DNA of 64,000 nucleotides from Clostridia bacterium (lineage in GTDB: Bacteria > Bacillota > Clostridia > Christensenellales > Borkfalkiaceae), in assembly GCA_017508485.1 (NCBI GenBank), contig JAFVYV010000005.1:1-64000 (forward strand), written 5' to 3'. Position 1 is the stretch's first letter, and each line of letters opens with the position of its first letter. Below, in pieces: positions 1 through 64,000 of this stretch. The position numbers were made by a program, and so were the translations under genes. Below the pieces are notes generated by a model. The model did not search any database and was not told where the DNA came from. It saw nothing but the letters and a program-made list of their open reading frames with translations.

Positions 1-1
1 C

Positions 2-142
2 AGTGTACTTTTAGGTGCAGTAGGCGGACCAAAATGGGATACACTTCCTGGCAATATGCGTCCTGAAAAAGCACTTTTAGGCATTCGTTCTGCAATGGGT
101 ATAAAATGGCAAAAGGTCAAGGCATATTTTCAAAACTCGTAA
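2..142 (+). pseudogene. leuB: LeuB (3-isopropylmalate dehydrogenase) fragment, broken
   Basis: The open frame entering from the left edge reads [12 protein letters not shown], then [14 protein letters not shown], the well-known N-terminal stretch of 3-isopropylmalate dehydrogenase (leucine biosynthesis). After about base 99 the expected continuation (tyrosine/phenylalanine-A-N-L-R-P) is absent. The frame instead runs through the start of the next gene and stops at 140-142. The rest of leuB is not downstream. It is either a truncated relic, a recombination product, or a chimeric assembly join at about 95-105. The family call is firm; the cause of truncation is unknown. Confidence 0.75.
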
Positions 143-1368
143 TGGGTACTGACAAAACGGAAGAAGAAGCAAGAGCGTCCCTTCCAAGTAATAGATGGGA
201 ACTTTTTTGGGATATACTAAAAGGTTCTTTCATTAAACTTATAGGGTTAAACTTATTAGTTTTATTATTTTTAATTCCTATCTTTTTACTAGCAATCTAT
301 AACAACGCGGCACTCAGTTACTATGCATCACAAGGTTCTTTCTCACAAGGCTTAGGGGTAGGATATCCTGGTATAACTTCACTTGTAGGACTCGCTGAAA
401 GTTTAGAAGTTCAAATAAGTTATCAATACATACTTTTACCAATCCTTGCAGTAATCGGCGCACTTGGTCTTTCAGGTGGGGCATACGTAGCAAAAAATAT
501 GGTATGGACGGAAGGTATCTTCGTTGGTAACGACTTTTGGCGTGGAATAAAGCGCAACTACGGCACTATGGTGTTAGTTGCTTTATTTTACTCAATTTTA
601 TTCTTTTTACTAAACCTAACCATTTCATACTTAGGCTTTGTTTCAGCAATAACAACAAACAAAGTAATGCAAGTATTTTGTATAATTTCAAAAATCTTTG
701 CAATAGTAACCTTGGTATTTATAACTATGATATCAATGTATATGGTAACAATCGGCGTAACCTATAAATGTACTTTCTGGCAACTACTAAGAAACTCAGT
801 TATTCTAACTTGGGCATTACTTCCAAGAAACATCTTTTTCGGTGCAATCGCCGTACTACCTTTCCTACTATTATTATTCGGTGGCGCAATGTCAACCTTT
901 GCCGTATCAATAATAATTATTTTAGGTCTTTCTTGGTTCTTATTAGTATGGACTAACTATAGTCAATGGGTATTTGACGAACATATTAACGACAAGGTTG
1001 AAGGAGCAAAGAAGAATAGGGGTATTTACGAAAAGGTTAAAAATGACTCTGCAAAATCACTTCAAAAGTATAAAGAAACTTTAGTACACGCAGGTCGTTC
1101 AAAACTATCACAAAGGCCAATTAGACCAATTGATGAAGATAAAGAAGAATTAGCAGTTCTACCAACTTCTTTCTCAAGAGCAGACCTTCAAAGACTTCAA
1201 GAAAGTAAGAACGCAATTTATAAAGAAATTGACGACTACGTAGAAGAACACAAAAACGACGAACAATATCAAATTAGCGAAGAAGAAAGAAAGGCAGAAG
1301 AATTAAACGAAAAGAGAATTAAGGAAGCCGAAAAGGCACTTAAAATTAACAAAAAGAAGAAAAAGTAA
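106..1368 (+). CDS. DUF624/YesL-like multi-span membrane protein
   Basis: A 420-residue protein of unknown function. About six hydrophobic helices are visible (near residues 40-64, 108-132, 154-178, 189-218 and two between 235 and 282), followed by a charged, Lys/Glu-rich cytoplasmic tail from about 290 to the end. The N-terminal layout (short polar lead, then an aromatic stretch and a helix) recalls the DUF624/YesL family, but that family is about 200 residues long, so the tail is an extension. The start codon at 106 has no clear Shine-Dalgarno sequence and sits only a few bases after the broken leuB segment, so the true upstream region may be missing. The stop overlaps the next start (TAATG). 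Family call moderate, function unknown. Confidence 0.55.
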
Positions 1369-2102
1369 TGGAAAAAGCATACAGCGTAATGGCTGACTAT
1401 TATGAATATTTAACCTACGACTGCGACGCTGAAAGGTGGTCGCAGTATGTATGTAATAGAATAAAAAGCCTTGTAAAAAGTGGTGGTGGCATTGACCTTG
1501 GTTGTGGCACGGGCATAATAACAAGGGCTCTACACGGCAAAGGCTATCAAGTTGTCGGCATTGATTTAAATGGTGAAATGCTTTCAAACGCAAATTCCTT
1601 TAACGATGGCATTTTATACCTTCAAAAAGACTTAAGAAAGGTCACGGAGTTTAGCGACTTAAGTTTTATAACGGCAGTAAACGACGTTTTTAACTATATT
1701 AAACCAACCGAACTGCAAAAAGTGTTACTAAACTTTAACAAAATGTTAAAAATAGGTGGCGCACTTTTAATTGACTTTTCTTCGGAGTACAAACTAACCA
1801 AAGTTTTAGGCAACGAACCTTGTTTTTTTGATGATGAAGAAGTTTCGTATATATGGCTAAACAAGTTAAAAGGGGATAAACTCACAATGGAAATAACCTA
1901 CTTTTTACTTGACAAAGAAAGTGGCTTATATTCTAGAAGGGAAGAAAAGCATATTCAATACGTACACAAAACTTGCGATATAGAAAAGGCTTTTTTAAGC
2001 GCAGGGTTTGAAATAATAAAAAAGGAAGGTCATTTAGGTAAAAAACTAACTGACGACTCACATAGAATTAACTTTTTAGTAAAAAAAGTAAAGGAGAAGT
2101 AA
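1368..2102 (+). CDS. Class I SAM-dependent methyltransferase
   Basis: A 244-residue soluble enzyme with a standard Rossmann methyltransferase fold. Motif I is GGGIDLGCGTG at residues 39-49, followed by an acidic residue in VVGIDLN that would bind the SAM ribose. It looks like the small stand-alone methyltransferases of Clostridia that begin with a YDxLTYDxDY-type lead; here YEYLTYDCD at residues 12-20. Substrate unknown. The start overlaps the stop of the preceding membrane-protein gene by one base and the next gene begins two bases after its stop, so it is translated within an operon running to 7011. Confident for the fold, no claim on substrate. Confidence 0.8.
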   Translation: MEKAYSVMADYYEYLTYDCDAERWSQYVCNRIKSLVKSGGGIDLGCGTGIITRALHGKGYQVVGIDLNGEMLSNANSFNDGILYLQKDLRKVTEFSDLSFITAVNDVFNYIKPTELQKVLLNFNKMLKIGGALLIDFSSEYKLTKVLGNEPCFFDDEEVSYIWLNKLKGDKLTMEITYFLLDKESGLYSRREEKHIQYVHKTCDIEKAFLSAGFEIIKKEGHLGKKLTDDSHRINFLVKKVKEK

Positions 2103-2103
2103 A

Positions 2104-2433
2104 ATGCAATTATTAGTAATTACAATGGACAATTCTGAAGAATTTTTAAAGACCTTATCAGGTTTAAAAGACCACGGAATGAACGGTATAGTAATACCAA
2201 CCACAAGCCTAAAACACGCACTTTTTAGTTCAAATATAGATGCAGCGCCAATTTTTGGCAGTATCAGTAAACTAGTTGACCACGACTACGAATTAAGCCA
2301 CACGGTAATGATGCTAGTTCATCACGACAAGTTAGAAGTTGCTAAAGAAGTAGTAAAAGGCATAGTAAAAGAATTTGGCGAAAAGGGAATAATGTTCTCC
2401 GTTCCAGTAACCTTTTGGGAGGGTATAGAATAA
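2104..2433 (+). CDS. Small PII/ferredoxin-like protein next to an antiporter
   Basis: A 109-residue soluble protein I do not firmly recognise. The order (strand LLVIT, a helix EEFLKTLSGLKDHG, a strand GIVIPT, a central loop, a helix VAKEVVKGIVKEFG and a closing strand IMFSVPV) fits an alpha-beta ferredoxin-like fold as in PII-type and cyclic-dinucleotide-binding regulators. It is preceded by AAGGAGAAGTAAA and lies three bases before the antiporter gene at 2437. That tight coupling suggests it senses a ligand and regulates the transporter, as small PII-like proteins do for other transporters. The fold and role are inferences. Confidence 0.4.
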   Translation: MQLLVITMDNSEEFLKTLSGLKDHGMNGIVIPTTSLKHALFSSNIDAAPIFGSISKLVDHDYELSHTVMMLVHHDKLEVAKEVVKGIVKEFGEKGIMFSVPVTFWEGIE

Positions 2434-2436
2434 AAA

Positions 2437-3660
2437 ATGAACACGATATTAAGTATTGCAATAGCAATGCTTGTCGGCTTACTTTTGACAAGACTTGTAA
2501 AACTTGTAAACCTTCCTAACGTAACGGCGTACCTAATTGCAGGTTTAATAGTTAGCCTATTAGGTAAATTTGCAGGAATAAAGTTAGAAAATTTAGGAGA
2601 AATAAGCGAAGTAGCGCTAGGATTTATCGCCTTCTCAATCGGTGGCGAATTCAAAATTTCAAACATCAAAAAACTTGGTGGAAAAATTGTCGTTATAACC
2701 ATAGTCCAAGCCTTTGGCGCTTGTCTATTCGTTATGGCAGGTTTATTTATCGCACAAGCGATAGTAGGACCTGACCAAATTTCAACACCACTAGTTTTAC
2801 TTTTAAGCGTAATAGCAACTGCAACTGCACCGGCAGCAACCTTAATGGTAGTAAGACAGTTTAAGGCAAAAGGCCCAGTAACCGACACTTTACTTCCAGT
2901 AGTTGCGCTTGACGACGCAGTGGGTTTAATGATGTTCTCAATCAACTTTGCAATAGCAAAAGTATTAGTTGGTGGTGGACAAATAACCTTTTACGCAGTA
3001 GCCGTAGAACCTTTAATTGAAATAAGTTTATCATTAGTAATCGGCTTAGGTTTAGGTGGATTATTAGCCCTTGCTTGTAAGTTCTTTTTATCAAGAGCAA
3101 ACAGACTTTGCTTAATGGTTGTTGCCGTGTTTATCGGCGTAGGACTTGCAAAAATTCTACCAATATCATCACTACTAACTGGTATGATGATAGGTGCAGC
3201 CTTTGCAAACTTTAGAAAGGACTCAATTAAGATACTAGAAGGGTCAGAAAGATGGACTCCACCACTATTTATGATATTCTTTATTTTATCAGGCGCAGAA
3301 CTTGACCTAACCGTTTTAGCGGGAATAGGCGTTGCAGGGGTGGTATACTTAGTATGCCGTTCACTTGGTAAATATTTTGGCGCATATCTTGGCGCAACAC
3401 TCGTTAAGTCTGACAAAAACGTAAGAAAGTATTTAGGTATAACTTTACTTCCACAAGCAGGTGTAGCAATAGGTATGGCACAACTTGTATACAACACGCC
3501 GGAGTTTAGTGGAACTTTAGGCGCAACGATAATGACAATCGTTTTAGCGGCAACCTTAATTTACGAACTAATAGGACCGGTACTCACAAAAATTTCGCTT
3601 GAAAAAGCAGGTGAAATCGTAAAAGAAAAAAAGGAAAAAATAGATGGACAAACTACTTAA
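2437..3660 (+). CDS. CPA2-family Na+/H+ antiporter (KefB/NapA-like)
   Basis: A 407-residue integral membrane protein with about 12 hydrophobic segments and no soluble C-terminal RCK/TrkA-N domain. The motif VVALDDAVG places adjacent aspartates at 159-160, the ion-binding pair found in electrogenic Na+/H+ antiporters of the CPA2 superfamily. TATAPAATLMVV (about 128-139) is the unwound crossover helix typical of the family. Probable role: sodium or potassium extrusion in exchange for protons at the cytoplasmic membrane. It follows a small possibly regulatory gene by 3 bases and overlaps hslO by 17. Substrate ion not determined. Confidence 0.8.
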   Translation: MNTILSIAIAMLVGLLLTRLVKLVNLPNVTAYLIAGLIVSLLGKFAGIKLENLGEISEVALGFIAFSIGGEFKISNIKKLGGKIVVITIVQAFGACLFVMAGLFIAQAIVGPDQISTPLVLLLSVIATATAPAATLMVVRQFKAKGPVTDTLLPVVALDDAVGLMMFSINFAIAKVLVGGGQITFYAVAVEPLIEISLSLVIGLGLGGLLALACKFFLSRANRLCLMVVAVFIGVGLAKILPISSLLTGMMIGAAFANFRKDSIKILEGSERWTPPLFMIFFILSGAELDLTVLAGIGVAGVVYLVCRSLGKYFGAYLGATLVKSDKNVRKYLGITLLPQAGVAIGMAQLVYNTPEFSGTLGATIMTIVLAATLIYELIGPVLTKISLEKAGEIVKEKKEKIDGQTT

Positions 3661-4501
3661 AACCTTAGTGTTTGACAACCAAATATCAGTTAGCGTACTT
3701 GACACGACTGAAATGGTAAATAAAGCAATCAAAACGCACAATTTATCACCTTTATCAGCGGCGGCACTTGGTAGAACTTTAACCATAGCAACCTTTATGT
3801 CATCAACCTTAAAAAATGATAAAGACAAACTTTCAATCACAATTAACGGCGACGGCGTTGGTGGTAAAATAGTCGTATGTGGCAATAAAGATTTACATAT
3901 GCGTGGCACTATTGATAACGAAAGGGCAGAACTACCTTTAAAAGAAAACGGCAAGTTAGACGTAGGTGGTTGCGTAGGTAAAAACGGTAGAATTAACATA
4001 ATAAAAAGTATGGGCTTAAAAGACCCTTACACAGGCACAAGCGAACTAGTCAACGGTGAAATTGCAGAAGACTTTACAGCCTACTACTTTTTTAGCGAAC
4101 AACAACCAACTGCAATTGCACTTGGCGTAAAAATCGGTGTAGACTTAACTTGCGTAGGTGCAGGTGGCGTAATCGTTCAAACCCTACCTTTTGCAAGTGA
4201 TGAAGCGATAGACAAGGCAGAAAATATAGTTAAAAATTTAACGAACATAAGCACTTTAATTGAAGAAAACGGTGCAGAAAAGGTGTTAAAAGACCTTTTT
4301 GGCGAAGTAGAATTTAACGAATACCACCCAAAATATAAGTGTTTATGTAATAGAAATTACCTAAAGAAAATTTTAGTTTCACTAGGTAAAGAAGAACTAC
4401 TTAACATCATAAAAGAAGACGGAGTAGTAAAGGTAAACTGCGAATTTTGTAAAAAGGATTATATATTTACAGCTGAAGACGTAGAAAAACTGTTCAAATA
4501 A
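3644..4501 (+). CDS. hslO: Hsp33 redox-regulated chaperone
   Basis: A 285-residue cytosolic chaperone activated by oxidation. The C-terminal zinc centre is intact: C233-x-C235 and C266-x-x-C269, the four cysteines that release zinc and form disulfides under peroxide or bleach stress. The N-terminal domain carries the usual HNLSPLSAAALGRTL segment (32-46) and GAGG. The ATG at 3644 lies inside the end of the antiporter gene and is preceded by AAAAAGGAAAAAATAG. Length matches the family. Co-location with the antiporter suggests shared transcription rather than shared function. Confidence 0.95.
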   Translation: MDKLLKTLVFDNQISVSVLDTTEMVNKAIKTHNLSPLSAAALGRTLTIATFMSSTLKNDKDKLSITINGDGVGGKIVVCGNKDLHMRGTIDNERAELPLKENGKLDVGGCVGKNGRINIIKSMGLKDPYTGTSELVNGEIAEDFTAYYFFSEQQPTAIALGVKIGVDLTCVGAGGVIVQTLPFASDEAIDKAENIVKNLTNISTLIEENGAEKVLKDLFGEVEFNEYHPKYKCLCNRNYLKKILVSLGKEELLNIIKEDGVVKVNCEFCKKDYIFTAEDVEKLFK

Positions 4502-4508
4502 TCAAAAG

Positions 4509-6179
4509 ATGAATTTACTAAAGTTTGAAAACACTACTGAAAGATTTTTAAAAATAGCAAACCAAAAACAAAATAGGGAAGAATTTGCATCAGCACTTTC
4601 TACCCTTTATTTTGCGCTAAAAAAGGAAAAAAACGGTAGTGAAAGGGCAAAAATCCACACAAAAATTGCCGAACTTTACAAAGATATAAACAACCCTTTT
4701 AAGGCTATAGACCACACTTTTAGTGCGCTAAACGAAACTAAAACTATTGAAGAAAAAGGGCTAATTTATCGCGCTTTAGCAAACTACTTTTTAGCACTAA
4801 ACAAGTTTGATTTAGCCGATATTTACTTCAAAAAAGCCGACCTTTTAGGCGCTTTTGAAGATTGGGGCGACAAAAAGGAAGTGCTTTTAGAAAAGTTCCA
4901 AGAACTTATTGATGAGCCAGAATATAGGCTTGTAAAATCTGAACTTGATATTGACTACGATATAATGAAAGAGGCTGAAAAGTTTATAAGAAAAAACGAC
5001 TATCAAAAAGCCATAGAAGAATACTTAAAAATAACCCCTACTTCAGACTACTACGACCAAGCAATAATAAACCTTTCCTTTTGTTATGAAGAGTTAGGTC
5101 AAAAAGAAGTAGCCGTTAAACTTTTAGAAACTGCAAGTAAACTAAATAGTTCGTTAAGCATATTAGCAAGGCTAATTTCAATTTATCAAGAAGTAGATGA
5201 AAACAAAGCAAAAAGTTATTACAAAAAACTACTAAAAAAAGAAGTAAAAGAGTTTGAAGAGTTAAACCTTGTTATGATAGTAGCGTCAACTTTAGAAGAC
5301 GACCAAGTAGTGCTAACTACTGCTGAAAAAATTTTAGAACAAAAACTACCTAACGACTACTATTTTTTAATAGGAATTTACGGCTTTTTAGGTATAGCAA
5401 ACTACAACCTAAAAAACTTCAAAAAAGCAAAAGAATACTTAAAAATGCAAAACGACCTATTAGGTGGCGACGATGCTTGTGAGTATTATATAGCCGATAT
5501 TGATAAAATATTAAACGGCAAAAAAAGGGCAGACAAAATTGAACGCATAAACTACGGCAAAGAACTTCCAAAAAAGGAAGTAGAAAATAAAATAAACAAA
5601 ATATTAACCCTATTTTTAGGGGAAAAGGACAAAGAGTTAACACCCCCAAAAGAAGAAGTAATAAAAAACGAACAAGTTATTCGTTGGGGTATAGACTACG
5701 GCAACAAAAATCTATTAAAGGTAATAATAAACGGTGTTTTTAGGGTAGATAAGGACCTATTTTTAGACTATTTTAACAGTTTACTACTTAATAGATACAC
5801 AGACGGCGAATGCAAAAAATGGATATTAAAAAAGATTGCATCTTCTTGTCTAGTAAAAGAAGTCTCTTTAGTAGCCGAAAATATTTATAAAAATATCTCT
5901 TTACCAACAGGCTTAAAAGACCATTTTTTAGAAGCCTACTTAAACCTAGTATGCCTAACTAAAACGGAAAATTTTGAAGATTTTTTTGCCATAATAAAAC
6001 TGGCAGAAGAAAATTATAACAAAATAAAAAACCTACCAAGAAAGGTTATCGTTGGCACTTTAACTGCCTACGCCGACCAAAACAACCAAAAAACTTGGCT
6101 AAAAAAACACAAAATAAAGAAAAATGACTATGAAAAAGCAGTTAGTTTAATTAAAGGAGAAAGTTATGAAAATAATTGA
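4509..6179 (+). CDS. TPR-repeat protein of unknown function
   Basis: A 556-residue soluble, almost wholly helical protein. Tetratricopeptide-like repeats are visible in the N-terminal two thirds: ALSTLYFALKKEKNGSERA, KAIDHTFSALNE, ALANYFLALNKFDLADIYF, KAIEEYLKI, and NYNLKNFKKAKEYLKM near residue 300. The last ~200 residues are helical without clear repeats. There is no signal peptide or membrane span. It starts 7 bases after hslO and overlaps the next gene (another helical-repeat protein) by 14 bases, so the two are translationally coupled and probably work together, perhaps as a scaffold. Function unknown. Confidence 0.65.
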   Translation: MNLLKFENTTERFLKIANQKQNREEFASALSTLYFALKKEKNGSERAKIHTKIAELYKDINNPFKAIDHTFSALNETKTIEEKGLIYRALANYFLALNKFDLADIYFKKADLLGAFEDWGDKKEVLLEKFQELIDEPEYRLVKSELDIDYDIMKEAEKFIRKNDYQKAIEEYLKITPTSDYYDQAIINLSFCYEELGQKEVAVKLLETASKLNSSLSILARLISIYQEVDENKAKSYYKKLLKKEVKEFEELNLVMIVASTLEDDQVVLTTAEKILEQKLPNDYYFLIGIYGFLGIANYNLKNFKKAKEYLKMQNDLLGGDDACEYYIADIDKILNGKKRADKIERINYGKELPKKEVENKINKILTLFLGEKDKELTPPKEEVIKNEQVIRWGIDYGNKNLLKVIINGVFRVDKDLFLDYFNSLLLNRYTDGECKKWILKKIASSCLVKEVSLVAENIYKNISLPTGLKDHFLEAYLNLVCLTKTENFEDFFAIIKLAEENYNKIKNLPRKVIVGTLTAYADQNNQKTWLKKHKIKKNDYEKAVSLIKGESYENN

Positions 6180-7011
6180 TATTGACAGCCTTTTTGACGA
6201 ATATATAAAAGAGTTTACCTATAAAAGCATAGGGGTATTAAAACCTGAAGAAATTGAAAATAAAATAGGTGAACTATATATTAAGTTTGGCGATGAAACT
6301 TTTAAGGAATTAGATGGTAAAACCCCTAACACCTTTTATTTAGACTTAAGCGAAAAGGAAGTGGTAAATGCCTTAAAAGAACATATTGAAAGGGGCGTTT
6401 CAGTATCAGACTTTTTATGCGAAGCCATAATAGAAAAAGCGCCTGAAAAGGAACTAATTTCCCTTCTTGATGAAGATAATGAAGAGTTAAAAGCATACGC
6501 AATCAATATGCTTAACGACCTAAATAGCAAACTAGCGTTATCAAAATATATTGAACTTTTATTCGGTGGTACGGAAAGTGAAACGGTCAAAGAACTAGTT
6601 GCAGAATACCTTGTAAACTACGCCGACGACATAAAAGAAAAACTCCTTTTAACCTATGAAAGTTTAGAAAAGGAAGAAAAACTTTACGCGCTAGAAATTT
6701 TATCAAAAGCAAGTAAAGACGACAGAGTTTTTTCTCTGTTAATTACTGAGTTTTTAAAGGGCGAAAATCTACTTTTACTAACTGCCTATATTGAAAGATA
6801 CGGCGATGAAAAAGCCCTACCATATCTACTTGAAAAAATTGAAGATGAAAGCATAAACTACCAAGAATTTAGCGAACTAAAAATGGCAATAGAACTTTTT
6901 GGTGGCGAGTACGAAAAGGAAAGGGACTTTTCTAAAGACAAAATCTTCAAAAAAATAAAAGCCCAAGCAGAAGAAGAGTTAAAACAAGATAAACAAAATC
7001 TAAAAAGTTAA
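6166..7011 (+). CDS. HEAT-like helical-repeat protein, partner of the TPR gene
   Basis: A 281-residue acidic, all-helical soluble protein. Residues ~90-240 show repeating helix pairs (KELISLLDEDNEELKAYAI, KLLLTYESLEKEEKLYALE, KALPYLLEKI) in the style of HEAT/Armadillo repeats. No catalytic motif is evident. Its start codon lies within the 3' end of the TPR gene behind AAAGGAGAAAGTT, so it is a coupled second cistron. An intrinsic terminator follows at 7026-7054, closing the 106-7011 cluster. It is not a family I can name; the pairing with the TPR protein is the main clue. Confidence 0.5.
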   Translation: MKIIDIDSLFDEYIKEFTYKSIGVLKPEEIENKIGELYIKFGDETFKELDGKTPNTFYLDLSEKEVVNALKEHIERGVSVSDFLCEAIIEKAPEKELISLLDEDNEELKAYAINMLNDLNSKLALSKYIELLFGGTESETVKELVAEYLVNYADDIKEKLLLTYESLEKEEKLYALEILSKASKDDRVFSLLITEFLKGENLLLLTAYIERYGDEKALPYLLEKIEDESINYQEFSELKMAIELFGGEYEKERDFSKDKIFKKIKAQAEEELKQDKQNLKS

Positions 7012-7025
7012 TAAAAAAGTAAAAG

Positions 7026-7054
7026 AGTGCTTAAAAATTTTAAGCACTTTTTTT
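7026..7054 (+). terminator. Intrinsic terminator after the 106-7011 cluster
   Basis: A perfect 10-bp stem (AGTGCTTAAA at 7026-7035 with TTTAAGCACT at 7039-7048) is followed by a run of seven T (7048-7054). It ends transcription of the TPR/HEAT pair. Confidence 0.9.
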
Positions 7055-7060
7055 GTATAA

Positions 7061-7100
7061 ACCACCCTTTTTTAGTAAATAATATCTTTACTAGGGGGGT
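7061..7100 (+). promoter_or_regulatory. Inverted repeat and possible RBS-covering hairpin before the 40-codon gene
   Basis: TAGTAAA (7073-7079) and TTTACTA (7087-7093) form a perfect 7-bp inverted repeat with a 7-nt loop. Outside it ACCACCC (7061-7067) can pair with GGGGGGT (7094-7100) with one A-G mismatch and a 5-nt T bulge. The right outer arm is the Shine-Dalgarno sequence of the gene at 7107, so the extended hairpin would hide it. Alternatively the inner repeat is a DNA operator lying over a weak -10 (TAAATA at 7076-7081, with TTGTAT at 7053-7058 as -35). Which reading is right cannot be told from sequence. Confidence 0.45.
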
Positions 7101-7106
7101 AAAATT

Positions 7107-7229
7107 ATGTCAAAAAAGAAAAAACAAAAAGTACAAAAATTATCAGATATTGACTACAACAACTACATTATGAGCCTAAAGGAAGAAAGACCAACAAAGG
7201 TCATAGTAGGTAGTGAAGAAAAAAAGTGA
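7107..7229 (+). CDS. 40-residue basic microprotein of unknown function
   Basis: A short reading frame of 40 codons plus stop, reading MSKKKKQKV at the start and ending VIVGSEEKK. Support for it being real: a very strong purine-rich Shine-Dalgarno sequence (AGGGGGGT, 7093-7100) seven bases before the ATG, an isolated position between a terminator and the next promoter, and a preceding hairpin. The N-terminus is very lysine-rich, the middle has DYNNYIMSLKEERP, and no membrane span or cysteine is present. The lysines suggest nucleic-acid or ribosome contact, but that is only inference. Not recognised as any known family. Confidence 0.5.
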   Translation: MSKKKKQKVQKLSDIDYNNYIMSLKEERPTKVIVGSEEKK

Positions 7230-7239
7230 TAAAAAATAA

Positions 7240-7268
7240 TTGATATATTTCCCTTTTTTTGTTATAAT
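7240..7268 (+). promoter_or_regulatory. Sigma-A promoter for the gene at 7314
   Basis: TTGATA (7240-7245), 17-bp spacer, TATAAT (7263-7268). The predicted start is near 7275, giving a ~40-nt leader to the ATG at 7314. Confidence 0.85.
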
Positions 7269-7313
7269 GCAATACGTGGGTTTAATTTTGCAAAAGAATT
7301 TGAGGGGAAAATT

Positions 7314-8447
7314 ATGATTATTGTAAAAGAGGTTGCTACTAAAAGAGATATGAAAAAGTTCGTATCTTTTCCAGTAGAAATGTATAAAGATTGTCCTTAC
7401 TACGTACCGGCAATGTACGGGGACGAAATAACAATTTTAGATGAAAAAAAGAACTATAACTTAAAAGACGCAGTTTGTAAATGTTTTTTAGCCTATAAAG
7501 ACGGCAAACTAGCAGGTAGAATTGCAGGAATTTATAGCGAAGTTGAAAATAAAACGGCAGAAAAAAAGTTAGTTCGTTTTTCAAGAATTGACGCAATAGA
7601 TGATTTTGAAGTTTTCAAAGCGTTAATAGAAGCCGTTGAAGAATTCGGCCGTGAAAAGGGTGCAGAACTTATCCACGGACCATGGGGTTTTAACGACACG
7701 GATAGGGAAGGCATGTTAACCTTCGGTTTTGAAGAAATGGCAACCTACGCAACAAACTACTCTTATCCATACTACGTAGAACATATGGAAAAGTTAGGCT
7801 TTTTAGCAGAATCAAAGTGGGTAGAAAAGAAGTTTGGAATTCCAACTGAAGTTGATGAAAGAATAAGAAACTTAGCACCAAGAATTGAAAAAAGGCTAAA
7901 GGTAGTTGACCTTGCAAGAACTATGAAAGTCGGTGCAATTTTAGATAAATACGCAGATGAATTTTTTGAAACTTACAACGAATCATACGGCGTGTTAGAC
8001 GGCTTCGTTAAGTTTGAAGGCAAGGCAAAAGACCAACTTTTAGACTCAATAAAAATGGCAATTAACGAAAGATATTTAAGTTTTTTAGTTGATGAAGAAG
8101 GTAAAGTTGCCGCATTTGGCGTAATGCTACCATCAATGGCAAAAGCGTTAAAAAAGACGGACGGCAAACTTTTCCCATTTGGATTTATCACTTTACTTAA
8201 GGCTATCAACAAGCCAAAAGAACTTGAAATGGCTTTAATAGGCGTAAAAGAAAAGTACAAAAACTCAGGCATAACTTCAATAATAATAACCAACATAATA
8301 AGCAACATTATTGAAGATAAAATTGAAAGGGTAGAATCAAACCCAATGCTTGAAACCAACTATTTAATCCAACAACAATGGAAGTTTTTAGATGCAGAAA
8401 TTATCAAAAAACGCCAAACTTATATAAAAGAAATTGCCAAAGCATAA
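7314..8447 (+). CDS. GNAT-fold acetyltransferase-like protein
   Basis: A 377-residue cytosolic protein of the large GNAT-like family found across Clostridia and Bacteroidetes as a hypothetical or YghO-type acetyltransferase. It opens with IIVKEVATKRDMKKFVSFPVEMYKD-type sequence, has LAYKDGKLAGRIAGIY (about 62-77) resembling the GNAT strand pair, and a later half with EEGKVAAFGVMLPS, a second GNAT-like strand region. No experimental function is known to me. It has its own promoter (7240-7268), a good Shine-Dalgarno sequence (TTGAGGGGAAAATT before ATG 7314) and its own terminator, so it is monocistronic. Confidence 0.65.
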   Translation: MIIVKEVATKRDMKKFVSFPVEMYKDCPYYVPAMYGDEITILDEKKNYNLKDAVCKCFLAYKDGKLAGRIAGIYSEVENKTAEKKLVRFSRIDAIDDFEVFKALIEAVEEFGREKGAELIHGPWGFNDTDREGMLTFGFEEMATYATNYSYPYYVEHMEKLGFLAESKWVEKKFGIPTEVDERIRNLAPRIEKRLKVVDLARTMKVGAILDKYADEFFETYNESYGVLDGFVKFEGKAKDQLLDSIKMAINERYLSFLVDEEGKVAAFGVMLPSMAKALKKTDGKLFPFGFITLLKAINKPKELEMALIGVKEKYKNSGITSIIITNIISNIIEDKIERVESNPMLETNYLIQQQWKFLDAEIIKKRQTYIKEIAKA

Positions 8448-8490
8448 TTAAATGCAAAATAAAGTTTAATTAAACTCAAAATAAACAAAA

Positions 8491-8516
8491 AAAGCACTCA
8501 AAAGGTGCTTTTTTTT
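8491..8516 (+). terminator. Intrinsic terminator after the GNAT-like gene
   Basis: Stem AAAGCAC (8491-8497) with GTGCTTT (8505-8511), 7-nt loop, then a T run to 8516. Confidence 0.9.
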
Positions 8517-8527
8517 ATTGTTTTCTC

Positions 8528-8557
8528 TTGAAAAATGTGGCAGGGTTGTGATACAAT
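8528..8557 (+). promoter_or_regulatory. Promoter of the asnS operon
   Basis: TTGAAA (8528-8533), 18-bp spacer, TACAAT (8552-8557), with an extended -10 TG at 8549-8550. The segment GGTTGTGATACAAT closely resembles the nadE promoter (38663-38675). Predicted start near 8564. The leader to ATG 8600 holds AAGGATT as ribosome-binding site and no obvious T-box. Confidence 0.8.
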
Positions 8558-8599
8558 ATATAGGTGTGAAAATATAATTAATTTTAAGGATTATTTTTT

Positions 8600-9991
8600 A
8601 TGAAAAGAACAGAATTAAAAAAGATTTTTTTAAGTAAAGAAGATTTTGGTGGCAAAACGGTTACGGTTACCGGCTGGGCAAGAACTATAAGAGACTCAAA
8701 GTCATTTGGTTTTATTGAATTAAACGACGGTTCGTATTTTAAGAACTGCCAAATAGTTTTTGATAGGGAAAAGATTAGTAACTACGATGAAATTGCAAAA
8801 CAAAACGTAGGTGCATCTTTAAAGATTGAAGGTAAGGTTATTTTAACCCCTGAACTAAAACAACCGTTTGAAATAAATGCAGACAGTATTGAAGTGTTAG
8901 GAAGTTCAACTCCAGACTATCCACTTCAAAAGAAGCGCCACTCTTTAGAATTTTTAAGAGAAATTGCGCACTTAAGACCAAGAACAAACACCTTTAACGC
9001 AGTATTTAGAATTCGTAGTGAAGCAGCGTACGCAATTCACAAATTCTTTAACGAAAGGGGTTTCGTTTACGTACACACTCCAATAATCACGGGTAGTGAC
9101 TGTGAAGGTGCAGGTGCAATGTTCCAAGTAACTACTTTAGATTTAAACAACCTACCAAAAGACAAAGCGGGTATTGATTATAAAAAAGATTTCTTTGGTA
9201 AACCTGCATCACTTACGGTATCAGGTCAACTTGCGGCAGAAACATACGCAATGGCATTTTCTAACGTATACACTTTTGGTCCAACTTTTAGAGCAGAACG
9301 TTCAAACACAGTTCGCCACGCGGCAGAATTTTGGATGATTGAACCAGAAATGGCATTTGCCGACCTTTCTGACGATATGGACGTAGAAGAAGCAATGGTA
9401 AAATACATAATCAACCACGTTATGCAAACTTGTCCTGAAGAATTAAACTTCTTAAATCAATTCGTTGATAAAGAGTTAATTTCTAGGCTTGAAAACGTTG
9501 TAAACAACACTTTCAAGAGATTAAGTTATACAGAAGCCATTGAAATTTTAGAAAAGGTTAAAGATAGATTTGAATTCCCAGTTTACTGGGGCGCAGACCT
9601 ACAAAGCGAACACGAAAAGTACTTAACTGAAGAAGTTTATAAAAAACCGGTATTCTTAACCGACTATCCAAAAGAAATCAAGGCTTTCTATATGCGCTTA
9701 AACGAAGATGGCAAAACGGTTGCCGCAGCCGACCTATTAGTTCCAGGTATCGGCGAACTTTGTGGTGGTAGCCAAAGAGAAGAAAGAATTGATATATTAG
9801 AAGAAAGAATGGCTGAAATGGGCTTAAATAAAGAAGATTACGGCTTCTACACCGACTTAAGAAAGTACGGTGGCGTAGTTCACTCTGGTTTTGGTATGGG
9901 CTTTGAAAGAATGGTTATGTACCTAACTGGTATCGGCAACATTAGGGACGTAGTTCCTTATCCAAGAACTGTAGGAAACTTAGAATATTAA
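8600..9991 (+). CDS. asnS: Asparaginyl-tRNA synthetase
   Basis: A 463-residue class IIb aminoacyl-tRNA synthetase that charges tRNA-Asn with asparagine in the cytosol. The N-terminal OB fold ([20 protein letters not shown], about 22-41) binds the anticodon. The catalytic core shows motif 2 ([21 protein letters not shown], about 232-252) and motif 3 near the end ([15 protein letters not shown]). The residues after the insertion [11 protein letters not shown] fit AsnRS rather than AspRS. First gene of a run with plsX (1 base later), rnc, smc and ftsY. Length is normal. Confidence 0.97.
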
Positions 9992-9992
9992 T

Positions 9993-11003
9993 ATGAAAAT
10001 TTTAGTAGATGCATTTGGTGGCGACAACGCCCCTTTAGAAGTAGTAAAAGGCTCGGTTGAAGCCTTAAAAGAAAATAAAGACTTTGTTTTAAGTTTAGTA
10101 GGCGATGAAGATAAAATTAACGAAATTTTAGGTGGCCTTACCTACGACAAAACAAGGGTTGAAATAATAGATGCAAAAGAAGTTATCACTTGTGAAGAAG
10201 AACCAACTTTAGCCATAAGAAGAAAGGCAAACTCAACCATAGTTGTCGGCTTAAAAACGCTAAAGGAAAATGAAGATTACAGCGCTTTCATATCAAGTGG
10301 TAGCACGGGCGCATTTTTAGTAGGTGCAACCTTAAAACTAGGTAGAATTAAAGGTGTATCAAGACCTGCTCTTTGCCCAATTTTACCAAGATTAGACGGC
10401 AAAAAAGTTCTTTTACTTGATGCAGGTGCAAATGCAGACTGCAAACCACAAAACTTAGTAGAATTTGCCCTAATGGGTACGGAATTTGCCCGTCTTAACT
10501 TTGGAATAGAAAATCCTAAAGTATATCTTTTATCAAACGGCACGGAAGACAAAAAGGGCAATATGCTTAACCTAGAAACTTTCCCTATGTTAAAGGAAAA
10601 TGCAAAAATTAACTTTATCGGCAATATGGAAGCAAGAGATTTACTCTCTTCTGATGCAGATATAGTGGTTGCAGATGGTTTTAGTGGAAATATTGCGCTA
10701 AAATCTTACGAAGGGGCAGTAAACACCGTACTAAAAGCACTAAAAAGTGAAATTATGGCATCAACAAGTGCAAAAATAGGCTACTTGTTTATGAAAAAGG
10801 CGTTTAACAACCTAAGAGCAACCCTTGATTATTCAAGTCAAGGTGGCGCAATCTTTTTAGGAACGCAAAAGGTTATAGTAAAAACTCACGGTAGCGCAAA
10901 AGCAAAAACTTTCAAAAACGCAGTTTTACAAGCAATTGAAGTTGCAAAAAGTGGCGTAGTAGAAAAGATGAAGGAAGATTTTAGCATAAATAGCGAGGAA
11001 TAA
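9993..11003 (+). CDS. plsX: Phosphate acyltransferase PlsX
   Basis: A 336-residue peripheral membrane enzyme that converts acyl-ACP and phosphate to acyl-phosphate, the first step of Gram-positive phospholipid synthesis. The opening MKILVDAFGGDNAP and the segment FISSGSTGAFLVGATLKLGRI are diagnostic. It starts one base after asnS and is followed directly by rnc, one base later. In Bacillus subtilis fabD, fabG and acpA lie between plsX and rnc; they are absent here. No DeoR-type fapR gene lies upstream and I see no FapR-like operator. Confidence 0.96.
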   Translation: MKILVDAFGGDNAPLEVVKGSVEALKENKDFVLSLVGDEDKINEILGGLTYDKTRVEIIDAKEVITCEEEPTLAIRRKANSTIVVGLKTLKENEDYSAFISSGSTGAFLVGATLKLGRIKGVSRPALCPILPRLDGKKVLLLDAGANADCKPQNLVEFALMGTEFARLNFGIENPKVYLLSNGTEDKKGNMLNLETFPMLKENAKINFIGNMEARDLLSSDADIVVADGFSGNIALKSYEGAVNTVLKALKSEIMASTSAKIGYLFMKKAFNNLRATLDYSSQGGAIFLGTQKVIVKTHGSAKAKTFKNAVLQAIEVAKSGVVEKMKEDFSINSEE

Positions 11004-11004
11004 A

Positions 11005-11700
11005 ATGATTTTTGAAATAGCAGAAATCGAAAAGAGAATAGGGTACGCTTTTAAGGATAAACTTCTTTTAAGAAAGTGTTTTACTCACTCATCATACGCT
11101 CACGAACAAAATGAAGAAAACAACGAACTTTTAGAGTTTTTTGGCGACGCTATTTTAGATTTTGTGGTAACCGAATACCTAATGGAAAACGAAAGGGGCG
11201 ACGAAGGTGAACTTACTCAAAAAAGGGCAAACCTTGTATCAAAAAGCCCGTTGCAAGAAGTAGTTTTTGAATTAGGGCTAGACAAATACCTACTTTTAAG
11301 TAGTGGAATACTTAAAAACGCAAATTATGAAGACAAAATGTATTCAAGTTTATACGAAGCGTTAGTTGCAGGTATTTACATAGACGGTGGCATAGTAAAC
11401 GCCAAAAAATTTATACTAAACACCCTTATCAAATCACAAAAAGAAAGGGTAAAAAAACTTGTACAAAAACCTTACGACTACAAAAGTAGGTTGCAAGAGT
11501 TCGTACAAAAGAAAAAGTTAGGTCCAATCGTTTACGAAAATATAGGAAAGACTGGACCAGACCACCACCCAACCTTTGAAGTTGAACTATTCATTAACGG
11601 AGAAAAGAAGGGTTACGGAAAAGGTAGTAGCAAAAAACAAGCAGAAATGAAGGCGGCGGAAGTTGCCCTTCAAAAATATAAAAAAGGTAGAAAAAGATGA
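11005..11700 (+). CDS. rnc: Ribonuclease III
   Basis: A 231-residue double-strand-specific endoribonuclease that processes rRNA and structured RNAs. The signature NELLEFFGDAILDFV (about 39-53) carries the catalytic Glu and Asp; the second acidic pair is in YSSLYEALVAGIYIDGG (about 111-127). A double-stranded-RNA-binding domain occupies ~158-226 (SRLQEFVQKKKLGP to GKGSSKKQAEMKAAEVAL). Overlaps smc by 4 bases (ATGA), giving translational coupling. Confidence 0.97.
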   Translation: MIFEIAEIEKRIGYAFKDKLLLRKCFTHSSYAHEQNEENNELLEFFGDAILDFVVTEYLMENERGDEGELTQKRANLVSKSPLQEVVFELGLDKYLLLSSGILKNANYEDKMYSSLYEALVAGIYIDGGIVNAKKFILNTLIKSQKERVKKLVQKPYDYKSRLQEFVQKKKLGPIVYENIGKTGPDHHPTFEVELFINGEKKGYGKGSSKKQAEMKAAEVALQKYKKGRKR

Positions 11701-14700
11701 ATTTTGAAAAGGTAGAAGTTTACGGATTTAAATCATTTGCAGACAAGTCTGAAATAAAATTCGGCAACGGAATAACGGGTATCGTTGGACCAAACGGATG
11801 TGGTAAGTCAAACGTAGCCGATGCAATTCGTTGGGTTTTAGGTGAACAATCTGCAAAAACTCTCCGTGGAACAAGTATGCAAGACGTTATTTTTAGTGGT
11901 ACGCAAAACAGAAAGTCACTTTCTTATTGTGAAGTATCTCTATTTTTTGATAACTCTACAAAAATGTTCAATTTAGACTATAACGAAGTTATTATTACAA
12001 GAAAACTTTTTAGAAGTGGTGAAAGTGAATATTACATAAACAAACAACCTGCAAGACTAAAAGATATAGTAGATTTACTTCGTGAATGTGGCATAGGTAA
12101 AAACGGTTATACTATCATAGGACAAGGTAAAGTTGAAGAAATAATGTCAGCAAAGCCTGAAGATAGAAGAGCAGTTTTTGAAGATGCAACGGGTATTTCA
12201 AAATTCAAACAAAGAAAGGTAGAAACGGAAAGAAAGTTAGAAAGAACTAAAGAAAACCGTCTACGCTTTTTAGATATTATCACGGAAATTGAAAACCAAT
12301 TAGGACCACTTGAAAAACAAGCAGAAAAGGCAAAACAATACTACGAACTTTCTGATGAACTAAAACATCACGAAATCAACGTTTATATTGCAAAATTAGA
12401 CAACGTTGGTGAAAGAAAGGCAAAAATCAACCAAAGAATTGACGGTCTTAACGAAGCCATCAACCTAAAGCAACAAGGCTTAACTGATGCGCAAAAAGGT
12501 TATGAAAATATTTTAGATGAAATTAACACTTCAGACGGCAAGTTAAACGCACTTCAAGGCGAACTACTTGAAAAGAGAGTAGGACTTGAAAAGCAACACG
12601 GTGAAATTCAACTATTTAAAGAAAAAATTAGTTATCTAGAAGAACAACTTTCAACAAGCAAAAACAGAATTGAAAATAATAAGGAAATCATTAAGGATTT
12701 AACTGATAAAAAGGAAGAATACACAGCCACTTTATCTAATAAAGAAGTGGAAAAAGAAAGGGTAGAAAAAGAGTATGAAACCGTTTCAAAAGAACTACTA
12801 AAAATTTCTTCTGAAATTTCGCTTGGTGAAGAAATCGCAAACGAAAACACAAAAACAATCATTAAATCACTTGAATCACTTTCAGACATCAACCTAAACA
12901 AAGGTACTTTAAGCGTTGAAAAGAACAACCTTTTAGCCCGTAGAAACGAAATAACTGAAGGCTTAAATATTTTATACGCAAAACGCGATAAACTTTTTAA
13001 CGAAAAGGAAAATTTAGACAAAAATATCACGGAATTAGACCTTTTAATTTACGACCAACGCGGTAAAATTAGCGACAAGGAAGATGAAATAAGGTCAAAT
13101 AATGAAGAAGTTAGCAAGGTAGAAAATGAAATTTATAATCTAAATTCTAACATCACAATGCTAACCACAAGGGCGAACTTCTTTAAGGGCTTAAAAGAAT
13201 CTTACGAAGGTTTTATGCCAGCCGTAAGAAAACTACTTCAACACGCAAAAGAAAATAAACTTGTAAAGTCAAAAATACAAGGTGTCGTTGCTGAAATTAT
13301 AAAGAACGACTCAAAATTTGATATTGCGCTTGAAACAAGTTTAGGTGGCGCACTTCAAAATATCGTAACCGAAAATACTGACGACGCAAAGTTCTTAATC
13401 AACTACTTAAACCAAAACGAAATAGGAAGACTAACTTTCTTACCTATAACTTCAATCAAGCCAAGACCAAATGGTGATGCAGCTATAAAAGCAAGTAAAG
13501 AGTTTGGTGCGTTAGGACTTGCAACCGACGTAGTTAATTACGATAGTAAGTACGAAAACGTAATATCAAACCTACTTGGCAACACCTTAATTTGCGACAA
13601 TCTTGACAATGCAACTAATATTGCAAACAAATACCGTTTTGCATTTAAAATAGTAACGCTTGACGGTCAAGTTTTATCAACTCAAGGTTCAATGACTGGT
13701 GGTTTCAAAAAGCAAAGCGTTGACGGATTACTATCTAACGATAGAAAGCTTGAAGAAATTGCAATAAAACTTAAAGAAAAGCAAAAGGATATGGAAAGCG
13801 CAAAACAAACCAAACTTTCTTTAGAAGAAAAGAGAGATAAACTTTTAAGCGACCTATCAATCCTTAACGAAATGTACCAAAGCAAGCGTGAAGAACTTGC
13901 CCTTCTTAGAGAAAAGTTGTCAGTAACGGAAACTGCTTTAATTGAAATCAATAAAGAAGTGGAAAGCGACAACGACTTTATTGAAATTATTGACAAAAAG
14001 ATAGCAAAATTAGACCTTGACTATGAAGCCATCAAGTCAGGTAGCGCTAAACTTGAAGAAGATAAAGAAAAGGCAACAATCTCTGCAAACAAAAAGCAAG
14101 AAGAGTTTGAAGACTTAAAGGCAAAAAGGGACGGTTTAAGTACGGAAAGTACTGAACTACAAGTAAAAATCACTTCTTTAAGAAGTGAAATTAGCGCAAT
14201 CAACGGCGAACTAACAAGAATTGAAAAAGAAGTATTAGACCTTGAAAAGGCTAACAAAGACTTAAGCAAGAATAACGAAAGTTTAGAAGTTGCCATTGAA
14301 AACTTCAGGTTAGAAAGTGAAAAGGTAACCTTTACTAAAGAAGAACAAGAAAAGGTTAACGCCCTTCGTGACAAAATAACTGCAATGCAAAATAGAAGGG
14401 AAGAATTAAAGGTAGAACTATCTAAAAAAGATATTGAAAGACAAAGTCTAACAGATGAAATTACTGCTTTAACTGACAAAAAGCACCAAGAAGGCTTATT
14501 ACTAACCAAAATTGATGCCGACATTGAATATGCCGAACAAAACATTTGGGAAGACTACGAACTAACTTACCAAACTGCGCTTGAATTTAAGGAAGAAAAT
14601 TACGACTTAAAACAAGGCGAACAAGAAGTTAACCGTATAAGAAGAAAGAGAAGTTCTCTTGGAGAAATCAACGCAAACGCAATTGAAGACAGTAAAGCCC

Positions 14701-15278
14701 TTCGTGAAAGATATGAAGAGTACAAAACGCAAGAAAACGACTTAAAGGAAGCAGAAGACGACTTAAAAGAAGCGTTAGCAACCATTAAGGCCGAAATGCT
14801 TGAACAATTTAACGAAGGTTTTGCAAAAATTAACGAAAACTTTAGTAGAATATTCAAAGAATTATTCGGTGGCGGTAGAGCAATGCTTGAACTTGACTAT
14901 ACCGACACGGACGACAAGTTAGAAGCCGGTATAGAAATTATAGCCGAACCACCAGGAAAGAAACTACAAAAACTTTCACTTCTAAGTGGTGGTGAAAAGG
15001 CTTTAACTGCAATAGCAATCCTATTTGCAATCTTAAAACTTCGCCCAATGCCTTTCTGCGTACTTGACGAAATTGAAGCGGCACTTGACGAAGCCAACGT
15101 AGATAGATTTGCAAAATACTTAAAGAAATTCTCTGAAGAAACGCAATTTATCGTAATCACTCACAGAAAGCCAACAATGGTAATGGCAGACGCACTATTC
15201 GGCGTAACAATGCAAGAAAAGGGTGTAAGTAAATTAGTATCAGTTAAACTTGCTGATATCGTAGAAGAAGAGGCATAA
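11697..15278 (+). CDS. smc: Chromosome segregation SMC protein
   Basis: The 1193-residue ATPase of the bacterial condensin (with ScpA/ScpB, not in the window) that organises and separates replicated origins. Order: N-terminal ATPase half with Walker A GPNGCGKSN (about 32-40), a long coiled coil, a hinge domain near 510-640 (IQGVVAEIIKND to FLPITSI), a returning coiled coil, and the C-terminal half with signature LSGGEKALTAIAI and Walker B CVLDEIEAALDEAN. Length is typical. It sits between rnc and ftsY, as in most Firmicutes. Several antisense open frames inside it are coding shadows. Confidence 0.97.
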   Translation: MNFEKVEVYGFKSFADKSEIKFGNGITGIVGPNGCGKSNVADAIRWVLGEQSAKTLRGTSMQDVIFSGTQNRKSLSYCEVSLFFDNSTKMFNLDYNEVIITRKLFRSGESEYYINKQPARLKDIVDLLRECGIGKNGYTIIGQGKVEEIMSAKPEDRRAVFEDATGISKFKQRKVETERKLERTKENRLRFLDIITEIENQLGPLEKQAEKAKQYYELSDELKHHEINVYIAKLDNVGERKAKINQRIDGLNEAINLKQQGLTDAQKGYENILDEINTSDGKLNALQGELLEKRVGLEKQHGEIQLFKEKISYLEEQLSTSKNRIENNKEIIKDLTDKKEEYTATLSNKEVEKERVEKEYETVSKELLKISSEISLGEEIANENTKTIIKSLESLSDINLNKGTLSVEKNNLLARRNEITEGLNILYAKRDKLFNEKENLDKNITELDLLIYDQRGKISDKEDEIRSNNEEVSKVENEIYNLNSNITMLTTRANFFKGLKESYEGFMPAVRKLLQHAKENKLVKSKIQGVVAEIIKNDSKFDIALETSLGGALQNIVTENTDDAKFLINYLNQNEIGRLTFLPITSIKPRPNGDAAIKASKEFGALGLATDVVNYDSKYENVISNLLGNTLICDNLDNATNIANKYRFAFKIVTLDGQVLSTQGSMTGGFKKQSVDGLLSNDRKLEEIAIKLKEKQKDMESAKQTKLSLEEKRDKLLSDLSILNEMYQSKREELALLREKLSVTETALIEINKEVESDNDFIEIIDKKIAKLDLDYEAIKSGSAKLEEDKEKATISANKKQEEFEDLKAKRDGLSTESTELQVKITSLRSEISAINGELTRIEKEVLDLEKANKDLSKNNESLEVAIENFRLESEKVTFTKEEQEKVNALRDKITAMQNRREELKVELSKKDIERQSLTDEITALTDKKHQEGLLLTKIDADIEYAEQNIWEDYELTYQTALEFKEENYDLKQGEQEVNRIRRKRSSLGEINANAIEDSKALRERYEEYKTQENDLKEAEDDLKEALATIKAEMLEQFNEGFAKINENFSRIFKELFGGGRAMLELDYTDTDDKLEAGIEIIAEPPGKKLQKLSLLSGGEKALTAIAILFAILKLRPMPFCVLDEIEAALDEANVDRFAKYLKKFSEETQFIVITHRKPTMVMADALFGVTMQEKGVSKLVSVKLADIVEEEA

Positions 15279-15283
15279 AACAA

Positions 15284-16177
15284 ATGGGTTTATTCGGTAA
15301 ATTTAAAAACGCACTTAATAAAACTAAACAAAGTTTTTTATCAAAACTAGACGACCTATTCAAAAGAAGTATCGGCGACGACTTTTTTGATGAACTTGAA
15401 GAACTTTTAATTTCATCAGACGTAAGCGTAAAAACTTCAATGGAGATTGTAGAAAATCTTCGTGATAGAGTAAAGACAGAAAGACTAAAAGATAAAGACT
15501 TCGTTATAGAAATCTTCAAAGAAGAACTAACGAATATGCTTTTAGAAGGTGGCAAAGTAGAAATTGAAACACCTGCAATAATAATGTTAGTAGGTGTAAA
15601 CGGCGTAGGCAAAACTACCACGATAGGTAAACTTGCAAACAAATTTATAAAGGAAGGAAAATCAGTAACAATCGCCGCAGCAGACACCTTTAGGGCGGCG
15701 GCAGCCGACCAACTTTCAGTCTGGGCAGATAGGGCAAAGGTAAGAATTATCAAGCACCAAGAAGGTGGCGACCCTTCTGCAGTCGTATTTGATGCAATAG
15801 CATCAGCAAAAGCAAAAGAAACTGATATTTTAATTATAGATACTGCAGGAAGACTTCACGTTAAGGCAAACTTAATGGAAGAACTAAAAAAGATGGACAA
15901 AATCATCAAAAGGGAATACCCTGAAGCAAATCTATACAAACTAATGGTTTTAGATGCAACGACAGGTCAAAACGCCTTTAGCCAAGTAGAAGCCTTTGAT
16001 AAAGATATAGGCATAAACGGTTTAGTTTTAACAAAACTTGACGGGACTGCAAAAGGTGGTTTTATAATTTCACTTTCAAGGGAATTAGAAGCCCCGGTTT
16101 GCTTTGTAGGTACGGGCGAAAAGATAGACGATATTGAAGATTTTGATGCAAAAGAGTTTATTGAAGGTCTATTTTAA
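15284..16177 (+). CDS. ftsY: Signal recognition particle receptor FtsY
   Basis: A 297-residue GTPase that docks the SRP-ribosome complex at the membrane for co-translational insertion. It has the N domain (~1-90) and G domain with P-loop VGVNGVGKTTTIGKLA (about 104-119), DTAGRL and TKLDGTAKGG. The acidic A domain of Escherichia coli FtsY is absent, as is usual in Gram-positives; an amphipathic N-terminal helix (GLFGKFKNALNKT) probably binds the membrane. Starts 5 bases after smc. The run from asnS appears to end at the hairpin 16226-16253. Confidence 0.97.
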   Translation: MGLFGKFKNALNKTKQSFLSKLDDLFKRSIGDDFFDELEELLISSDVSVKTSMEIVENLRDRVKTERLKDKDFVIEIFKEELTNMLLEGGKVEIETPAIIMLVGVNGVGKTTTIGKLANKFIKEGKSVTIAAADTFRAAAADQLSVWADRAKVRIIKHQEGGDPSAVVFDAIASAKAKETDILIIDTAGRLHVKANLMEELKKMDKIIKREYPEANLYKLMVLDATTGQNAFSQVEAFDKDIGINGLVLTKLDGTAKGGFIISLSRELEAPVCFVGTGEKIDDIEDFDAKEFIEGLF

Positions 16178-16195
16178 AAAACCTTGTAAAAACGC

Positions 16196-16223
16196 TTGAC
16201 AAAAAATTTAATAAGTGTAAAAT
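16196..16223 (+). promoter_or_regulatory. Promoter of the ylxM-ffh run
   Basis: Consensus TTGACA (16196-16201), 16-bp spacer, TAAAAT (16218-16223). The predicted start near 16230 falls inside the left arm of the hairpin 16226-16253, so promoter and terminator overlap. Confidence 0.85.
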
Positions 16224-16225
16224 AT

Positions 16226-16256
16226 AGGTGTAAAGTATTTTTGCTTTACACCTTTT
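16226..16256 (+). terminator. Hairpin between ftsY and ylxM (terminator and 5' stem-loop)
   Basis: AGGTGTAAAG (16226-16235) pairs perfectly with CTTTACACCT (16244-16253), 8-nt loop, followed by TTTT. For transcripts arriving from ftsY it is a plausible intrinsic terminator. For transcripts starting near 16230 it becomes an 8-bp or shorter stem at the very 5' end of the ylxM mRNA, seven bases from the ATG. Confidence 0.7.
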
Positions 16257-16259
16257 ATT

Positions 16260-16565
16260 ATGAGTAAAGAGTTAGAAGTAGTTGAATTATTTTTGCAATA
16301 TAAAGATTTGTTAACGGAGCACCAACAAAAACTGGTAGAAGACTATTACGTTTTCGACCTATCTTTAGGTGAAATTTCTGAAAACTTTAGTATCTCACGC
16401 CAAGGCGTATACGATGCGTTAAAAAAGGCAAAAAACCAACTATTTGAATACGAAAAAAAGTTAAAGTTAAAAGAAAAGAACGATTTATTAAAACAAGTTC
16501 ACCAAAACTTAGTAAAAAAAGGCTTAGAAAAGGAAGCAGAAAGTTTATTAAAGGTAATAAAATAA
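16260..16565 (+). CDS. ylxM: YlxM, SRP-associated helix-turn-helix protein
   Basis: A 101-residue cytosolic protein of the UPF0122/YlxM family, found next to ffh in Firmicutes and reported in streptococci to bind SRP components. The central LSLGEISENFSISRQGVYDAL (about 38-58) is a sigma-70 region 4-like helix-turn-helix, followed by a charged helix. The ATG at 16260 has no Shine-Dalgarno sequence: the bases before it (ACCTTTTATT) belong to the hairpin arm and a T-rich tail. Ends 3 bases before ffh. Confidence 0.92.
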   Translation: MSKELEVVELFLQYKDLLTEHQQKLVEDYYVFDLSLGEISENFSISRQGVYDALKKAKNQLFEYEKKLKLKEKNDLLKQVHQNLVKKGLEKEAESLLKVIK

Positions 16566-16568
16566 AAG

Positions 16569-17882
16569 ATGGCACTATTTTCATCACTTAGTGAAAAATT
16601 AAATCACGTTTTTAGCAAGTTAACCAAGCACGGCAGACTAACCGAGCTTGAAATTAAACAAGCAATGCGTGAAATAAGAATAGCCCTTTTAGAAGCAGAC
16701 GTAAACATAGTCGTTGCAAAACAATTTATAAACAAGGTTAGTGAAAAGGCAGTAGGACAAGAAATATTAAAGTCTTTAAGCCCAACGCAACAAGTTATAA
16801 AAATCGTTAACGAAGAACTTATCGCCCTAATGGGTAGCACAAACAGTAAGTTAGAAGTATCAGGAAGTTCGCCAACAGTAATAATGATGAGTGGTCTTCA
16901 AGGTGCAGGTAAAACTACTTTGTGTGGAAAGTTAGCGCTTTACTTAAAAAAACAAGGCAAAAACCCACTACTCGTTGGGTGCGACATATATAGACCAGCC
17001 GCAATAGAACAACTAAAAGTAGTTGGTGGGAACGCAGGGGTTGAAGTTTTTGAAAAAGGAACACAAGACCCGGTAAAAACAAGCGAACAAGCAATTAAAC
17101 ACGCAAAATCTTATGGTTTTGACACGGTAATAATTGATACTGCAGGTAGACTTCAAATAGATGAAGATATGATGCAAGAGTTAGAACGTGTTAAAAAGGC
17201 AGTAAACCCAACGGAAATTTTGCTTGTAATTGACTCAATGATAGGTCAAGTAGCCGTAGAAGTAGCCGACACCTTTAACAAAAGGTTAGAAGTTACCGGT
17301 TTAGTTTTAACAAAACTTGACGGCGACACGCGTGGTGGTGCAACTCTATCTGCAAAAGCAGTAACGGGTAAGCCAATCAAGTTCTGTAGCACGGGTGAAA
17401 AACTTGGCGATTTAGAGCCTTTCTACCCAGACCGTATGGCAAGCCGTATCTTAGGAATGGGCGACGTTTTAACCCTAATTGAACGCGCAGAAACGGCAAT
17501 AAGCGAAGAACAAGCCAAAAAATTAGAAAAAAAGTTTAGGGAAAACACCTTTACTTTAGAAGATTATTTAACTCAATTTGATGCAATCAAAAATATGGGT
17601 GGAATAAAAGACTTACTTTCAATGATGCCAGGTCTTGGTGGTAAAATGAACCTATCAAACCTAAATATAGATGAAAAGCAAGTCGGTCAAATAAAAGCAA
17701 TAATTCTTTCAATGACCAAAAAGGAAAGAAGGGACCCAAGCATCTTAAACGCATCAAGGAAGAAAAGAATTGTAGAAGGTTCAGGCACAACCGTTCAAGA
17801 AGTAAACAAACTACTTAAGAACTTTGAACAAACCAAACAAATGATGAAACAAATGAAAAACAATAAAATGTTTAGATTTTAA
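16569..17882 (+). CDS. ffh: Signal recognition particle protein Ffh
   Basis: The 437-residue SRP54 GTPase that binds signal sequences and the SRP RNA. NG domain: GLQGAGKTTLCGKLA (about 100-114), DTAGRLQ, and LTKLDGDTRGG. The methionine-rich M domain (~300-437) includes GGIKDLLSMMPGLGGKM, DPSILNASRKKRI (RNA-binding helix-turn-helix) and ends in a Met/Lys tail (QMMKQMKNNKMF). Ribosomal S16 follows after a 36-base gap with its own strong Shine-Dalgarno sequence. Confidence 0.97.
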   Translation: MALFSSLSEKLNHVFSKLTKHGRLTELEIKQAMREIRIALLEADVNIVVAKQFINKVSEKAVGQEILKSLSPTQQVIKIVNEELIALMGSTNSKLEVSGSSPTVIMMSGLQGAGKTTLCGKLALYLKKQGKNPLLVGCDIYRPAAIEQLKVVGGNAGVEVFEKGTQDPVKTSEQAIKHAKSYGFDTVIIDTAGRLQIDEDMMQELERVKKAVNPTEILLVIDSMIGQVAVEVADTFNKRLEVTGLVLTKLDGDTRGGATLSAKAVTGKPIKFCSTGEKLGDLEPFYPDRMASRILGMGDVLTLIERAETAISEEQAKKLEKKFRENTFTLEDYLTQFDAIKNMGGIKDLLSMMPGLGGKMNLSNLNIDEKQVGQIKAIILSMTKKERRDPSILNASRKKRIVEGSGTTVQEVNKLLKNFEQTKQMMKQMKNNKMFRF

Positions 17883-17918
17883 TAAAAAATAAAAATTAAA
17901 AAAGGAAGGAATAAAAAA

Positions 17919-18212
17919 ATGGCAGTAAAAATGAGATTAACAAGAATGGGCGACAAGAAATCTCCATTCTACAGAGTAGTAATTATGGATAGCAGAACAG
18001 CAAGAGACGGCGCTTATATTGACAAAATCGGTCACTATAACCCATTAACAAACCCAGCTGAAATCGTTCTTGATGCTGACAAGGCAAAAGACTGGTTATC
18101 AAAGGGTGTACAACCTACTGAAACTGTTAAAAACTTACTTGTAAAAGCAGGTATCATTGAACAATCTAAAAAACTTTCTCCATCAAAGACAAAGCAAAGA
18201 AAGTCTAAATAA
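17919..18212 (+). CDS. rpsP: 30S ribosomal protein S16
   Basis: A 97-residue ribosomal protein. The opening [19 protein letters not shown] and [19 protein letters not shown] are diagnostic. The C-terminus carries a short Lys/Ser tail. Strong ribosome-binding site AGGAAGGA at the expected spacing. Together with khpA, rimM and trmD it forms the classic ribosome-assembly cluster of Firmicutes. Confidence 0.98.
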
Positions 18213-18224
18213 GGAAGTTGAAAA

Positions 18225-18470
18225 ATGTTAGATTTTATAAAGTACGTAGTAGGTCAATTTGCTGAAAAGAGTGATGAAGTAGAATATCGCGTAACCGAAA
18301 CGGAAAAAACCATAGACGTATTAATCATTTTAGATGAAAGCGATATGGGTAAAGTTATCGGCAGACAAGGTAAACTTGCAAAATCACTTCGTACAATTGT
18401 AAAAGCAATGACGCAAAAGCAAGACAAGAAATATAATATTGAAATAAAAGAGCGTGGAGAAGTTATTTAA
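18225..18470 (+). CDS. khpA: KhpA, KH-domain RNA-binding protein
   Basis: An 81-residue single KH-domain protein (formerly YlqC). The IGRQGK loop (residues 46-51) is the GxxG-type RNA-binding loop. KhpA pairs with KhpB/Jag in Gram-positive bacteria to bind many RNAs and affect cell division. It lies between rpsP and rimM, as in Bacillus. The ylqD gene that follows in Bacillus is absent. Confidence 0.93.
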   Translation: MLDFIKYVVGQFAEKSDEVEYRVTETEKTIDVLIILDESDMGKVIGRQGKLAKSLRTIVKAMTQKQDKKYNIEIKERGEVI

Positions 18471-18489
18471 TTTCTCCCTTTTTTAGATT

Positions 18490-18996
18490 ATGGAAAACTT
18501 TTTAATTATAGGCGAAATAGTAAAACCACAAGGAATAAAAGGGGAAGTAAAACTTATCCCTTATTCTGAAGAGCCTAAAAGAATAAAACAAATAAAAAAG
18601 GTATATATTGATGAAAGACCTTATGAAGTCTTATCAGTAAAAGTAGCCCCAGACGCAGTATTTTTAGGGTTAAGCGGTATCTTTACAAGAAACGATGCCG
18701 AACTTTACCGTGGAAAAATTGTCAAGGTTAAAAGGGAAGACGCGCCAAAACTTAAAAAAGGCAACTATTATATAGTTGACGTTATAGGTTGTACTTTATT
18801 CACAAACGACGGGGAAGAAGTAGGCGTAGTTGAAGAAATTATAAAAGGCGTACAAGACGTTTATATAGTAAAAGGCAAAAACGCAACAATCACTTTTCCA
18901 CTACTAAACAGTCTAAACTACGAAATTGACGTAGAAAACAAAAAAATGGTAGTAGATAAACAAAGATTTTCAGAGGTGTCTTTATATGAGGATTGA
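18490..18996 (+). CDS. rimM: Ribosome maturation factor RimM
   Basis: A 168-residue 16S rRNA-processing factor that binds S19 during 30S head assembly. N-terminal RimM beta-barrel with IGEIVKPQGIKGEVKLIPY (about 7-25); C-terminal PRC barrel from ~95 (YYIVDVIGCTLF to DVYIVKG). Its stop lies 11 bases inside trmD, so the two are coupled. Confidence 0.95.
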   Translation: MENFLIIGEIVKPQGIKGEVKLIPYSEEPKRIKQIKKVYIDERPYEVLSVKVAPDAVFLGLSGIFTRNDAELYRGKIVKVKREDAPKLKKGNYYIVDVIGCTLFTNDGEEVGVVEEIIKGVQDVYIVKGKNATITFPLLNSLNYEIDVENKKMVVDKQRFSEVSLYED

Positions 18997-19651
18997 TATT
19001 TTAACCCTTTTTCCAAATATGTTCACACCACTTTTTGAAAGCATTTTAGGTAGAGCCGTAAAGGAAGGTTTGCTTGAAATTAACGTGGTTAATATAAGGG
19101 ACTACACTTTAGACAAGCACTTAAAATGTGATGATACGCCCTTTGGTGGTGGCGCAGGTATGGTAATGATGGTTGAACCTATCGCAAGGGCGATAGAAGA
19201 TATAGACCCTGAGCATAAGGCAAAAAGAATTTACCTATCACCAAAAGGTAAAACTCTATCACAAAAACTTGTAACTAAACTTAAAGATGAAAAGTGGCTT
19301 ATTTTACTATGTGGTCATTACGAAGGTGTTGACCAACGCGCAATAGACCTTTATATTGATGAAGAAGTTTCAATAGGCGACTACGTTTTAACGGGTGGCG
19401 AACTTGGTGCTATGGTGCTTGTAGATGCCGTTGGTAGATACGTTGACGGCGTACTTAATAAAGACTCTTTAGAAGAAGAATCTTTTGCAAGTGGTGCTCT
19501 AGAGTATCCACAATACACTAGACCAGCAGACTTTAGGGGTGTAAAAGTACCTGAAGTTTTAACAAGTGGCAACCACAAAGAAATTAAAAAATGGAGAGAA
19601 AATGAGTCTATTAAAATAACGCAAAAAAATAGACCAGACCTAATAAAATAA
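18986..19651 (+). CDS. trmD: tRNA (guanine-37-N1)-methyltransferase TrmD
   Basis: A 221-residue SPOUT methyltransferase making m1G37 in tRNAs read at CCN/CUN/CGG codons, which prevents frameshifting. The trefoil-knot segments LLCGHYEGVDQRAID and IGDYVLTGGELGAMV are complete. Starts with TTTATATG inside rimM; only one base separates it from rbgA. In Bacillus rplS follows directly; here three genes intervene. Confidence 0.97.
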   Translation: MRIDILTLFPNMFTPLFESILGRAVKEGLLEINVVNIRDYTLDKHLKCDDTPFGGGAGMVMMVEPIARAIEDIDPEHKAKRIYLSPKGKTLSQKLVTKLKDEKWLILLCGHYEGVDQRAIDLYIDEEVSIGDYVLTGGELGAMVLVDAVGRYVDGVLNKDSLEEESFASGALEYPQYTRPADFRGVKVPEVLTSGNHKEIKKWRENESIKITQKNRPDLIK

Positions 19652-19652
19652 T

Positions 19653-20489
19653 ATGCAACATATACAATGGTTTCCAGGTCATATGACCAAAGCAATGCGT
19701 ATGATGGAAGACAACGTAAAGCTTTGCGACGGAATAATTATGATATTAGATGCAAGAGCACCATTTTCTTGCATAAACGAAAAACTTAATAAACTGTTTG
19801 AACATAGACCTGTTTTGTACGTGTTAAACAAAAGCGACCTAGTTGAAAGAAAGGATATTTCTTTTGCAATTAACAGGTTAAAAGAAGAAGGCAAAAAGGC
19901 AGTATCAATAATCGGTACGGACAAAAAGGCAGTAAACGGTCTTTATAACGAAATTTTTTCAATGCTAAGTGAAAAACTTGAAAGGAACAAAGCAAAAGGT
20001 ATTTTTAAGCCACTTAGAATAATGGTGGCGGGAATACCAAACACAGGTAAGTCAACCATCATAAACACCCTTTCAGGCGCTAAAAAAGCCGTTACGGGCG
20101 ACAAAGCAGGGGTAACAAAAGGCAAACAATGGGTTAAACTTTACGACCTTGAACTACTTGATACGCCAGGCACAATGCCACCAAGTTTTGCCGACCAAAA
20201 CAAGGCAAGGCACTTAGCTTATATCGGCAGTATAAACGACGATATCTTAGATATGGAAGACTTAACTTTATCGTTAGTTGAAGAACTAACAAGCAGTTAT
20301 CCAACCCTAATGAAGGAAAAGTACGGCATTGATGAAAATGATATAACACCACTAGAAAAGTACGAAAAAATATGCAAAAAGCGTGGTTTTTTACTTCGTG
20401 GTGGAGAGTATGATTATAGTAGATGTGCAAAAGCCGTAATTGATGATTTTAGAAAGGGTAAAATAGGTAAAATCTTTTTAGACAAATGA
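19653..20489 (+). CDS. rbgA: Ribosome biogenesis GTPase RbgA (YlqF)
   Basis: A 278-residue circularly permuted GTPase needed for late 50S assembly. The G-motif order is permuted as expected: NKSDL (about 49-53) comes before the P-loop GIPNTGKSTI (about 126-135) and DTPGTMPP. The opening IQWFPGHMTKAMR is diagnostic. Overlaps rnhB by 4 bases. Confidence 0.97.
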   Translation: MQHIQWFPGHMTKAMRMMEDNVKLCDGIIMILDARAPFSCINEKLNKLFEHRPVLYVLNKSDLVERKDISFAINRLKEEGKKAVSIIGTDKKAVNGLYNEIFSMLSEKLERNKAKGIFKPLRIMVAGIPNTGKSTIINTLSGAKKAVTGDKAGVTKGKQWVKLYDLELLDTPGTMPPSFADQNKARHLAYIGSINDDILDMEDLTLSLVEELTSSYPTLMKEKYGIDENDITPLEKYEKICKKRGFLLRGGEYDYSRCAKAVIDDFRKGKIGKIFLDK

Positions 20490-21085
20490 GTAATTTAGAG
20501 TACGAACAAAAGTATTTAAGTAAAGGTTTAAGGTATATTGCAGGTGCTGATGAAGTAGGTAGAGGACCACTAGCCGGACCTGTCGTAGTATGCGCTTTAA
20601 TTATGCCACTAGAAGGCTTAATTGAAGGTGTAACGGACAGTAAAAAACTTACGGAAAAGAAGAGAAACGCCCTTTTTGACCAAATAAAAGAAAAAGCAAT
20701 CGCATGTGAAATTTATCAGTTAGAACCTGAAGAAATTGACAAAATAAATATTTTAGAAGCCGTTAAAGTTTGCTTTACTAACGCAGTAAAAAATCTAAAG
20801 GTAAAACCAGACGCCGTTTTAATTGACGGCAACAATATTAAATTACCAATAGATGCTGAATACGTAGTAAAAGGGGACTTAAAAAGTTATACTATAGGTT
20901 GCGCTTCAATAGTTGCAAAAGTGTATAGAGATAGGCTTATGGAAGAGTATGCAAAAGTGTACCCTGACTATGGTTTTGAAAAACACAAAGGGTATGGCAC
21001 AAAAACGCATATAGACAAAATTAAGGAGATAGGACCTTGCAAGATACACCGAAGAACTTTTATAAAAAACTTTTGGGCAGAATAG
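20486..21085 (+). CDS. rnhB: Ribonuclease HII
   Basis: A 199-residue nuclease that removes ribonucleotides misincorporated into DNA. IAGADEVGRGPLAGPVV (about 18-34) carries the first catalytic Asp-Glu pair; VLIDGN and ASIVAKVYRD carry the other acidic residues. Its last 49 bases also encode the start of yraN in another frame. Confidence 0.97.
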   Translation: MSNLEYEQKYLSKGLRYIAGADEVGRGPLAGPVVVCALIMPLEGLIEGVTDSKKLTEKKRNALFDQIKEKAIACEIYQLEPEEIDKINILEAVKVCFTNAVKNLKVKPDAVLIDGNNIKLPIDAEYVVKGDLKSYTIGCASIVAKVYRDRLMEEYAKVYPDYGFEKHKGYGTKTHIDKIKEIGPCKIHRRTFIKNFWAE

Positions 21086-21402
21086 GAGAAAATAGGGCGA
21101 TTAGCCATCTAAAAAAGTCGGGTTATAAGGTGCTAAAAACCAACTACACCACCCGTTTTGGCGAAGCCGACATAATAGCCGAAAAGGAAGACGTAATAGT
21201 TTTTATAGAAGTAAAAACAAGAAAGGACGACTCTTTTGGTGCGCCTTCTGAAGCAGTAAATAAAATAAAACAAGAAAAATATCGCTTAGTAGCAAACGAA
21301 TTTTTGCTTAAAAACAAATTTTTAGAAAGAAATTGCCGTTTTGACGTAATAGAGATAGAAAATGGCAAAATAAATCATATAATTGATGCATTTTGGTGTT
21401 AA
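21037..21402 (+). CDS. yraN: YraN/UPF0102 endonuclease-like protein
   Basis: A 121-residue protein of the UPF0102 family, a restriction-endonuclease-like fold often found beside rnhB, possibly in DNA repair or recombination. GENRAISHLKKSGYKVL, then FGEADIIAEKEDVIVFIEVKTR, gives the E-x(n)-D-x(n)-ExK core. The start is a TTG at 21037 inside rnhB, chosen because AAGGAG (21023-21028) lies eight bases before it and no later in-frame ATG precedes the conserved GE motif. Confidence 0.85.
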   Translation: MQDTPKNFYKKLLGRIGENRAISHLKKSGYKVLKTNYTTRFGEADIIAEKEDVIVFIEVKTRKDDSFGAPSEAVNKIKQEKYRLVANEFLLKNKFLERNCRFDVIEIENGKINHIIDAFWC

Positions 21403-21408
21403 AATCAG

Positions 21409-21437
21409 TTGCTTTTAGCAAAAAAGTGTGTTAAAAT
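21409..21437 (+). promoter_or_regulatory. Promoter of rplS
   Basis: TTGCTT (21409-21414), 17-bp spacer, TAAAAT (21432-21437); predicted start near 21444. It gives rplS its own transcript with a ~64-nt leader. Confidence 0.7.
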
Positions 21438-21443
21438 AGATAA

Positions 21444-21500
21444 GACTTCGGGTGGTCCTCTTGTATTTTTTTACAATGAACACTTAGTAAACATGGAGGT
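21444..21500 (+). promoter_or_regulatory. Candidate L19 leader (autoregulatory 5' UTR of rplS)
   Basis: The leader has an inner stem TTGTA (21461-21465) / TACAA (21472-21476) around a T6 loop and an outer GTG (21452-21454) / CAC (21481-21483), with the unpaired GTCCTC between. It lies just before the GGAGGT ribosome-binding site of rplS, where the L19 ribosomal leader of Firmicutes is found. Match to that family is by position and general shape, not by a covariance search. Confidence 0.5.
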
Positions 21501-21507
21501 AAGTGCT

Positions 21508-21852
21508 ATGAAAGGAATAATCGATGCAATCAATAAAGAAAACCTTAAAGAAAATATTCCAGAGTTTAATGTAGGTGATACAGTTAGAGTATCCGTAAAG
21601 GTTATTGAAGGAACACGTGAAAGATTACAAGCATTCGAAGGTATCGTTATTAGTAAAAACGGTGGCGGAATAGGTGAAACGTTCACGGTAAGAAGACTTT
21701 CTTTCGGTGTTGGTGTTGAAAGAACTTTCCCAATCCATTCACCAAAGGTTGCAGATATCAAAGTAGTAAGAAAGGGTAAAGTCAACCGTGCAAAATTATA
21801 CTACTTAAGAGGCCGTACAGGTAAAGCAGCTAAGATTAAAGAAGTAAAGTAA
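21508..21852 (+). CDS. rplS: 50S ribosomal protein L19
   Basis: A 114-residue ribosomal protein at the 30S-50S interface. The sequence from [14 protein letters not shown] through [16 protein letters not shown] and the C-terminal [13 protein letters not shown] is canonical. The longer frame opening at 21409 is rejected because GGAGGT (21495-21500) sits seven bases before this ATG and the extra residues match no L19. Preceded by its own promoter and leader, followed by a terminator. Confidence 0.97.
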
Positions 21853-21861
21853 TTAAGAAGT

Positions 21862-21896
21862 AAAAAGAGTTTGTTTTTTATAGCAAACTCTTTTTT
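21862..21896 (+). terminator. Intrinsic terminator after rplS
   Basis: AAAAAGAGTTTG (21862-21873) pairs with CAAACTCTTTTT (21884-21895), T-rich tail. Confidence 0.9.
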
Positions 21897-21912
21897 ATTT
21901 TGCTCTTAAGCC

Positions 21913-21941
21913 TTTACTTTTTTTTTATTTTCATATATAAT
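21913..21941 (+). promoter_or_regulatory. Promoter of the comM-to-yfcE run
   Basis: TTTACT (21913-21918), 17-bp spacer, TATAAT (21936-21941). No further terminator is seen until 35946, so this may drive up to 14 kb, perhaps with weak internal promoters. Confidence 0.75.
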
Positions 21942-21973
21942 GTTTTAAAGAATGCTAAAATGGGGAAGGATTT

Positions 21974-23479
21974 ATGTTAGCAAAAACAAAAAGTTATAGC
22001 CTAATAGGATTAGATGGTTTTTGTGTAGAAATTGAAGTAGACGCTAACAACGGCCTACCATCTTTTGACATAGTAGGCCTACCTGACACGGCTGTTAAAG
22101 AATCAAAAGAAAGGGTTCGTTCTGCCATTAAAAATAGTGGTAGAAAGGTTTTTCCACAAAAAATAACGGTCAACTTAGCCCCTGCAGGAATAAAGAAGGA
22201 AGGTTCTTTACTTGACCTTGGCATAGCAATCGGCTTACTAAAAGTAACTTCTCAAATTGAACAAGAAGTAGAAGATTATATATTTATCGGCGAACTTTCA
22301 TTAGACGGAACGCTTCGCCACGCAAACGGCATAATGCCAATTTTAATTTCAGCCTATAACGACGGCTATACAAAATTTATTATTCCAAAAGTAAATGAAG
22401 AAGAAGCATCATATATAGAAGGCATAGAAGTATATTCTGCAAACACTTTAACGGAAGTAATAAACCACTTATCTAACTTAGCACCGATTGAAAGGGTAGA
22501 AAAAAAGAGTTTTAAGGCACAAACTTTTAACAACTACACCAACGACTTTAAGTACGTAAAAGGTCAACAAATAGCAAAAAGGGCAGTAGAAATTGCAGTA
22601 GCAGGGGGACATAACGTTTTACTTGTAGGCGCACCTGGTACTGGTAAAACTATGATAGCAAAGTGCATACCAACCATTATGCCTGATATAACTTTTGAAG
22701 AAGCCTTAGAATGCACAAAAATCCACTCAGTTGCAGGTAAATTAGCCGAAGAAGGTATTTTAACTCAAAGACCGTTTAGAAGTCCACACCACACGGCAAC
22801 TATGGTAGCAATGACTGGTGGTGGTAAAAACGCAACCCCAGGTGAAATAAGTTTAGCACACAACGGCGTTTTATTTTTAGATGAAATGCCAGAATATACA
22901 AGAAGCACCCTTGAATCACTTCGCCAACCTTTAGAAGACGGGGTAGTATCAATTTCAAGGGCAAACTTTTCAGTAACTTACCCAGCAAACTTTATTCTTT
23001 GTGGAAGTATGAACCCTTGTCCTTGTGGAAACTTAGGTTCAAAAGACAAGGTATGTACTTGTACGCCAAGCCAAATTGCAAAATACAAAGCAAGAATATC
23101 AGGTCCACTACTTGATAGAATAGATATTCAAGTTCAAGTAGATAGTGTAAAGTATAGCGAATTAGTTGATGAAACGGAAGGTGAAAGTTCACTAAAAATT
23201 CGCCAAAGAGTAAATAAGGCCCGTGCAATCCAAAGAGAAAGGTTTAAAGAAGAGGGCATACTAACTAACGCAGATATGGGTCAAAAACAACTTAAAAAGT
23301 ACTGCAAAATAGATGAAGTTAGTGAAAGTATATTAAAAGAAGCATACGCGACTTTAAGTTTATCAGCAAGGGCAAGAAGCCGTATATTAAAGGTTGCAAG
23401 AACTATTGCCGATATGGAAGAAAGCAAGAATATTGAAGTAAAGCATATATTAGAAGCAATAAGTTATAGACAAAACTAA
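21974..23479 (+). CDS. comM: ComM/YifB-family AAA+ ATPase (Mg-chelatase-like)
   Basis: A 501-residue hexameric ATPase; in naturally competent bacteria ComM drives branch migration during transformation. N-terminal Lon-like domain (GFCVEIEVDANNGLPSFDIVGL), then AAA+ core with Walker A VGAPGTGKTMIAK (about 217-229), Walker B VLFLDEMPEY and SRSRIL-type sensor 2 near the end. A four-Cys insert (CPCGNLGSKDKVCTCTP) is typical. Directly followed by dprA, another transformation-linked gene. Confidence 0.92.
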   Translation: MLAKTKSYSLIGLDGFCVEIEVDANNGLPSFDIVGLPDTAVKESKERVRSAIKNSGRKVFPQKITVNLAPAGIKKEGSLLDLGIAIGLLKVTSQIEQEVEDYIFIGELSLDGTLRHANGIMPILISAYNDGYTKFIIPKVNEEEASYIEGIEVYSANTLTEVINHLSNLAPIERVEKKSFKAQTFNNYTNDFKYVKGQQIAKRAVEIAVAGGHNVLLVGAPGTGKTMIAKCIPTIMPDITFEEALECTKIHSVAGKLAEEGILTQRPFRSPHHTATMVAMTGGGKNATPGEISLAHNGVLFLDEMPEYTRSTLESLRQPLEDGVVSISRANFSVTYPANFILCGSMNPCPCGNLGSKDKVCTCTPSQIAKYKARISGPLLDRIDIQVQVDSVKYSELVDETEGESSLKIRQRVNKARAIQRERFKEEGILTNADMGQKQLKKYCKIDEVSESILKEAYATLSLSARARSRILKVARTIADMEESKNIEVKHILEAISYRQN

Positions 23480-23480
23480 A

Positions 23481-24554
23481 ATGAAGTACACGAAAGAAGA
23501 ACTTTCTTTAATATGGTTAGACAGTTTTTTAGGATTAGAGTATAGGCACAAAGAATATCTCTTTGATAAAATTTGTTCTACAGGAAGAATTTCTGAAAAC
23601 ATAGTAAAAAACCAAAGTTATATTAAAGAAAATATAGGGGAAAAGGAGTACGAAACTCTACTAAATAGCGCGAAAGAAGAGTATTTAGACTATCTTCTAA
23701 ACGGGCTTGAAAAAAGAAAGGTAGTAGCGATAACAAAATATTCTAAAAACTACCCAAATAAACTAAAAAATCTACCTTTAGCACCGTTAATATTATATGC
23801 AAAAGGGAATATATCTTTATTAAACGAAAAATCTTTTGCAATAGTCGGCAGTAGAAGAAGTTTACCTTATTCCGTTGCTGTGGCTGAAAAGTATGCAGAA
23901 GCCCTTTCAAAAAACGGCGTAGTTTTAATAACTGGCATAGCAGAAGGGGTAGATGAAAGCGTTATAAAAGGCAGTATAAATAGTGGAAAAATAATTTCCG
24001 CTGTAGCAGGTGGATTTGACAAAATTTATCCAGCCAAAAACACCCCACTTGCCGAAGAAGTAGCAAAAAACGGTTTGCTTATAAGTGAACACCCACCCGA
24101 AGTTTTATCAAGAAACTTTTTGTTCCCTGTAAGAAACAGAATAATCGCAGGGTTATCAGACGGTGTGTTAGTTGTAAGTGCAGGGGTAAAGAGTGGCACT
24201 TTATATACTGCAGAATATGCTGAAGAGTATTCAAAACCAGTCTTTGCAATTCCTTACACACCGAATATAGAATCAGGCTTAGGAACAAACGCACTTATCA
24301 AAAAGGGCGCATACCTTTGCGACACGGTAAGCGATATTTTTGAAGTTTTAGGAATAGAAGAAAATAAAACTGTTATAAATCTAACCAAAGAAGAACAAGC
24401 AGTTTTAGATATTATAAAAGAAGGGGAAATTCATATAGAAAAACTTGCAAAAGCGTTAAACAAGCAAGTTTACGAACTAATGCCAACCCTTTCAATATTA
24501 GAAATTAAAAAATTAGTAACAAAATCAATGGGCAACGTATATTCTGCCGTTTAA
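23481..24554 (+). CDS. dprA: DNA-processing protein DprA
   Basis: A 357-residue protein that loads RecA on incoming single-stranded DNA in transformation. The Rossmann core has AIVGSRRSLPYS, ITGIAEGVDESV, AGGFDKIYPAKN and NFLFPVRNRIIAGLSD, all diagnostic. C-terminal winged helix from ~300. It starts one base after comM. Many non-competent Clostridia also keep both genes, so competence is not proven here. Confidence 0.95.
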   Translation: MKYTKEELSLIWLDSFLGLEYRHKEYLFDKICSTGRISENIVKNQSYIKENIGEKEYETLLNSAKEEYLDYLLNGLEKRKVVAITKYSKNYPNKLKNLPLAPLILYAKGNISLLNEKSFAIVGSRRSLPYSVAVAEKYAEALSKNGVVLITGIAEGVDESVIKGSINSGKIISAVAGGFDKIYPAKNTPLAEEVAKNGLLISEHPPEVLSRNFLFPVRNRIIAGLSDGVLVVSAGVKSGTLYTAEYAEEYSKPVFAIPYTPNIESGLGTNALIKKGAYLCDTVSDIFEVLGIEENKTVINLTKEEQAVLDIIKEGEIHIEKLAKALNKQVYELMPTLSILEIKKLVTKSMGNVYSAV

Positions 24555-24569
24555 GTATAGGAGAGTAAG

Positions 24570-26726
24570 ATGAACTTAATTATAGTGGAATCACCACACA
24601 AAGCAAAAACTATAAGCAAATTTTTAGGTACTGGCTATAAAGTAGACGCATCAAAAGGACATATAAGAGATTTACCTACCAACTATATGGGCGTAAATAT
24701 CGCAAACAATTTTGAACCAAAGTACGTAGTAGCGCCTGAAAAAAAGGCAGATATTAAAAGACTTGTAGATTTAGCAAAAAAAGCAGATAGCGTATATCTT
24801 GCAACCGACCCGGATAGAGAAGGGGAAGCAATATCTTGGCACTTAGCAGAAGTTTTAGGGTTAAATGAAAAGGACAATATAAGAATAGAATTTAACGAAA
24901 TTTCTGAAAAAGCAGTTAAAAAGGCACTATCTTCACCAAGAAAGATAGATATGAATTTAGTAGACGCACAACAAGCAAGAAGAGTTTTAGATAGACTTGT
25001 AGGTTATAGCATTTCACCTGCGGCAAGTATAAGATTAAACGAAACTCTTTCAGCAGGTAGAGTGCAATCAGTTGCCTTAAAATTAGTAGTTGATAGGGAA
25101 AGGGAAATTAAAGCCTTCGTTCCCGTTGAATACTGGAATATTAGAGCAGAATTAGAAAATAATGAAGGAAAGGGCTTAAAGGCATTACTTGCTGAATACA
25201 ACGGCAAAAAGTTTAAGCCAAAAGATAAAGATGAAGCCGACAAGGTTGAAATCATATTAAAAAAGGGCGAATTTTTCGTTAAAAACGTTAAAAAGGCAGT
25301 AGTAGCATCTAAAGCACCTGCACCGTTTATAACAAGTACGCTTCAACAAGACGGCTCAAATAAACTTGGCTTATCAGCACCAAAGATAATGCAAATAGCA
25401 CAAAGATTGTACGAAGGTGTAGAAACTCCAAACGGCAACTTAGCGCTTATTACTTATATGAGAACGGACTCTGTAAGAATTAGTGATGAAGCAAGAAAGT
25501 CTGCAAAAGATTTTATTGAAGCAACTTTTGGAAGCGAGTTCGTACCAACAAAACCAAACGTATATAAAAGTAAGCAATCAGCACAAGACGCGCACGAAGC
25601 AATTAGACCTATTGACGTAACAATTACGCCAAGCAAGGTTAAAGACTTACTTGATAAAGACCAATTAAGACTATATACCTTAATTTACAACAGATTTTTA
25701 GCATCACAAATGAGTGACGCAAAATACAACAGCGTACAACTTGATATAGAAAATAGTGGTTTTAACTTTAAGGCAAGTGGCAAAACGCTACTCTTTAAGG
25801 GCTTTACCGTAGTTTACGACGACTTTAGAAAGGACGAAGTAGGCGAAGAAGGTAATAGTGGACTTTTACCTGACCTAAAGGAAGGGGAAAAGTTAAACTT
25901 AATTGATTTAGTTAAAGAACAAAAGTTTACAAAACCACCTGCAAGATACACCGAAGCAAGTTTAATTAGAACTATGGAAGAAAAGGGTATCGGTAGACCG
26001 TCAACTTACGCAACCATAATGGCAAAACTTTCTGACAAAAAGAGAGAATACGTAAGAAAGGAAGGCAAAAACTTAGTACCAAACGACATTTCATACGAAC
26101 TAATTGACTTTTTAGTAAAATACTTTACAAACATAATGGACGTATCTTTCACAGCAAAAATGGAAGAAGCGCTTGACGATATAGGCGAAGGGGGAAAGGA
26201 CTGGAAAAGTTTGATTGCGTCTTTCTATCCAACCTTTGAAAAGCAGTTAGAAAATAGCAAAATAACGGACGTTATTTGTGAAAAATGTGGTTCAAAAATG
26301 TCAATAAATAGTGGTAAGTACGGCAACTACTACGCATGTACTAACTATCCAAACTGCACTAACATAAAATCAGTAAACGAAAAGGTGGTAATACCAACCG
26401 ACAGAATTTGTGAAAAGTGTGGTGCAATTATGGTAGAAAGAGAAGGCAAGTTTGGTAAATTCCTTGCTTGTTCAAACTATCCTAAGTGTAAAAACACAAT
26501 AAGTATGACTGAAAGCGTTGGTACTTGTCCAGACTGTGGCAGTCCAACAAAAAAGATGATGTCAAAAGGTGGCAAAGTGTTCTACGGTTGTTCAAAATTC
26601 CCAAGTTGTAAGTTTATGAGCTGGGATGAACCAACTGGCGAAAAATGTCCAACTTGTGGTGCATATTTAGTAAAAACCGAACAAGGAATAGTTTGTTCAT
26701 CTAAAAAGTGCGACTATAAAAAGTAA
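24570..26726 (+). CDS. topA: DNA topoisomerase I
   Basis: A 718-residue type IA topoisomerase that relaxes negative supercoils. Toprim domain at 1-115 (IVESPHKAKTI; TDPDREGEAI with the metal-binding acids), catalytic Tyr296 in TYMRTDSVRI, and EEKGIGRPSTYA. The C-terminus has three complete four-Cys zinc ribbons (starting near 570, 610 and 645) and a shorter fourth one ending in CSSKKCDYKK. Good ribosome-binding site AGGAGAG. Confidence 0.97.
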   Translation: MNLIIVESPHKAKTISKFLGTGYKVDASKGHIRDLPTNYMGVNIANNFEPKYVVAPEKKADIKRLVDLAKKADSVYLATDPDREGEAISWHLAEVLGLNEKDNIRIEFNEISEKAVKKALSSPRKIDMNLVDAQQARRVLDRLVGYSISPAASIRLNETLSAGRVQSVALKLVVDREREIKAFVPVEYWNIRAELENNEGKGLKALLAEYNGKKFKPKDKDEADKVEIILKKGEFFVKNVKKAVVASKAPAPFITSTLQQDGSNKLGLSAPKIMQIAQRLYEGVETPNGNLALITYMRTDSVRISDEARKSAKDFIEATFGSEFVPTKPNVYKSKQSAQDAHEAIRPIDVTITPSKVKDLLDKDQLRLYTLIYNRFLASQMSDAKYNSVQLDIENSGFNFKASGKTLLFKGFTVVYDDFRKDEVGEEGNSGLLPDLKEGEKLNLIDLVKEQKFTKPPARYTEASLIRTMEEKGIGRPSTYATIMAKLSDKKREYVRKEGKNLVPNDISYELIDFLVKYFTNIMDVSFTAKMEEALDDIGEGGKDWKSLIASFYPTFEKQLENSKITDVICEKCGSKMSINSGKYGNYYACTNYPNCTNIKSVNEKVVIPTDRICEKCGAIMVEREGKFGKFLACSNYPKCKNTISMTESVGTCPDCGSPTKKMMSKGGKVFYGCSKFPSCKFMSWDEPTGEKCPTCGAYLVKTEQGIVCSSKKCDYKK

Positions 26727-26729
26727 AAA

Positions 26730-28025
26730 ATGAAAGAAGTAATCGTTATAGGTGGTGGACTTGCAGGGTGTGAGAGTGCCTATTATCTAGCAAATAAGGG
26801 CATAAAGGTAAAGTTATACGACATAAAACCAAACAAGTTTACCCCAGCACATACAAATAAAAACTACGCAGAACTAGTTTGTTCAAACTCACTAAAGAGT
26901 AATGACGTTTACGGAAACGCTTGTGGACTACTAAAGGAAGAGTTAAGAATTTTAGGTTCAATGGTAATTGAAGTTGCCGACAGTACGAAAGTACCTGCAG
27001 GTAACGCACTTGCCGTTAATAGGGAAGATTTTGCTTTCAAAATAACGGAAAAAATCAAAAACCACCCTAATATTCAATGTTTTTCAGAAGAAATTGAAAA
27101 AATCCCACTTGACAAAAACGTAATAGTGGCAACAGGGCCACTCACGACTGACAAACTTTCTCAGCATATTAAAGAACTAACGGGTGACGGCTTATACTTT
27201 TTTGATGCTGCTGCACCTATCGTTGAAAAGGACTCAATAGATTTTGATAATGCCTTTTACGGGGACAGATACGGTAAAGGTAACGGCGACCATATAAACT
27301 GCCCGATGAATAAAGAAGAATACACTTTATTTATTCGTGAACTTATAAACGCAAAAAAAGCCCCACAAAAAGATTTTGAAAAGAAGGCAATTTTTGAAGG
27401 TTGTATGCCGGTAGAAGTAATGGCAGAAAGGGGGGAAAACACCCTTCGTTTCGGTCCACTAAAACCAACCGGGCTTGACGACCCAAAAACGGGAAGATGG
27501 CCTTATGCGTGTTTACAACTAAGAAGGGAAAACGCAAGTGGCGATATGTATAATTTAGTAGGTTTTCAAACAAATCTACTATTCCCTGAACAAAAAAGGG
27601 TTTTTTCACTAATACCAGCCCTTAAAAACGCAGAATTTTTAAGATACGGCGTAATGCACAAAAACACCTTTATCAACTCACCAAAGGTGTTAAACAACGA
27701 CTTTTCGTTAAAAGAATATCCGTTTATATTCTTTGCAGGTCAAATAAGTGGTGTTGAAGGGTACGTTGAAAGTATTGCAAGTGGTTTAGTTTCAGCAATA
27801 AGTATGGAAAGAAAGTTAAACGGCAAACCACCGATAGATTTTACCAACAAAACGGTAATCGGTGCTTTATCAAACTACGTAGCAACGGTGAACGAAAACT
27901 TCCAACCAATGAACGCAAACTTTGGAATACTACCTAATTTACAAATTAGGGACAAAAAACAAAAGAAGGAAGAACAGGCAAAAATAAGCCTTGCAAAAAT
28001 AAGTAAAATAAAAGGGGAGATATAA
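26730..28025 (+). CDS. trmFO: TrmFO, folate-dependent tRNA (uracil-54-C5)-methyltransferase
   Basis: A 431-residue flavoprotein that makes ribothymidine at position 54 of tRNAs using methylene-tetrahydrofolate. FAD-binding [17 protein letters not shown] (about 8-24); catalytic cysteines in [10 protein letters not shown] and [14 protein letters not shown]. In Bacillus it is followed by xerC/codV, absent here; hslV follows one base after. Confidence 0.95.
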
Positions 28026-28026
28026 A

Positions 28027-28563
28027 ATGGACGAATTTAGAGGAACGACCATTTGTGCAGTAAAAAAGAACGGTCAAACTGCAATTGCGGGTGACGGACA
28101 AGTTACCCTTTCACAATCAGTAATCTTTAAGAACAACGCCGTAAAGGTAAGAAGAATTTACGGTGGCAAAGTAATTTTTGGTTTTGCAGGTTCAGTAGCA
28201 GACGCATTTACTTTATCTGAAAGATTTGAAGAAATGTTAAATAAATTTTCAGGCAACTTAATGAGAAGTGCCGTTGAACTAGCAGAACTTTGGAGAAACG
28301 ACAAAGTTGTTAGAAAGTTAGAAGCAATGATGATAACTGCCGACAAAGACAGCCTTTTAATAGTATCAGGCTCAGGTGAAGTTATTGAACCAGACGGTGG
28401 CGTATGTGCAATCGGTAGTGGTGGAAACTATGCGTTAGCAGCCGCAAGAGCATTAACTAAAGAAACTGACTACACGGCAGAAGAAATTGCAAAAAAAGCA
28501 CTACTAATCGCAAGTGAAATATGCGTATTTACAAACGACCATATCACGGTAGAAACGCTTTAG
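28027..28563 (+). CDS. hslV: HslV, ATP-dependent protease peptidase subunit
   Basis: The 178-residue proteasome-like peptidase of HslUV (ClpQY). After a six-residue propeptide (MDEFRG) the mature N-terminus is [19 protein letters not shown], so the nucleophile is Thr7, not the Ser of Bacillus CodW. The [15 protein letters not shown] segment has the catalytic lysine. Coupled with hslU 9 bases later. Confidence 0.97.
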
Positions 28564-28572
28564 GGGGTAATT

Positions 28573-29883
28573 ATGAACTTAACACCAAAAGAAATAGTAG
28601 TAGAATTAGATAAATATATCATAGGTCAAGACGGCGCAAAAAAGGCAGTAGCAATCGCCCTAAGAAATAGATATAGAAGAAGTAAACTAACCGAAGTAGA
28701 AAGGGAAGAAATAACCCCAAAAAATATCATAATGAAAGGGCCAACAGGGGTAGGTAAAACGGAAATTGCAAGAAGACTTGCAAAATTAGTTAAAGCGCCG
28801 TTTGTAAAGGTTGAAGCAACAAAATATACCGAAGTCGGCTACGTTGGTAGAGACGTTGAATCAATGATAAGAGATTTAGTTGAATGTAGCGTTAGACTTT
28901 GTAAAGAAGAAAGCATAAAAGAAGTTTCACAAAAAGCAACCAAAATTGCCGAAGACAAAATTGTTAAAATTTTAGCAGTTTCAAGAAAGATTGAACAAGG
29001 CGAAACGGCTAAAGAAATTTTTGAACAACAATTATTAGAAGGTTTAAGAAAGGGCTACTACGACAACGAAATGGTTGAAATTGAAGTAGCAGTAGAACCA
29101 AAATCAATGGAAATTATGCCAAACGGTGCAGAAATAAGCCTTGGCAGTATCTTTGGCGATATGTTGCCTAAAAAGACTAAAAAGAGAAGGGTAACCGTTA
29201 AAGAAGGTATAAAACTTATCGTAGCCGAAGAAGCAAACAAACTTATTGATATGGACAACGTAACTGCAGAAGCAGTTAGAAGAGCCGAACAAGAAGGCAT
29301 AATCTTTATTGATGAAATTGATAAAATTGCAGCAAAGCGTTCTAACTCAAGTGGACAAGACGTTTCAAGGGAAGGGGTGCAAAGAGATATTCTTCCTATA
29401 GTAGAAGGTTCAACGGTAATGACAAAATACGGACCAATCAAAACGGACTATATTTTATTTATCGCGGCAGGTGCTTTCCACGTATCAAAGGTATCAGATA
29501 TGATACCGGAACTTCAAGGAAGATTTCCTATTTTAGTTGAACTACAAAGTTTAACTAAAGAAGATTTTGTTAAAATTTTAACAACACCAAAGAACGCAAT
29601 AACAATTCAGTACGCAACCTTACTTGGTACTGACAATATTGACCTAAAGTTTACTGATGAAGCAATTAACGAAATTGCAGAAATTTCAGAAAATATGAAC
29701 GCAACAATGGAAGATATCGGTGCAAGAAGACTTCACACGGTAATGGAAAATCTTTTAGAAGACGTATCTTTTGAAGCGGGTAGCGACAAAGAGTTAAAAG
29801 AAGTTGTAATTGACAAAGCGTTCGTTATAAGTAAACTTGGCACTTACTTAAAAGACAAAGACTTAAAGAAATTTATTTTATAA
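28573..29883 (+). CDS. hslU: HslU, ATPase subunit of HslUV
   Basis: The 436-residue AAA+ unfoldase feeding substrates to HslV. Walker [16 protein letters not shown] (about 57-71), Walker [15 protein letters not shown], intermediate (I) domain between. The family ends in a conserved hydrophobic tail that docks on HslV; here DLKKFIL matches. In Bacillus codY follows; here hisS follows instead. Confidence 0.97.
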
Positions 29884-29893
29884 GGAAGATATT

Positions 29894-31138
29894 ATGATAA
29901 ACGTTCCAAAAGGCACGAAAGACTGTTTGCCAGAAGAAAGTTATAAATGGCAATTCGTTGAAGAAAAAATTAGAAAAATTACAAAAGCATACGGCGTAAA
30001 GGAAATTAGAACGCCAACCTTTGAACATACGGAAGTTTTCACTCACGGTGTAGGCGACACTACTGATATCGTTAACAAGGAAATGTACACCTTTTTAGAT
30101 AAGGGTAATAGAAGTATAACCTTAAAGCCGGAAGGTACTGCAAGTATAGCCCGTTCATTTATTGAAAACGGTATGAAGAACTATACAATGCCGGTAAAAA
30201 TGTACTATATAACCCCTTGCTTTAGATATGAAAGACCACAAGCAGGAAGACTAAGAGAGTTCCACCAATTCGGTGTTGAAGTTTACGGTTCAACAGAAGC
30301 AAGTATAGATGCTGAATGTATAATTTTAGCCAAAAACTTTTTAGATGAACTTGGCGTTAAAGTAAAACTACTTATAAACAGTATCGGTTGCAAGGAATGT
30401 AGAAAGGCTTTTAACGATGCGTTAAAAAATTATTTAGAAAGTCAACTTGAAGGTATGTGTCCAACTTGTAAGGACAGATTTTCAAGAAATCCACTTCGTA
30501 TTTTAGACTGTAAAGAAAGTGGTTGCAAAGAAATTATCAAAAACGCACCAAGCATTTTAGATTACCTATGTGAAGACTGTAGGGCTCACTTTGAAGCCTT
30601 AAAAGAATACTTAAGTTTAGCAAAAGTTGAGTATGAAATTGACGATAAAATCGTTCGTGGTCTTGACTACTACACAAAAACGGTATTTGAATTTGTTAGC
30701 GACAGTATAGGCGCACAAGGTACCGTTTGTGGTGGCGGTAGATACGACGGTTTAATAGCCGACCTTGGTGGTAACGATATTTCAGGCGTAGGCTTTGCAA
30801 TGGGTATTGAAAGACTACTTCTCGTAATGGAAAATATCGGTGTAGAAATTGAAAGAACGGACAAAATTAAACTTTACTTAATCGGTATTGGCGAAGTTGA
30901 AAGTAAAAAGGCTTTTTCTTTAGCAAGTTCATTAAGAAAGGACGGTGTTGCCGTTGAAATTGACCATATGAATAGAAGCGTAAAGGCAAAATTTAAGTAT
31001 GCCGACAAAATTAACGCAGAATTCGTTGGCGTAATCGGTTCAGACGAACTAGCAAACGGTGTCGTTTCCGTTAAAGAAATGGCAACCGGTAAAGAAGAAA
31101 AGGTTAAAATAGAAAATCTTTTACAATATCTTTTATAA
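29894..31138 (+). CDS. hisS: Histidyl-tRNA synthetase
   Basis: A 414-residue class II synthetase. Motif 1/2 region FRYERPQAGRLREFHQFGVE, histidine-A loop GLDYYTKTVFEF, and GGGRYDGL are all intact. The anticodon-binding domain is at ~325-414. Shine-Dalgarno AAGGAAG. No T-box leader is apparent in the 10-base gap after hslU. Confidence 0.97.
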   Translation: MINVPKGTKDCLPEESYKWQFVEEKIRKITKAYGVKEIRTPTFEHTEVFTHGVGDTTDIVNKEMYTFLDKGNRSITLKPEGTASIARSFIENGMKNYTMPVKMYYITPCFRYERPQAGRLREFHQFGVEVYGSTEASIDAECIILAKNFLDELGVKVKLLINSIGCKECRKAFNDALKNYLESQLEGMCPTCKDRFSRNPLRILDCKESGCKEIIKNAPSILDYLCEDCRAHFEALKEYLSLAKVEYEIDDKIVRGLDYYTKTVFEFVSDSIGAQGTVCGGGRYDGLIADLGGNDISGVGFAMGIERLLLVMENIGVEIERTDKIKLYLIGIGEVESKKAFSLASSLRKDGVAVEIDHMNRSVKAKFKYADKINAEFVGVIGSDELANGVVSVKEMATGKEEKVKIENLLQYLL

Positions 31139-31159
31139 TTTTACATAAAGGAGAAAGTT

Positions 31160-31471
31160 ATGAAAAAAATAGAAAACTTACAAGAATTTGAACAAATTAT
31201 TAAAGGTGAAAAGCCAGTTTTAGTAGATTTTTTTGCTGAATGGTGTGGACCTTGCAAAATGCAAGCCCCTATTTTAGAAGGGTTAGAAAAAGAAATTACT
31301 GAAATTGATTTTTGCTCCATCAACGTAGATGAACTAGAACAAGTTGCAATAAACTACGGCATTTCAGCAATCCCTGCCTTATTCTTATTTAAAAATGGCG
31401 AAGTTGTCGCTAAAATTATCGGCTTAAACGGCAGGGAAGAACTTAAAAACAAATTAGAAAAACATATATAA
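31160..31471 (+). CDS. trxA: Thioredoxin
   Basis: A 103-residue thiol-disulfide reductase with the active site WCGPCK (Cys29, Cys32) and the cis-proline loop IPALFLF. Length and fold are canonical. It sits between hisS and glyA, with AAGGAGAAAG as ribosome-binding site. No thioredoxin reductase in the window. Confidence 0.95.
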
Positions 31472-31493
31472 TCAACTTACTTGGAGGATAAAA

Positions 31494-32747
31494 ATGATTG
31501 ATTTTACTAGCGTTAAAAATAACGACCCAGAATTATTTACTGCACTTGAAAAAGAATTAACCCGTCAACAAGAAAATATTGAACTTATCGCAAGTGAAAA
31601 TATCGTTTCTAAAGACGTATTAAAAGTAGCAGGTAGCCACTTAACAAATAAGTATGCAGAAGGCTATCCAGAACATAGATATTACGGTGGATGTCAATTT
31701 GTTGATATTGCTGAAAAGTTAGCAATTGAAAGAGCAAAAAAACTTTTTGGTGCAGAACACGCAAACGTTCAACCACATAGTGGTGCAAACGCAAACTTTG
31801 CAGTATATTTTGCAGTATTAAACCCAGGCGACACAATTTTAGGTATGAGCCTAGCACACGGTGGCCACTTAACACACGGCGCACCTATAACCGTATCAGG
31901 CAAATACTTTAAGTCAGTAGGCTACGGCGTTAGTGAAAAGACTGGCGAAATTGACTATGATGAACTTGAAAAGTTAGCGTTAGAAGTAAAACCAAAAATT
32001 TTAGTATCAGGCGCAAGTGCATACGCAAAGGCAATCAATTTTAAAAGAATAAGAGAAATTTGTGACAAAGTTGGCGCATATATGATGGTAGATATCGCAC
32101 ATATTGCAGGACTTGTAGCAACTGGCTTACACGAAAGCCCAGTTCCTTATGCAGACTTCGTTACAACTACAACACACAAGACTTTAAGAGGTCCTCGTGG
32201 TGGTTTAATTTTATGTAAAGAAAAGTACGCAAAAATTATTGATAAAGCAGTATTCCCAGGAACTCAAGGTGGCCCACTTATGCACATTATCGCTGCAAAA
32301 GCAGTAGCATTTGGCGAAGCCTTAAAACCTGAATTTAAGGAATATCAAACACAAATTATTAAGAACGCAAAAGTAATGGCAAATAAGTTTATGTCACTTG
32401 GTATTAAACTTGTTTCAAACGGCACGGACAACCACTTAATGCTTCTTGATTTATCAGATACAGGCGTAACTGGTAAAGAACTTGAAAAGATGCTTGATGA
32501 AGTACACATTACCTTAAACAAAAACTCAATTCCATTTGACAAGCAAAGCGCATTTGTAACAAGTGGTGTAAGAATTGGCACTCCAAGTGTAACAACAAGG
32601 GGCTTTAAGGAAGAAGACTGTGAACTTGTTGCAGAACTTATCGTAAAAATTATTAAAGAAAAAGAAAACGCATTTGACTTTGTTAAGGCAGAAGTTAAAA
32701 AATTAACTGATAAATATCCAATTTACAAAGGACAAATTACTTACTAA
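31494..32747 (+). CDS. glyA: Serine hydroxymethyltransferase
   Basis: A 417-residue PLP enzyme interconverting serine and glycine with tetrahydrofolate, the main source of one-carbon units. ENIVSKDVL and [10 protein letters not shown] near the N-terminus; PLP lysine in [14 protein letters not shown] (about 221-234). Strong ribosome-binding site TTGGAGG. Starts an amino-acid gene group with asnA and cysK. Confidence 0.97.
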
Positions 32748-32758
32748 AAGGAAAAATT

Positions 32759-33742
32759 ATGTACACTTCAAAACTTAACGTTTTAGAAACGCAAAAAGCA
32801 ATAAAATTAGTAAAAGACACTTTTGAAAGGGAACTAGCAAAAGCCCTTTCTTTAACAAGAGTGTCAGCCCCACTTTTCGTTAAGCCTGAAACGGGCTTAA
32901 ACGACAACCTAAACGGTTATGAAAGGGCAGTAAACTTTGATATTTTAGAATTAAAAAAGGAAGTAGAAATCGTTCAATCACTTGCAAAGTGGAAAAGAAT
33001 GGCACTTTCAAAATACGGCTTTTCCGTTGGCGAAGGTTTATATACCGATATGAACGCAATTAGAAGGGACGAAAGTTTAGATGCAATCCATTCCGTTTAC
33101 GTTGATCAATGGGACTGGGAAAAGAGAATTGAAAAGAAGGATAGAAAACTTTCTTACCTAAAAAACACGGTTAAGAAAATTTACAAAGCACTACTTAAAA
33201 CTGCAAAAGTAGTAGAAGCAAAATATCCTATGCTAAAAAGTTCACTCCCTAACGAAATAACCTTCCTATCAACTAAGGAACTTGAAAGTTTATATCCAAA
33301 CCTAACAAGAAAGGAAAGGGAAAACCAAATAGCAAAAGAAAAGAAGGCAGTTTTTCTATACGGCATAGGTTGGCCACTTAAAGACAAAATGCCACACGAC
33401 GGCAGAGCAGCCGACTACGACGACTGGAAGTTAAACGGCGACCTTTTACTTTGGTTTGAAGAACTAAATATTGCGTTTGAAATTTCTTCAATGGGTATAA
33501 GAGTTGATGAAATTAGTTTGCCAAAACAATTAAAGAAGAAAAAAGAACTATCTAAACTTGAAAATCCATACTGCAAAGGCATAATGGAAAAGACTTTACC
33601 ACTAACAATCGGTGGTGGTATCGGTCAATCAAGACTATGTATGTACTTCTTAAAAAAGGTACATATAGGTGAAGTTCAAACTTCAGTTTGGGGCGAAGAA
33701 TATTTACAAAAATTAAAAGAAGAAGGAATAGAATTACTTTAA
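32759..33742 (+). CDS. asnA: Aspartate-ammonia ligase (AsnA)
   Basis: A 327-residue ammonia-dependent asparagine synthetase, class II synthetase-like fold. Diagnostic segments: VSAPLFVKPETGLNDNLNG, AVHSVYVDQWDWEK-type (here IHSVYVDQWDWEK), RAADYDDW and GGGIGQSRLCM. It uses free ammonia, not glutamine. Overlaps cysK by one base (TAATG). Confidence 0.97.
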   Translation: MYTSKLNVLETQKAIKLVKDTFERELAKALSLTRVSAPLFVKPETGLNDNLNGYERAVNFDILELKKEVEIVQSLAKWKRMALSKYGFSVGEGLYTDMNAIRRDESLDAIHSVYVDQWDWEKRIEKKDRKLSYLKNTVKKIYKALLKTAKVVEAKYPMLKSSLPNEITFLSTKELESLYPNLTRKERENQIAKEKKAVFLYGIGWPLKDKMPHDGRAADYDDWKLNGDLLLWFEELNIAFEISSMGIRVDEISLPKQLKKKKELSKLENPYCKGIMEKTLPLTIGGGIGQSRLCMYFLKKVHIGEVQTSVWGEEYLQKLKEEGIELL

Positions 33743-34671
33743 TGAAAGTTTATGGCAGCATATCAGAACTTGTTGGCAAAACGCCACTATTAAAACTTAA
33801 TAATTTAATGGCAAAATATGGTTTAAAGGCAAATCTATACGCAAAGTTAGAGTATTTTAACCCAGCCGGTAGCGCAAAAGATAGGGTTGCCCTTAATATG
33901 ATTTTAGACGCAGAAAATAAAGGTCTACTAACAAAAGGTGGCACAATTATTGAACCTACAAGTGGAAACACGGGTATCGGTTTAGCATCAATCGGCGCGT
34001 CAAAAGGTTATAAAACGGTTTTAGTAATGCCATCTTCAATGAGTGTTGAAAGGCAACAACTACTAAAAGCCTATGGTGCACAAGTTGTGTTAACGGATAG
34101 CGCTTTAGGTATGCAAGGCGCAATAGAAAAGGCTAAAGAAATTCAAAAAAACACACCAAACAGTTTAGTTATGGGTCAGTTTGAAAACCCTGCAAATAGC
34201 GATGCACACTACAAAACGACTGGTAAAGAAATTTTTGAAGACTTAGACGGTCAAGTTGATATTTTCGTTGCAGGTATCGGTACTGGTGGTACTATTTCAG
34301 GCACGGCAAAATACCTAAAAGAACAAAACAAAAAGGTAAAAATAGTTGGTTTTGAGCCTTTTGACTCTCCTTTAATTACAAAAGGGAAAATAGGGGCGCA
34401 TAAACTTCAAGGAATAGGCGCAAACTTTATTCCAAAAAACTATGATGAAAGTCTAGTTGATGAAGTTTTAACGGTAAAAACTTTAGATGCTGAACTAGGC
34501 GCAAGAGAGTTAGCCACTTTAGAAGGCGTTTTGGTTGGCATAACTAGTGGCGCAAGTTTAAGCGTTGGCGTTACTTTAGCAAAAAAAGAAGAAAACGAAG
34601 GTAAAAACATAGTTGTTTTATTACCAGATTTAGGTGATAGATATCTATCAACCGACTTATTTACAAAATGA
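33742..34671 (+). CDS. cysK: Cysteine synthase A
   Basis: A 309-residue PLP enzyme making cysteine from O-acetylserine and sulfide. PLP lysine K46 in NPAGSAKDR, SGNTGIG, and the phosphate-binding loop GIGTGGTISG. The frame is open from 33688, but the ATG at 33742 starts the conserved MKVYGSISELVGKTPLL, and the upstream part reads through asnA in another frame. No serine acetyltransferase in the window. Confidence 0.96.
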   Translation: MKVYGSISELVGKTPLLKLNNLMAKYGLKANLYAKLEYFNPAGSAKDRVALNMILDAENKGLLTKGGTIIEPTSGNTGIGLASIGASKGYKTVLVMPSSMSVERQQLLKAYGAQVVLTDSALGMQGAIEKAKEIQKNTPNSLVMGQFENPANSDAHYKTTGKEIFEDLDGQVDIFVAGIGTGGTISGTAKYLKEQNKKVKIVGFEPFDSPLITKGKIGAHKLQGIGANFIPKNYDESLVDEVLTVKTLDAELGARELATLEGVLVGITSGASLSVGVTLAKKEENEGKNIVVLLPDLGDRYLSTDLFTK

Positions 34672-35372
34672 TGCAATTTTCAAGAACGGAACTACTAATA
34701 GGTAGTGAAAACTTAAAAAAACTTTTTAACGCAAAGGTTATAGTTTTTGGTTTAGGTGGAGTAGGTGGAATAGTGGCTGAAAGCCTTGTTAGAACGGGTG
34801 TTGGTACTATCGGTATAGTTGATAACGATACCGTTAGTGAAAGCAATATAAATAGGCAAATAATCGCCAAAACCTCCACGGTAGGTAAACCAAAAACGGA
34901 ACTTTTTAAGAAAAGGTTAGAAAGTATTAATCCAAAAGTAAAGGTAGAAGTTTACAATCTTTTTTACTCAAAAGAAAATGAAATTGACCTATCAAAATAC
35001 GACTATATAGTTGATGCGATTGACACGGTAAGTTCAAAAATTCTTCTTATAAAAAGAGCAAAAGAACTAGGCGTAAAAATCATATCTTCAATGGGCACGG
35101 CAGGTAAGTTAGACCCAACAAGGTTAGAAATAACCGATATCAAAAAAACTTCAGTTTGTCCGCTTGCAAGGGTTATGCGAAGAGAACTAAAAAAGGAAGG
35201 CATAGAAGACTTAAAAGTCGTGTACAGCAAGGAAGAAAGGGTAGAAATAGAGTTAAAAGAAGACCTACTTGAAAAGAAAGGTAAGGCCGTAGCACCACCA
35301 AGTATGATGTTCGTGCCAAGTACGGCAGGGCTACTAATTGCAAGTGAAGTAGTTAAAGATTTAACGAGGTAA
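34668..35372 (+). CDS. tcdA: TcdA-like tRNA threonylcarbamoyladenosine dehydratase
   Basis: A 234-residue E1/ThiF-fold ATPase that cyclises t6A37 of tRNA. Nucleotide-binding VFGLGGVGGIVAESLVRTG, SNINRQIIA, and DAIDTVSSK. The length and CPLARVMRRELKKEGI segment fit the YgdL/TcdA group rather than MoeB or ThiF. Overlaps cysK by 4 bases; possible sulfur-donor links to neighbours are inference only. Confidence 0.9.
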   Translation: MMQFSRTELLIGSENLKKLFNAKVIVFGLGGVGGIVAESLVRTGVGTIGIVDNDTVSESNINRQIIAKTSTVGKPKTELFKKRLESINPKVKVEVYNLFYSKENEIDLSKYDYIVDAIDTVSSKILLIKRAKELGVKIISSMGTAGKLDPTRLEITDIKKTSVCPLARVMRRELKKEGIEDLKVVYSKEERVEIELKEDLLEKKGKAVAPPSMMFVPSTAGLLIASEVVKDLTR

Positions 35373-35376
35373 CAGT

Positions 35377-35904
35377 ATGAAATATTTAATAGCATCAGAC
35401 ATACACGGTTCAGAATTTTACTTAAAAAAGGTGTTAAAAGCCTTTGAAGAAGAAAATGCAGACAGGCTTATATTATTAGGCGATATTTACTACCACGGGC
35501 CACGTAATCCACTTCCAGAAGGTTATAACCCAAAAGGCGTAAGCAGTCTATTAAACGGCGTAAAAGACAAATTAATGGTTATAAAAGGCAACTGTGACGC
35601 AGTTGTTGATACCTATATTTCTGAATTTGAATTTTTCCCACATTTAGCCTTAGCAGTTAACGGCAAAAGCCTATTTTTAACACACGGGGATATTTATAAT
35701 AAAGACAATTTACCAAAAGGTGTAAACGGCGTAATCTACGGACATTTCCATTTAGGTTTTATTGAAAGGGAAAATATGCTTATAGCAAGTCCTGGTAGCG
35801 TATCACTTCCTAAAGACGACTTTAGGGGATATTTAACTTTAGAAGACGAACTTTTAACCTTAAAAACCATTGATGGCAAAAAGGTAAAAGAAGAAAGAAT
35901 TTAA
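35377..35904 (+). CDS. yfcE: YfcE-like metallophosphodiesterase
   Basis: A 175-residue calcineurin-like phosphoesterase. Metal ligands: D8-x-H10 (IASDIHG), LGDIYYHG, KGNCD, THGD and GHFHLG. Family members cleave phosphodiesters; natural substrate unsure. Last gene of the long run from comM; a bidirectional terminator follows. Confidence 0.9.
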   Translation: MKYLIASDIHGSEFYLKKVLKAFEEENADRLILLGDIYYHGPRNPLPEGYNPKGVSSLLNGVKDKLMVIKGNCDAVVDTYISEFEFFPHLALAVNGKSLFLTHGDIYNKDNLPKGVNGVIYGHFHLGFIERENMLIASPGSVSLPKDDFRGYLTLEDELLTLKTIDGKKVKEERI

Positions 35905-35945
35905 TAAGCGCAAAACAGTAAGCGTAAAAGCAAAAAATGAAGCAA

Positions 35946-35974
35946 AAAACCCACTACAAAAAGTAGTGGGTTTT
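35946..35974. terminator. Bidirectional terminator between yfcE and the minus-strand gene
   Basis: AAAACCCACTAC (35946-35957) and GTAGTGGGTTTT (35963-35974), flanked by T-rich sequence in + and A-rich (T-rich on the other strand) on the left. Serves both converging genes. Confidence 0.9.
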
Positions 35975-35992
35975 AATTTTACTTTTACTTAA

Positions 35993-37294
35993 TTATTGTT
36001 CAATTCCATCGTAAACCTTAACGTGTCTTATTCTAGTATTTGATAGGGTTAAGCAATAAGCAAAACCAATAACAGATGCTAAAATTAAAGGAGAAGATGA
36101 AGAAATAATTGTTAAAATCACACAAATAAGTGAAATTATTAGTAATACTAATAAAACGTAATCGGTAAACAACACCTTATAAGATTTACAGGTTATCAAC
36201 GTAAATATGGTAAAAATAAAGGCAATTAAGGTTGCAAACATTAAAAGACCAGATACCGTGTAATAAATGTAAATGCTGTAATAAGGGTTAGTTATGTCTA
36301 ACACACCAAAAGTTTTAGCGCAAATAATTAAGAAAACAACGGTAACGCTAAGCGCAACTGCAGACATAAAACTATATCTTGAAAAAAGTTCTTTATAATA
36401 TGCTTTAAAACCTAAGGTAAAATTACCTTTTTTATGAATAGTTTTTGATTTTTCTTCAAACAATAAGTCAACGTTTAATACTCTTATAGAAATAAAGAAA
36501 ATCGCAAAAATAGTTAAAACTGCGCAAACGGTAATATTACGAACGTGCGCACCAAAAACTATCAATAAGCACCAAATAGCAGGTACGGAAAGCAGTAAAC
36601 CTATAAAGAAAAGGTCTAAAAAGCAAATCTTTTTTCTGCTACAGTCAATAGATGCGTATAAAACGAATATAGCAATAACTATAAAAATTGAATAGTAAAC
36701 AGACTTATTTAACTCTTTTAATACGATAAAATTCTCAAACAAATTGTGTTTCATAATGTAATAAAAAATTATGATAACAAGAATTGAAACGAGAATAATA
36801 GGTAATGAAGAGAACTTTTTCAAAGTGTAAGATAAGTAGGTTTTAAGGTTAGTAATTGTGTAAACGGTGTTAGGAACTTTAACCTTGTTATAAAAAATAA
36901 TTCTAAGCGCAATAAGCAGTGCCACAACAAAAGTTGCGCCTAAAAGCACAAGGTAAACGTACCATCTAGAAAAGCCTACCGTAGCCATTAAAAATATGGT
37001 GTAAGAAAATAGGAAAAGCCCAACGCCTAAAAGGAAAACGTCCAAAAAGGAAATTGTGTTATGTTTAATTCTTATAGAAACTATTGAAAAAATAAACAGT
37101 AAAATAAAGGCAGAAACGCCAATAAAGTAATAAAAGATTTTAGGGGAAGAAGTAACTCCGTCCCAAAAACCGTAAAAGTTTAGTAAATAAAAAACGGTAA
37201 ATAAAAGCGCACTAACAAAAGGTGCTAAAAATACCGAAAATTTACTAAAAAGGTCTTTAAAATATAAACAAAATCTATTTTCTTTTTTACACAT
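35993..37294 (-). CDS. Membrane protein made of three repeated four-helix units
   Basis: A 433-residue integral membrane protein of unknown function with about 12 helices. The same unit appears three times: landmarks KDLFS 13-17 / LKKFS 158-162 / KELFS 301-305; FLDVF 83-87 / FLDLF 225-229 / FTDYV 376-380; and RII 131 / RVL 271 / RIR 421. Each unit is about 140-150 residues: an amphipathic start, two helices, a polar loop with the F-x-D landmark, two more helices. It has its own promoter (37313-37341), ribosome-binding site AGGTGA, and a shared terminator, so it is monocistronic. Not similar to any family I can name. Confidence 0.6.
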   Translation of the reverse strand: MCKKENRFCLYFKDLFSKFSVFLAPFVSALLFTVFYLLNFYGFWDGVTSSPKIFYYFIGVSAFILLFIFSIVSIRIKHNTISFLDVFLLGVGLFLFSYTIFLMATVGFSRWYVYLVLLGATFVVALLIALRIIFYNKVKVPNTVYTITNLKTYLSYTLKKFSSLPIILVSILVIIIFYYIMKHNLFENFIVLKELNKSVYYSIFIVIAIFVLYASIDCSRKKICFLDLFFIGLLLSVPAIWCLLIVFGAHVRNITVCAVLTIFAIFFISIRVLNVDLLFEEKSKTIHKKGNFTLGFKAYYKELFSRYSFMSAVALSVTVVFLIICAKTFGVLDITNPYYSIYIYYTVSGLLMFATLIAFIFTIFTLITCKSYKVLFTDYVLLVLLIISLICVILTIISSSSPLILASVIGFAYCLTLSNTRIRHVKVYDGIEQ

Positions 37295-37312
37295 AAAATC
37301 ACCTACTTAAAC

Positions 37313-37341
37313 ATTATATAATAAACGATTAAAAATTTCAA
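37313..37341 (-). promoter_or_regulatory. Promoter of the triplicated membrane protein
   Basis: On the minus strand TTGAAA (37341-37336), 17-bp spacer, TATAAT (37318-37313). Predicted start near 37306, followed closely by the ribosome-binding site. Confidence 0.85.
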
Positions 37342-37372
37342 GTAAAAGTTAAAAAATAGGCTTAAAAAAGAA

Positions 37373-37401
37373 TTGCAATAATTTTAGTTAAAAGTTATAA
37401 T
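37373..37401 (+). promoter_or_regulatory. Promoter of the THUMP methyltransferase, predicts a leaderless mRNA
   Basis: TTGCAA (37373-37378), 17-bp spacer, TATAAT (37396-37401). The start codon ATG begins at 37408, exactly where transcription should start, and there is no purine-rich ribosome-binding site. Confidence 0.85.
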
Positions 37402-37407
37402 AAAAAT

Positions 37408-38535
37408 ATGAATAATTATAAAATAAAAATAACTTCCGCATCAGGGGTAGAAGGGGTAGTTAAAAGAGAGTTAACGCATTTAGGCTATCCTTTAGTTCCA
37501 AGCATCAACGGTACCCTTACTTTAGACGGAAATGATAGCGACGTAGCAAAACTAAATATGTTTTTAAGAACTGCCGACAGAGTTTATATTGAAATTGCAT
37601 CATTTAAGGCAGAAAATTTTGATGAACTTTTTGAAGGCGTATATGCAATAAAATGGGAAGAATACTTACCAAAAGACGCAAGAATTTACGTAAACGGCAA
37701 AAGCCAAAAAAGTAAAATATTCGCCCTATCAGCATCACAAAAAATAATAAAAAAAGCCATACTAAAAAGGCTATCTAAAGCATACAAAACGGAATGGTTT
37801 AGTGAAAACGGCTACGAAGTAAAAATTGAGTTTAATATTTATGAAGATATCGTTAGCATAATGATAAACACTTCAGGTCAAGGCTTACACAAAAGGGGAT
37901 ATCGTGATATGGTTGGTATTGCCCCTATTAAAGAAACTTTGGCATCAAGTATGATACTGCTTTCTGACTATTACTATAAACGCCCCTTAGTTGACCCTTT
38001 CTGTGGCTCGGGCACAATCGTTTTAGAAAGCGCAAAAATCGCCCTAAACATAGCAAGTGGCATTGACAGAGATTTTGACTTTAACCACTTTACTTTCTTT
38101 GACAAAACGGTTTTTGATAAGGCTTTAGAAGAAGCCCGTGATTTAGAAGAAAGGGATAGGGAAATTTCAATTACAGGCTACGATATTGACAAAAAGGCAA
38201 TAGAACTAAGTAAATACCACGCAAAAAAACTTGGAATTGAAAACAAAGTTCACTTTGAAGTAAAAGACGTTAAAGATTTTACTAGTAGTGAAAGCCGTGG
38301 CGTAATAATAACCAATCCACCTTACGGGGAAAGGGTGCTTGAAAAGGAAGAAGCCTTTAACCTTTACAAAACGCTTGGTGGAATCTACAAAAAGTTAGAC
38401 AACTGGTCACTTTTCTTAATAACCAACGTTGACGGATTTGAACGCGCATTTGGTAAAAGGGCTGATAAAAACAGAAAGTTATACAACTCAAACAAACAAT
38501 GTCGTTTTTATCAATATTTTTCAAAAAGAGTATAA
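37408..38535 (+). CDS. THUMP-domain 23S rRNA-type methyltransferase (RlmL N-terminal/YpsC family)
   Basis: A 375-residue SAM-dependent RNA methyltransferase. N-terminal ferredoxin-like plus THUMP RNA-binding region (~1-160), then a Rossmann domain with PFCGSGTIVLESA (about 198-210), and catalytic NPPYGER (about 302-308) as in N2-guanine methyltransferases. It resembles Bacillus YpsC, and probably makes m2G on 23S rRNA. Translation probably starts on a leaderless mRNA. Followed by a terminator, so monocistronic. Confidence 0.9.
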   Translation: MNNYKIKITSASGVEGVVKRELTHLGYPLVPSINGTLTLDGNDSDVAKLNMFLRTADRVYIEIASFKAENFDELFEGVYAIKWEEYLPKDARIYVNGKSQKSKIFALSASQKIIKKAILKRLSKAYKTEWFSENGYEVKIEFNIYEDIVSIMINTSGQGLHKRGYRDMVGIAPIKETLASSMILLSDYYYKRPLVDPFCGSGTIVLESAKIALNIASGIDRDFDFNHFTFFDKTVFDKALEEARDLEERDREISITGYDIDKKAIELSKYHAKKLGIENKVHFEVKDVKDFTSSESRGVIITNPPYGERVLEKEEAFNLYKTLGGIYKKLDNWSLFLITNVDGFERAFGKRADKNRKLYNSNKQCRFYQYFSKRV

Positions 38536-38540
38536 AATTA

Positions 38541-38573
38541 AAAATCGCTAAACACCGTTTTTAGCGATTTTTT
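38541..38573 (+). terminator. Intrinsic terminator after the THUMP methyltransferase
   Basis: AAAATCGCTAAA (38541-38552) pairs with TTTAGCGATTTT (38560-38571), then T run. Confidence 0.9.
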
Positions 38574-38646
38574 CATTTTTCCCTATTTTTTACGCTTTTA
38601 AAAAAGCCGTTTTTTAACAAAATTGCAAAAAACCGTAAAATTTAAC

Positions 38647-38675
38647 TTGCAAAAATTAAAAGGTTGTGATACACT
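38647..38675 (+). promoter_or_regulatory. Promoter of nadE
   Basis: TTGCAA (38647-38652), 17-bp spacer, TACACT (38670-38675), extended -10 TG at 38667-38668. Confidence 0.8.
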
Positions 38676-38702
38676 TTATTTATAAAATAAGGAGATAAAA
38701 TT

Positions 38703-40592
38703 ATGGAATTTGGTTTTATAAAAGTGTTTTCAGCATCGCCAAAAGTGAGGCCCACCGATATTGATTTTAACAAGGAAGAAGTGCTTAAAAAAATATTTTT
38801 GGCTAATAAAATGAGAGCAAAGGTAATAGTTTTTCCTGAACTAACCTTAACTTCATCAACTTGTGGCGACCTATTTAACTATTCAGTTTTACAGCAAGGC
38901 GTACTAACGGCGATAGAAGAAATTAAAGAAAAAACGGCAGATATTGACGCCCTAATTTTCATAGGCGCACCAATAAAAGTGGACGGCATACTTTACAATA
39001 CTGCAGTAGTTATTAAAAACGGCAAAGTGCTTTCTATAATTCCAAAAAGGCACACTTTTAAAAACTTAAAACCTTTAGAAGAAAGGGCATTTTCAATCTA
39101 TCAAGGGGAAAACAAGGTAATAGATTTTTTAGGCGAACAAGTTTTGTTTGGCAACAAAATTATTTTTAAAGACAAGGTGGTAAAAGGCTTTACTCTTTCA
39201 GCAGAAATAGGGGAAGACTTGTTTTCACTAACACCACCGTCAACTAACCACTCGCTAAACGGCGCAAATATAATATGCAACCTATCAAGTTTAATTGAAA
39301 TTGTAGGTAGAAGAAAGGAAAGGTTAATAGAACTTTCATCTCACACTTCAAAAACTTTAACAGCATATATTTACTCAGAAAGTGGCGACGGCGAATCAAC
39401 TGCAGACGGCGTTTATGCAGGAAACAGTATGATTTTTGAAAAGGGCAAATGCTTAGCAGAAAGTAAACCTTTTGAATATAAAGACTTGATAACGGAAGTT
39501 GATATTGATTATTTAGAAGGTAAAAAACAAAATCTTCAAAAGTTAGAAAGTGGCTATGATACCGTTTACTTTGAAAGCAAAATTGAAAAAACGGCTATCA
39601 CAAGACAGTTCAAAAAAACACCGTTAGTTCCTGAAAGGGAAGAAGAGTTAGAAAATATTTTAAGAACTCAAGCAGAAGGGTTAAAAAAGAGAGTTATTCA
39701 CACCTACGCAAACAAAATTGTACTAGGCTTATCAGGTGGACTTGACTCTACTTTAGCCTTAATAGTTGCAGTAAAGGCTATGGAGTTAGCAGGGCGCGAT
39801 ACGAAAGATATTTTAGCAATAACAATGCCTTGCTTTGGCACTACGAGTAGAACGCTTGACAACTCAATTTTACTTGCAAAAGCCTTAAAGGTAAGCCTTA
39901 AAAAGGTTGATATAAGTAAATCGGTTGTAAGACACTTAAAAGATATCGGCCACGAACAAAACAACTTTGATATTGCCTATGAAAACGCACAAGCAAGGGA
40001 AAGAACGCAAGTTTTAATGGATATAGCAAATATGAACGGTGGTTTAGTTTTAGGTACTGGCGACCTATCTGAATTAGCGCTTGGCTGGGCAACCTATAAC
40101 GGAGACCATATGTCAATGTATTCTGTAAACGCAGGTGTGTCAAAAACGCTTGTCCGTGCGCTTGTGGAATATACGGCAAATAAGGAAAGGGGCAAACTAA
40201 AAGCCGTTTTACTTGATATTTTATCAACTCCAGTAAGCCCTGAACTACTTCCTTCAAAAGAAGATGAAATTGCACAAAAAACGGAAGACGTAGTAGGACC
40301 ATATATTTTACACGACTTCTTTATGTATAATATGATAAAACGTGGCTACTCACCTAAAAAAGTTTACTATATAGCAGTGCAAACTTTCAAAGGGGACTTT
40401 GATGAAAAAACAATTTATCATTGGCTTGAAACTTTTATAAAAAGGTTCTTTACGCAACAATTCAAACGTTCTTGCGTACCAGACGGGGTAAAAATCGGCT
40501 CACTTGGTTTTTCACCACGCGGGGACTTTATGATTCCAAGCGACGCCACCCGAACCTTATGGCTAAAAGACCTAGAAAGCATAAAAGAATAA
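38703..40592 (+). CDS. nadE: NAD+ synthetase with a glutaminase domain lacking its cysteine
   Basis: A 629-residue two-domain enzyme that amidates deamido-NAD. The N-terminal nitrilase-type domain (1-~290) keeps Glu46 (VFPELTL) and Lys115 (IPKR), and also the structural CGDLF (54-58) and GDGEST. At the position of the nucleophile, where relatives have CED, this protein reads IGED with Gly170 (codon 39210-39212), so the glutamine-hydrolysing triad is broken. The C-terminal synthetase is intact: PP-loop LGLSGGLDST, TGDLSELALGWATYNGDH, and SPELLP. It likely uses free ammonia. Own promoter, ribosome-binding site AAGGAG and terminator. Confidence 0.93.
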   Translation: MEFGFIKVFSASPKVRPTDIDFNKEEVLKKIFLANKMRAKVIVFPELTLTSSTCGDLFNYSVLQQGVLTAIEEIKEKTADIDALIFIGAPIKVDGILYNTAVVIKNGKVLSIIPKRHTFKNLKPLEERAFSIYQGENKVIDFLGEQVLFGNKIIFKDKVVKGFTLSAEIGEDLFSLTPPSTNHSLNGANIICNLSSLIEIVGRRKERLIELSSHTSKTLTAYIYSESGDGESTADGVYAGNSMIFEKGKCLAESKPFEYKDLITEVDIDYLEGKKQNLQKLESGYDTVYFESKIEKTAITRQFKKTPLVPEREEELENILRTQAEGLKKRVIHTYANKIVLGLSGGLDSTLALIVAVKAMELAGRDTKDILAITMPCFGTTSRTLDNSILLAKALKVSLKKVDISKSVVRHLKDIGHEQNNFDIAYENAQARERTQVLMDIANMNGGLVLGTGDLSELALGWATYNGDHMSMYSVNAGVSKTLVRALVEYTANKERGKLKAVLLDILSTPVSPELLPSKEDEIAQKTEDVVGPYILHDFFMYNMIKRGYSPKKVYYIAVQTFKGDFDEKTIYHWLETFIKRFFTQQFKRSCVPDGVKIGSLGFSPRGDFMIPSDATRTLWLKDLESIKE

Positions 40593-40600
40593 AAGTTATA

Positions 40601-40623
40601 TATTGACAAAATATATATTGACA
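40601..40623 (+). repeat. Short direct repeat with TTGACA
   Basis: TATTGACAAAA occurs twice 15 bases apart (TTGACA at 40603-40608 and 40618-40623) between the nadE stop and its terminator. No -10 box is placed to use either, so I take this as simple local duplication. Confidence 0.5.
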
Positions 40624-40624
40624 A

Positions 40625-40650
40625 AAAAGCGAAGCATTTCTTCGCTTTTT
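40625..40650 (+). terminator. Intrinsic terminator after nadE
   Basis: AAAAGCGAAG (40625-40634), loop CATTT, CTTCGCTTTT (40640-40649), then T. Confidence 0.9.
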
Positions 40651-40670
40651 ATTTTTAATCTAACTAAAAA

Positions 40671-40694
40671 TGATAACTATTATCATTATTATAA
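40671..40694 (+). promoter_or_regulatory. Overlapping Fur-type and PerR-type operators upstream of perR
   Basis: TGATAACTATTATCA (40671-40685) fits the 15-bp Fur box TGATAATnATTATCA with one mismatch. TTATCATTATTATAA (40680-40694) fits the PerR box TTATAATnATTATAA with one mismatch. They overlap by six bases and lie about 42-51 bp upstream of the -35 of perR. Confidence 0.7.
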
Positions 40695-40735
40695 AAAAGA
40701 TTAGAAAAAATCTTAAAAAAATTTTAAAAAAATAC

Positions 40736-40763
40736 TTGACAAGGGGAAAATTATATGTATAAT
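40736..40763 (+). promoter_or_regulatory. Promoter of perR-rubrerythrin
   Basis: TTGACA (40736-40741), 16-bp spacer, TATAAT (40758-40763). Ribosome-binding site AAGGAG follows before ATG 40794. Confidence 0.9.
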
Positions 40764-40793
40764 AGTAAGTGAAAAAAGCAAAGGAGTAAGGTT

Positions 40794-41168
40794 ATGGAAA
40801 GGGTAAAATACTCTTACCAAAGGGAAGTTATAAAAGACTATTTACTAAACACAAAAACTCACCCTACGGTAGAATCTATTTATGAAAACTTAAAAAAACG
40901 CTATCCAGAACTTAGCCTTGCAACCGTTTATAGGAACGTAAAATCTCTTTGTGAAGAAGGCACGGTTATAGTTCTAAAAACGGGGGACAAAAAGGTTCAC
41001 TACGACGGCAACGTTAATTATCACACACACTTTATATGCAACAAGTGTGGCAAAATAATTGATTTATTTTTAGAAGAACCGTCACTTGATGAACTTAACA
41101 AATTAAACCTTTCAGTTGAAAGGCAAATTACAACCTATTACGGGTTATGTGATAAATGTAAAAAATAA
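40794..41168 (+). CDS. perR: PerR-type Fur-family peroxide sensor
   Basis: A 124-residue DNA-binding metalloregulator. N-terminal winged helix ([12 protein letters not shown], 41-52); regulatory metal ligands at the PerR positions: His23, Asp71, His77, His79 and Asp90. The Asp90 (CGKIIDL) favours PerR over Fur, which has Glu there. Structural zinc by C82-x-x-C85 and C119-x-x-C122. In an operon with rubrerythrin 41 bases later, and preceded by Fur/PerR-like boxes, so autoregulated derepression by peroxide is likely. Confidence 0.88.
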
Positions 41169-41209
41169 AAAATAAAATATATAAGGCAAAAGCCAAAAGG
41201 AGAAAGATT

Positions 41210-41755
41210 ATGAAAAAGTTTATTTGTACAGTTTGCGGATACGTTCACGAAGGAACGGAAGCACCAGATTTCTGCCCACAATGCAGAGCACCAAAGTCAA
41301 AGTTTAACGAACAAAGCGAAGGCTTAGCATGGGCTGCTGAACACGTTGTAGGCGTAGCAAAGGGTGTTGACCCTGAAATTATTGAAGGATTACGTATGAA
41401 CTTTACAGGCGAATGTACTGAAGTTGGTATGTATCTTGCAATGGCAAGAGTAGCCCATCGTGAAGGCTACCCAGAAATCGGCTTATATTATGAAAAGGCT
41501 GCCTATGAAGAAGCAGAACACGCAGCAAAGTTTGCTGAACTACTTGGTGAAGTTATCACGGACTCTACTAAAAAGAACTTAGAACTTCGTGTTGATGCTG
41601 AAAACGGTGCAACTCAAGGTAAGTTTGACCTTGCTAAAAAGGCAAAAGAACTTAACTTAGACGCTATTCACGACACCGTACACGAAATGGCACGTGATGA
41701 AGCAAGACACGGCAAGGCTTTTGCTGGTTTACTTGAAAGATATTTTGGTAAATAA
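41210..41755 (+). CDS. rbr: Rubrerythrin with N-terminal rubredoxin (reverse rubrerythrin)
   Basis: A 181-residue peroxide-reducing di-iron protein of anaerobes. Rubredoxin centre at the N-terminus (CTVCGY and FCPQCRAP, four Cys) instead of the classical C-terminal place, so it is the reverse type, known from clostridia as a peroxide- and oxygen-inducible NADH-dependent system partner. Di-iron ligands in [17 protein letters not shown] and [10 protein letters not shown]. Strong ribosome-binding site AAAGGAG; operon with perR. Confidence 0.95.
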
Positions 41756-41783
41756 TAATTAAAGATAAAAAGTGATTGCAAAA

Positions 41784-41811
41784 AAAAGGGGCTAAATATT
41801 TAGTCCCTTTT
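41784..41811 (+). terminator. Intrinsic terminator after rubrerythrin
   Basis: AAAAGGG-G-CTAAAT (41784-41797) pairs with ATTTAG-T-CCCTTTT (41798-41811) with a single G-T pair, giving a near-perfect palindrome with a T-rich end. Confidence 0.85.
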
Positions 41812-41880
41812 CTATTGAAAAAATATCTTATAAGATATGTGTGTTAAACCTACTAAAAAGCAATATAGGTTAAGTGGTAT
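41805..41880 (+). pseudogene. Decayed duplicate of the ADP-ribosylglycohydrolase promoter and start
   Basis: This stretch aligns with 42819-42903, the promoter and first codons of the gene at 42864. CTATTGAAAAA, then TTATAAGATATGT, a GTG in place of the ATG, then TACTAAAA, AGCAA and a TATAGGTTA-like piece occur in the same order in both. Here the -35/-10 spacer has lost about 9 bases (8 instead of 17 bp) and the reading frame stops after 10 codons. The minus-strand gene 41935-42645 lies between the two copies. It contains the perfect palindrome ATATCTTATAAGATAT (41823-41838). Confidence 0.55.
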
Positions 41881-41882
41881 TA

Positions 41883-41916
41883 AAAAAAGTCTAACGAAAT
41901 TTCGTTAGACTTTTTT
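41883..41916. terminator. Bidirectional terminator before the minus-strand gene
   Basis: A perfect 34-bp palindrome, AAAAAAGTCTAACGAAA meeting its complement, so it works for both strands; it closes the minus-strand gene at 41935. Confidence 0.9.
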
Positions 41917-41934
41917 GACTAGTATAAATATTTT

Positions 41935-42645
41935 TTACTTATTAGCAAGTTGATTTTCCAAGTCGGCAATACGGTCTAATAATGCTTGGTATTCTGCCTT
42001 ATTAAGCGTTATAGTGTCGTTTGCAAGAGGCTTAAGCTCTACTTGGCTTACTGCTTCGCGAGTAATAGCCTTCTTTTTGATAGACAAAATAATTACAAAA
42101 ACAACCCAAACAATGGCAATAATTGCAAATATTAGCCATCTTGTGTCAGCAAAGAACAACTCACTTGCTCCACATATTGCAGAAACTATCGCAACTTCAA
42201 TGTAAAGTAAGGTTACGTAGTCTATTATTTGAAGTGGCAACAGTTTTTTACCTATTACTATTACGTTACCAACAATTACGTTAAACAAAATTGTAATGGC
42301 AGAAATTATCCAAGTTACGTGGAAGTAAGTAGAGCCACTTTCTATCTTTTTCCATAAAAACCAAACAAACACCAAAAATAAAACGGATGACACGGCAATT
42401 AGCCCTGCAGAAATAAAGCCAAACACGTTTTTGCGTGAAATTGATTCAACGGCATTTAGCAAAAACAATCCTGCAGCAAACACTATCAATAAAGTAAACA
42501 GTACCTTTATAAGAAAGGAAGTTGCATCTTCGCCGATAAAGTTAGCCTTGATGTTTATTAAAAACAAAATGCCTATTAAACCTGCCGTTGCAAGACAAAC
42601 AATGGTTACCAAGGTTAGTATTTTTTTAAGTTTTGCGCTTGTCAT
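41935..42645 (-). CDS. Six-to-seven-span membrane protein with coiled-coil tail
   Basis: A 236-residue membrane protein of unknown function. About six hydrophobic segments are visible (near residues 9-31, 44-64, 73-95, 110-130, 140-160, 170-190), then a cytoplasmic tail that ends in a short coiled-coil segment (NKAEYQALLDRIADLENQL). The ATG at 42645-42643 is chosen because GGAGG (42657-42653) lies eight bases before it; an upstream in-frame ATG at 42702 has no ribosome-binding site and lies in the promoter. Monocistronic, own promoter and terminator. Confidence 0.6.
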   Translation of the reverse strand: MTSAKLKKILTLVTIVCLATAGLIGILFLINIKANFIGEDATSFLIKVLFTLLIVFAAGLFLLNAVESISRKNVFGFISAGLIAVSSVLFLVFVWFLWKKIESGSTYFHVTWIISAITILFNVIVGNVIVIGKKLLPLQIIDYVTLLYIEVAIVSAICGASELFFADTRWLIFAIIAIVWVVFVIILSIKKKAITREAVSQVELKPLANDTITLNKAEYQALLDRIADLENQLANK

Positions 42646-42673
42646 AATGATACCTCCAAAATAATTTTTGTAC

Positions 42674-42702
42674 ATTATAGCACAACATATAACGCAAATC
42701 AA
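42674..42702 (-). promoter_or_regulatory. Promoter of the membrane protein at 41935-42645
   Basis: On the minus strand TTGATT (42702-42697), 17-bp spacer, TATAAT (42679-42674), with extended -10 TGC. Its use rules out the longer start. Confidence 0.8.
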
Positions 42703-42828
42703 TAGGTTTTTTTAAAAATATGCTAAAAAATTGGCGTAATTAGGTGGGTGGTAGTTTAGTAGTTGTTTTACAACTTTCTATTCCAAAAAAAACTCCTATT
42801 AGATAGGTGGCAAATTGTGGCCTTTCTA

Positions 42829-42857
42829 TTGAAAAATTTTTGAAAATATGTTATAAG
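42829..42857 (+). promoter_or_regulatory. Promoter of the ADP-ribosylglycohydrolase gene, predicts a leaderless mRNA
   Basis: TTGAAA (42829-42834), 17-bp spacer, TATAAG (42852-42857). ATG begins at 42864, where transcription should start; no ribosome-binding site precedes it. Confidence 0.7.
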
Positions 42858-42863
42858 ATATGT

Positions 42864-43790
42864 ATGGAAAATTTACTAAAACAAGCAAAAGCAGTCATAT
42901 TAGGTCACGCAGTTGCAGATGCTCTTGGCGTACCCGTTGAATTTTGTAGTAGGGAAGAGTTAGACGTTAGCCCTGTTATAAATATGCGTGGCTACGGCAC
43001 TTACAATATGCCAAAAGGCAGTTGGTCGGACGACACCAGTATGACCCTTTGCGCTTTAGAAGTTATGGACAAAAAACTAAATTTTCATAGCGTAATGCTA
43101 AACTTTTGCAAGTGGTATTATAAAGGAGAGTTTACCCCAACAGGCAAAACTTTTGACGTAGGTGGAACGTGTGCTACGGCGATAGAAAGGTATTATTTAG
43201 AGCCAAATAGAGAAGTTTTTGGCGTAAATAGTGAAAGGGCAAACGGCAACGGTGCGCTTATGCGTATAAACCCTTTTTGCTTATATACTTATAAAAGCGA
43301 CTTATCACTTTCAGCAAAGTTAGAAGTAATTGAAATTGCCACAACCCTAACACACGCACACAAGCGTTCAATTTTAGCGTCAAAAATCTACGCATTCGTT
43401 CTTTGGGAACTACTAAAAAACTCTTCAAAAGAAAGTGTGAAAATAGGTTTAGTAAAGGCAAAAAAACACTTTGAAAAGGAAGAAGAATTAGCAAAATATT
43501 CAATAATTTTTGACAAAGATTTTGAAAAGGTTAAAAGGGAAGATATTTCAAGCACGGGCTACGTTGTTGACAGTTTAATTGCAAGTTTATGGTGTTTACT
43601 AACTACCGATAGTTATAAAGGTTGCGTGTTAAAAGCAGTAAACTTAGGAAATGATACGGACACGATAGGTGCAATAGCAGGTGGTCTTGCAGGTGCGTTA
43701 TACGGGCTTGATAGCATCCCAAAAGAGTGGTTAGACGACCTATTGAAAAAAGATTATATTGAAGAATTAATTGAAAGAGCCTTCAGTTAA
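42864..43790 (+). CDS. ADP-ribosylglycohydrolase family protein
   Basis: A 308-residue DraG/ARH-type hydrolase that removes ADP-ribose from proteins or small substrates with two magnesium ions. GHAVADALGVPVEF (about 14-27), metal-binding WSDDTSM (about 52-58), NGNGALMRI, and GNDTDTIGAIAGGLAGALYG near 265 are complete. The ATG at 42864 is chosen over an open frame from 42807 because of the promoter position. Its end abuts dtd (10-base gap with GGAGAAG). No ADP-ribosyltransferase partner in the window. Confidence 0.9.
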   Translation: MENLLKQAKAVILGHAVADALGVPVEFCSREELDVSPVINMRGYGTYNMPKGSWSDDTSMTLCALEVMDKKLNFHSVMLNFCKWYYKGEFTPTGKTFDVGGTCATAIERYYLEPNREVFGVNSERANGNGALMRINPFCLYTYKSDLSLSAKLEVIEIATTLTHAHKRSILASKIYAFVLWELLKNSSKESVKIGLVKAKKHFEKEEELAKYSIIFDKDFEKVKREDISSTGYVVDSLIASLWCLLTTDSYKGCVLKAVNLGNDTDTIGAIAGGLAGALYGLDSIPKEWLDDLLKKDYIEELIERAFS

Positions 43791-43800
43791 AGGAGAAGTT

Positions 43801-44238
43801 ATGAAAGCAGTAATACAAATAGTAAACAATGCAAATTTAACGGTAGATAATAAACTTATAAGCGAAATAGGTTACGGCTACGTAATTTATTTAGGTGTAA
43901 AAAAGGGGGACACCAAAGAAAATGCCGACTATTTTATCAAAAAAATAACGGCTTTAAGAATTTTTGAAGATGAAAATGGCAAAACCAACCTTTCTATAAA
44001 AGACGTAAAAGGTGAAATTCTTTTGGTATCACAATTTACTCTACTTGCCAACACTTCTCACGGAAATCGTCCTGACTTTTTAGATGCAGAACTACCAAAA
44101 GAAGCCAACGAATTATACGAATACGTAAAAGAAGGGTTAGTTGCAAACGGCATACCAGTAAAAACGGGTGTTTTTGGTGCAGATATGACTATAACGCAAC
44201 AAAACAAAGGTCCGTTTACAATAGTTATGGAAAAATAG
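43801..44238 (+). CDS. dtd: D-aminoacyl-tRNA deacylase
   Basis: A 145-residue enzyme that removes D-amino acids (and Gly from tRNA-Ala) from tRNA. Signature motifs VSQFTLLA (77-84) and NKGPFT (about 136-141), both needed at the active site. The ATG at 43801 has AAAGGAGAAG before it; the open frame from 43771 is not used. Likely co-transcribed with the ADP-ribosylglycohydrolase. Confidence 0.95.
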   Translation: MKAVIQIVNNANLTVDNKLISEIGYGYVIYLGVKKGDTKENADYFIKKITALRIFEDENGKTNLSIKDVKGEILLVSQFTLLANTSHGNRPDFLDAELPKEANELYEYVKEGLVANGIPVKTGVFGADMTITQQNKGPFTIVMEK

Positions 44239-44283
44239 CGTAAAAAAACAAAAAAGTTAGCGCATAAAAACTAGCGCAATAAA

Positions 44284-44310
44284 AAAAGTTCGAACTTCTT
44301 CGAACTTTTT
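44284..44310. terminator. Bidirectional terminator between dtd and the TSCPD gene
   Basis: AAAAGTTCGAA (44284-44294), loop CTTC, TTCGAACTTTT (44299-44309). Serves both converging operons. Confidence 0.9.
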
Positions 44311-44313
44311 ATT

Positions 44314-44571
44314 TTATTTAATATTATTTTTTTCTTTATATCCAAGTAATGCCCTTGCAAGTTGGTCCCCGCAAGAAGTATTTCCTCTACACTTAATTCC
44401 AGATAGAAGTGAAATAACTTCATCAATAGGTTTACCTTCAACAAGCCTAGATAATGCTTGTAAATTACCACTACAACCACCAATAAACTTAACGTTAGTA
44501 AGTTTTAAGTCGCTAGTTACGTCAAAAAGAATTTGTCTTGAGCAAGTGCCGTTAGTATGATAAGAATTCAT
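44314..44571 (-). CDS. TSCPD-domain protein
   Basis: An 85-residue protein made of a single TSCPD domain (the C-terminal domain of B12-dependent ribonucleotide reductase, also found alone). TCSRQILFDV, FIGGCSGNLQALSRLVEG, and CRGNTSCGDQLARAL with conserved Cys. Stand-alone forms in Clostridia have no assigned role. Downstream of the DUF4364 gene by 15 bases on the minus strand. Confidence 0.88.
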   Translation of the reverse strand: MNSYHTNGTCSRQILFDVTSDLKLTNVKFIGGCSGNLQALSRLVEGKPIDEVISLLSGIKCRGNTSCGDQLARALLGYKEKNNIK

Positions 44572-44586
44572 AAGTTAAGCCTCCTA

Positions 44587-45111
44587 TTAATCAACTAAAT
44601 TATCATAAAACAAGGTATAAATGTTTGCCGCCTTATCTTCCCACTTTTTATAAATATCTTTAGCAATTTGCCTATTAGGAACAACTAGTTTTAATTCTAA
44701 AACGGGTTGAACAGGTTCAATAATTTTAAGATAAACGGTGTAAGTACCGTCTTTATTCATAAAATAATCGGCAACGCATTCTTGCTTTTTTCTGTATTTT
44801 GCACGGTTTTGTTTAATAAAAAGGGAAATAGCCTCTCTCGTACTTGTAGGAATAGTAACAAAAAAGTTAGCCAGGCAAACTCTACCGTCAGGGGTAATAG
44901 TATACATTGGCTCATCTGATTCGCTAACGTTATAGATAAAATTATTTTCTAAAAGTTGGTTAAGTATAGGCTGACAGTCCATATACGCAATCCAGTTATT
45001 AGAAGAGCAACACATATCTAAAATAGTATTTTCAGAAAGTGGAACTTCCATTTTATCAAAAACGAACAAAAGTATTAATTTGTTGAGAGAAGAATCTCCT
45101 TTAACTTGCAT
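44587..45111 (-). CDS. DUF4364-family protein
   Basis: A 174-residue cytosolic protein typical of Clostridia. The N-terminal third (NKLILLFVFDKMEVPLSENTIL) and ITPDGRVCLANFF near 85-97 form a winged-helix-like region; the rest is alpha/beta. Family function is unknown, possibly transcription-related. Starts 15 bases upstream of the TSCPD gene; its own promoter is at 45139-45166 and a ribosome-binding site AGAGG precedes the ATG. Confidence 0.85.
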   Translation of the reverse strand: MQVKGDSSLNKLILLFVFDKMEVPLSENTILDMCCSSNNWIAYMDCQPILNQLLENNFIYNVSESDEPMYTITPDGRVCLANFFVTIPTSTREAISLFIKQNRAKYRKKQECVADYFMNKDGTYTVYLKIIEPVQPVLELKLVVPNRQIAKDIYKKWEDKAANIYTLFYDNLVD

Positions 45112-45138
45112 AATACAAAAACCTCTAATTTAAAAAAT

Positions 45139-45166
45139 ATTATACCATATTTTTTTGTTTTGTAAA
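45139..45166 (-). promoter_or_regulatory. Promoter of the DUF4364-TSCPD operon
   Basis: On the minus strand TTTACA (45166-45161), 16-bp spacer, TATAAT (45144-45139). Confidence 0.8.
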
Positions 45167-45187
45167 GATATTTAGTTAAAAAAATGC

Positions 45188-45216
45188 TTTATTTCGGTTA
45201 ACATTTGTGGTACAAT
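45188..45216 (+). promoter_or_regulatory. Weak promoter with extended -10 for the gene at 45261
   Basis: TACAAT (45211-45216) with TTTGTGG before it matches the extended -10 of asnS and nadE; the -35 (TTTATT at 45188-45193, 17-bp spacer) is poor. Confidence 0.55.
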
Positions 45217-45260
45217 ATATAAAGAGAGAGTATGCTCTTAAAAAGTAAGGGGTGTTTTTT

Positions 45261-46004
45261 ATGAAACAAACGGAAGAATTAGAATTATTTTTACAAAAGG
45301 CGGACGACCTTTTACAAAGCAAGTACGTTTTAGCCGATATAAAAATAATCAACCTACTAAAAGCAATTGCAAGTAGTGAAACGATACTAAACGTAATCAA
45401 AAGTTCGCTTGACAATTTTGACTATCAAAAAGAAAAGTTGAATATTTTAAGACCTTCTACTTATATGGAAGATAAAGGGGAAGTAGTATTACCTGAAGAT
45501 GCAAAAACGGTAATTGCTTTCGTGTTCAATCTTTTAATGGAAATTGACGGTAAAAAGGTTGACCTTAACGCATTTATGCAAAAATATTTCTTTGAAGGTG
45601 GCAGTTATTACGAAAGTTATGCGTCTTTTATGACAAAGGTAATTCTTCCTTTCAAAACGGCAATTAAAACGGTAATGGAAAGGCTAATAAGTGGCGAAAT
45701 GGAAACCCCTTTTGAAGAAAAAAAGGAAGAAGTAGTAGCCGAAAAGAAGGACTTTACAACTTATAAAGAAGAGATAAAATATCTTTTAGAAAAGGACTTA
45801 AATAGACTTCAAAAAAGGCGTTTAGGCAAGGTTGAAAAGGTTGAAGTAAAGGTTATAATTGATGCTTTTATTGCAAGTTTAGAGTTAGACGTTGAAGGCA
45901 TAAAATACGCATATTACGCTTATAAATACGCAGCCCTTTACCAAGACATAGGCTTTAACTACAAAAAGATAACCAAAATATTAAAGAAAGAAGAAATTAT
46001 TTAA
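45261..46004 (+). CDS. Helical protein of unknown function
   Basis: A 247-residue acidic-basic, all-helical soluble protein I do not recognise. Two helical halves are separated by a charged linker (FEEKKEEVVAEKKDF, about 153-167). No catalytic motif, signal or membrane span. The ATG at 45261 is chosen (TAAGGGGTG before it) over a GTG at 45252 that lies in the ribosome-binding site. One-base overlap with the Nudix gene (TAATG) suggests a two- or three-gene operon with typA. Confidence 0.5.
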   Translation: MKQTEELELFLQKADDLLQSKYVLADIKIINLLKAIASSETILNVIKSSLDNFDYQKEKLNILRPSTYMEDKGEVVLPEDAKTVIAFVFNLLMEIDGKKVDLNAFMQKYFFEGGSYYESYASFMTKVILPFKTAIKTVMERLISGEMETPFEEKKEEVVAEKKDFTTYKEEIKYLLEKDLNRLQKRRLGKVEKVEVKVIIDAFIASLELDVEGIKYAYYAYKYAALYQDIGFNYKKITKILKKEEII

Positions 46005-46549
46005 TGAAACTTAAAGAAACAAAAAAAGATAGCACTTCTATCTTTAACGGCAAAATATTTAGCGTAAAAGTTGACGGCGTAATTTTACCAGACGGCAAGG
46101 AAAGTAAAAGAGAAATTGTTGAGCATCAAGGCGCAAGTGCCGTGTTAGTAACAAAAAAGGGCAAAATACTTTTTGTTAAGCAGTTTAGATACGCCTTTAA
46201 CAAAGTTTTAATGGAAATTCCTGCAGGTAAATTAAATAAAGGGGAAGACCCTTTAGATACTGCTTGTAGAGAGTTAAAGGAAGAGTGTGGAATTATACCG
46301 TTAAAAATAGAAAAACTTTTTGAAGTTTATCCATCAGCAGGTTATACTACGGAAAAGATTTTTATTTATGAAGTAAAAGACTTTAAGCGTTCAAAAAAAG
46401 AACTTGACGAAGGGGAGTTTTTGCGTTCTACTTGGATAAAGGAAGAAAAGGTAAAAGAGTATATAAAACAAGGCAAAATTAAAGATGCAAAAACTTTATT
46501 AGCCTTACAAAATTATTTTTTAACAAAACTTGAAAAGGAAAATTATTGA
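46004..46549 (+). CDS. nudF: Nudix hydrolase, ADP-ribose pyrophosphatase type
   Basis: A 181-residue Nudix enzyme. The Nudix box runs from G76 to about 98: G-x5-E-x7-REL-x-EE-x-GI is complete (GKLNKGE and CRELKEECGI). The region before it (VVGASAVLV-type, FVKQFRYA) and PSAGYTTEKIFIY after it fit ADP-ribose pyrophosphatases rather than MutT. It overlaps typA by one base. An ADP-ribosylglycohydrolase is 2-3 kb away, so ADP-ribose recycling is plausible but not shown. Confidence 0.88.
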   Translation: MKLKETKKDSTSIFNGKIFSVKVDGVILPDGKESKREIVEHQGASAVLVTKKGKILFVKQFRYAFNKVLMEIPAGKLNKGEDPLDTACRELKEECGIIPLKIEKLFEVYPSAGYTTEKIFIYEVKDFKRSKKELDEGEFLRSTWIKEEKVKEYIKQGKIKDAKTLLALQNYFLTKLEKENY

Positions 46550-48372
46550 TGAAAAGAGAAGACGTAAGAAACGTTGCCATAATAGCCCACGTTGACCACG
46601 GCAAAACGACTTTGGTTAACGAAATGCTAAAACAAGGTGGCATATTTAGAGACAACCAACAAGTAGTAGACCGAGTAATGGATAGTGGCGACCTTGAAAG
46701 GGAAAGGGGCATAACTATTTTAGCAAAAAACACATCTGCTTTTTACAAAAACACAAAAATCAACATAGTTGATACGCCAGGCCACGCAGACTTTGGTGGA
46801 GAAGTAGAAAGAGTACTTAAAATGGTAAACGGCGTTTTAGTATTAGTAGACGCTTGTGAAGGTCCAATGCCACAAACCCGTTTCGTTATGCAAAAAGCGC
46901 TTGAACTTGGTCATAAACTAATTATCGTAGTAAACAAAATTGACCGTCCTGATGCAAGACTATACGAAGTTCAAGATGAAATTTTAGAACTACTTTTTGA
47001 CTTAAACGCAAACGACGACCAAATTGAAAGCCCAATAGTATTTTGTTCAGGAAGAAACGGTACAGCCACAACAAATTTAGAAGTTGAAGGCAAAGACCTA
47101 ACACCACTTTTTGATGCAATTATCAACCACTTTGACGGACAAGAAGTTGATGAAAAGGGGGATTTACAAATACTAGTATCTTCAATTGACTATAACGACT
47201 ACGTAGGTAGAATAGGTATAGGTAGAATTGAACGAGGCGAAGTAGCAGTAAACCAAGACGTATCAATTTGCAACTATAATATTGAAAATAAAACGGCTAA
47301 CGGAAGAATAGTTAGTTTATATCAAATAGAAGGCTTAAACAGAGTTCCGGTTGAAAAGGCAATGGCAGGTGACATAATTTGTTTTAGTGGACTTGAAAAT
47401 ATCTCTATAGGCGATACAGTTTGCCCACTTGGTAAAGCAGAACCAGTACCATTTGTAAAAATTTCCGAACCAACTGTAGAAATGACCTTCTCAGTAAACG
47501 ACTCTCCTTTTGCTGGTAAAGAAGGCAAGTTCGTAACCACAAGACATTTAAGAGACCGTCTATTTAAAGAAATGTTAAAAGACGTATCCTTAAAGGTAGA
47601 AGAAACTTCTTCAGCAGACTCATATAGAGTATGTGGTAGGGGGGAAATGCACCTTTCAATTTTAATTGAAAATATGCGTAGAGCAGGTTACGAATTCCAA
47701 GTAGGCGCACCAAAAGTTTTATATAAAGAAATTGACGGTGTAAAATACGAACCTATTGAAAAGTTGGTTGTTGACGTACCGGAAGATAGAACGGGTAGCG
47801 TTTTCTCAAGCATGGGCGAAAGAAAGGGCGAACTTATCCAAATGGAAAACTTAGGTAGCAGAATAAGATTGGAGTTTTCCGTACCAGAAAGGGGACTTTT
47901 TGGATATAAAAGCCAATTCCTAACAGAAACGAGGGGTGAAGGTGTATTTAACACAATGTTCTTAAATTACGAACCTTACCGTGGCGACATTGAAAGAAGA
48001 AAAACAGGTTCACTAGTAGCCTTTGAAACGGGCGAAGCGGTAACTTACGGTCTATTCAACGCACAAGGCCGTGGTCAATTATTTATTACTCCAGGCGAAG
48101 CCGTATATGAAGGTATGGTTGTCGGCGTATCTCCAAAAGAAGGGGACATAAGCGTAAACGTATGTAAGAAAAAGCATCAAACAAACATGCGTGCGTCAGG
48201 TAGTGATGAAGCACTTCGTTTAGAAACGCCAAGACTAATGAGCCTTGAAGAAAGTATGGAATTTATGGCAGACGACGAACTTTTAGAAGTAACGCCAAAG
48301 AATATAAGAATAAGAAAAAAGACTTTAGACACGGAAACAAGACTAAAGAGAAAGGCAAAAGGCTTAGAATAA
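46549..48372 (+). CDS. typA: Ribosome-associated GTPase TypA/BipA
   Basis: A 607-residue translational GTPase that aids 50S assembly, mainly in cold. G1 [12 protein letters not shown]2 RGITI, G3 [11 protein letters not shown]4 NKIDRPDA. C-terminal EF-G domains III and V and the BipA-specific C-terminal domain with [17 protein letters not shown]. The ATG at 46549 (overlap TGATG) is favoured over a TTG three bases earlier. Ends at a terminator. Confidence 0.96.
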
Positions 48373-48385
48373 CAAAAAAATCAGT

Positions 48386-48416
48386 AAAAGGCGGGTTTTT
48401 TACCCGTCTTTTTTTG
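48386..48416 (+). terminator. Intrinsic terminator after typA
   Basis: AAGGCGGGT (48388-48396) pairs with ACCCGTCTT (48402-48410) with one G-T, then T7. Confidence 0.85.
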
Positions 48417-48424
48417 TAAATTTA

Positions 48425-48453
48425 TTGAAAACTTTTTATTTTTGTGATAAAAT
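48425..48453 (+). promoter_or_regulatory. Promoter of putP
   Basis: TTGAAA (48425-48430), 17-bp spacer, TAAAAT (48448-48453), with TTTGTGA before the -10. Confidence 0.85.
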
Positions 48454-48484
48454 AAATAGGTATTTTTAATTTTGGAGAAATAAG

Positions 48485-50059
48485 ATGGACAGAAATCAAA
48501 TTATAATCCTAGTAATCTTTATAGCATACTTAGTTGCCATGATAGGTATCGGTGTACTATTTAGTAGAAGAAAGATGAACAATGCACAATACGTTTTAGG
48601 GGGTAGACAACTTAACCCTTGGGTAACTGCAATGAGTGCGCAAGCATCTGATATGAGTGGTTGGCTACTTCAAGGTCTACCAGGCAAGGCTTGTACAATC
48701 GCCGTTATTAGTGGTGGCGTAGGTTTTGCAACAGGTTCTTGTAAATCAGCAATCTTTATTGCAATCGGTCTATTAGTCGGCACAATTCTTAACTGGGTAC
48801 TAACTGCAAGAAGATTAAGAGTTTATACGGAAGTATCAAACAACTCTTTAACTGTAAGTGGATATTTAGGCAACAGATTTAAAGACGACAAAAATATTAT
48901 CAAAATAATCGCCGCAGTAGTAATGTGTATATTCTTCACTTTCTACGCAGCATCAATGTTCGTTGCAAGTGCAAAACTTTTCAACGCAGTATTCGGCTTA
49001 AAATACACTTTAGGCTTAGTAATCGGCGTAGTAGTTATTGCAGTTTACGTAATTTTAGGTGGCTTTTTAGCAGTATCTTGGACTGACCTAATTCAAGGTA
49101 TCTTAATGTTCTTTGCTTTAATTATCATACCTATTATTTGTATGGCAAGACTAAGTGACGATGCAGTTAAATACCAAGCCGCATTAGACATACTAAAATC
49201 AACCTTTAGTTTCGGTTTAGAAGAAGGCTTTGGTGGTATGGAAATAGTCAACGGTTTAGCGTGGGGCTTAGGCTACTTTGGTATGCCACATATTTTAGTA
49301 AGATTTATGGGTATCAAGAGTGATAAGCAAATTAAACCTGCCGCAACAATCGCAATTATTTGGGTAATTATAACTCTATTTGCCGCAGTAGTTGCAGGTA
49401 TTATCGGCGCAGTTCTACTTGACCAAATCGGTACAGGCGCAAACGAAAAGATTTTAATTGAAGTAATTCAAAATCTATTTAACAATAAAGCAATCGTAAT
49501 TTCAGGCATACTACTTTCAGCCGTACTTGCAGCAATTATGTCAACGGCAGATAGCCAACTACTTGTTGCGTCAACTTCATTTAGTAACGACATTTACGGC
49601 ACTCTAAAGAAGGCAATTTTCAAAAAAGAAACTTCTGATAAAGAGTACGTTTGGGTAGGTAGAATTTTAGTATTAGTTCTATCAATAATCGGTTTCTTAA
49701 TCGCCCTTGATGAAAATAGTAGTGTATTTGCATTAGTTGACTTTGCTTGGGGAGGACTTGGCGCTGCGTTTGGTCCAGTAATTTTATTCTCACTATACTC
49801 TAAAAAGGTTAACAAGTGGGGTGCAATTTCAAGTATCGCATCAGGCGCAATCGTTGCAATCGTATGGAACGTTTTAAGTGGCGGTATCTTTGATTTATAC
49901 GAAATCGTACCAGGCTTTATAGTAGCAACTATCGTACTTTTCGTAGTATCAATTTTAACTGAAAAGTTCATAAAGAAAGAAGATAGAGATGCCATGAACG
50001 AAGAATTTGACAAAATGGTAAGTATCATCAAGTCAAAAGAAGTAAAAGAAGAAAAATAA
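48485..50059 (+). CDS. putP: Sodium/proline symporter PutP
   Basis: A 524-residue SSS-family transporter with about 13 helices that imports proline with sodium. YVLGGRQLNPWVTAMSAQASDMSGW (shown in part) is the family signature at the N-terminus, followed by GGFLAVSWTDLIQG and STADSQLLVASTSF, both characteristic of PutP. Charged C-terminal tail. Ribosome-binding site TTGGAG; monocistronic. Confidence 0.93.
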   Translation: MDRNQIIILVIFIAYLVAMIGIGVLFSRRKMNNAQYVLGGRQLNPWVTAMSAQASDMSGWLLQGLPGKACTIAVISGGVGFATGSCKSAIFIAIGLLVGTILNWVLTARRLRVYTEVSNNSLTVSGYLGNRFKDDKNIIKIIAAVVMCIFFTFYAASMFVASAKLFNAVFGLKYTLGLVIGVVVIAVYVILGGFLAVSWTDLIQGILMFFALIIIPIICMARLSDDAVKYQAALDILKSTFSFGLEEGFGGMEIVNGLAWGLGYFGMPHILVRFMGIKSDKQIKPAATIAIIWVIITLFAAVVAGIIGAVLLDQIGTGANEKILIEVIQNLFNNKAIVISGILLSAVLAAIMSTADSQLLVASTSFSNDIYGTLKKAIFKKETSDKEYVWVGRILVLVLSIIGFLIALDENSSVFALVDFAWGGLGAAFGPVILFSLYSKKVNKWGAISSIASGAIVAIVWNVLSGGIFDLYEIVPGFIVATIVLFVVSILTEKFIKKEDRDAMNEEFDKMVSIIKSKEVKEEK

Positions 50060-50072
50060 TAGATAAAAAAGT

Positions 50073-50106
50073 AAAAAGCCTTGCTAATAAAAGCAAGGCT
50101 TTTTTT
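50073..50106. terminator. Bidirectional terminator after putP and the Cys-rich gene
   Basis: AAAAAGCCTTGC (50073-50084) pairs with GCAAGGCTTTTT (50093-50104), T-rich on both strands. Serves both converging genes. Confidence 0.9.
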
Positions 50107-50115
50107 GTTTACAAA

Positions 50116-50310
50116 CTATTTGCAACCTAAGTTGAAAAAGTTAGAGCCACCGTTTTTGCATAAGCAACAAACTAAAAGTAGCACAATAGGTAAACAGCAG
50201 TTGCCGTTAAAAATACCGTTTAAACAGCCACTTTTGCATACGCAAAGAATAAGTAGAATAATTAAAATCCAAAGACAACAGTTGTTATTATCAAAACCAA
50301 AACCGTTCAT
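50116..50310 (-). CDS. Cysteine-rich membrane microprotein
   Basis: A 64-residue protein with 11 cysteines, mostly in CC or CxC arrangements (NNNCCLW, CVCKSGC, NGNCCLP, VCCLCK), and two hydrophobic stretches (about 13-25 and 42-50). Strong support for translation: GGAGG lies eight bases before the ATG (on the minus strand). Similar short Cys-rich hydrophobic proteins are common in uncultured Clostridia without known role. A 7-bp inverted repeat (50336-50342 / 50360-50366) lies in its probable leader. No clear promoter found; function unknown. Confidence 0.75.
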   Translation of the reverse strand: MNGFGFDNNNCCLWILIILLILCVCKSGCLNGIFNGNCCLPIVLLLVCCLCKNGGSNFFNLGCK

Positions 50311-50335
50311 AAAAATATCCTCCGTTTTTCTTAAT

Positions 50336-50366
50336 CTTCGCCTATGTATAAATTTATTTGGCGAAG
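50336..50366 (-). promoter_or_regulatory. Inverted repeat upstream of the Cys-rich gene
   Basis: CTTCGCC (50336-50342) and GGCGAAG (50360-50366), 17-nt spacing. It may be a leader hairpin or an operator. No canonical promoter is recognisable in the 100 bases beyond it on that strand. Confidence 0.45.
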
Positions 50367-50424
50367 TTCTTTTACTTTATAATACTAAAAGGGTGTAAAA
50401 AATGTTCCAAATAGGTCTATTTAG

Positions 50425-50453
50425 TTGCGAATTTTGATTAAATATGATAAAAT
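50425..50453 (+). promoter_or_regulatory. Promoter of the ECF-coaX run
   Basis: TTGCGA (50425-50430), 17-bp spacer, TAAAAT (50448-50453), with TATGA before the -10. Predicted start near 50460, leaving a ~95-nt T-rich leader with several small hairpins (for example TCTA/TAGA and GACT/AGTC) but no riboswitch I can name. Confidence 0.65.
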
Positions 50454-50554
50454 TTTTTATAGCAAATATTCTAGTTAATAGAAATTTGACTTTTTGTTTT
50501 TTTTAGTCGGAACGGATATTCTTTTTTTAAGAAATTCGATTTTGAGGTATTTTT

Positions 50555-51157
50555 ATGAAAGGTAAGTTTTTTACGGCAAAAAATATTGCCCTTTTAGGTG
50601 TTTTGATAGCGTTAGTTATCGTTTTACAACTATTCGCAAGTGCAATACCAATGTTTGGTGTAACCTTAAACTTTAGCCTTATTCCAATTGCATTAGCAGG
50701 GGTTTTACTTGGCGCTTTTGGTGGGGCAATAGTTGGCTTTGCTTGTGGGTTAGTAGTTTTTATCACAATGGCTGTTTTAGGACAAGAACCGTCAACGGCA
50801 TTTTTCTTTCAAACAAATCCCGTTATTTTAACGGTTATGTGTATCGGTAAAACCACGTTAGCAGGGATTGCGTCAGGACTAATTTTCAAATTAATAAAAA
50901 AATTCAATTTTTACGTTGCAGTTATAATTAGTTCGCTAATAATTCCTATCGTAAACACGGGCATATATATGCTTGGCATAGTTTTGATGAAGGATTCTGC
51001 AGTAGAATTTTTAAGTTTATCAGCATCATCAGCAAGCGCAGTATTTATTGCAGTATTTACTATGATATGGCTAAACTTTGTGTTAGAAATTGCAATTACA
51101 GGCATATTTTCACCCGCGTTATACAGGGTTGTAAGAATTTTTAAAAAAGGAGAGTAA
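50555..51157 (+). CDS. ECF transporter S-component, probably for pantothenate
   Basis: A 200-residue membrane protein with six helices and an N-terminal IALLGVLIALVIVL carrying the A-x-x-x-A-type surface used by energy-coupling factor S-components to dock on EcfT. The vitamin is not readable from sequence, but the gene abuts coaX (pantothenate kinase) by 2 bases, which points to pantothenate (PanT). EcfA/EcfT are not in the window and are presumably shared. Ribosome-binding site TTGAGG. Confidence 0.8.
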   Translation: MKGKFFTAKNIALLGVLIALVIVLQLFASAIPMFGVTLNFSLIPIALAGVLLGAFGGAIVGFACGLVVFITMAVLGQEPSTAFFFQTNPVILTVMCIGKTTLAGIASGLIFKLIKKFNFYVAVIISSLIIPIVNTGIYMLGIVLMKDSAVEFLSLSASSASAVFIAVFTMIWLNFVLEIAITGIFSPALYRVVRIFKKGE

Positions 51158-51159
51158 GT

Positions 51160-51927
51160 ATGCTTTTAGCAATAGATTTAGGCAATACAAACATCAAATA
51201 CGGTGTATTTGACGGGAACAAACTACTTGCTTCTTTTAGAGTTTCTTCAAGAATTTCAAGAACGGCAGATGAATACGGTTCAGTTCTTGTAGGCTTACTT
51301 CACGATAGGGGAATTGAAAAGGGGGATATTGACGGAATAGTATTTTCATCAGTAATTCCTGCTCTTAACTATACGATATGCCATATGTGCGAATACTTTT
51401 TTAACATTTCGCCACTAATTATAGGACCGGGCGTAAAAACGGGCTTAAACATAAAGGCAGAAAATCCAAGGGAAGTTGGTGCAGATATCATTGTAAATAG
51501 CGTATCTGCTTTTAGCAAACACGGTGGACCTTTAGTCGTAATTGATTTTGGTACTGCCACCACTTTTGACGTTATCAATGAAAAGTGTGAACTTTTAGGT
51601 GTTGTAATAGCACCGGGAATTAAAACTGCGTTAGAAGGACTTGCAAGTAAAACAGCGCAATTACCAATGGTAGAACTTGATGCGCCAAAAACGGTAATCG
51701 GCAAAAACACAAAACATTGTATGCAAGCAGGTATAATTTTTGGCTTTGCAGGACTTGTAGAAAATATAGTTAATAAAATCAAGCAAGAAATGGGTGTTGA
51801 CTCAATAAAAGTAGTAGCAACAGGTGGTATGGGTGAAATTATCGCTAAAGAAGTTTCTTGTATAGATAAAGTAGATAGAACTCTTACGTTAGACGGGTTG
51901 AGATATATATACGAACTCAACAAATAA
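51160..51927 (+). CDS. coaX: Type III pantothenate kinase
   Basis: A 255-residue ASKHA-fold kinase, first step of coenzyme A synthesis. LAIDLGNTNIKYGVFDG (phosphate-binding, 3-19), GADIIVNSVSA, VIDFGTATTFDVI and GGMGE. Uses ATP and is not inhibited by CoA. Coupled to the S-component upstream by AAGGAGAG; hom follows after 12 bases. Confidence 0.95.
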   Translation: MLLAIDLGNTNIKYGVFDGNKLLASFRVSSRISRTADEYGSVLVGLLHDRGIEKGDIDGIVFSSVIPALNYTICHMCEYFFNISPLIIGPGVKTGLNIKAENPREVGADIIVNSVSAFSKHGGPLVVIDFGTATTFDVINEKCELLGVVIAPGIKTALEGLASKTAQLPMVELDAPKTVIGKNTKHCMQAGIIFGFAGLVENIVNKIKQEMGVDSIKVVATGGMGEIIAKEVSCIDKVDRTLTLDGLRYIYELNK

Positions 51928-51939
51928 TTGGAGGATAAG

Positions 51940-53202
51940 ATGAAAAAATTAGGGGTAGCCATATTAGGACTTGGCGTTGTAGGTAGTGGAACTTACAAAA
52001 TTCTAACTGAAAACAAAGAATACTTTAAGGTTAAAGAAGGTCTTGATATAACGGTAGAAAGCGTACTTGAAATCAACAAAGCAAGAATAGAAGCACTTGG
52101 AATTGAAAAAAGCAAGGTAGCAAAAAATATTGAAGAAGTAGTGTCAAACAGAAACGTAGACGTAGTAGTTGAAGTAATGGGTGGCGTAACTTTTGCTAAA
52201 GACTTTGTTTTAAGCGCATTAAGTAGTGGCAAAACGGTAGTAACTTCTAACAAAGAACTTGTTGCAAAATACTGGCCAGAACTTGAACAAACTGCAAAAA
52301 AGAAAAACGTAGGCTTTTTCTATGAAGCAAGTTCAGTAGGTGGCGTACCAGTAATTAGAACGCTAATAGAAAGTATGCAAGGAAACCATATCACTTCAAT
52401 TAGTGGTATCATAAACGGCACAACTAACTACATTTTAACTCAAATGACTGATAACGGTTGGTCTTATGAAGATGCGCTAAAAGAAGCGCAAAAACTAGGC
52501 TTTGCAGAAGCAAACCCAACTGCCGACGTAGAAGGTTTTGATGCAACTTATAAAATTTCAATTTTATCAAGTTTAGCATTTAACAAGAAAATTTCAATAG
52601 AAAATATTTATAGAGAAGGTATAACAAACCTAAAAGAAAAGGATATTAAGTTTGCAAAAAAACTTGGCTACGTAATTAAAATTTTAGGTATAGGTAAAGA
52701 TACTAAAAACGGCATAGAAGTAAGGGTACATCCAACTTTAGTTAAAAACGATAGCGCACTTGCAAACGTAAAAGGCTCTTTTAACGCCGTTAAAATTGAA
52801 GGGGATAGCGTTGGTGAAATAACCTTAACAGGTCGTGGCGCAGGCTCAATGCCAACTGCAAGCGCAGTCGTTAGCGACGTAATATTTGCAGGTAAGCACA
52901 GCGAATTTTACTATCAACCATTTAACGTAGAAAAGCAAAAACCAGTTAAATACGTTAAAGATTTTACAAGCAAATACTTTGTTAGACTTGAAAGCAAACT
53001 AAATAATAGTGAAGTTAATAAGTTAGAAAAAATCTTTGGCAAAAAGATTGTTATAAACAAAATTGTTAAAGAAGAAAGTGAAAAATTAGATATAGTTATT
53101 TTAACTGAATTAGCATCTGAAAAACAAATGCTAAAGGCTTTAGACAAAATTAAAGCATTAAAAGACCTAACTGTAGAAAACCTAATAAGAGTAGAAGATT
53201 AA
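51940..53202 (+). CDS. hom: Homoserine dehydrogenase
   Basis: A 420-residue enzyme reducing aspartate semialdehyde to homoserine for threonine and methionine. Nucleotide-binding GLGVVGSGTYKIL (about 11-23), SSVGGVPVIRTL, INGTTNYILTQM, and a C-terminal ACT domain (~345-420) for feedback control. The ATG at 51940 is chosen because TTGGAGG (51928-51934) is its ribosome-binding site; a TTG inside that site is not the start. Confidence 0.95.
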   Translation: MKKLGVAILGLGVVGSGTYKILTENKEYFKVKEGLDITVESVLEINKARIEALGIEKSKVAKNIEEVVSNRNVDVVVEVMGGVTFAKDFVLSALSSGKTVVTSNKELVAKYWPELEQTAKKKNVGFFYEASSVGGVPVIRTLIESMQGNHITSISGIINGTTNYILTQMTDNGWSYEDALKEAQKLGFAEANPTADVEGFDATYKISILSSLAFNKKISIENIYREGITNLKEKDIKFAKKLGYVIKILGIGKDTKNGIEVRVHPTLVKNDSALANVKGSFNAVKIEGDSVGEITLTGRGAGSMPTASAVVSDVIFAGKHSEFYYQPFNVEKQKPVKYVKDFTSKYFVRLESKLNNSEVNKLEKIFGKKIVINKIVKEESEKLDIVILTELASEKQMLKALDKIKALKDLTVENLIRVED

Positions 53203-53206
53203 TTGT

Positions 53207-53232
53207 TTAAAGAGAGCATAGACTCTCTTTAA
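53207..53232 (+). other. Intercistronic hairpin between hom and gltA
   Basis: A perfect 10-bp stem, TTAAAGAGAG (53207-53216) and CTCTCTTTAA (53223-53232), 6-nt loop, with no T run after. It is not an intrinsic terminator and may protect or mark a processing point between the two cistrons. Confidence 0.7.
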
Positions 53233-53249
53233 CCATATAAAGGGGAAGT

Positions 53250-54608
53250 ATGAAAAAGATAGAAATTGAGAGAGAATTTTTAGAACTTGGCAATTTATTT
53301 AGGGAAAACACCAAGTTTGACGAATCTCTTTATTCTAAATACAACGTAAAAAGGGGGCTTCGTGATATTGACGGAACGGGTGTAGTTACCGGTTTAACGG
53401 ACATATCAGACGTCATCTCTAAAAAGGAAATAGACGGAAAAATTGTTCCTTGCGAAGGAGAACTATACTACCGTGGAATAAACGTTGAAGATATAGTTGC
53501 AAGTCAAGAAAAAGGTAGCAACCGTTTTGGCTTTGAAGAGGTAATTTTCCTTTTATTATTCAATAAATTACCAACAAAAACGGAACTTCAAGAGTTTATT
53601 GAAGTTTTAGCACATCAAAGAAAGTTGCCAAGAAACTTCGTTAGAGACGTTATACTAAAAGCACCTAACGCAGACGTAATGAACTCTATTTCAAAATCAG
53701 TACTAACTTTATATTCATACGACAAACACGCGTTAGACCTATCAATAGATAACGTGTTAAAACAATGCATAAAAATGATATCCGTTTTACCGTTATTCGC
53801 TATATACGCATACCACTCACATATGCATTATAACGAAAATAAGAGTTTAATTATACATACTTCAGATGAAAATCTTTCAATAGCAGAAAATTTACTTCAC
53901 TTATTAAGACCTGACGGAAAGTACACGGAATTAGAAGCAAAAGTATTAGAAATTGCCCTAATTTTACACGCAGAACACGGTGGTGGTAACAACTCAACCT
54001 TTACAATGCACGTTGTTTCATCAGCAGGAAGTGATACTTATTCAGCAACGACTGCCGCCCTTTCATCATTAAAAGGACCAAAACACGGTGGTGCTAACAT
54101 AAAGGTAGTTCAAATGTTTGACGATATTAAAAAACACGTAAAGCATTGGAACGATAAGGAAGAAATTAAAGCGTATTTAACAAAAATACTTAATAAAGAA
54201 GCGTTTGACGGTTCAGGTTTAATTTACGGCGTAGGTCACGCAGTATATTCAATTTCTGACCCAAGAGCAAAAATACTTAAAAAATACGTTGAAAAACTAG
54301 CAAAAGAAAAAGGCAAAAACAACGAATTCAACCTATATAAAAACGTTGAAGAAGTTGCTTGTTCTTTAGTAACTGAACGTTCAAAATCTTCAAAAAAAGT
54401 AAGCGCAAACGTAGACTTTTACAGCGGTTTTGCTTACAGTATGCTAAACCTACCAACCGAACTTTACACACCGGTTTTTGCAGTAGCAAGAATGGCAGGT
54501 TGGAGTGCGCATAGACTTGAAGAATTATATAATGCCGGTAAAATTATTCGTCCTGCTTACGTAAGCCTAAACAGCAGAAAAGAATACGTAGATATGGAGA
54601 ATAGATAA
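53250..54608 (+). CDS. gltA: Citrate synthase
   Basis: A 452-residue enzyme condensing oxaloacetate and acetyl-CoA. Catalytic His in HAEHGGGNNS and GPKHGGAN, catalytic Asp in NVDFYSGF; DPRAKIL binds substrate. The long N-terminus and PCEGELYYRG fit the clostridial form (Si-type). No aconitase or isocitrate dehydrogenase in the window. Ribosome-binding site AAAGGGGA; preceded by the hairpin. Confidence 0.95.
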   Translation: MKKIEIEREFLELGNLFRENTKFDESLYSKYNVKRGLRDIDGTGVVTGLTDISDVISKKEIDGKIVPCEGELYYRGINVEDIVASQEKGSNRFGFEEVIFLLLFNKLPTKTELQEFIEVLAHQRKLPRNFVRDVILKAPNADVMNSISKSVLTLYSYDKHALDLSIDNVLKQCIKMISVLPLFAIYAYHSHMHYNENKSLIIHTSDENLSIAENLLHLLRPDGKYTELEAKVLEIALILHAEHGGGNNSTFTMHVVSSAGSDTYSATTAALSSLKGPKHGGANIKVVQMFDDIKKHVKHWNDKEEIKAYLTKILNKEAFDGSGLIYGVGHAVYSISDPRAKILKKYVEKLAKEKGKNNEFNLYKNVEEVACSLVTERSKSSKKVSANVDFYSGFAYSMLNLPTELYTPVFAVARMAGWSAHRLEELYNAGKIIRPAYVSLNSRKEYVDMENR

Positions 54609-54612
54609 AAAA

Positions 54613-55233
54613 ATGAGAAAGTTTTTTAAATTTTTTGCCTTTATATACAAATATTTCTACCTATTTATGCTATTGTTAGGTGGTCTTTGTATAGGTTTTT
54701 ACAAGCAAATAATGGAAATTTTCCCATATATTGCAACAGGCTTAATGGCAGGTTTTGCCATAACTGCGTTTATAGGTTTACTACTAAAAGTAGTAAAAAA
54801 AGAAAAAAAGGCTACTTTAGTTGCTGTTTTGGTGGTAGCGCTAATTCTATCAGCCCTATGTATAATAGAAAGAGAGGAAACTATAACGGTAATAGCAGTA
54901 ATTTGGGGTATTTACGGTCTACTAAAAGGTGGCAAAGAAGTATCAAACGTTGTTAAAAAAATTCAAGAAAGAAGGTCTTTTATAAGTTCACTTATTCAAG
55001 CAATTTTCACCTTAACAATATCAACAATTTTACTTTTAGAACCGGTTGCACACCACGTTGAAAAGCACATAATTTTACTTGGATTAGAATTTATAATTAT
55101 TCCATTAATCAGTATGGATAATGAAAGAAATTATATTTTTGATAAAGTTTTTATAATGAGTGAAGAAGAAAACGCATTATTAAAAGATGCTTTTGAAAAG
55201 AAGTTTCCACACATAAAGAAAAGAAAAAAATAA
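54613..55233 (+). CDS. Small multi-span membrane protein
   Basis: A 206-residue membrane protein with five or six helices (about 8-26, 34-58, 66-84, 88-104, 122-142, 150-168) and a charged cytoplasmic tail (EEENALLKDAFEKKF). It may belong to the DUF308/HdeD group, but I see no decisive motif. Four bases after gltA, weak ribosome-binding site, so probably read from the same mRNA. Function unknown. Confidence 0.5.
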   Translation: MRKFFKFFAFIYKYFYLFMLLLGGLCIGFYKQIMEIFPYIATGLMAGFAITAFIGLLLKVVKKEKKATLVAVLVVALILSALCIIEREETITVIAVIWGIYGLLKGGKEVSNVVKKIQERRSFISSLIQAIFTLTISTILLLEPVAHHVEKHIILLGLEFIIIPLISMDNERNYIFDKVFIMSEEENALLKDAFEKKFPHIKKRKK

Positions 55234-55267
55234 CTATTAGGTTTATCTTAATAAAGGAGATAAATTT

Positions 55268-56458
55268 ATGAAAAAAGAATTAAAACAAAGCAAATTTTAC
55301 TATTCACTTGTTAAAACGATAGCAGGTTTTCTTGCCCGTTTTAAGTTTAAGCGCAAGTTTATTAACAACGACATTAAGGGCAAAAAAGGTCCTTTCGTTA
55401 TTATATGCAACCACGCGGCAGCGCTTGACTTCGTTACCCTAATGGGCGCAATAAAACGAAGAATAAACTTTGTTATAAGCAACGCATTTTTTAATACGCT
55501 TCCATTTAAAGGTATCGTAAAAAGAATGGGTTTTATACCAAAACAACAGTTCCAAACAAACGTAAGTAACATTGTTAAAATGAAAAAAGTGTTAGATAAC
55601 GGTGGTATATTAGCCTTTTATCCAGCAGGTCTTATGTCTGATGACGGCGTATCAACACCAATACCAGAAACCACTTATAAATTCTTACAATGGCTAAAGG
55701 CAGACGTTTACGTTGCAAAAAATATAGGCACCTATTTTTCAATGCCAAAATGGCGTAAAGGTGGTATAAGAAGTGGTAGAACTTATACCGATATAACAAA
55801 GCTTTTTTCTAAGGAAGAACTTAAAGATTTAGCCGTTGAAGAAGTTAAAGAAAAAACGGAAAAAGCCCTTTATTTTAACGCATACGAAAGCCAAGAAGAA
55901 CTTAAAATAAAATACAAAAATAACGCAAATATAGAAGGTTTAGAAAACGTTTTATATATGTGTCCAAACTGTAAAAAAGAGTTCACGGTAAAGGTAAAAG
56001 ATGGTAGCACAATCTACTGCGCTGAGTGTGGTTTTACTGAAATTGCAGACGACTACCAACTTTTAACAAAACTAAGCGACGTAGGGGAAGAAATTCGCTA
56101 TCCATCAACTTGGAACAAGATTATAACGGACACCTTAAAAACAAAAATTTTAAGTGGAGAAGACACCCTTTCATCAACGGTTGAAATTCAAATGATTATA
56201 AAAAACAAATTTCAAAAAGTTGGTGACGGCACGCTTACACTAAATAAAGAAAAGTTCACTTTAACTGGTGAAATAAATGGTGAAAGTATAAACAAAGAAT
56301 TTTTAATAGAAAGTTTTGCTTGTTTACCATATAAACCGGGAGTGTATTTAGAAGTGCAGTCAGGCGACGACATATACCGTTGCTTACCAACCGACGGCAG
56401 ACTTTCAGTCAAGTTTGTTGATATGGTAAAAATCTTTTACGAACTAAAAAATAAATAA
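55268..56458 (+). CDS. PlsC-like acyltransferase with internal zinc ribbon
   Basis: A 396-residue protein. Residues 1-~205 are a 1-acylglycerol-3-phosphate acyltransferase domain: catalytic NHAAALDF (His49, Asp54), and FYPAG (117-121) where relatives have FPEGTR, so the substrate-binding Glu is replaced by Ala. A four-Cys zinc ribbon follows (C232, C235, C251, C254), then a beta-rich 110-residue domain unlike known PlsC. Family role is phosphatidic acid synthesis; the extra domains suggest regulation or partner binding. Ribosome-binding site AAAGGAG; terminator follows. Confidence 0.75.
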   Translation: MKKELKQSKFYYSLVKTIAGFLARFKFKRKFINNDIKGKKGPFVIICNHAAALDFVTLMGAIKRRINFVISNAFFNTLPFKGIVKRMGFIPKQQFQTNVSNIVKMKKVLDNGGILAFYPAGLMSDDGVSTPIPETTYKFLQWLKADVYVAKNIGTYFSMPKWRKGGIRSGRTYTDITKLFSKEELKDLAVEEVKEKTEKALYFNAYESQEELKIKYKNNANIEGLENVLYMCPNCKKEFTVKVKDGSTIYCAECGFTEIADDYQLLTKLSDVGEEIRYPSTWNKIITDTLKTKILSGEDTLSSTVEIQMIIKNKFQKVGDGTLTLNKEKFTLTGEINGESINKEFLIESFACLPYKPGVYLEVQSGDDIYRCLPTDGRLSVKFVDMVKIFYELKNK

Positions 56459-56471
56459 AAAATCACAACAA

Positions 56472-56497
56472 AAAACCCGACTAAAAAGTCGGGTTTT
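56472..56497. terminator. Bidirectional terminator between the acyltransferase and dnaD
   Basis: AAAACCCGACT (56472-56482), loop AAAA, AGTCGGGTTTT (56487-56497). Serves both converging genes. Confidence 0.9.
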
Positions 56498-56512
56498 AAT
56501 TTTACTTTTTTA

Positions 56513-58213
56513 TTAAACAATTTCAGATAAAACTTCGTAAAAACAGTCGCATCTTTCACCGTTAATAGAGCCTGTATCGTTACATTTTTTACAACGATAG
56601 ACAGGTGAAAGGCTTTCTAACTTTAAGTCCATAGATGCAAGTAATTCTTTTTGCTTTTCAACTAAAATCTTCTTTCTATCTTCAAGTTTTTTAATTAAAG
56701 GTTTATCATTTTTCACTTCAGCAAAAGCAAGGTCCTTTTCTAAACCGTTAATTTCGTAATAAATATCGCTAAACGCTTTGTTAGAAAGTGCAAACTCTAA
56801 ATTTTCCTTAGCCTTTAACTCTGCATCAGTTCTTAACATTTGGTACTTAGCGTTTATTTTTTCTAAAACGTTGTCGTTAACAGCCTTTTGCGTAAAGGTA
56901 GGGGCACTATTTATCATATTAGGGGAGAACACTTCTTTATTTTTCCAATTACCTAAAATAGAGTTCATATAGGCAAACGGGTTAGACTTACCAACGGAAA
57001 GTCTTCCTGCTTCTAAAATCATTTCATCAGAAAAATTCCACTCTCTCCAAGTTTTTAAGTTGTTTCTATCCCAATCGGTTGGTCTTCTTGAAATTGATAA
57101 AAGGTTAAGTAATGACTTAATAAAGTTATCGTTTTCGCTAATTTTAACAAAATGGTCGGTGATAGCCGTTAAAGAAATTAAACCTTTAGAATACAAGTTA
57201 TTAACTAAATCATCCATATCTTGTAAGGTGTTTTTACCCATTTTGAAAGAGTGATTAGCAACAAAAAGAAGGCTATCTTCTAAAAAGCCAAGGTCAATCC
57301 ACTTAGAAACGTAGTTATCAACAACGGTATCTAAAACGCCAAAGTAAAGTGAAAGGGCTTTAGTAACCTTAAGTGCCAAGTTATAAGCATATTCCTTTTT
57401 AGCAATATGGTGTTCAATTTCTTCTTTAGAAAAACTTTTAGTTGAATATAAGTCAATCAAATACTCATCTAACTTTTTCATACTGCTCTTTTTAAGTTTT
57501 TTAGCAACAAAAAGAATATTTTCAAGTTCAAAATCAAGTTCTTTAGTCCACTTGTTAAGTAGGTTAAGGTCTTCAATATCAGGTTGGCGTTTAACTTGTA
57601 AAGCAGTTAAAATCTTTTCAATTTCAGCCGTGTTAAGAATATAATTTTCAAGTTCTTTTTCCACTTTAGCAACGGTGGTAATACCCCTTGCGCCAAAATC
57701 TTTAGCAACTTTTGATATGTATCTATAATTTATCGTATCGCCTTTTTTATCAATGCAATACTTAATAATCATAAGCATTGCTTCAGGCTTAATAGAATAC
57801 ACGTCCATAATATTAAAATATTCGCTAAACTCACTTGTAGAAATCATTCTAGTAGTAATTAGCGCTTGAACGGCAGAAGAAAAACCAGAATATTTTTCCG
57901 TATTTTTTCTTCTTCTAGTGTATCCACTTTTAACGGGTAAATATTGAATAGAAAAAGGGTCTTTAGAAGTAATACAAACAAGCCCGAATTCTTCCCAATA
58001 ATTAAAACAATCAATAACTTCTTCCGTAGTAATTTTTAAGTCGTTAGCAAAAGTTTCTAAAGAAATATCGTTAGAATTACCCGCCAAAAAAAGCCCGTAA
58101 ACGTAAACTTTTACGGCAATTCCATCTGCTTCAGGCAAATATTCTAATATAAAGGGATTTTCAATACTGGTGTATCCCGTTAAGTTCCACTCTTTAGAAT
58201 AAGAAAAAGTCAT
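56513..58213 (-). CDS. dnaD: DnaD-like replication protein with repeated domains and zinc motif
   Basis: A 566-residue protein of the DnaD/DnaB replication-initiation type. N-terminal winged helix (about 30-100), then a series of DnaD-type helical domains: about 130-178, 212-270, 290-355 and 375-432, the last with NPFAYMNSILGNW, the usual YxxxILxxW end. The C-terminus is CKKCNDTGSINGERCDC (541-557), a DnaC/DnaI-style zinc motif. Probable role: helper in loading the replicative helicase. The usual neighbour dnaC/dnaI is not beside it; dnaB starts at 63703. Confidence 0.85.
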   Translation of the reverse strand: MTFSYSKEWNLTGYTSIENPFILEYLPEADGIAVKVYVYGLFLAGNSNDISLETFANDLKITTEEVIDCFNYWEEFGLVCITSKDPFSIQYLPVKSGYTRRRKNTEKYSGFSSAVQALITTRMISTSEFSEYFNIMDVYSIKPEAMLMIIKYCIDKKGDTINYRYISKVAKDFGARGITTVAKVEKELENYILNTAEIEKILTALQVKRQPDIEDLNLLNKWTKELDFELENILFVAKKLKKSSMKKLDEYLIDLYSTKSFSKEEIEHHIAKKEYAYNLALKVTKALSLYFGVLDTVVDNYVSKWIDLGFLEDSLLFVANHSFKMGKNTLQDMDDLVNNLYSKGLISLTAITDHFVKISENDNFIKSLLNLLSISRRPTDWDRNNLKTWREWNFSDEMILEAGRLSVGKSNPFAYMNSILGNWKNKEVFSPNMINSAPTFTQKAVNDNVLEKINAKYQMLRTDAELKAKENLEFALSNKAFSDIYYEINGLEKDLAFAEVKNDKPLIKKLEDRKKILVEKQKELLASMDLKLESLSPVYRCKKCNDTGSINGERCDCFYEVLSEIV

Positions 58214-58465
58214 TTTTTGTAGAAAACCTACCTTTTAAAAACCATTTATTTTAGATAAGCACTTGATTTTCCCCTTAATATAGTATATTATATAATTATA
58301 TTAATATAAATAAAAATGGGTTAATTTCGCGAACTTATCAAATCGGTAAGTGATAGTATATAATAAAAAAAGTTTTTTTTCAACCATTTTACAAAAAAAT
58401 TTTTATAATACTATATTTAGCGAGTATTTAAAAAACAAACTCAATTTGTTATACGGAGGTTTCTT
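58214..58465. other. AT-rich divergent intergenic region
   Basis: A 252-bp, very AT-rich space between the divergent dnaD and the gene at 58466. A possible + promoter is TTTACA (58388-58393), 18-bp spacer, TATATT (58412-58417). On the minus strand only AT-rich -10-like boxes (58287-58300) with poor -35 are present. A long T run sits at 58373-58380. No DnaA boxes, no RNA gene. Confidence 0.5.
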
Positions 58466-60121
58466 TTGGTTGACAACTTATTAACGGCGCAAAGTGTATG
58501 GAAAGATTTTGCTACCGAAAGCGTTACGGAAGAAATAATTGAAGAAAATATAAAAGAAGGGGTAGTTGTTAAAAAAATATACCTTTCAGGTAGAGAAGTA
58601 GGGGTAGATTCTGTAAAAATTTACGGAATAGTTGTACACCCAAAAAAGATGACCGACCTACCTGGACTTTTAGTTTTTGGAGAAATTGGCAAACCTATAG
58701 AAGAAGCCCTTTTAATTAAACTAGCAAAAAAAGGGTACTGCGTATTTTCACCAGACTTTGGTGGTAAAAGTGAAGAAGAGTATTTTACACTCTATCCAGA
58801 AATAATATCTTACGCAAACTATACTGAATCAAAAGACAAACTTTTAGAAGTAAAGGAAAGCGCAAGAAAGACTTGTTGGTACGAATGGGGTTGCGTTGCA
58901 AAACACGCCTTAAAATATCTTAAACAAAACCACGCGTTAGTAGGTGCGTTAGGAATTAAAAAGGGTGCAGAAGTTTTATGGCACTTAGCAGGAACTGAAA
59001 GTTTAGATGCAGTAGTTTTTGCCTTTGGCACGGGTTGGCACACTTATAAAGGCAAGTTTAAGTTTGCAAATCAAGACGCCACCACTTTTGATGAAGTTTA
59101 TTATAAATATTTAGCAGGTTTTGAACCACAATCATACGCACAATACGTAAAAGCCCCAGCCTTAATACTTTCAGCAACTAATAACGACAGTTATGATTTT
59201 GAAAGAACTTACGATACTTACATAAGACTTGACCATTGTGGCTATAAGGCAATCAACTGTTCAGTTGGCACGGGCGACGTGTTAGATTACGGCTCTTACC
59301 GTGATATAGAAATTTTCTTAGCAAAAAACTTAAAACAAACGGAAGACTTTTTACCAAAAGAACTTGACTTTGAAGTAGAAGAAAATAACGGTAAAATTAA
59401 AATAACCGTTACTCCAGATGAACAAGGGTTAAAGAATATAGAAGTTTACAAGGCAGAAAACGTGTTAAATCCTACCTTACTTGGCTGGACAAAGATAGCA
59501 GATTTAGGTAAAGAAAAGGTGTATGAATACGAAATTAAAAACACGGTAAACAAACTTTTCTTTATGGTAAAAGCAGAATACGAAAACGGTTTTACCCTTT
59601 CATCAGGCGTAATTGCAAAAGACGTTACAACAAACCTAATTGCAAGAAGGGTAAATATGCTTTTTTCTAACGTAAAAAAGGTAAACAAATTTTTTGCATA
59701 CGTTTCTGAAGATGATGAGTTTGTAAACTCAAGCATCATAACGGAAGATATTAAGGGTATGAGGATAGAAAAAGGCCCAATGGCAATAAAGGGCGTTTAT
59801 TCTGAAACTGGCTTAATTTCATACTCACTAAATAACGAAGACGCAAAGTTTGACGAACACTCTATTTTAATGCTTGACTTATACAGTAAAGAAGATAACG
59901 AAATAGAAATTGAACTTATAGTAAACTATAAAAAGGAAAACCAAACTTCATATTTTTTCAAAAAAGAAGTTCAAGGTAGCAACATTTGGAGAGATTTTAG
60001 AATAGAAGGCGTAAGACTAAAAACTTTAGAAGGAAAGCCACTACAAAGTTTTGACAACGTTAACGCAATAATTTTAAGATTTAAAGATAAATACGTAATA
60101 AACAACGTAATGTGGATATAA
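58466..60121 (+). CDS. Alpha/beta-hydrolase-fold protein, probable pseudo-enzyme
   Basis: A 551-residue protein. Residues ~50-310 look like a dienelactone-hydrolase/acetyl-xylan-esterase type fold (LPGLLVFGEIGKP, VFSPDFGGKS, YEWGCVAKHALKYL). The nucleophile elbow reads GIKKG (163-167), so Lys165 replaces the catalytic Ser/Cys. Residues ~320-551 are beta-rich without catalytic motif. Starts at TTG: GGAGG (58454-58458) is seven bases before it, and the product is in frame from there. No signal peptide. Perhaps a carbohydrate- or ligand-binding, non-catalytic protein; function unknown. Confidence 0.55.
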   Translation: MVDNLLTAQSVWKDFATESVTEEIIEENIKEGVVVKKIYLSGREVGVDSVKIYGIVVHPKKMTDLPGLLVFGEIGKPIEEALLIKLAKKGYCVFSPDFGGKSEEEYFTLYPEIISYANYTESKDKLLEVKESARKTCWYEWGCVAKHALKYLKQNHALVGALGIKKGAEVLWHLAGTESLDAVVFAFGTGWHTYKGKFKFANQDATTFDEVYYKYLAGFEPQSYAQYVKAPALILSATNNDSYDFERTYDTYIRLDHCGYKAINCSVGTGDVLDYGSYRDIEIFLAKNLKQTEDFLPKELDFEVEENNGKIKITVTPDEQGLKNIEVYKAENVLNPTLLGWTKIADLGKEKVYEYEIKNTVNKLFFMVKAEYENGFTLSSGVIAKDVTTNLIARRVNMLFSNVKKVNKFFAYVSEDDEFVNSSIITEDIKGMRIEKGPMAIKGVYSETGLISYSLNNEDAKFDEHSILMLDLYSKEDNEIEIELIVNYKKENQTSYFFKKEVQGSNIWRDFRIEGVRLKTLEGKPLQSFDNVNAIILRFKDKYVINNVMWI

Positions 60122-60123
60122 AA

Positions 60124-60309
60124 ATGGATATAAACGACAAGTTAGTTTTCAAAAAACAACACCCTTGTGGTGGAAACGTTTGGACGGTAATAGGCTTAGG
60201 TGCAGACGTCAAGTTAAAGTGCGACCTTTGTGGAAGAATACTATTAGTTCCAAGAGATAAAATTGACAAAATGGTAAAGAAGATATTAAGTGAACAAGAT
60301 GGAAAATAA
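60124..60309 (+). CDS. DUF951-family protein
   Basis: A 61-residue conserved Firmicutes protein with HPCGGNVW (14-21), GADVKLKCDLCGR and a basic end (VPRDKIDK). The Cys/His pattern suggests a metal or RNA contact; the family role is unknown. The ATG at 60124 gives the standard length; a GTG 12 bases earlier would add four residues and lies in the previous gene. Overlaps lepB by 11. Confidence 0.9.
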   Translation: MDINDKLVFKKQHPCGGNVWTVIGLGADVKLKCDLCGRILLVPRDKIDKMVKKILSEQDGK

Positions 60310-60889
60310 TTATAAAAATTTCATCAACAAAGAAGATGAAAAGAAAAAGACAATTGAATCAGTTATATTTATTGCCATTTGCGCTTTAATAGTAGTTTTC
60401 TGCTACGTGTTTTTTAACTACTCAGTTAAGGAAGTAATAGTATCAGGACCATCAATGGAAAGAACGTTATATAACGGCGACGTTCTTTATCTATCAGTAA
60501 ACAAAAAACCAAAAATAAACGATATCGTTGTAATTAGTGGTGAAAGTGAAGACGAGTGGATAATCAAAAGGGTTATAGGTCTTGCCGGTGATGAAATAGA
60601 AATAAAGGGTGGCTACGTTTATAGAAACGGCGAAAAGTTAGTTGACGACTATAATCAGTATGGCTACACGGAAGCCTATTCTTGGGAAAAAAGAGTGTTA
60701 ACTAATGGTGAAGTTTTCTATTTAGGAGACAATAGAGCAGTAAGTAAAGATAGTAGAAACGCTTATTTTCAAACCTGTACGGAAGACCAAGTTGTTGGCG
60801 TTGTATCAAACTTTTCATTAAGAATTAAAAAGTTTTCAACCTTTGTATTTTATAAAATAAAAATGCCAATATTAAACGCATTTAAGTAA
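60299..60889 (+). CDS. lepB: Signal peptidase I
   Basis: A 196-residue membrane-anchored protease that cuts signal peptides from exported proteins. N-terminal anchor helix (~21-40), catalytic Ser52 (SGPSM), catalytic Lys90 (IIKRVIGLAGDEI), and YLGDNRAVSKDSR. The ATG at 60299 is favoured over a GTG nine bases earlier. It begins inside DUF951, so is coupled to it; next gene is 11 bases on. Confidence 0.95.
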   Translation: MENNYKNFINKEDEKKKTIESVIFIAICALIVVFCYVFFNYSVKEVIVSGPSMERTLYNGDVLYLSVNKKPKINDIVVISGESEDEWIIKRVIGLAGDEIEIKGGYVYRNGEKLVDDYNQYGYTEAYSWEKRVLTNGEVFYLGDNRAVSKDSRNAYFQTCTEDQVVGVVSNFSLRIKKFSTFVFYKIKMPILNAFK

Positions 60890-60900
60890 AAGGACGTAAT

Positions 60901-61416
60901 ATGACAAATTTTTTTGACCAAAGTGAAGTATTAAAAGCAAGAAACCAAAAAAACAAAGTTTTAGTAATATATTTTATAACTTTAGCAATAATGATAGCGT
61001 TATTTTGCGTGGTATTTATAACCTATTTAACTTTTACTTACAACGACCCAAGAACGCCATACTTAAAAATCTCTTTTGAAGTGGTGCTTGTGTTATACGT
61101 AATTTTCTCTTACGTATATCTTGCAATTAGGTATAGAAGGGTAAATAAATATTACAAATTTTTAGTAAACCAACAAACTGGTTTAAAAGAAAAAACGGAA
61201 GGCAAGTTTTTATCATATAGCAATAATAAGCAAATAAAAGACAGCGTTGACTTTAAGTCTTTTAAGATGTTAACGATAAGCCAAAAAACGGGGAAAGAAG
61301 TTGAAAGGCAAGTTTTAGTTGACTTTGAAAAGGAATTTCCTAGTTTTACTGAAGGGCAAAAAATAAAGGTGGTAACACAAGGCAACGTTTTATATAGTTA
61401 TGAAATTATGGAGTAG
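60901..61416 (+). CDS. Two-span membrane protein of unknown function
   Basis: A 171-residue protein with two membrane helices (about 21-46 and 58-80) and a soluble C-terminal beta domain (TEGKFLSYSNN to VTQGNVLYSYEIM). I do not recognise the family. Weak ribosome-binding site AAAGGACG. Between lepB and pepF with 2-11 base gaps, so the same operon. Confidence 0.5.
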   Translation: MTNFFDQSEVLKARNQKNKVLVIYFITLAIMIALFCVVFITYLTFTYNDPRTPYLKISFEVVLVLYVIFSYVYLAIRYRRVNKYYKFLVNQQTGLKEKTEGKFLSYSNNKQIKDSVDFKSFKMLTISQKTGKEVERQVLVDFEKEFPSFTEGQKIKVVTQGNVLYSYEIME

Positions 61417-61418
61417 AA

Positions 61419-63182
61419 ATGAGAGAGAATATTGACACTAAATACAAATGGAAAGTAGAAGATATATTTGAAAGCAAGGCTGATTTTGATGCGTTAATGA
61501 AAGAAACGGAAGATAAAATTGACTTTGCATCTTTTAAAGGCCGTTTAGGGGAAGAAGATATTTTTTACTCTTATCTACAAAAGGAAGAAGAAATTGCAAG
61601 AAGTATTGAAAAACTTTACGTTTACGCAATGCTACTTCGTGATACTGATACAAAAGATGCAAAGGCAAGTGAACTACTTTCAAAAGCAGTAATGCTACTT
61701 GTTAAGTTTAATACGGAAACTTCATTTGCTATGCCTGAACTCACGGCACTTCCTGAAGAAGTGTTAAAGGGATATATAGAAAACCCAAAATTTTCTAACT
61801 ACGACTATAACTTAAAACAAATCTTAAAAAAGAAACCACACGTTTTAAGTGCTGAAAGTGAAAATATTTTAGCGCTTGGTGGCGACGTTTTAGGTAGTTT
61901 TAACGAAATTTTTACAAAGATAGACAACGCAGACCTACCACTTGGCGAGTTTACGCATAACGGCAAAAAATACGTGTTAAGCCACGGGGAATATAGCGTT
62001 AATATGCAAAGTCCTGACAGAACTTTAAGGGAAAAGACCTTTAAGGAATACTACAAGGCGTATGAAAAACTTATAAACACAATTGCGTCAACCTACTACG
62101 GCAACGTAAAAAAGGACGTTTTTATAAAAAATGCAAGAAAGTACAATTCTTGTTTAGAAATGGCACTTCTTGATGAAGACGTTGACGTAAAAGTTTATGA
62201 AAACTTAATTTCATCAGTTGGCGACAACTTAAAATTTTTGCATAGATATATGGAACTAAAAAAGAAGGCGCTTTCACTTCCTGACCTTCATTTTTACGAT
62301 ATATACACACCTATCATTGAAAACAAAGACTTTAAGTTAGAGTATGAAGAAGCCTACGCTTTCGCTATGGAAGGGTTAAAACCTTTAGGGGACGAATACC
62401 AAGCCCTATTAAAAAAAGCGTTTGATGAAAGGTGGATAGACGTTTATGAAACGGACGGCAAAAGAAGTGGTGCATATAGCACGGCAATTTATGGAGTACA
62501 TCCTTACGTTTTACTAAACTACAAAAAGACCACGCACGATATTTTTACAATCGTACACGAACTAGGTCATAGCCTACACTCATACTACTCAAACAAAACA
62601 CAATGCTACCAAAAAGCCGACTATAAAATATTCGTAGCAGAAGTAGCAAGTACGGTTAACGAAGTGCTTTTATTAAAACATATTTTAAGCACGGTAGAAG
62701 ATATTGACCTTAAAAAATACGTTCTATCATACTTTTTAGAAATGATAAGAACAACTTTATTTAGACAAACGCAGTTTGCAGAATTTGAATATGAAGCACA
62801 CAAAATGGTAGAAGAAGGACAACCACTTACTAAAGAAATTTTGTCTGACAAATATTTAGAACTAAACAAAAAATATTACGGAAGTGCTTTAACTTACGAT
62901 AAAGAAATATCTTTAGAGTGGTCAAGAATACCACATTTTTACAGAGCATTTTACGTTTATAAATACGCAACTGGCATAACTGCAGCAATTTCTATTGCAG
63001 ATAGAATATTAAACGAAAAAGACGGGTTAAAAGACTACTTTAACTTCTTATCATCAGGGGGTAGTAGCGACCCTGTTAGTTTATTAAAACTTGCGGGAAT
63101 TGATTTAGAAACAAAAGAGCCTTTTGATAAGGCAATGAAAACGTTTGAAGATATTTTAACTGAACTTGAAAATCTTCTATAG
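61419..63182 (+). CDS. pepF: Oligoendopeptidase F
   Basis: A 587-residue M3-family zinc metallopeptidase that degrades oligopeptides in the cytosol. Zinc site IVHELGHSLHS (H380, E381, H384); the third ligand Glu lies in VAEVASTVNEVLL. It starts 2 bases after the previous gene; length is normal. Confidence 0.95.
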   Translation: MRENIDTKYKWKVEDIFESKADFDALMKETEDKIDFASFKGRLGEEDIFYSYLQKEEEIARSIEKLYVYAMLLRDTDTKDAKASELLSKAVMLLVKFNTETSFAMPELTALPEEVLKGYIENPKFSNYDYNLKQILKKKPHVLSAESENILALGGDVLGSFNEIFTKIDNADLPLGEFTHNGKKYVLSHGEYSVNMQSPDRTLREKTFKEYYKAYEKLINTIASTYYGNVKKDVFIKNARKYNSCLEMALLDEDVDVKVYENLISSVGDNLKFLHRYMELKKKALSLPDLHFYDIYTPIIENKDFKLEYEEAYAFAMEGLKPLGDEYQALLKKAFDERWIDVYETDGKRSGAYSTAIYGVHPYVLLNYKKTTHDIFTIVHELGHSLHSYYSNKTQCYQKADYKIFVAEVASTVNEVLLLKHILSTVEDIDLKKYVLSYFLEMIRTTLFRQTQFAEFEYEAHKMVEEGQPLTKEILSDKYLELNKKYYGSALTYDKEISLEWSRIPHFYRAFYVYKYATGITAAISIADRILNEKDGLKDYFNFLSSGGSSDPVSLLKLAGIDLETKEPFDKAMKTFEDILTELENLL

Positions 63183-63190
63183 GAGAAAAA

Positions 63191-63700
63191 ATGGTAAAAG
63201 CAACCTACAAAAACAATTTAGAAGAATACAAAAAGTATTTTACACACACAATTTTCAACCTAAACGGTGGCAAAAAAACGCTTATAATTTTAGGTGCAAT
63301 AGTGTTAGCGCTGGTAGGAATATCATTTTTATTTCCTATTTTGTTCGTTTTAGCAATTTTGTTTGCAATAGTATTTCTTTTCAAAGTTTTGGGCTATCGT
63401 GGTGGAATAAACAAACACCTAAAAACGATAGAAAAGAACTATAAAGAATTTGAAAAGAACTCAAACGAATACGAATTTTATGAAGAAAACTTTTTTGTTA
63501 TAAATAAAAAAGGCAAAACGGAAGCAAAGTATGAAGACTTAATAAGGGTAGAAGAAACAAAAGAATTTTTCTACCTATACGTAACAAAAGTATTAGCGTA
63601 TATTATAAAGAAAAGCGGTATACAAGAAGGCAGTAGTGAAGAACTATCACTAATATTAAAAAACGCAGTAAAAGAAAAGTACAAAAGAAGGGGTAAATAA
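63191..63700 (+). CDS. YcxB-like membrane protein
   Basis: A 169-residue protein with two adjacent helices (about 29-62) and a C-terminal YcxB-type domain (NSNEYEFYEENFFVI to IRVEETKEFFYLYV). YcxB domains are found in Gram-positive membrane proteins of unknown role. Ribosome-binding site AGGAG before the ATG. Located directly before dnaB. Confidence 0.65.
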   Translation: MVKATYKNNLEEYKKYFTHTIFNLNGGKKTLIILGAIVLALVGISFLFPILFVLAILFAIVFLFKVLGYRGGINKHLKTIEKNYKEFEKNSNEYEFYEENFFVINKKGKTEAKYEDLIRVEETKEFFYLYVTKVLAYIIKKSGIQEGSSEELSLILKNAVKEKYKRRGK

Positions 63701-63702
63701 TT

Positions 63703-64000
63703 ATGGCAAAGGCAAAAACCAATGAAATGCCACATACATTAGAGGCAGAACAAGCATTATTAGGTTGTCTATTAATAGATAACGACATACAGTTAGACCT
63801 TTTAAGCAAATTAACGACTGATGATTTTTACGTAGAATCACACAAATATATTTTAGAAGGTATGAAGGAAATTAACAGACAACACAAGTCTGTTGACCTA
63901 GTTACCTTAGTAGACCAACTAGAAAAAACGGCACAACTATCAACAATCGGTGGTATCAGTTATCTAACCGACTTAACGGAAATTATGCCGTCAACTGCAA
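63703..64000 (+). CDS. dnaB: Replicative DNA helicase DnaB, 5' part
   Basis: The first 99 codons of the replicative helicase; the gene runs off the right edge. HTLEAEQALLGCLLIDND (about 8-25) and SYLTDLTEIMPST (near 86-98) are the N-terminal primase-contacting domain. A DnaD-type loader candidate is encoded 5 kb upstream on the other strand. Confidence 0.93.
   Translation, partial: MAKAKTNEMPHTLEAEQALLGCLLIDNDIQLDLLSKLTTDDFYVESHKYILEGMKEINRQHKSVDLVTLVDQLEKTAQLSTIGGISYLTDLTEIMPSTA

What the first reader, a model, noticed from the sequence alone, without database searches (positions are those of the whole stretch)
38703..40592. NadE lacks the glutaminase catalytic cysteine (Gly170)
The nitrilase-type half aligns well around Glu46, Lys115 and GDGEST, but where relatives have C-E-D this protein has G-E-D; the codon is GGG, two changes from TGT, so a single sequencing error is unlikely. 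The synthetase half is intact. The glutaminase domain would then be structural only, and the enzyme ammonia-dependent.
Basis: partly seen in the sequence, partly recalled or inferred. Interest (0 to 1): 0.75.

Follow-up and report, generated by a model that had tools for sequence, protein, structure and literature searches.

The report
NAD synthetase with dead glutaminase half
In this bacterium and many of its relatives, the two-part enzyme that finishes NAD has lost the cysteine and several other residues of the pocket that frees ammonia from glutamine, so it would likely run on free ammonia, with the dead half predicted to survive only as a scaffold.

Summary
Window NadE (38703-40592, +) has Gly (GGG, 39210-39212) where M. 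tuberculosis NadE has catalytic Cys176; Glu46 and Lys115 remain. It is not an error: the genus-mate at 80% identity has the same GGG codon, and of the 120 best homologues listed 64 have Gly and 5 Ser. The loss recurs: 26 of 149 NadE read in the family, 12 of 92 across the class, at least 23 Cys/non-Cys changes on a synthetase-domain tree, single origin rejected in the family. The cysteine does not go alone: of 51 glutaminase-domain positions conserved in Cys forms, 12 collapse in non-Cys forms, 10 of them on my list of pocket and tunnel-mouth residues; the synthetase domain stays intact. The dead domain still evolves under purifying selection (dN/dS 0.17, one pair) and models as a nitrilase fold. 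Best reading: a two-domain, predicted ammonia-only NAD synthetase whose former glutaminase is scaffold. That would break the published rule that two-domain NadE means glutamine use. The four glutaminase families searched in this genome showed no intact glutamine amidotransferase. Activity is untested.

The parts
38703..40592 (+). nadE, two-domain NAD(+) synthetase, 629 aa plus stop
   Evidence: PF00795, PF02540; NF002730 706 bits, cut-off 473
38690..38694 (+). likely ribosome-binding site AGGAG
   Evidence: read directly
38703..39512 (+). nitrilase-type glutaminase domain (residues 1-270), predicted inactive
38838..38840 (+). Glu46 = catalytic Glu52 of M. tuberculosis NadE, kept
38856..38858 (+). 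Ser52 = Tyr58 (constriction 1), lost
   Evidence: Tyr in 99% of 263 Cys forms, 11% of 101 non-Cys forms
39045..39047 (+). Lys115 = catalytic Lys121, kept
39063..39080 (+). remnant of the YRE loop (residues 121-126, NLKPLE for YREFYE); only the last Glu kept
39210..39212 (+). codon 170, GGG = Gly in place of the catalytic Cys176
39291..39293 (+). Leu197 = Ser203, lost
39384..39401 (+). GDGEST motif (residues 228-233); Gly230, Glu231, Ser232 kept in Cys and non-Cys forms alike
39630..40589 (+). NAD synthetase domain (residues 310-629), intact
   Evidence: 108 of 112 conserved positions kept at 90% or more in non-Cys forms
39732..39749 (+). SGGLDS ATP-pyrophosphatase motif (residues 344-349)
   Evidence: invariant in alignment A1; motif name recalled

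Best explanation
This is a two-domain NAD synthetase whose glutaminase half has lost its catalytic cysteine (Gly170) and six of thirteen other pocket residues, so it would likely make NAD from free ammonia only, with the dead half predicted to serve as the scaffold of the oligomer. Shown: nucleophile gone, pocket decayed, synthetase domain intact, domain still under purifying selection, same loss many times in relatives. Inferred: ATP adenylates deamido-NAD in the synthetase domain, and ammonia from the cytosol, not from glutamine in the tunnel, attacks the adenylate. Inferred: the nitrilase domain is kept because in solved octameric enzymes it forms the core on which the synthetase domains sit (PMC6946656, passages). 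Inferred driver: life in ammonia-rich surroundings, where the glutaminase gives no advantage.
Against: No activity was measured. Glu46, Lys115, Glu126 and Glu171 are still there, so a residual ligand site is possible. The scaffold role rests on homology to solved octamers; no oligomer was modelled. The ammonia-rich-niche driver has only a raw association behind it, not significant once phylogeny is allowed for. 8 of 101 non-Cys forms have Ser, for which a weak nucleophile cannot be ruled out by sequence.
Confidence: 0.85

Rival explanations
1. The dead glutaminase domain has become a regulatory sensor: it would still bind glutamine or another ligand without cleaving it and gate the synthetase, a pseudoenzyme with a new job.
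For: Glu46, Lys115, Glu126 and Glu171 are kept in the window; the domain is under purifying selection.
Against: Pocket residues vary freely among 101 non-Cys forms (four of six YRE loop positions gapped in 40-42%, Ser203 equivalent in 9%, Glu177 equivalent in 31%), and no new conserved residue appears in the domain but Gly170.
Confidence: 0.08
2. A separate glutaminase works in trans, feeding ammonia to the synthetase as in two-subunit NAD synthetases.
For: Two-subunit forms are known (PMC3376133, abstract and passages).
Against: The only other nitrilase-family match in the assembly also has Gly at the nucleophile, and FGFNG where FPE would be expected; the genus-mate likewise has one other match, also with Gly. 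The window assembly is 86.9% complete, and a glutaminase of another family (such as PF04960) was not sought.
Confidence: 0.04
3. Gly170 is a sequencing or assembly error, or a stray allele.
For: The window assembly is a draft of 17 contigs.
Against: Same codon in an 80%-identical genus-mate, Gly in 64 of the 120 best homologues listed, and six further pocket changes in the window.
Confidence: 0.01

Closest known systems
M. tuberculosis glutamine-dependent NadE (3dla, 3szg, 6ofc; PMC6946656)
   Different: Window protein lacks the nucleophile Cys176, Tyr58, most of the YRE loop and Ser203
Single-domain ammonia-dependent NadE (Salmonella type; PMC3376133)
   Same: Predicted to use free ammonia only
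   Different: Window protein keeps a full nitrilase domain and the C-terminal extension typical of glutamine users
Terrestrial-vertebrate carbamoyl-phosphate synthetase I (PMC7657897, passages)
   Same: Former glutaminase domain kept; CPS I is said to lack the catalytic cysteine (bullfrog and a tree frog keep the triad) and to run on ammonia
   Different: Different glutaminase class and pathway; here many independent bacterial losses
Crenarchaeal PurF' without N-terminal cysteine (PMC3261824, passages)
   Same: Amidotransferase homologue without its nucleophile; use of ammonia is offered there as one possibility
   Different: Different enzyme and glutaminase class; untested

Membership tests
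Two-domain glutamine-dependent NAD synthetase (NF002730/PRK02628, type F) | Fused nitrilase domain plus NAD synthase domain, scoring over the family cut-off | tested here: met
   706 bits against a cut-off of 473; PF00795 and PF02540
Two-domain glutamine-dependent NAD synthetase (NF002730/PRK02628, type F) | Cys-Glu-Lys catalytic triad of the glutaminase | tested here: not met
   Gly170, Glu46, Lys115
Two-domain glutamine-dependent NAD synthetase (NF002730/PRK02628, type F) | YRE loop and constriction-1 residues of the ammonia tunnel mouth | tested here: not met
   Tyr58, Tyr127, Glu129 and Phe130 equivalents are Ser, Asn, Lys, Pro; Glu132 equivalent kept
Two-domain glutamine-dependent NAD synthetase (NF002730/PRK02628, type F) | Extended C-terminal segment contacting the glutaminase domain | tested here: met
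   Residues 586-625 align with the M. tuberculosis C-terminus; contact with the other domain not examined
Two-domain glutamine-dependent NAD synthetase (NF002730/PRK02628, type F) | Glutamine-dependent NAD formation | not testable with these tools
   needs an enzyme assay
Two-domain glutamine-dependent NAD synthetase (NF002730/PRK02628, type F) | Octamer with glutaminase core | not tested
   no oligomer modelled
Single-domain ammonia-dependent NadE (type N) | No glutaminase domain | tested here: not met
   full nitrilase fold present
Single-domain ammonia-dependent NadE (type N) | Free ammonia as the only amide donor | not testable with these tools
   predicted from the missing nucleophile

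The most novel reading that the evidence does not exclude
The window's genus has abandoned glutamine as an amide donor altogether: it holds no working glutamine amidotransferase of any class, and its remaining amidating enzymes (NadE, PurF) are ex-amidotransferases that run on free ammonia. In both genomes of the genus, class I (PF00117) and class III (PF01425) have no match, the one class II match (PF13522) is a PurF-like protein with Gly in place of the N-terminal Cys, and both nitrilase-family proteins have Gly at the nucleophile. Other glutaminase families were not searched.
Probability: 0.25. Interest if true: 0.8.

Novelty: new variant of a known kind. Interest (0 to 1): 0.62.

Why it matters
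Two-domain NadE is taken to be glutamine-dependent, and its signature elements have been proposed for sorting metagenomic NadE into glutamine and ammonia users (PMC3376133, passages). Here dozens of two-domain proteins keep the architecture but lack the glutaminase nucleophile and its pocket, so the rule would fail in several families of a class. The many independent losses, from one that looks recent (L273) to heavily eroded domains, offer a natural experiment on how an amidotransferase turns into an ammonia enzyme and why the dead domain is kept. It also predicts that these bacteria need free ammonia to make NAD, which can be tested directly.

Tried and rejected
Another cysteine as nucleophile: rejected for the window (18 of 101 non-Cys forms have some cysteine within five columns of position 170, so I do not exclude it for each of them). 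Sequencing error: rejected. Nitrilase-type glutaminase in trans: rejected within the assembly and the genus-mate. New function of the domain shown by new conserved residues: none but Gly170. Link of the loss to a lack of strongly matching class I amidotransferases (best E-value weaker than 1e-30 or none: 22 of 26 non-Cys against 15 of 123 Cys genomes) and to a lack of AmtB (AmtB in 0 of 26 against 47 of 123): strong raw association (table typed), but of 6 independent pairs on supported branches the second trait differs in about 1.6 and 1.5, always the same way, so neither is significant. Glutamine synthetase does not explain the loss: 26 of 26 non-Cys and 114 of 123 Cys genomes have a match. 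Literature: six searches on NadE or other amidotransferases with a dead glutaminase, and on NAD and ammonia in this group; judged from the listed titles and abstract starts and from passages of the four papers opened (PMC3376133, PMC6946656, PMC7657897, PMC3261824), I saw no report of Cys-less two-domain NadE. Most subscription journals are not in that library. A search for a D656A mutant of the M. tuberculosis enzyme returned nothing.

Full report
What is there. The ORF at 38703-40592 (+) is an intact 629-residue NadE with a likely ribosome-binding site upstream. It scores 706 bits to NF002730, NAD(+) synthase (cut-off 473), and holds both CN_hydrolase and NAD_synthase domains. It is the only NadE match in the assembly, which is 86.9% complete. 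Neighbours are an RlmL-like methyltransferase upstream and a Fur/PerR-type regulator and a rubrerythrin downstream; none of the neighbours scanned is a glutamine enzyme by those scans.

In the alignment to M. tuberculosis NadE, Glu52, Lys121 and Cys176 (numbers of PMC6946656, one lower than the chain index used in the script) correspond to Glu46, Lys115 and Gly170. Codon 170 is GGG. No window cysteine lies near the nucleophile elbow.

It is not a one-off. The genus-mate (L002, 80% identity) has the same GGG codon. Among the 120 best homologues listed, the window counted once, residue 170 is Gly in 64, Cys in 51, Ser in 5; the search scored 7997 and listed 120. Of the best 80 loci kept from the genome collection, 77 have Cys, 2 Gly and 1 Ser. 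In the window's family 201 genomes were searched and 170 matched; I read residue 170 in 149: 123 Cys, 26 not. By genus: the window's genus 2 of 2 lost with the window; g4 1 of 1; g9 8 of 8, where Glu46 is kept in 3 and Lys115 in 1; g7 11 of 23; g10 3 of 24; g18 1 of 2; the other genera read have Cys. In a class-wide draw of 196 genomes, 162 with a match, 93 further long matches were fetched, 92 were readable, and 12 lacked Cys.

The losses are independent. On a FastTree tree of the synthetase domain (455 rows, 113 without Cys) at least 23 Cys/non-Cys changes are needed; on 367 rows without the class draw, 17; on IQ-TREE quick trees of 149 and 77 family rows, 10 and 11. On the 77-row set a tree holding the 26 non-Cys rows together is rejected (log-likelihood 353 lower, p-AU 4e-52). 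The FastTree tree has weak deep branches, so the exact number is soft, and counts of change cannot by themselves tell loss from gain.

The pocket goes with it. From PMC6946656 (passages), and having seen alignment excerpts, I listed residues that bind glutamine or line the tunnel mouth, adding the Ser203 and Arg209 positions myself. In 263 Cys forms they are nearly invariant: Tyr58 99%, Tyr127 97%, Glu129 98%, Phe130 96%, Glu132 97%, Glu177 100%, Ser203 99%. In 101 non-Cys forms the same letters fall to 11, 16, 21, 3, 34, 31 and 9%; four of the six YRE loop positions are gapped in 40-42%. Position 128 and 204 are not conserved in Cys forms either, and the tunnel residue Lys644 and, less so, Arg576 on the synthetase side are kept. 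A scan of all positions agrees: of 51 glutaminase-domain positions at 95% or more in 262 Cys forms, 12 fall to 50% or less and 20 stay at 90% or more in non-Cys forms; of 112 such synthetase positions, 108 stay and 1 collapses, Asp608 (M. tuberculosis Asp656). Position 170 is among the 12 by construction; two of the 12, 119 and 224, were not on my list. From memory, Asp656 has been studied as a coupling residue; a search found no paper on it.

Nearly all or nothing. Over 13 pocket positions, 262 Cys forms deviate at 0 (241), 1 (18) or 2 (3), and 101 non-Cys forms at 4 to 13; the window at 6. Rows are not all independent: after removing rows 97% or more identical, 231 Cys and 91 non-Cys forms show the same ranges. 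Eleven of the positions were chosen on these same rows, so the fairer test is the class draw: leaving out one near-duplicate, 79 Cys forms deviate at 0 (57), 1 (15), 2 (5), 3 (1) and 4 (1), and 12 non-Cys forms at 2 to 12 (partial genes L284, L343, L355 count gaps as deviations). There the groups touch: L273 has Gly with only two other changes, and L348 has Cys with four. Cys forms nested among non-Cys rows in the family tree (L004, L142, L143, L157, L165, P0050, P0098) have 0 or 1 deviation, which fits retained rather than regained activity.

How it likely works. Two-domain NadE accepts free ammonia (PMC6946656, abstract); the human enzyme's table gives 0.45 for glutamine and 0.49 for ammonia in what I take to be the kcat/Km column. 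Without the nucleophile no chemistry known to me gives glutamine hydrolysis here, so the window enzyme would adenylate deamido-NAD and take ammonia from solution. This step is inferred.

The wider setting. The window assembly has no class I amidotransferase domain match (PF00117; 14 of 14 control genomes ring), nor has the genus-mate; in the family 7 of 201 genomes have none. It has no PF01425 amidase match, nor has the genus-mate (12 of 14 controls ring). The only PF13522 match in each, below the cut-off, is in the window genome a PurF-like protein (TIGR01134 174 bits, cut-off 350) beginning Met-Gly-Gly-Phe-Phe-Gly right after a ribosome-binding site, and the genus-mate's start reads the same, so the N-terminal cysteine of PurF is Gly; the 120 best homologues listed all have Gly there, so this is an older trait of a PurF subfamily and not specific to this genus. 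The other nitrilase-family protein has Gly at the nucleophile in both. Not tested: PF00310, PF13537 and other glutaminase families, and 13% of the window genome may be missing. A glutamine synthetase match is present (E 9e-20) and AmtB was not found.

Against what is known. PMC3376133 (abstract and passages) ties the two-domain form and its signature elements to glutamine use and single-domain forms to ammonia; the window protein has the first architecture and, by prediction, the second chemistry. The closest analogy I found is carbamoyl-phosphate synthetase I, described as lacking the catalytic cysteine and using only ammonia (PMC7657897, passages). So it would work like an ammonia-dependent NadE while descending from glutamine-dependent ones; it should not be filed as glutamine-dependent, since the defining triad was tested and not met.

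Noticed in passing
L255:658-2079 (-), window genome G000, contig C3: PurF-like protein with Met-Gly-Gly-Phe-Phe-Gly N-terminus, no N-terminal nucleophile Cys; the 120 best homologues listed share the Gly. A Cys-less PurF subfamily, perhaps ammonia-dependent.
   Followed up: partly
L254:1345-2010 (-), window genome G000, contig C3: Standalone 221-aa nitrilase-like protein with Gly at the nucleophile and FGFNG where FPE is expected; in an alignment of 121 rows the nucleophile column is Ala 68, Gly 30, Cys 7, others 16. Looks like a conserved pseudo-nitrilase of unknown role.
   Followed up: partly
G000 and G001, whole assemblies: No PF00117 class I amidotransferase domain and no PF01425 amidase match found.
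   Followed up: partly
window 40524-40526 (Asp608): The only conserved synthetase-domain position that collapses in non-Cys forms (Asp 42, Glu 41 of 101); kept in the window.
   Followed up: partly
L273: NadE with Gly at the nucleophile but only two other pocket changes: possibly a recent loss.
   Followed up: no
L043, L044, L045: NadE open frames of 559-600 aa with strongly eroded glutaminase domains, possibly late stages of decay.
   Followed up: no
window 35993-37294 (-): 433-aa ORF that looks rich in hydrophobic residues, with no Pfam match.
   Followed up: no
window 58466-60121 (+): 551-aa ORF with no NCBIfam match.
   Followed up: no
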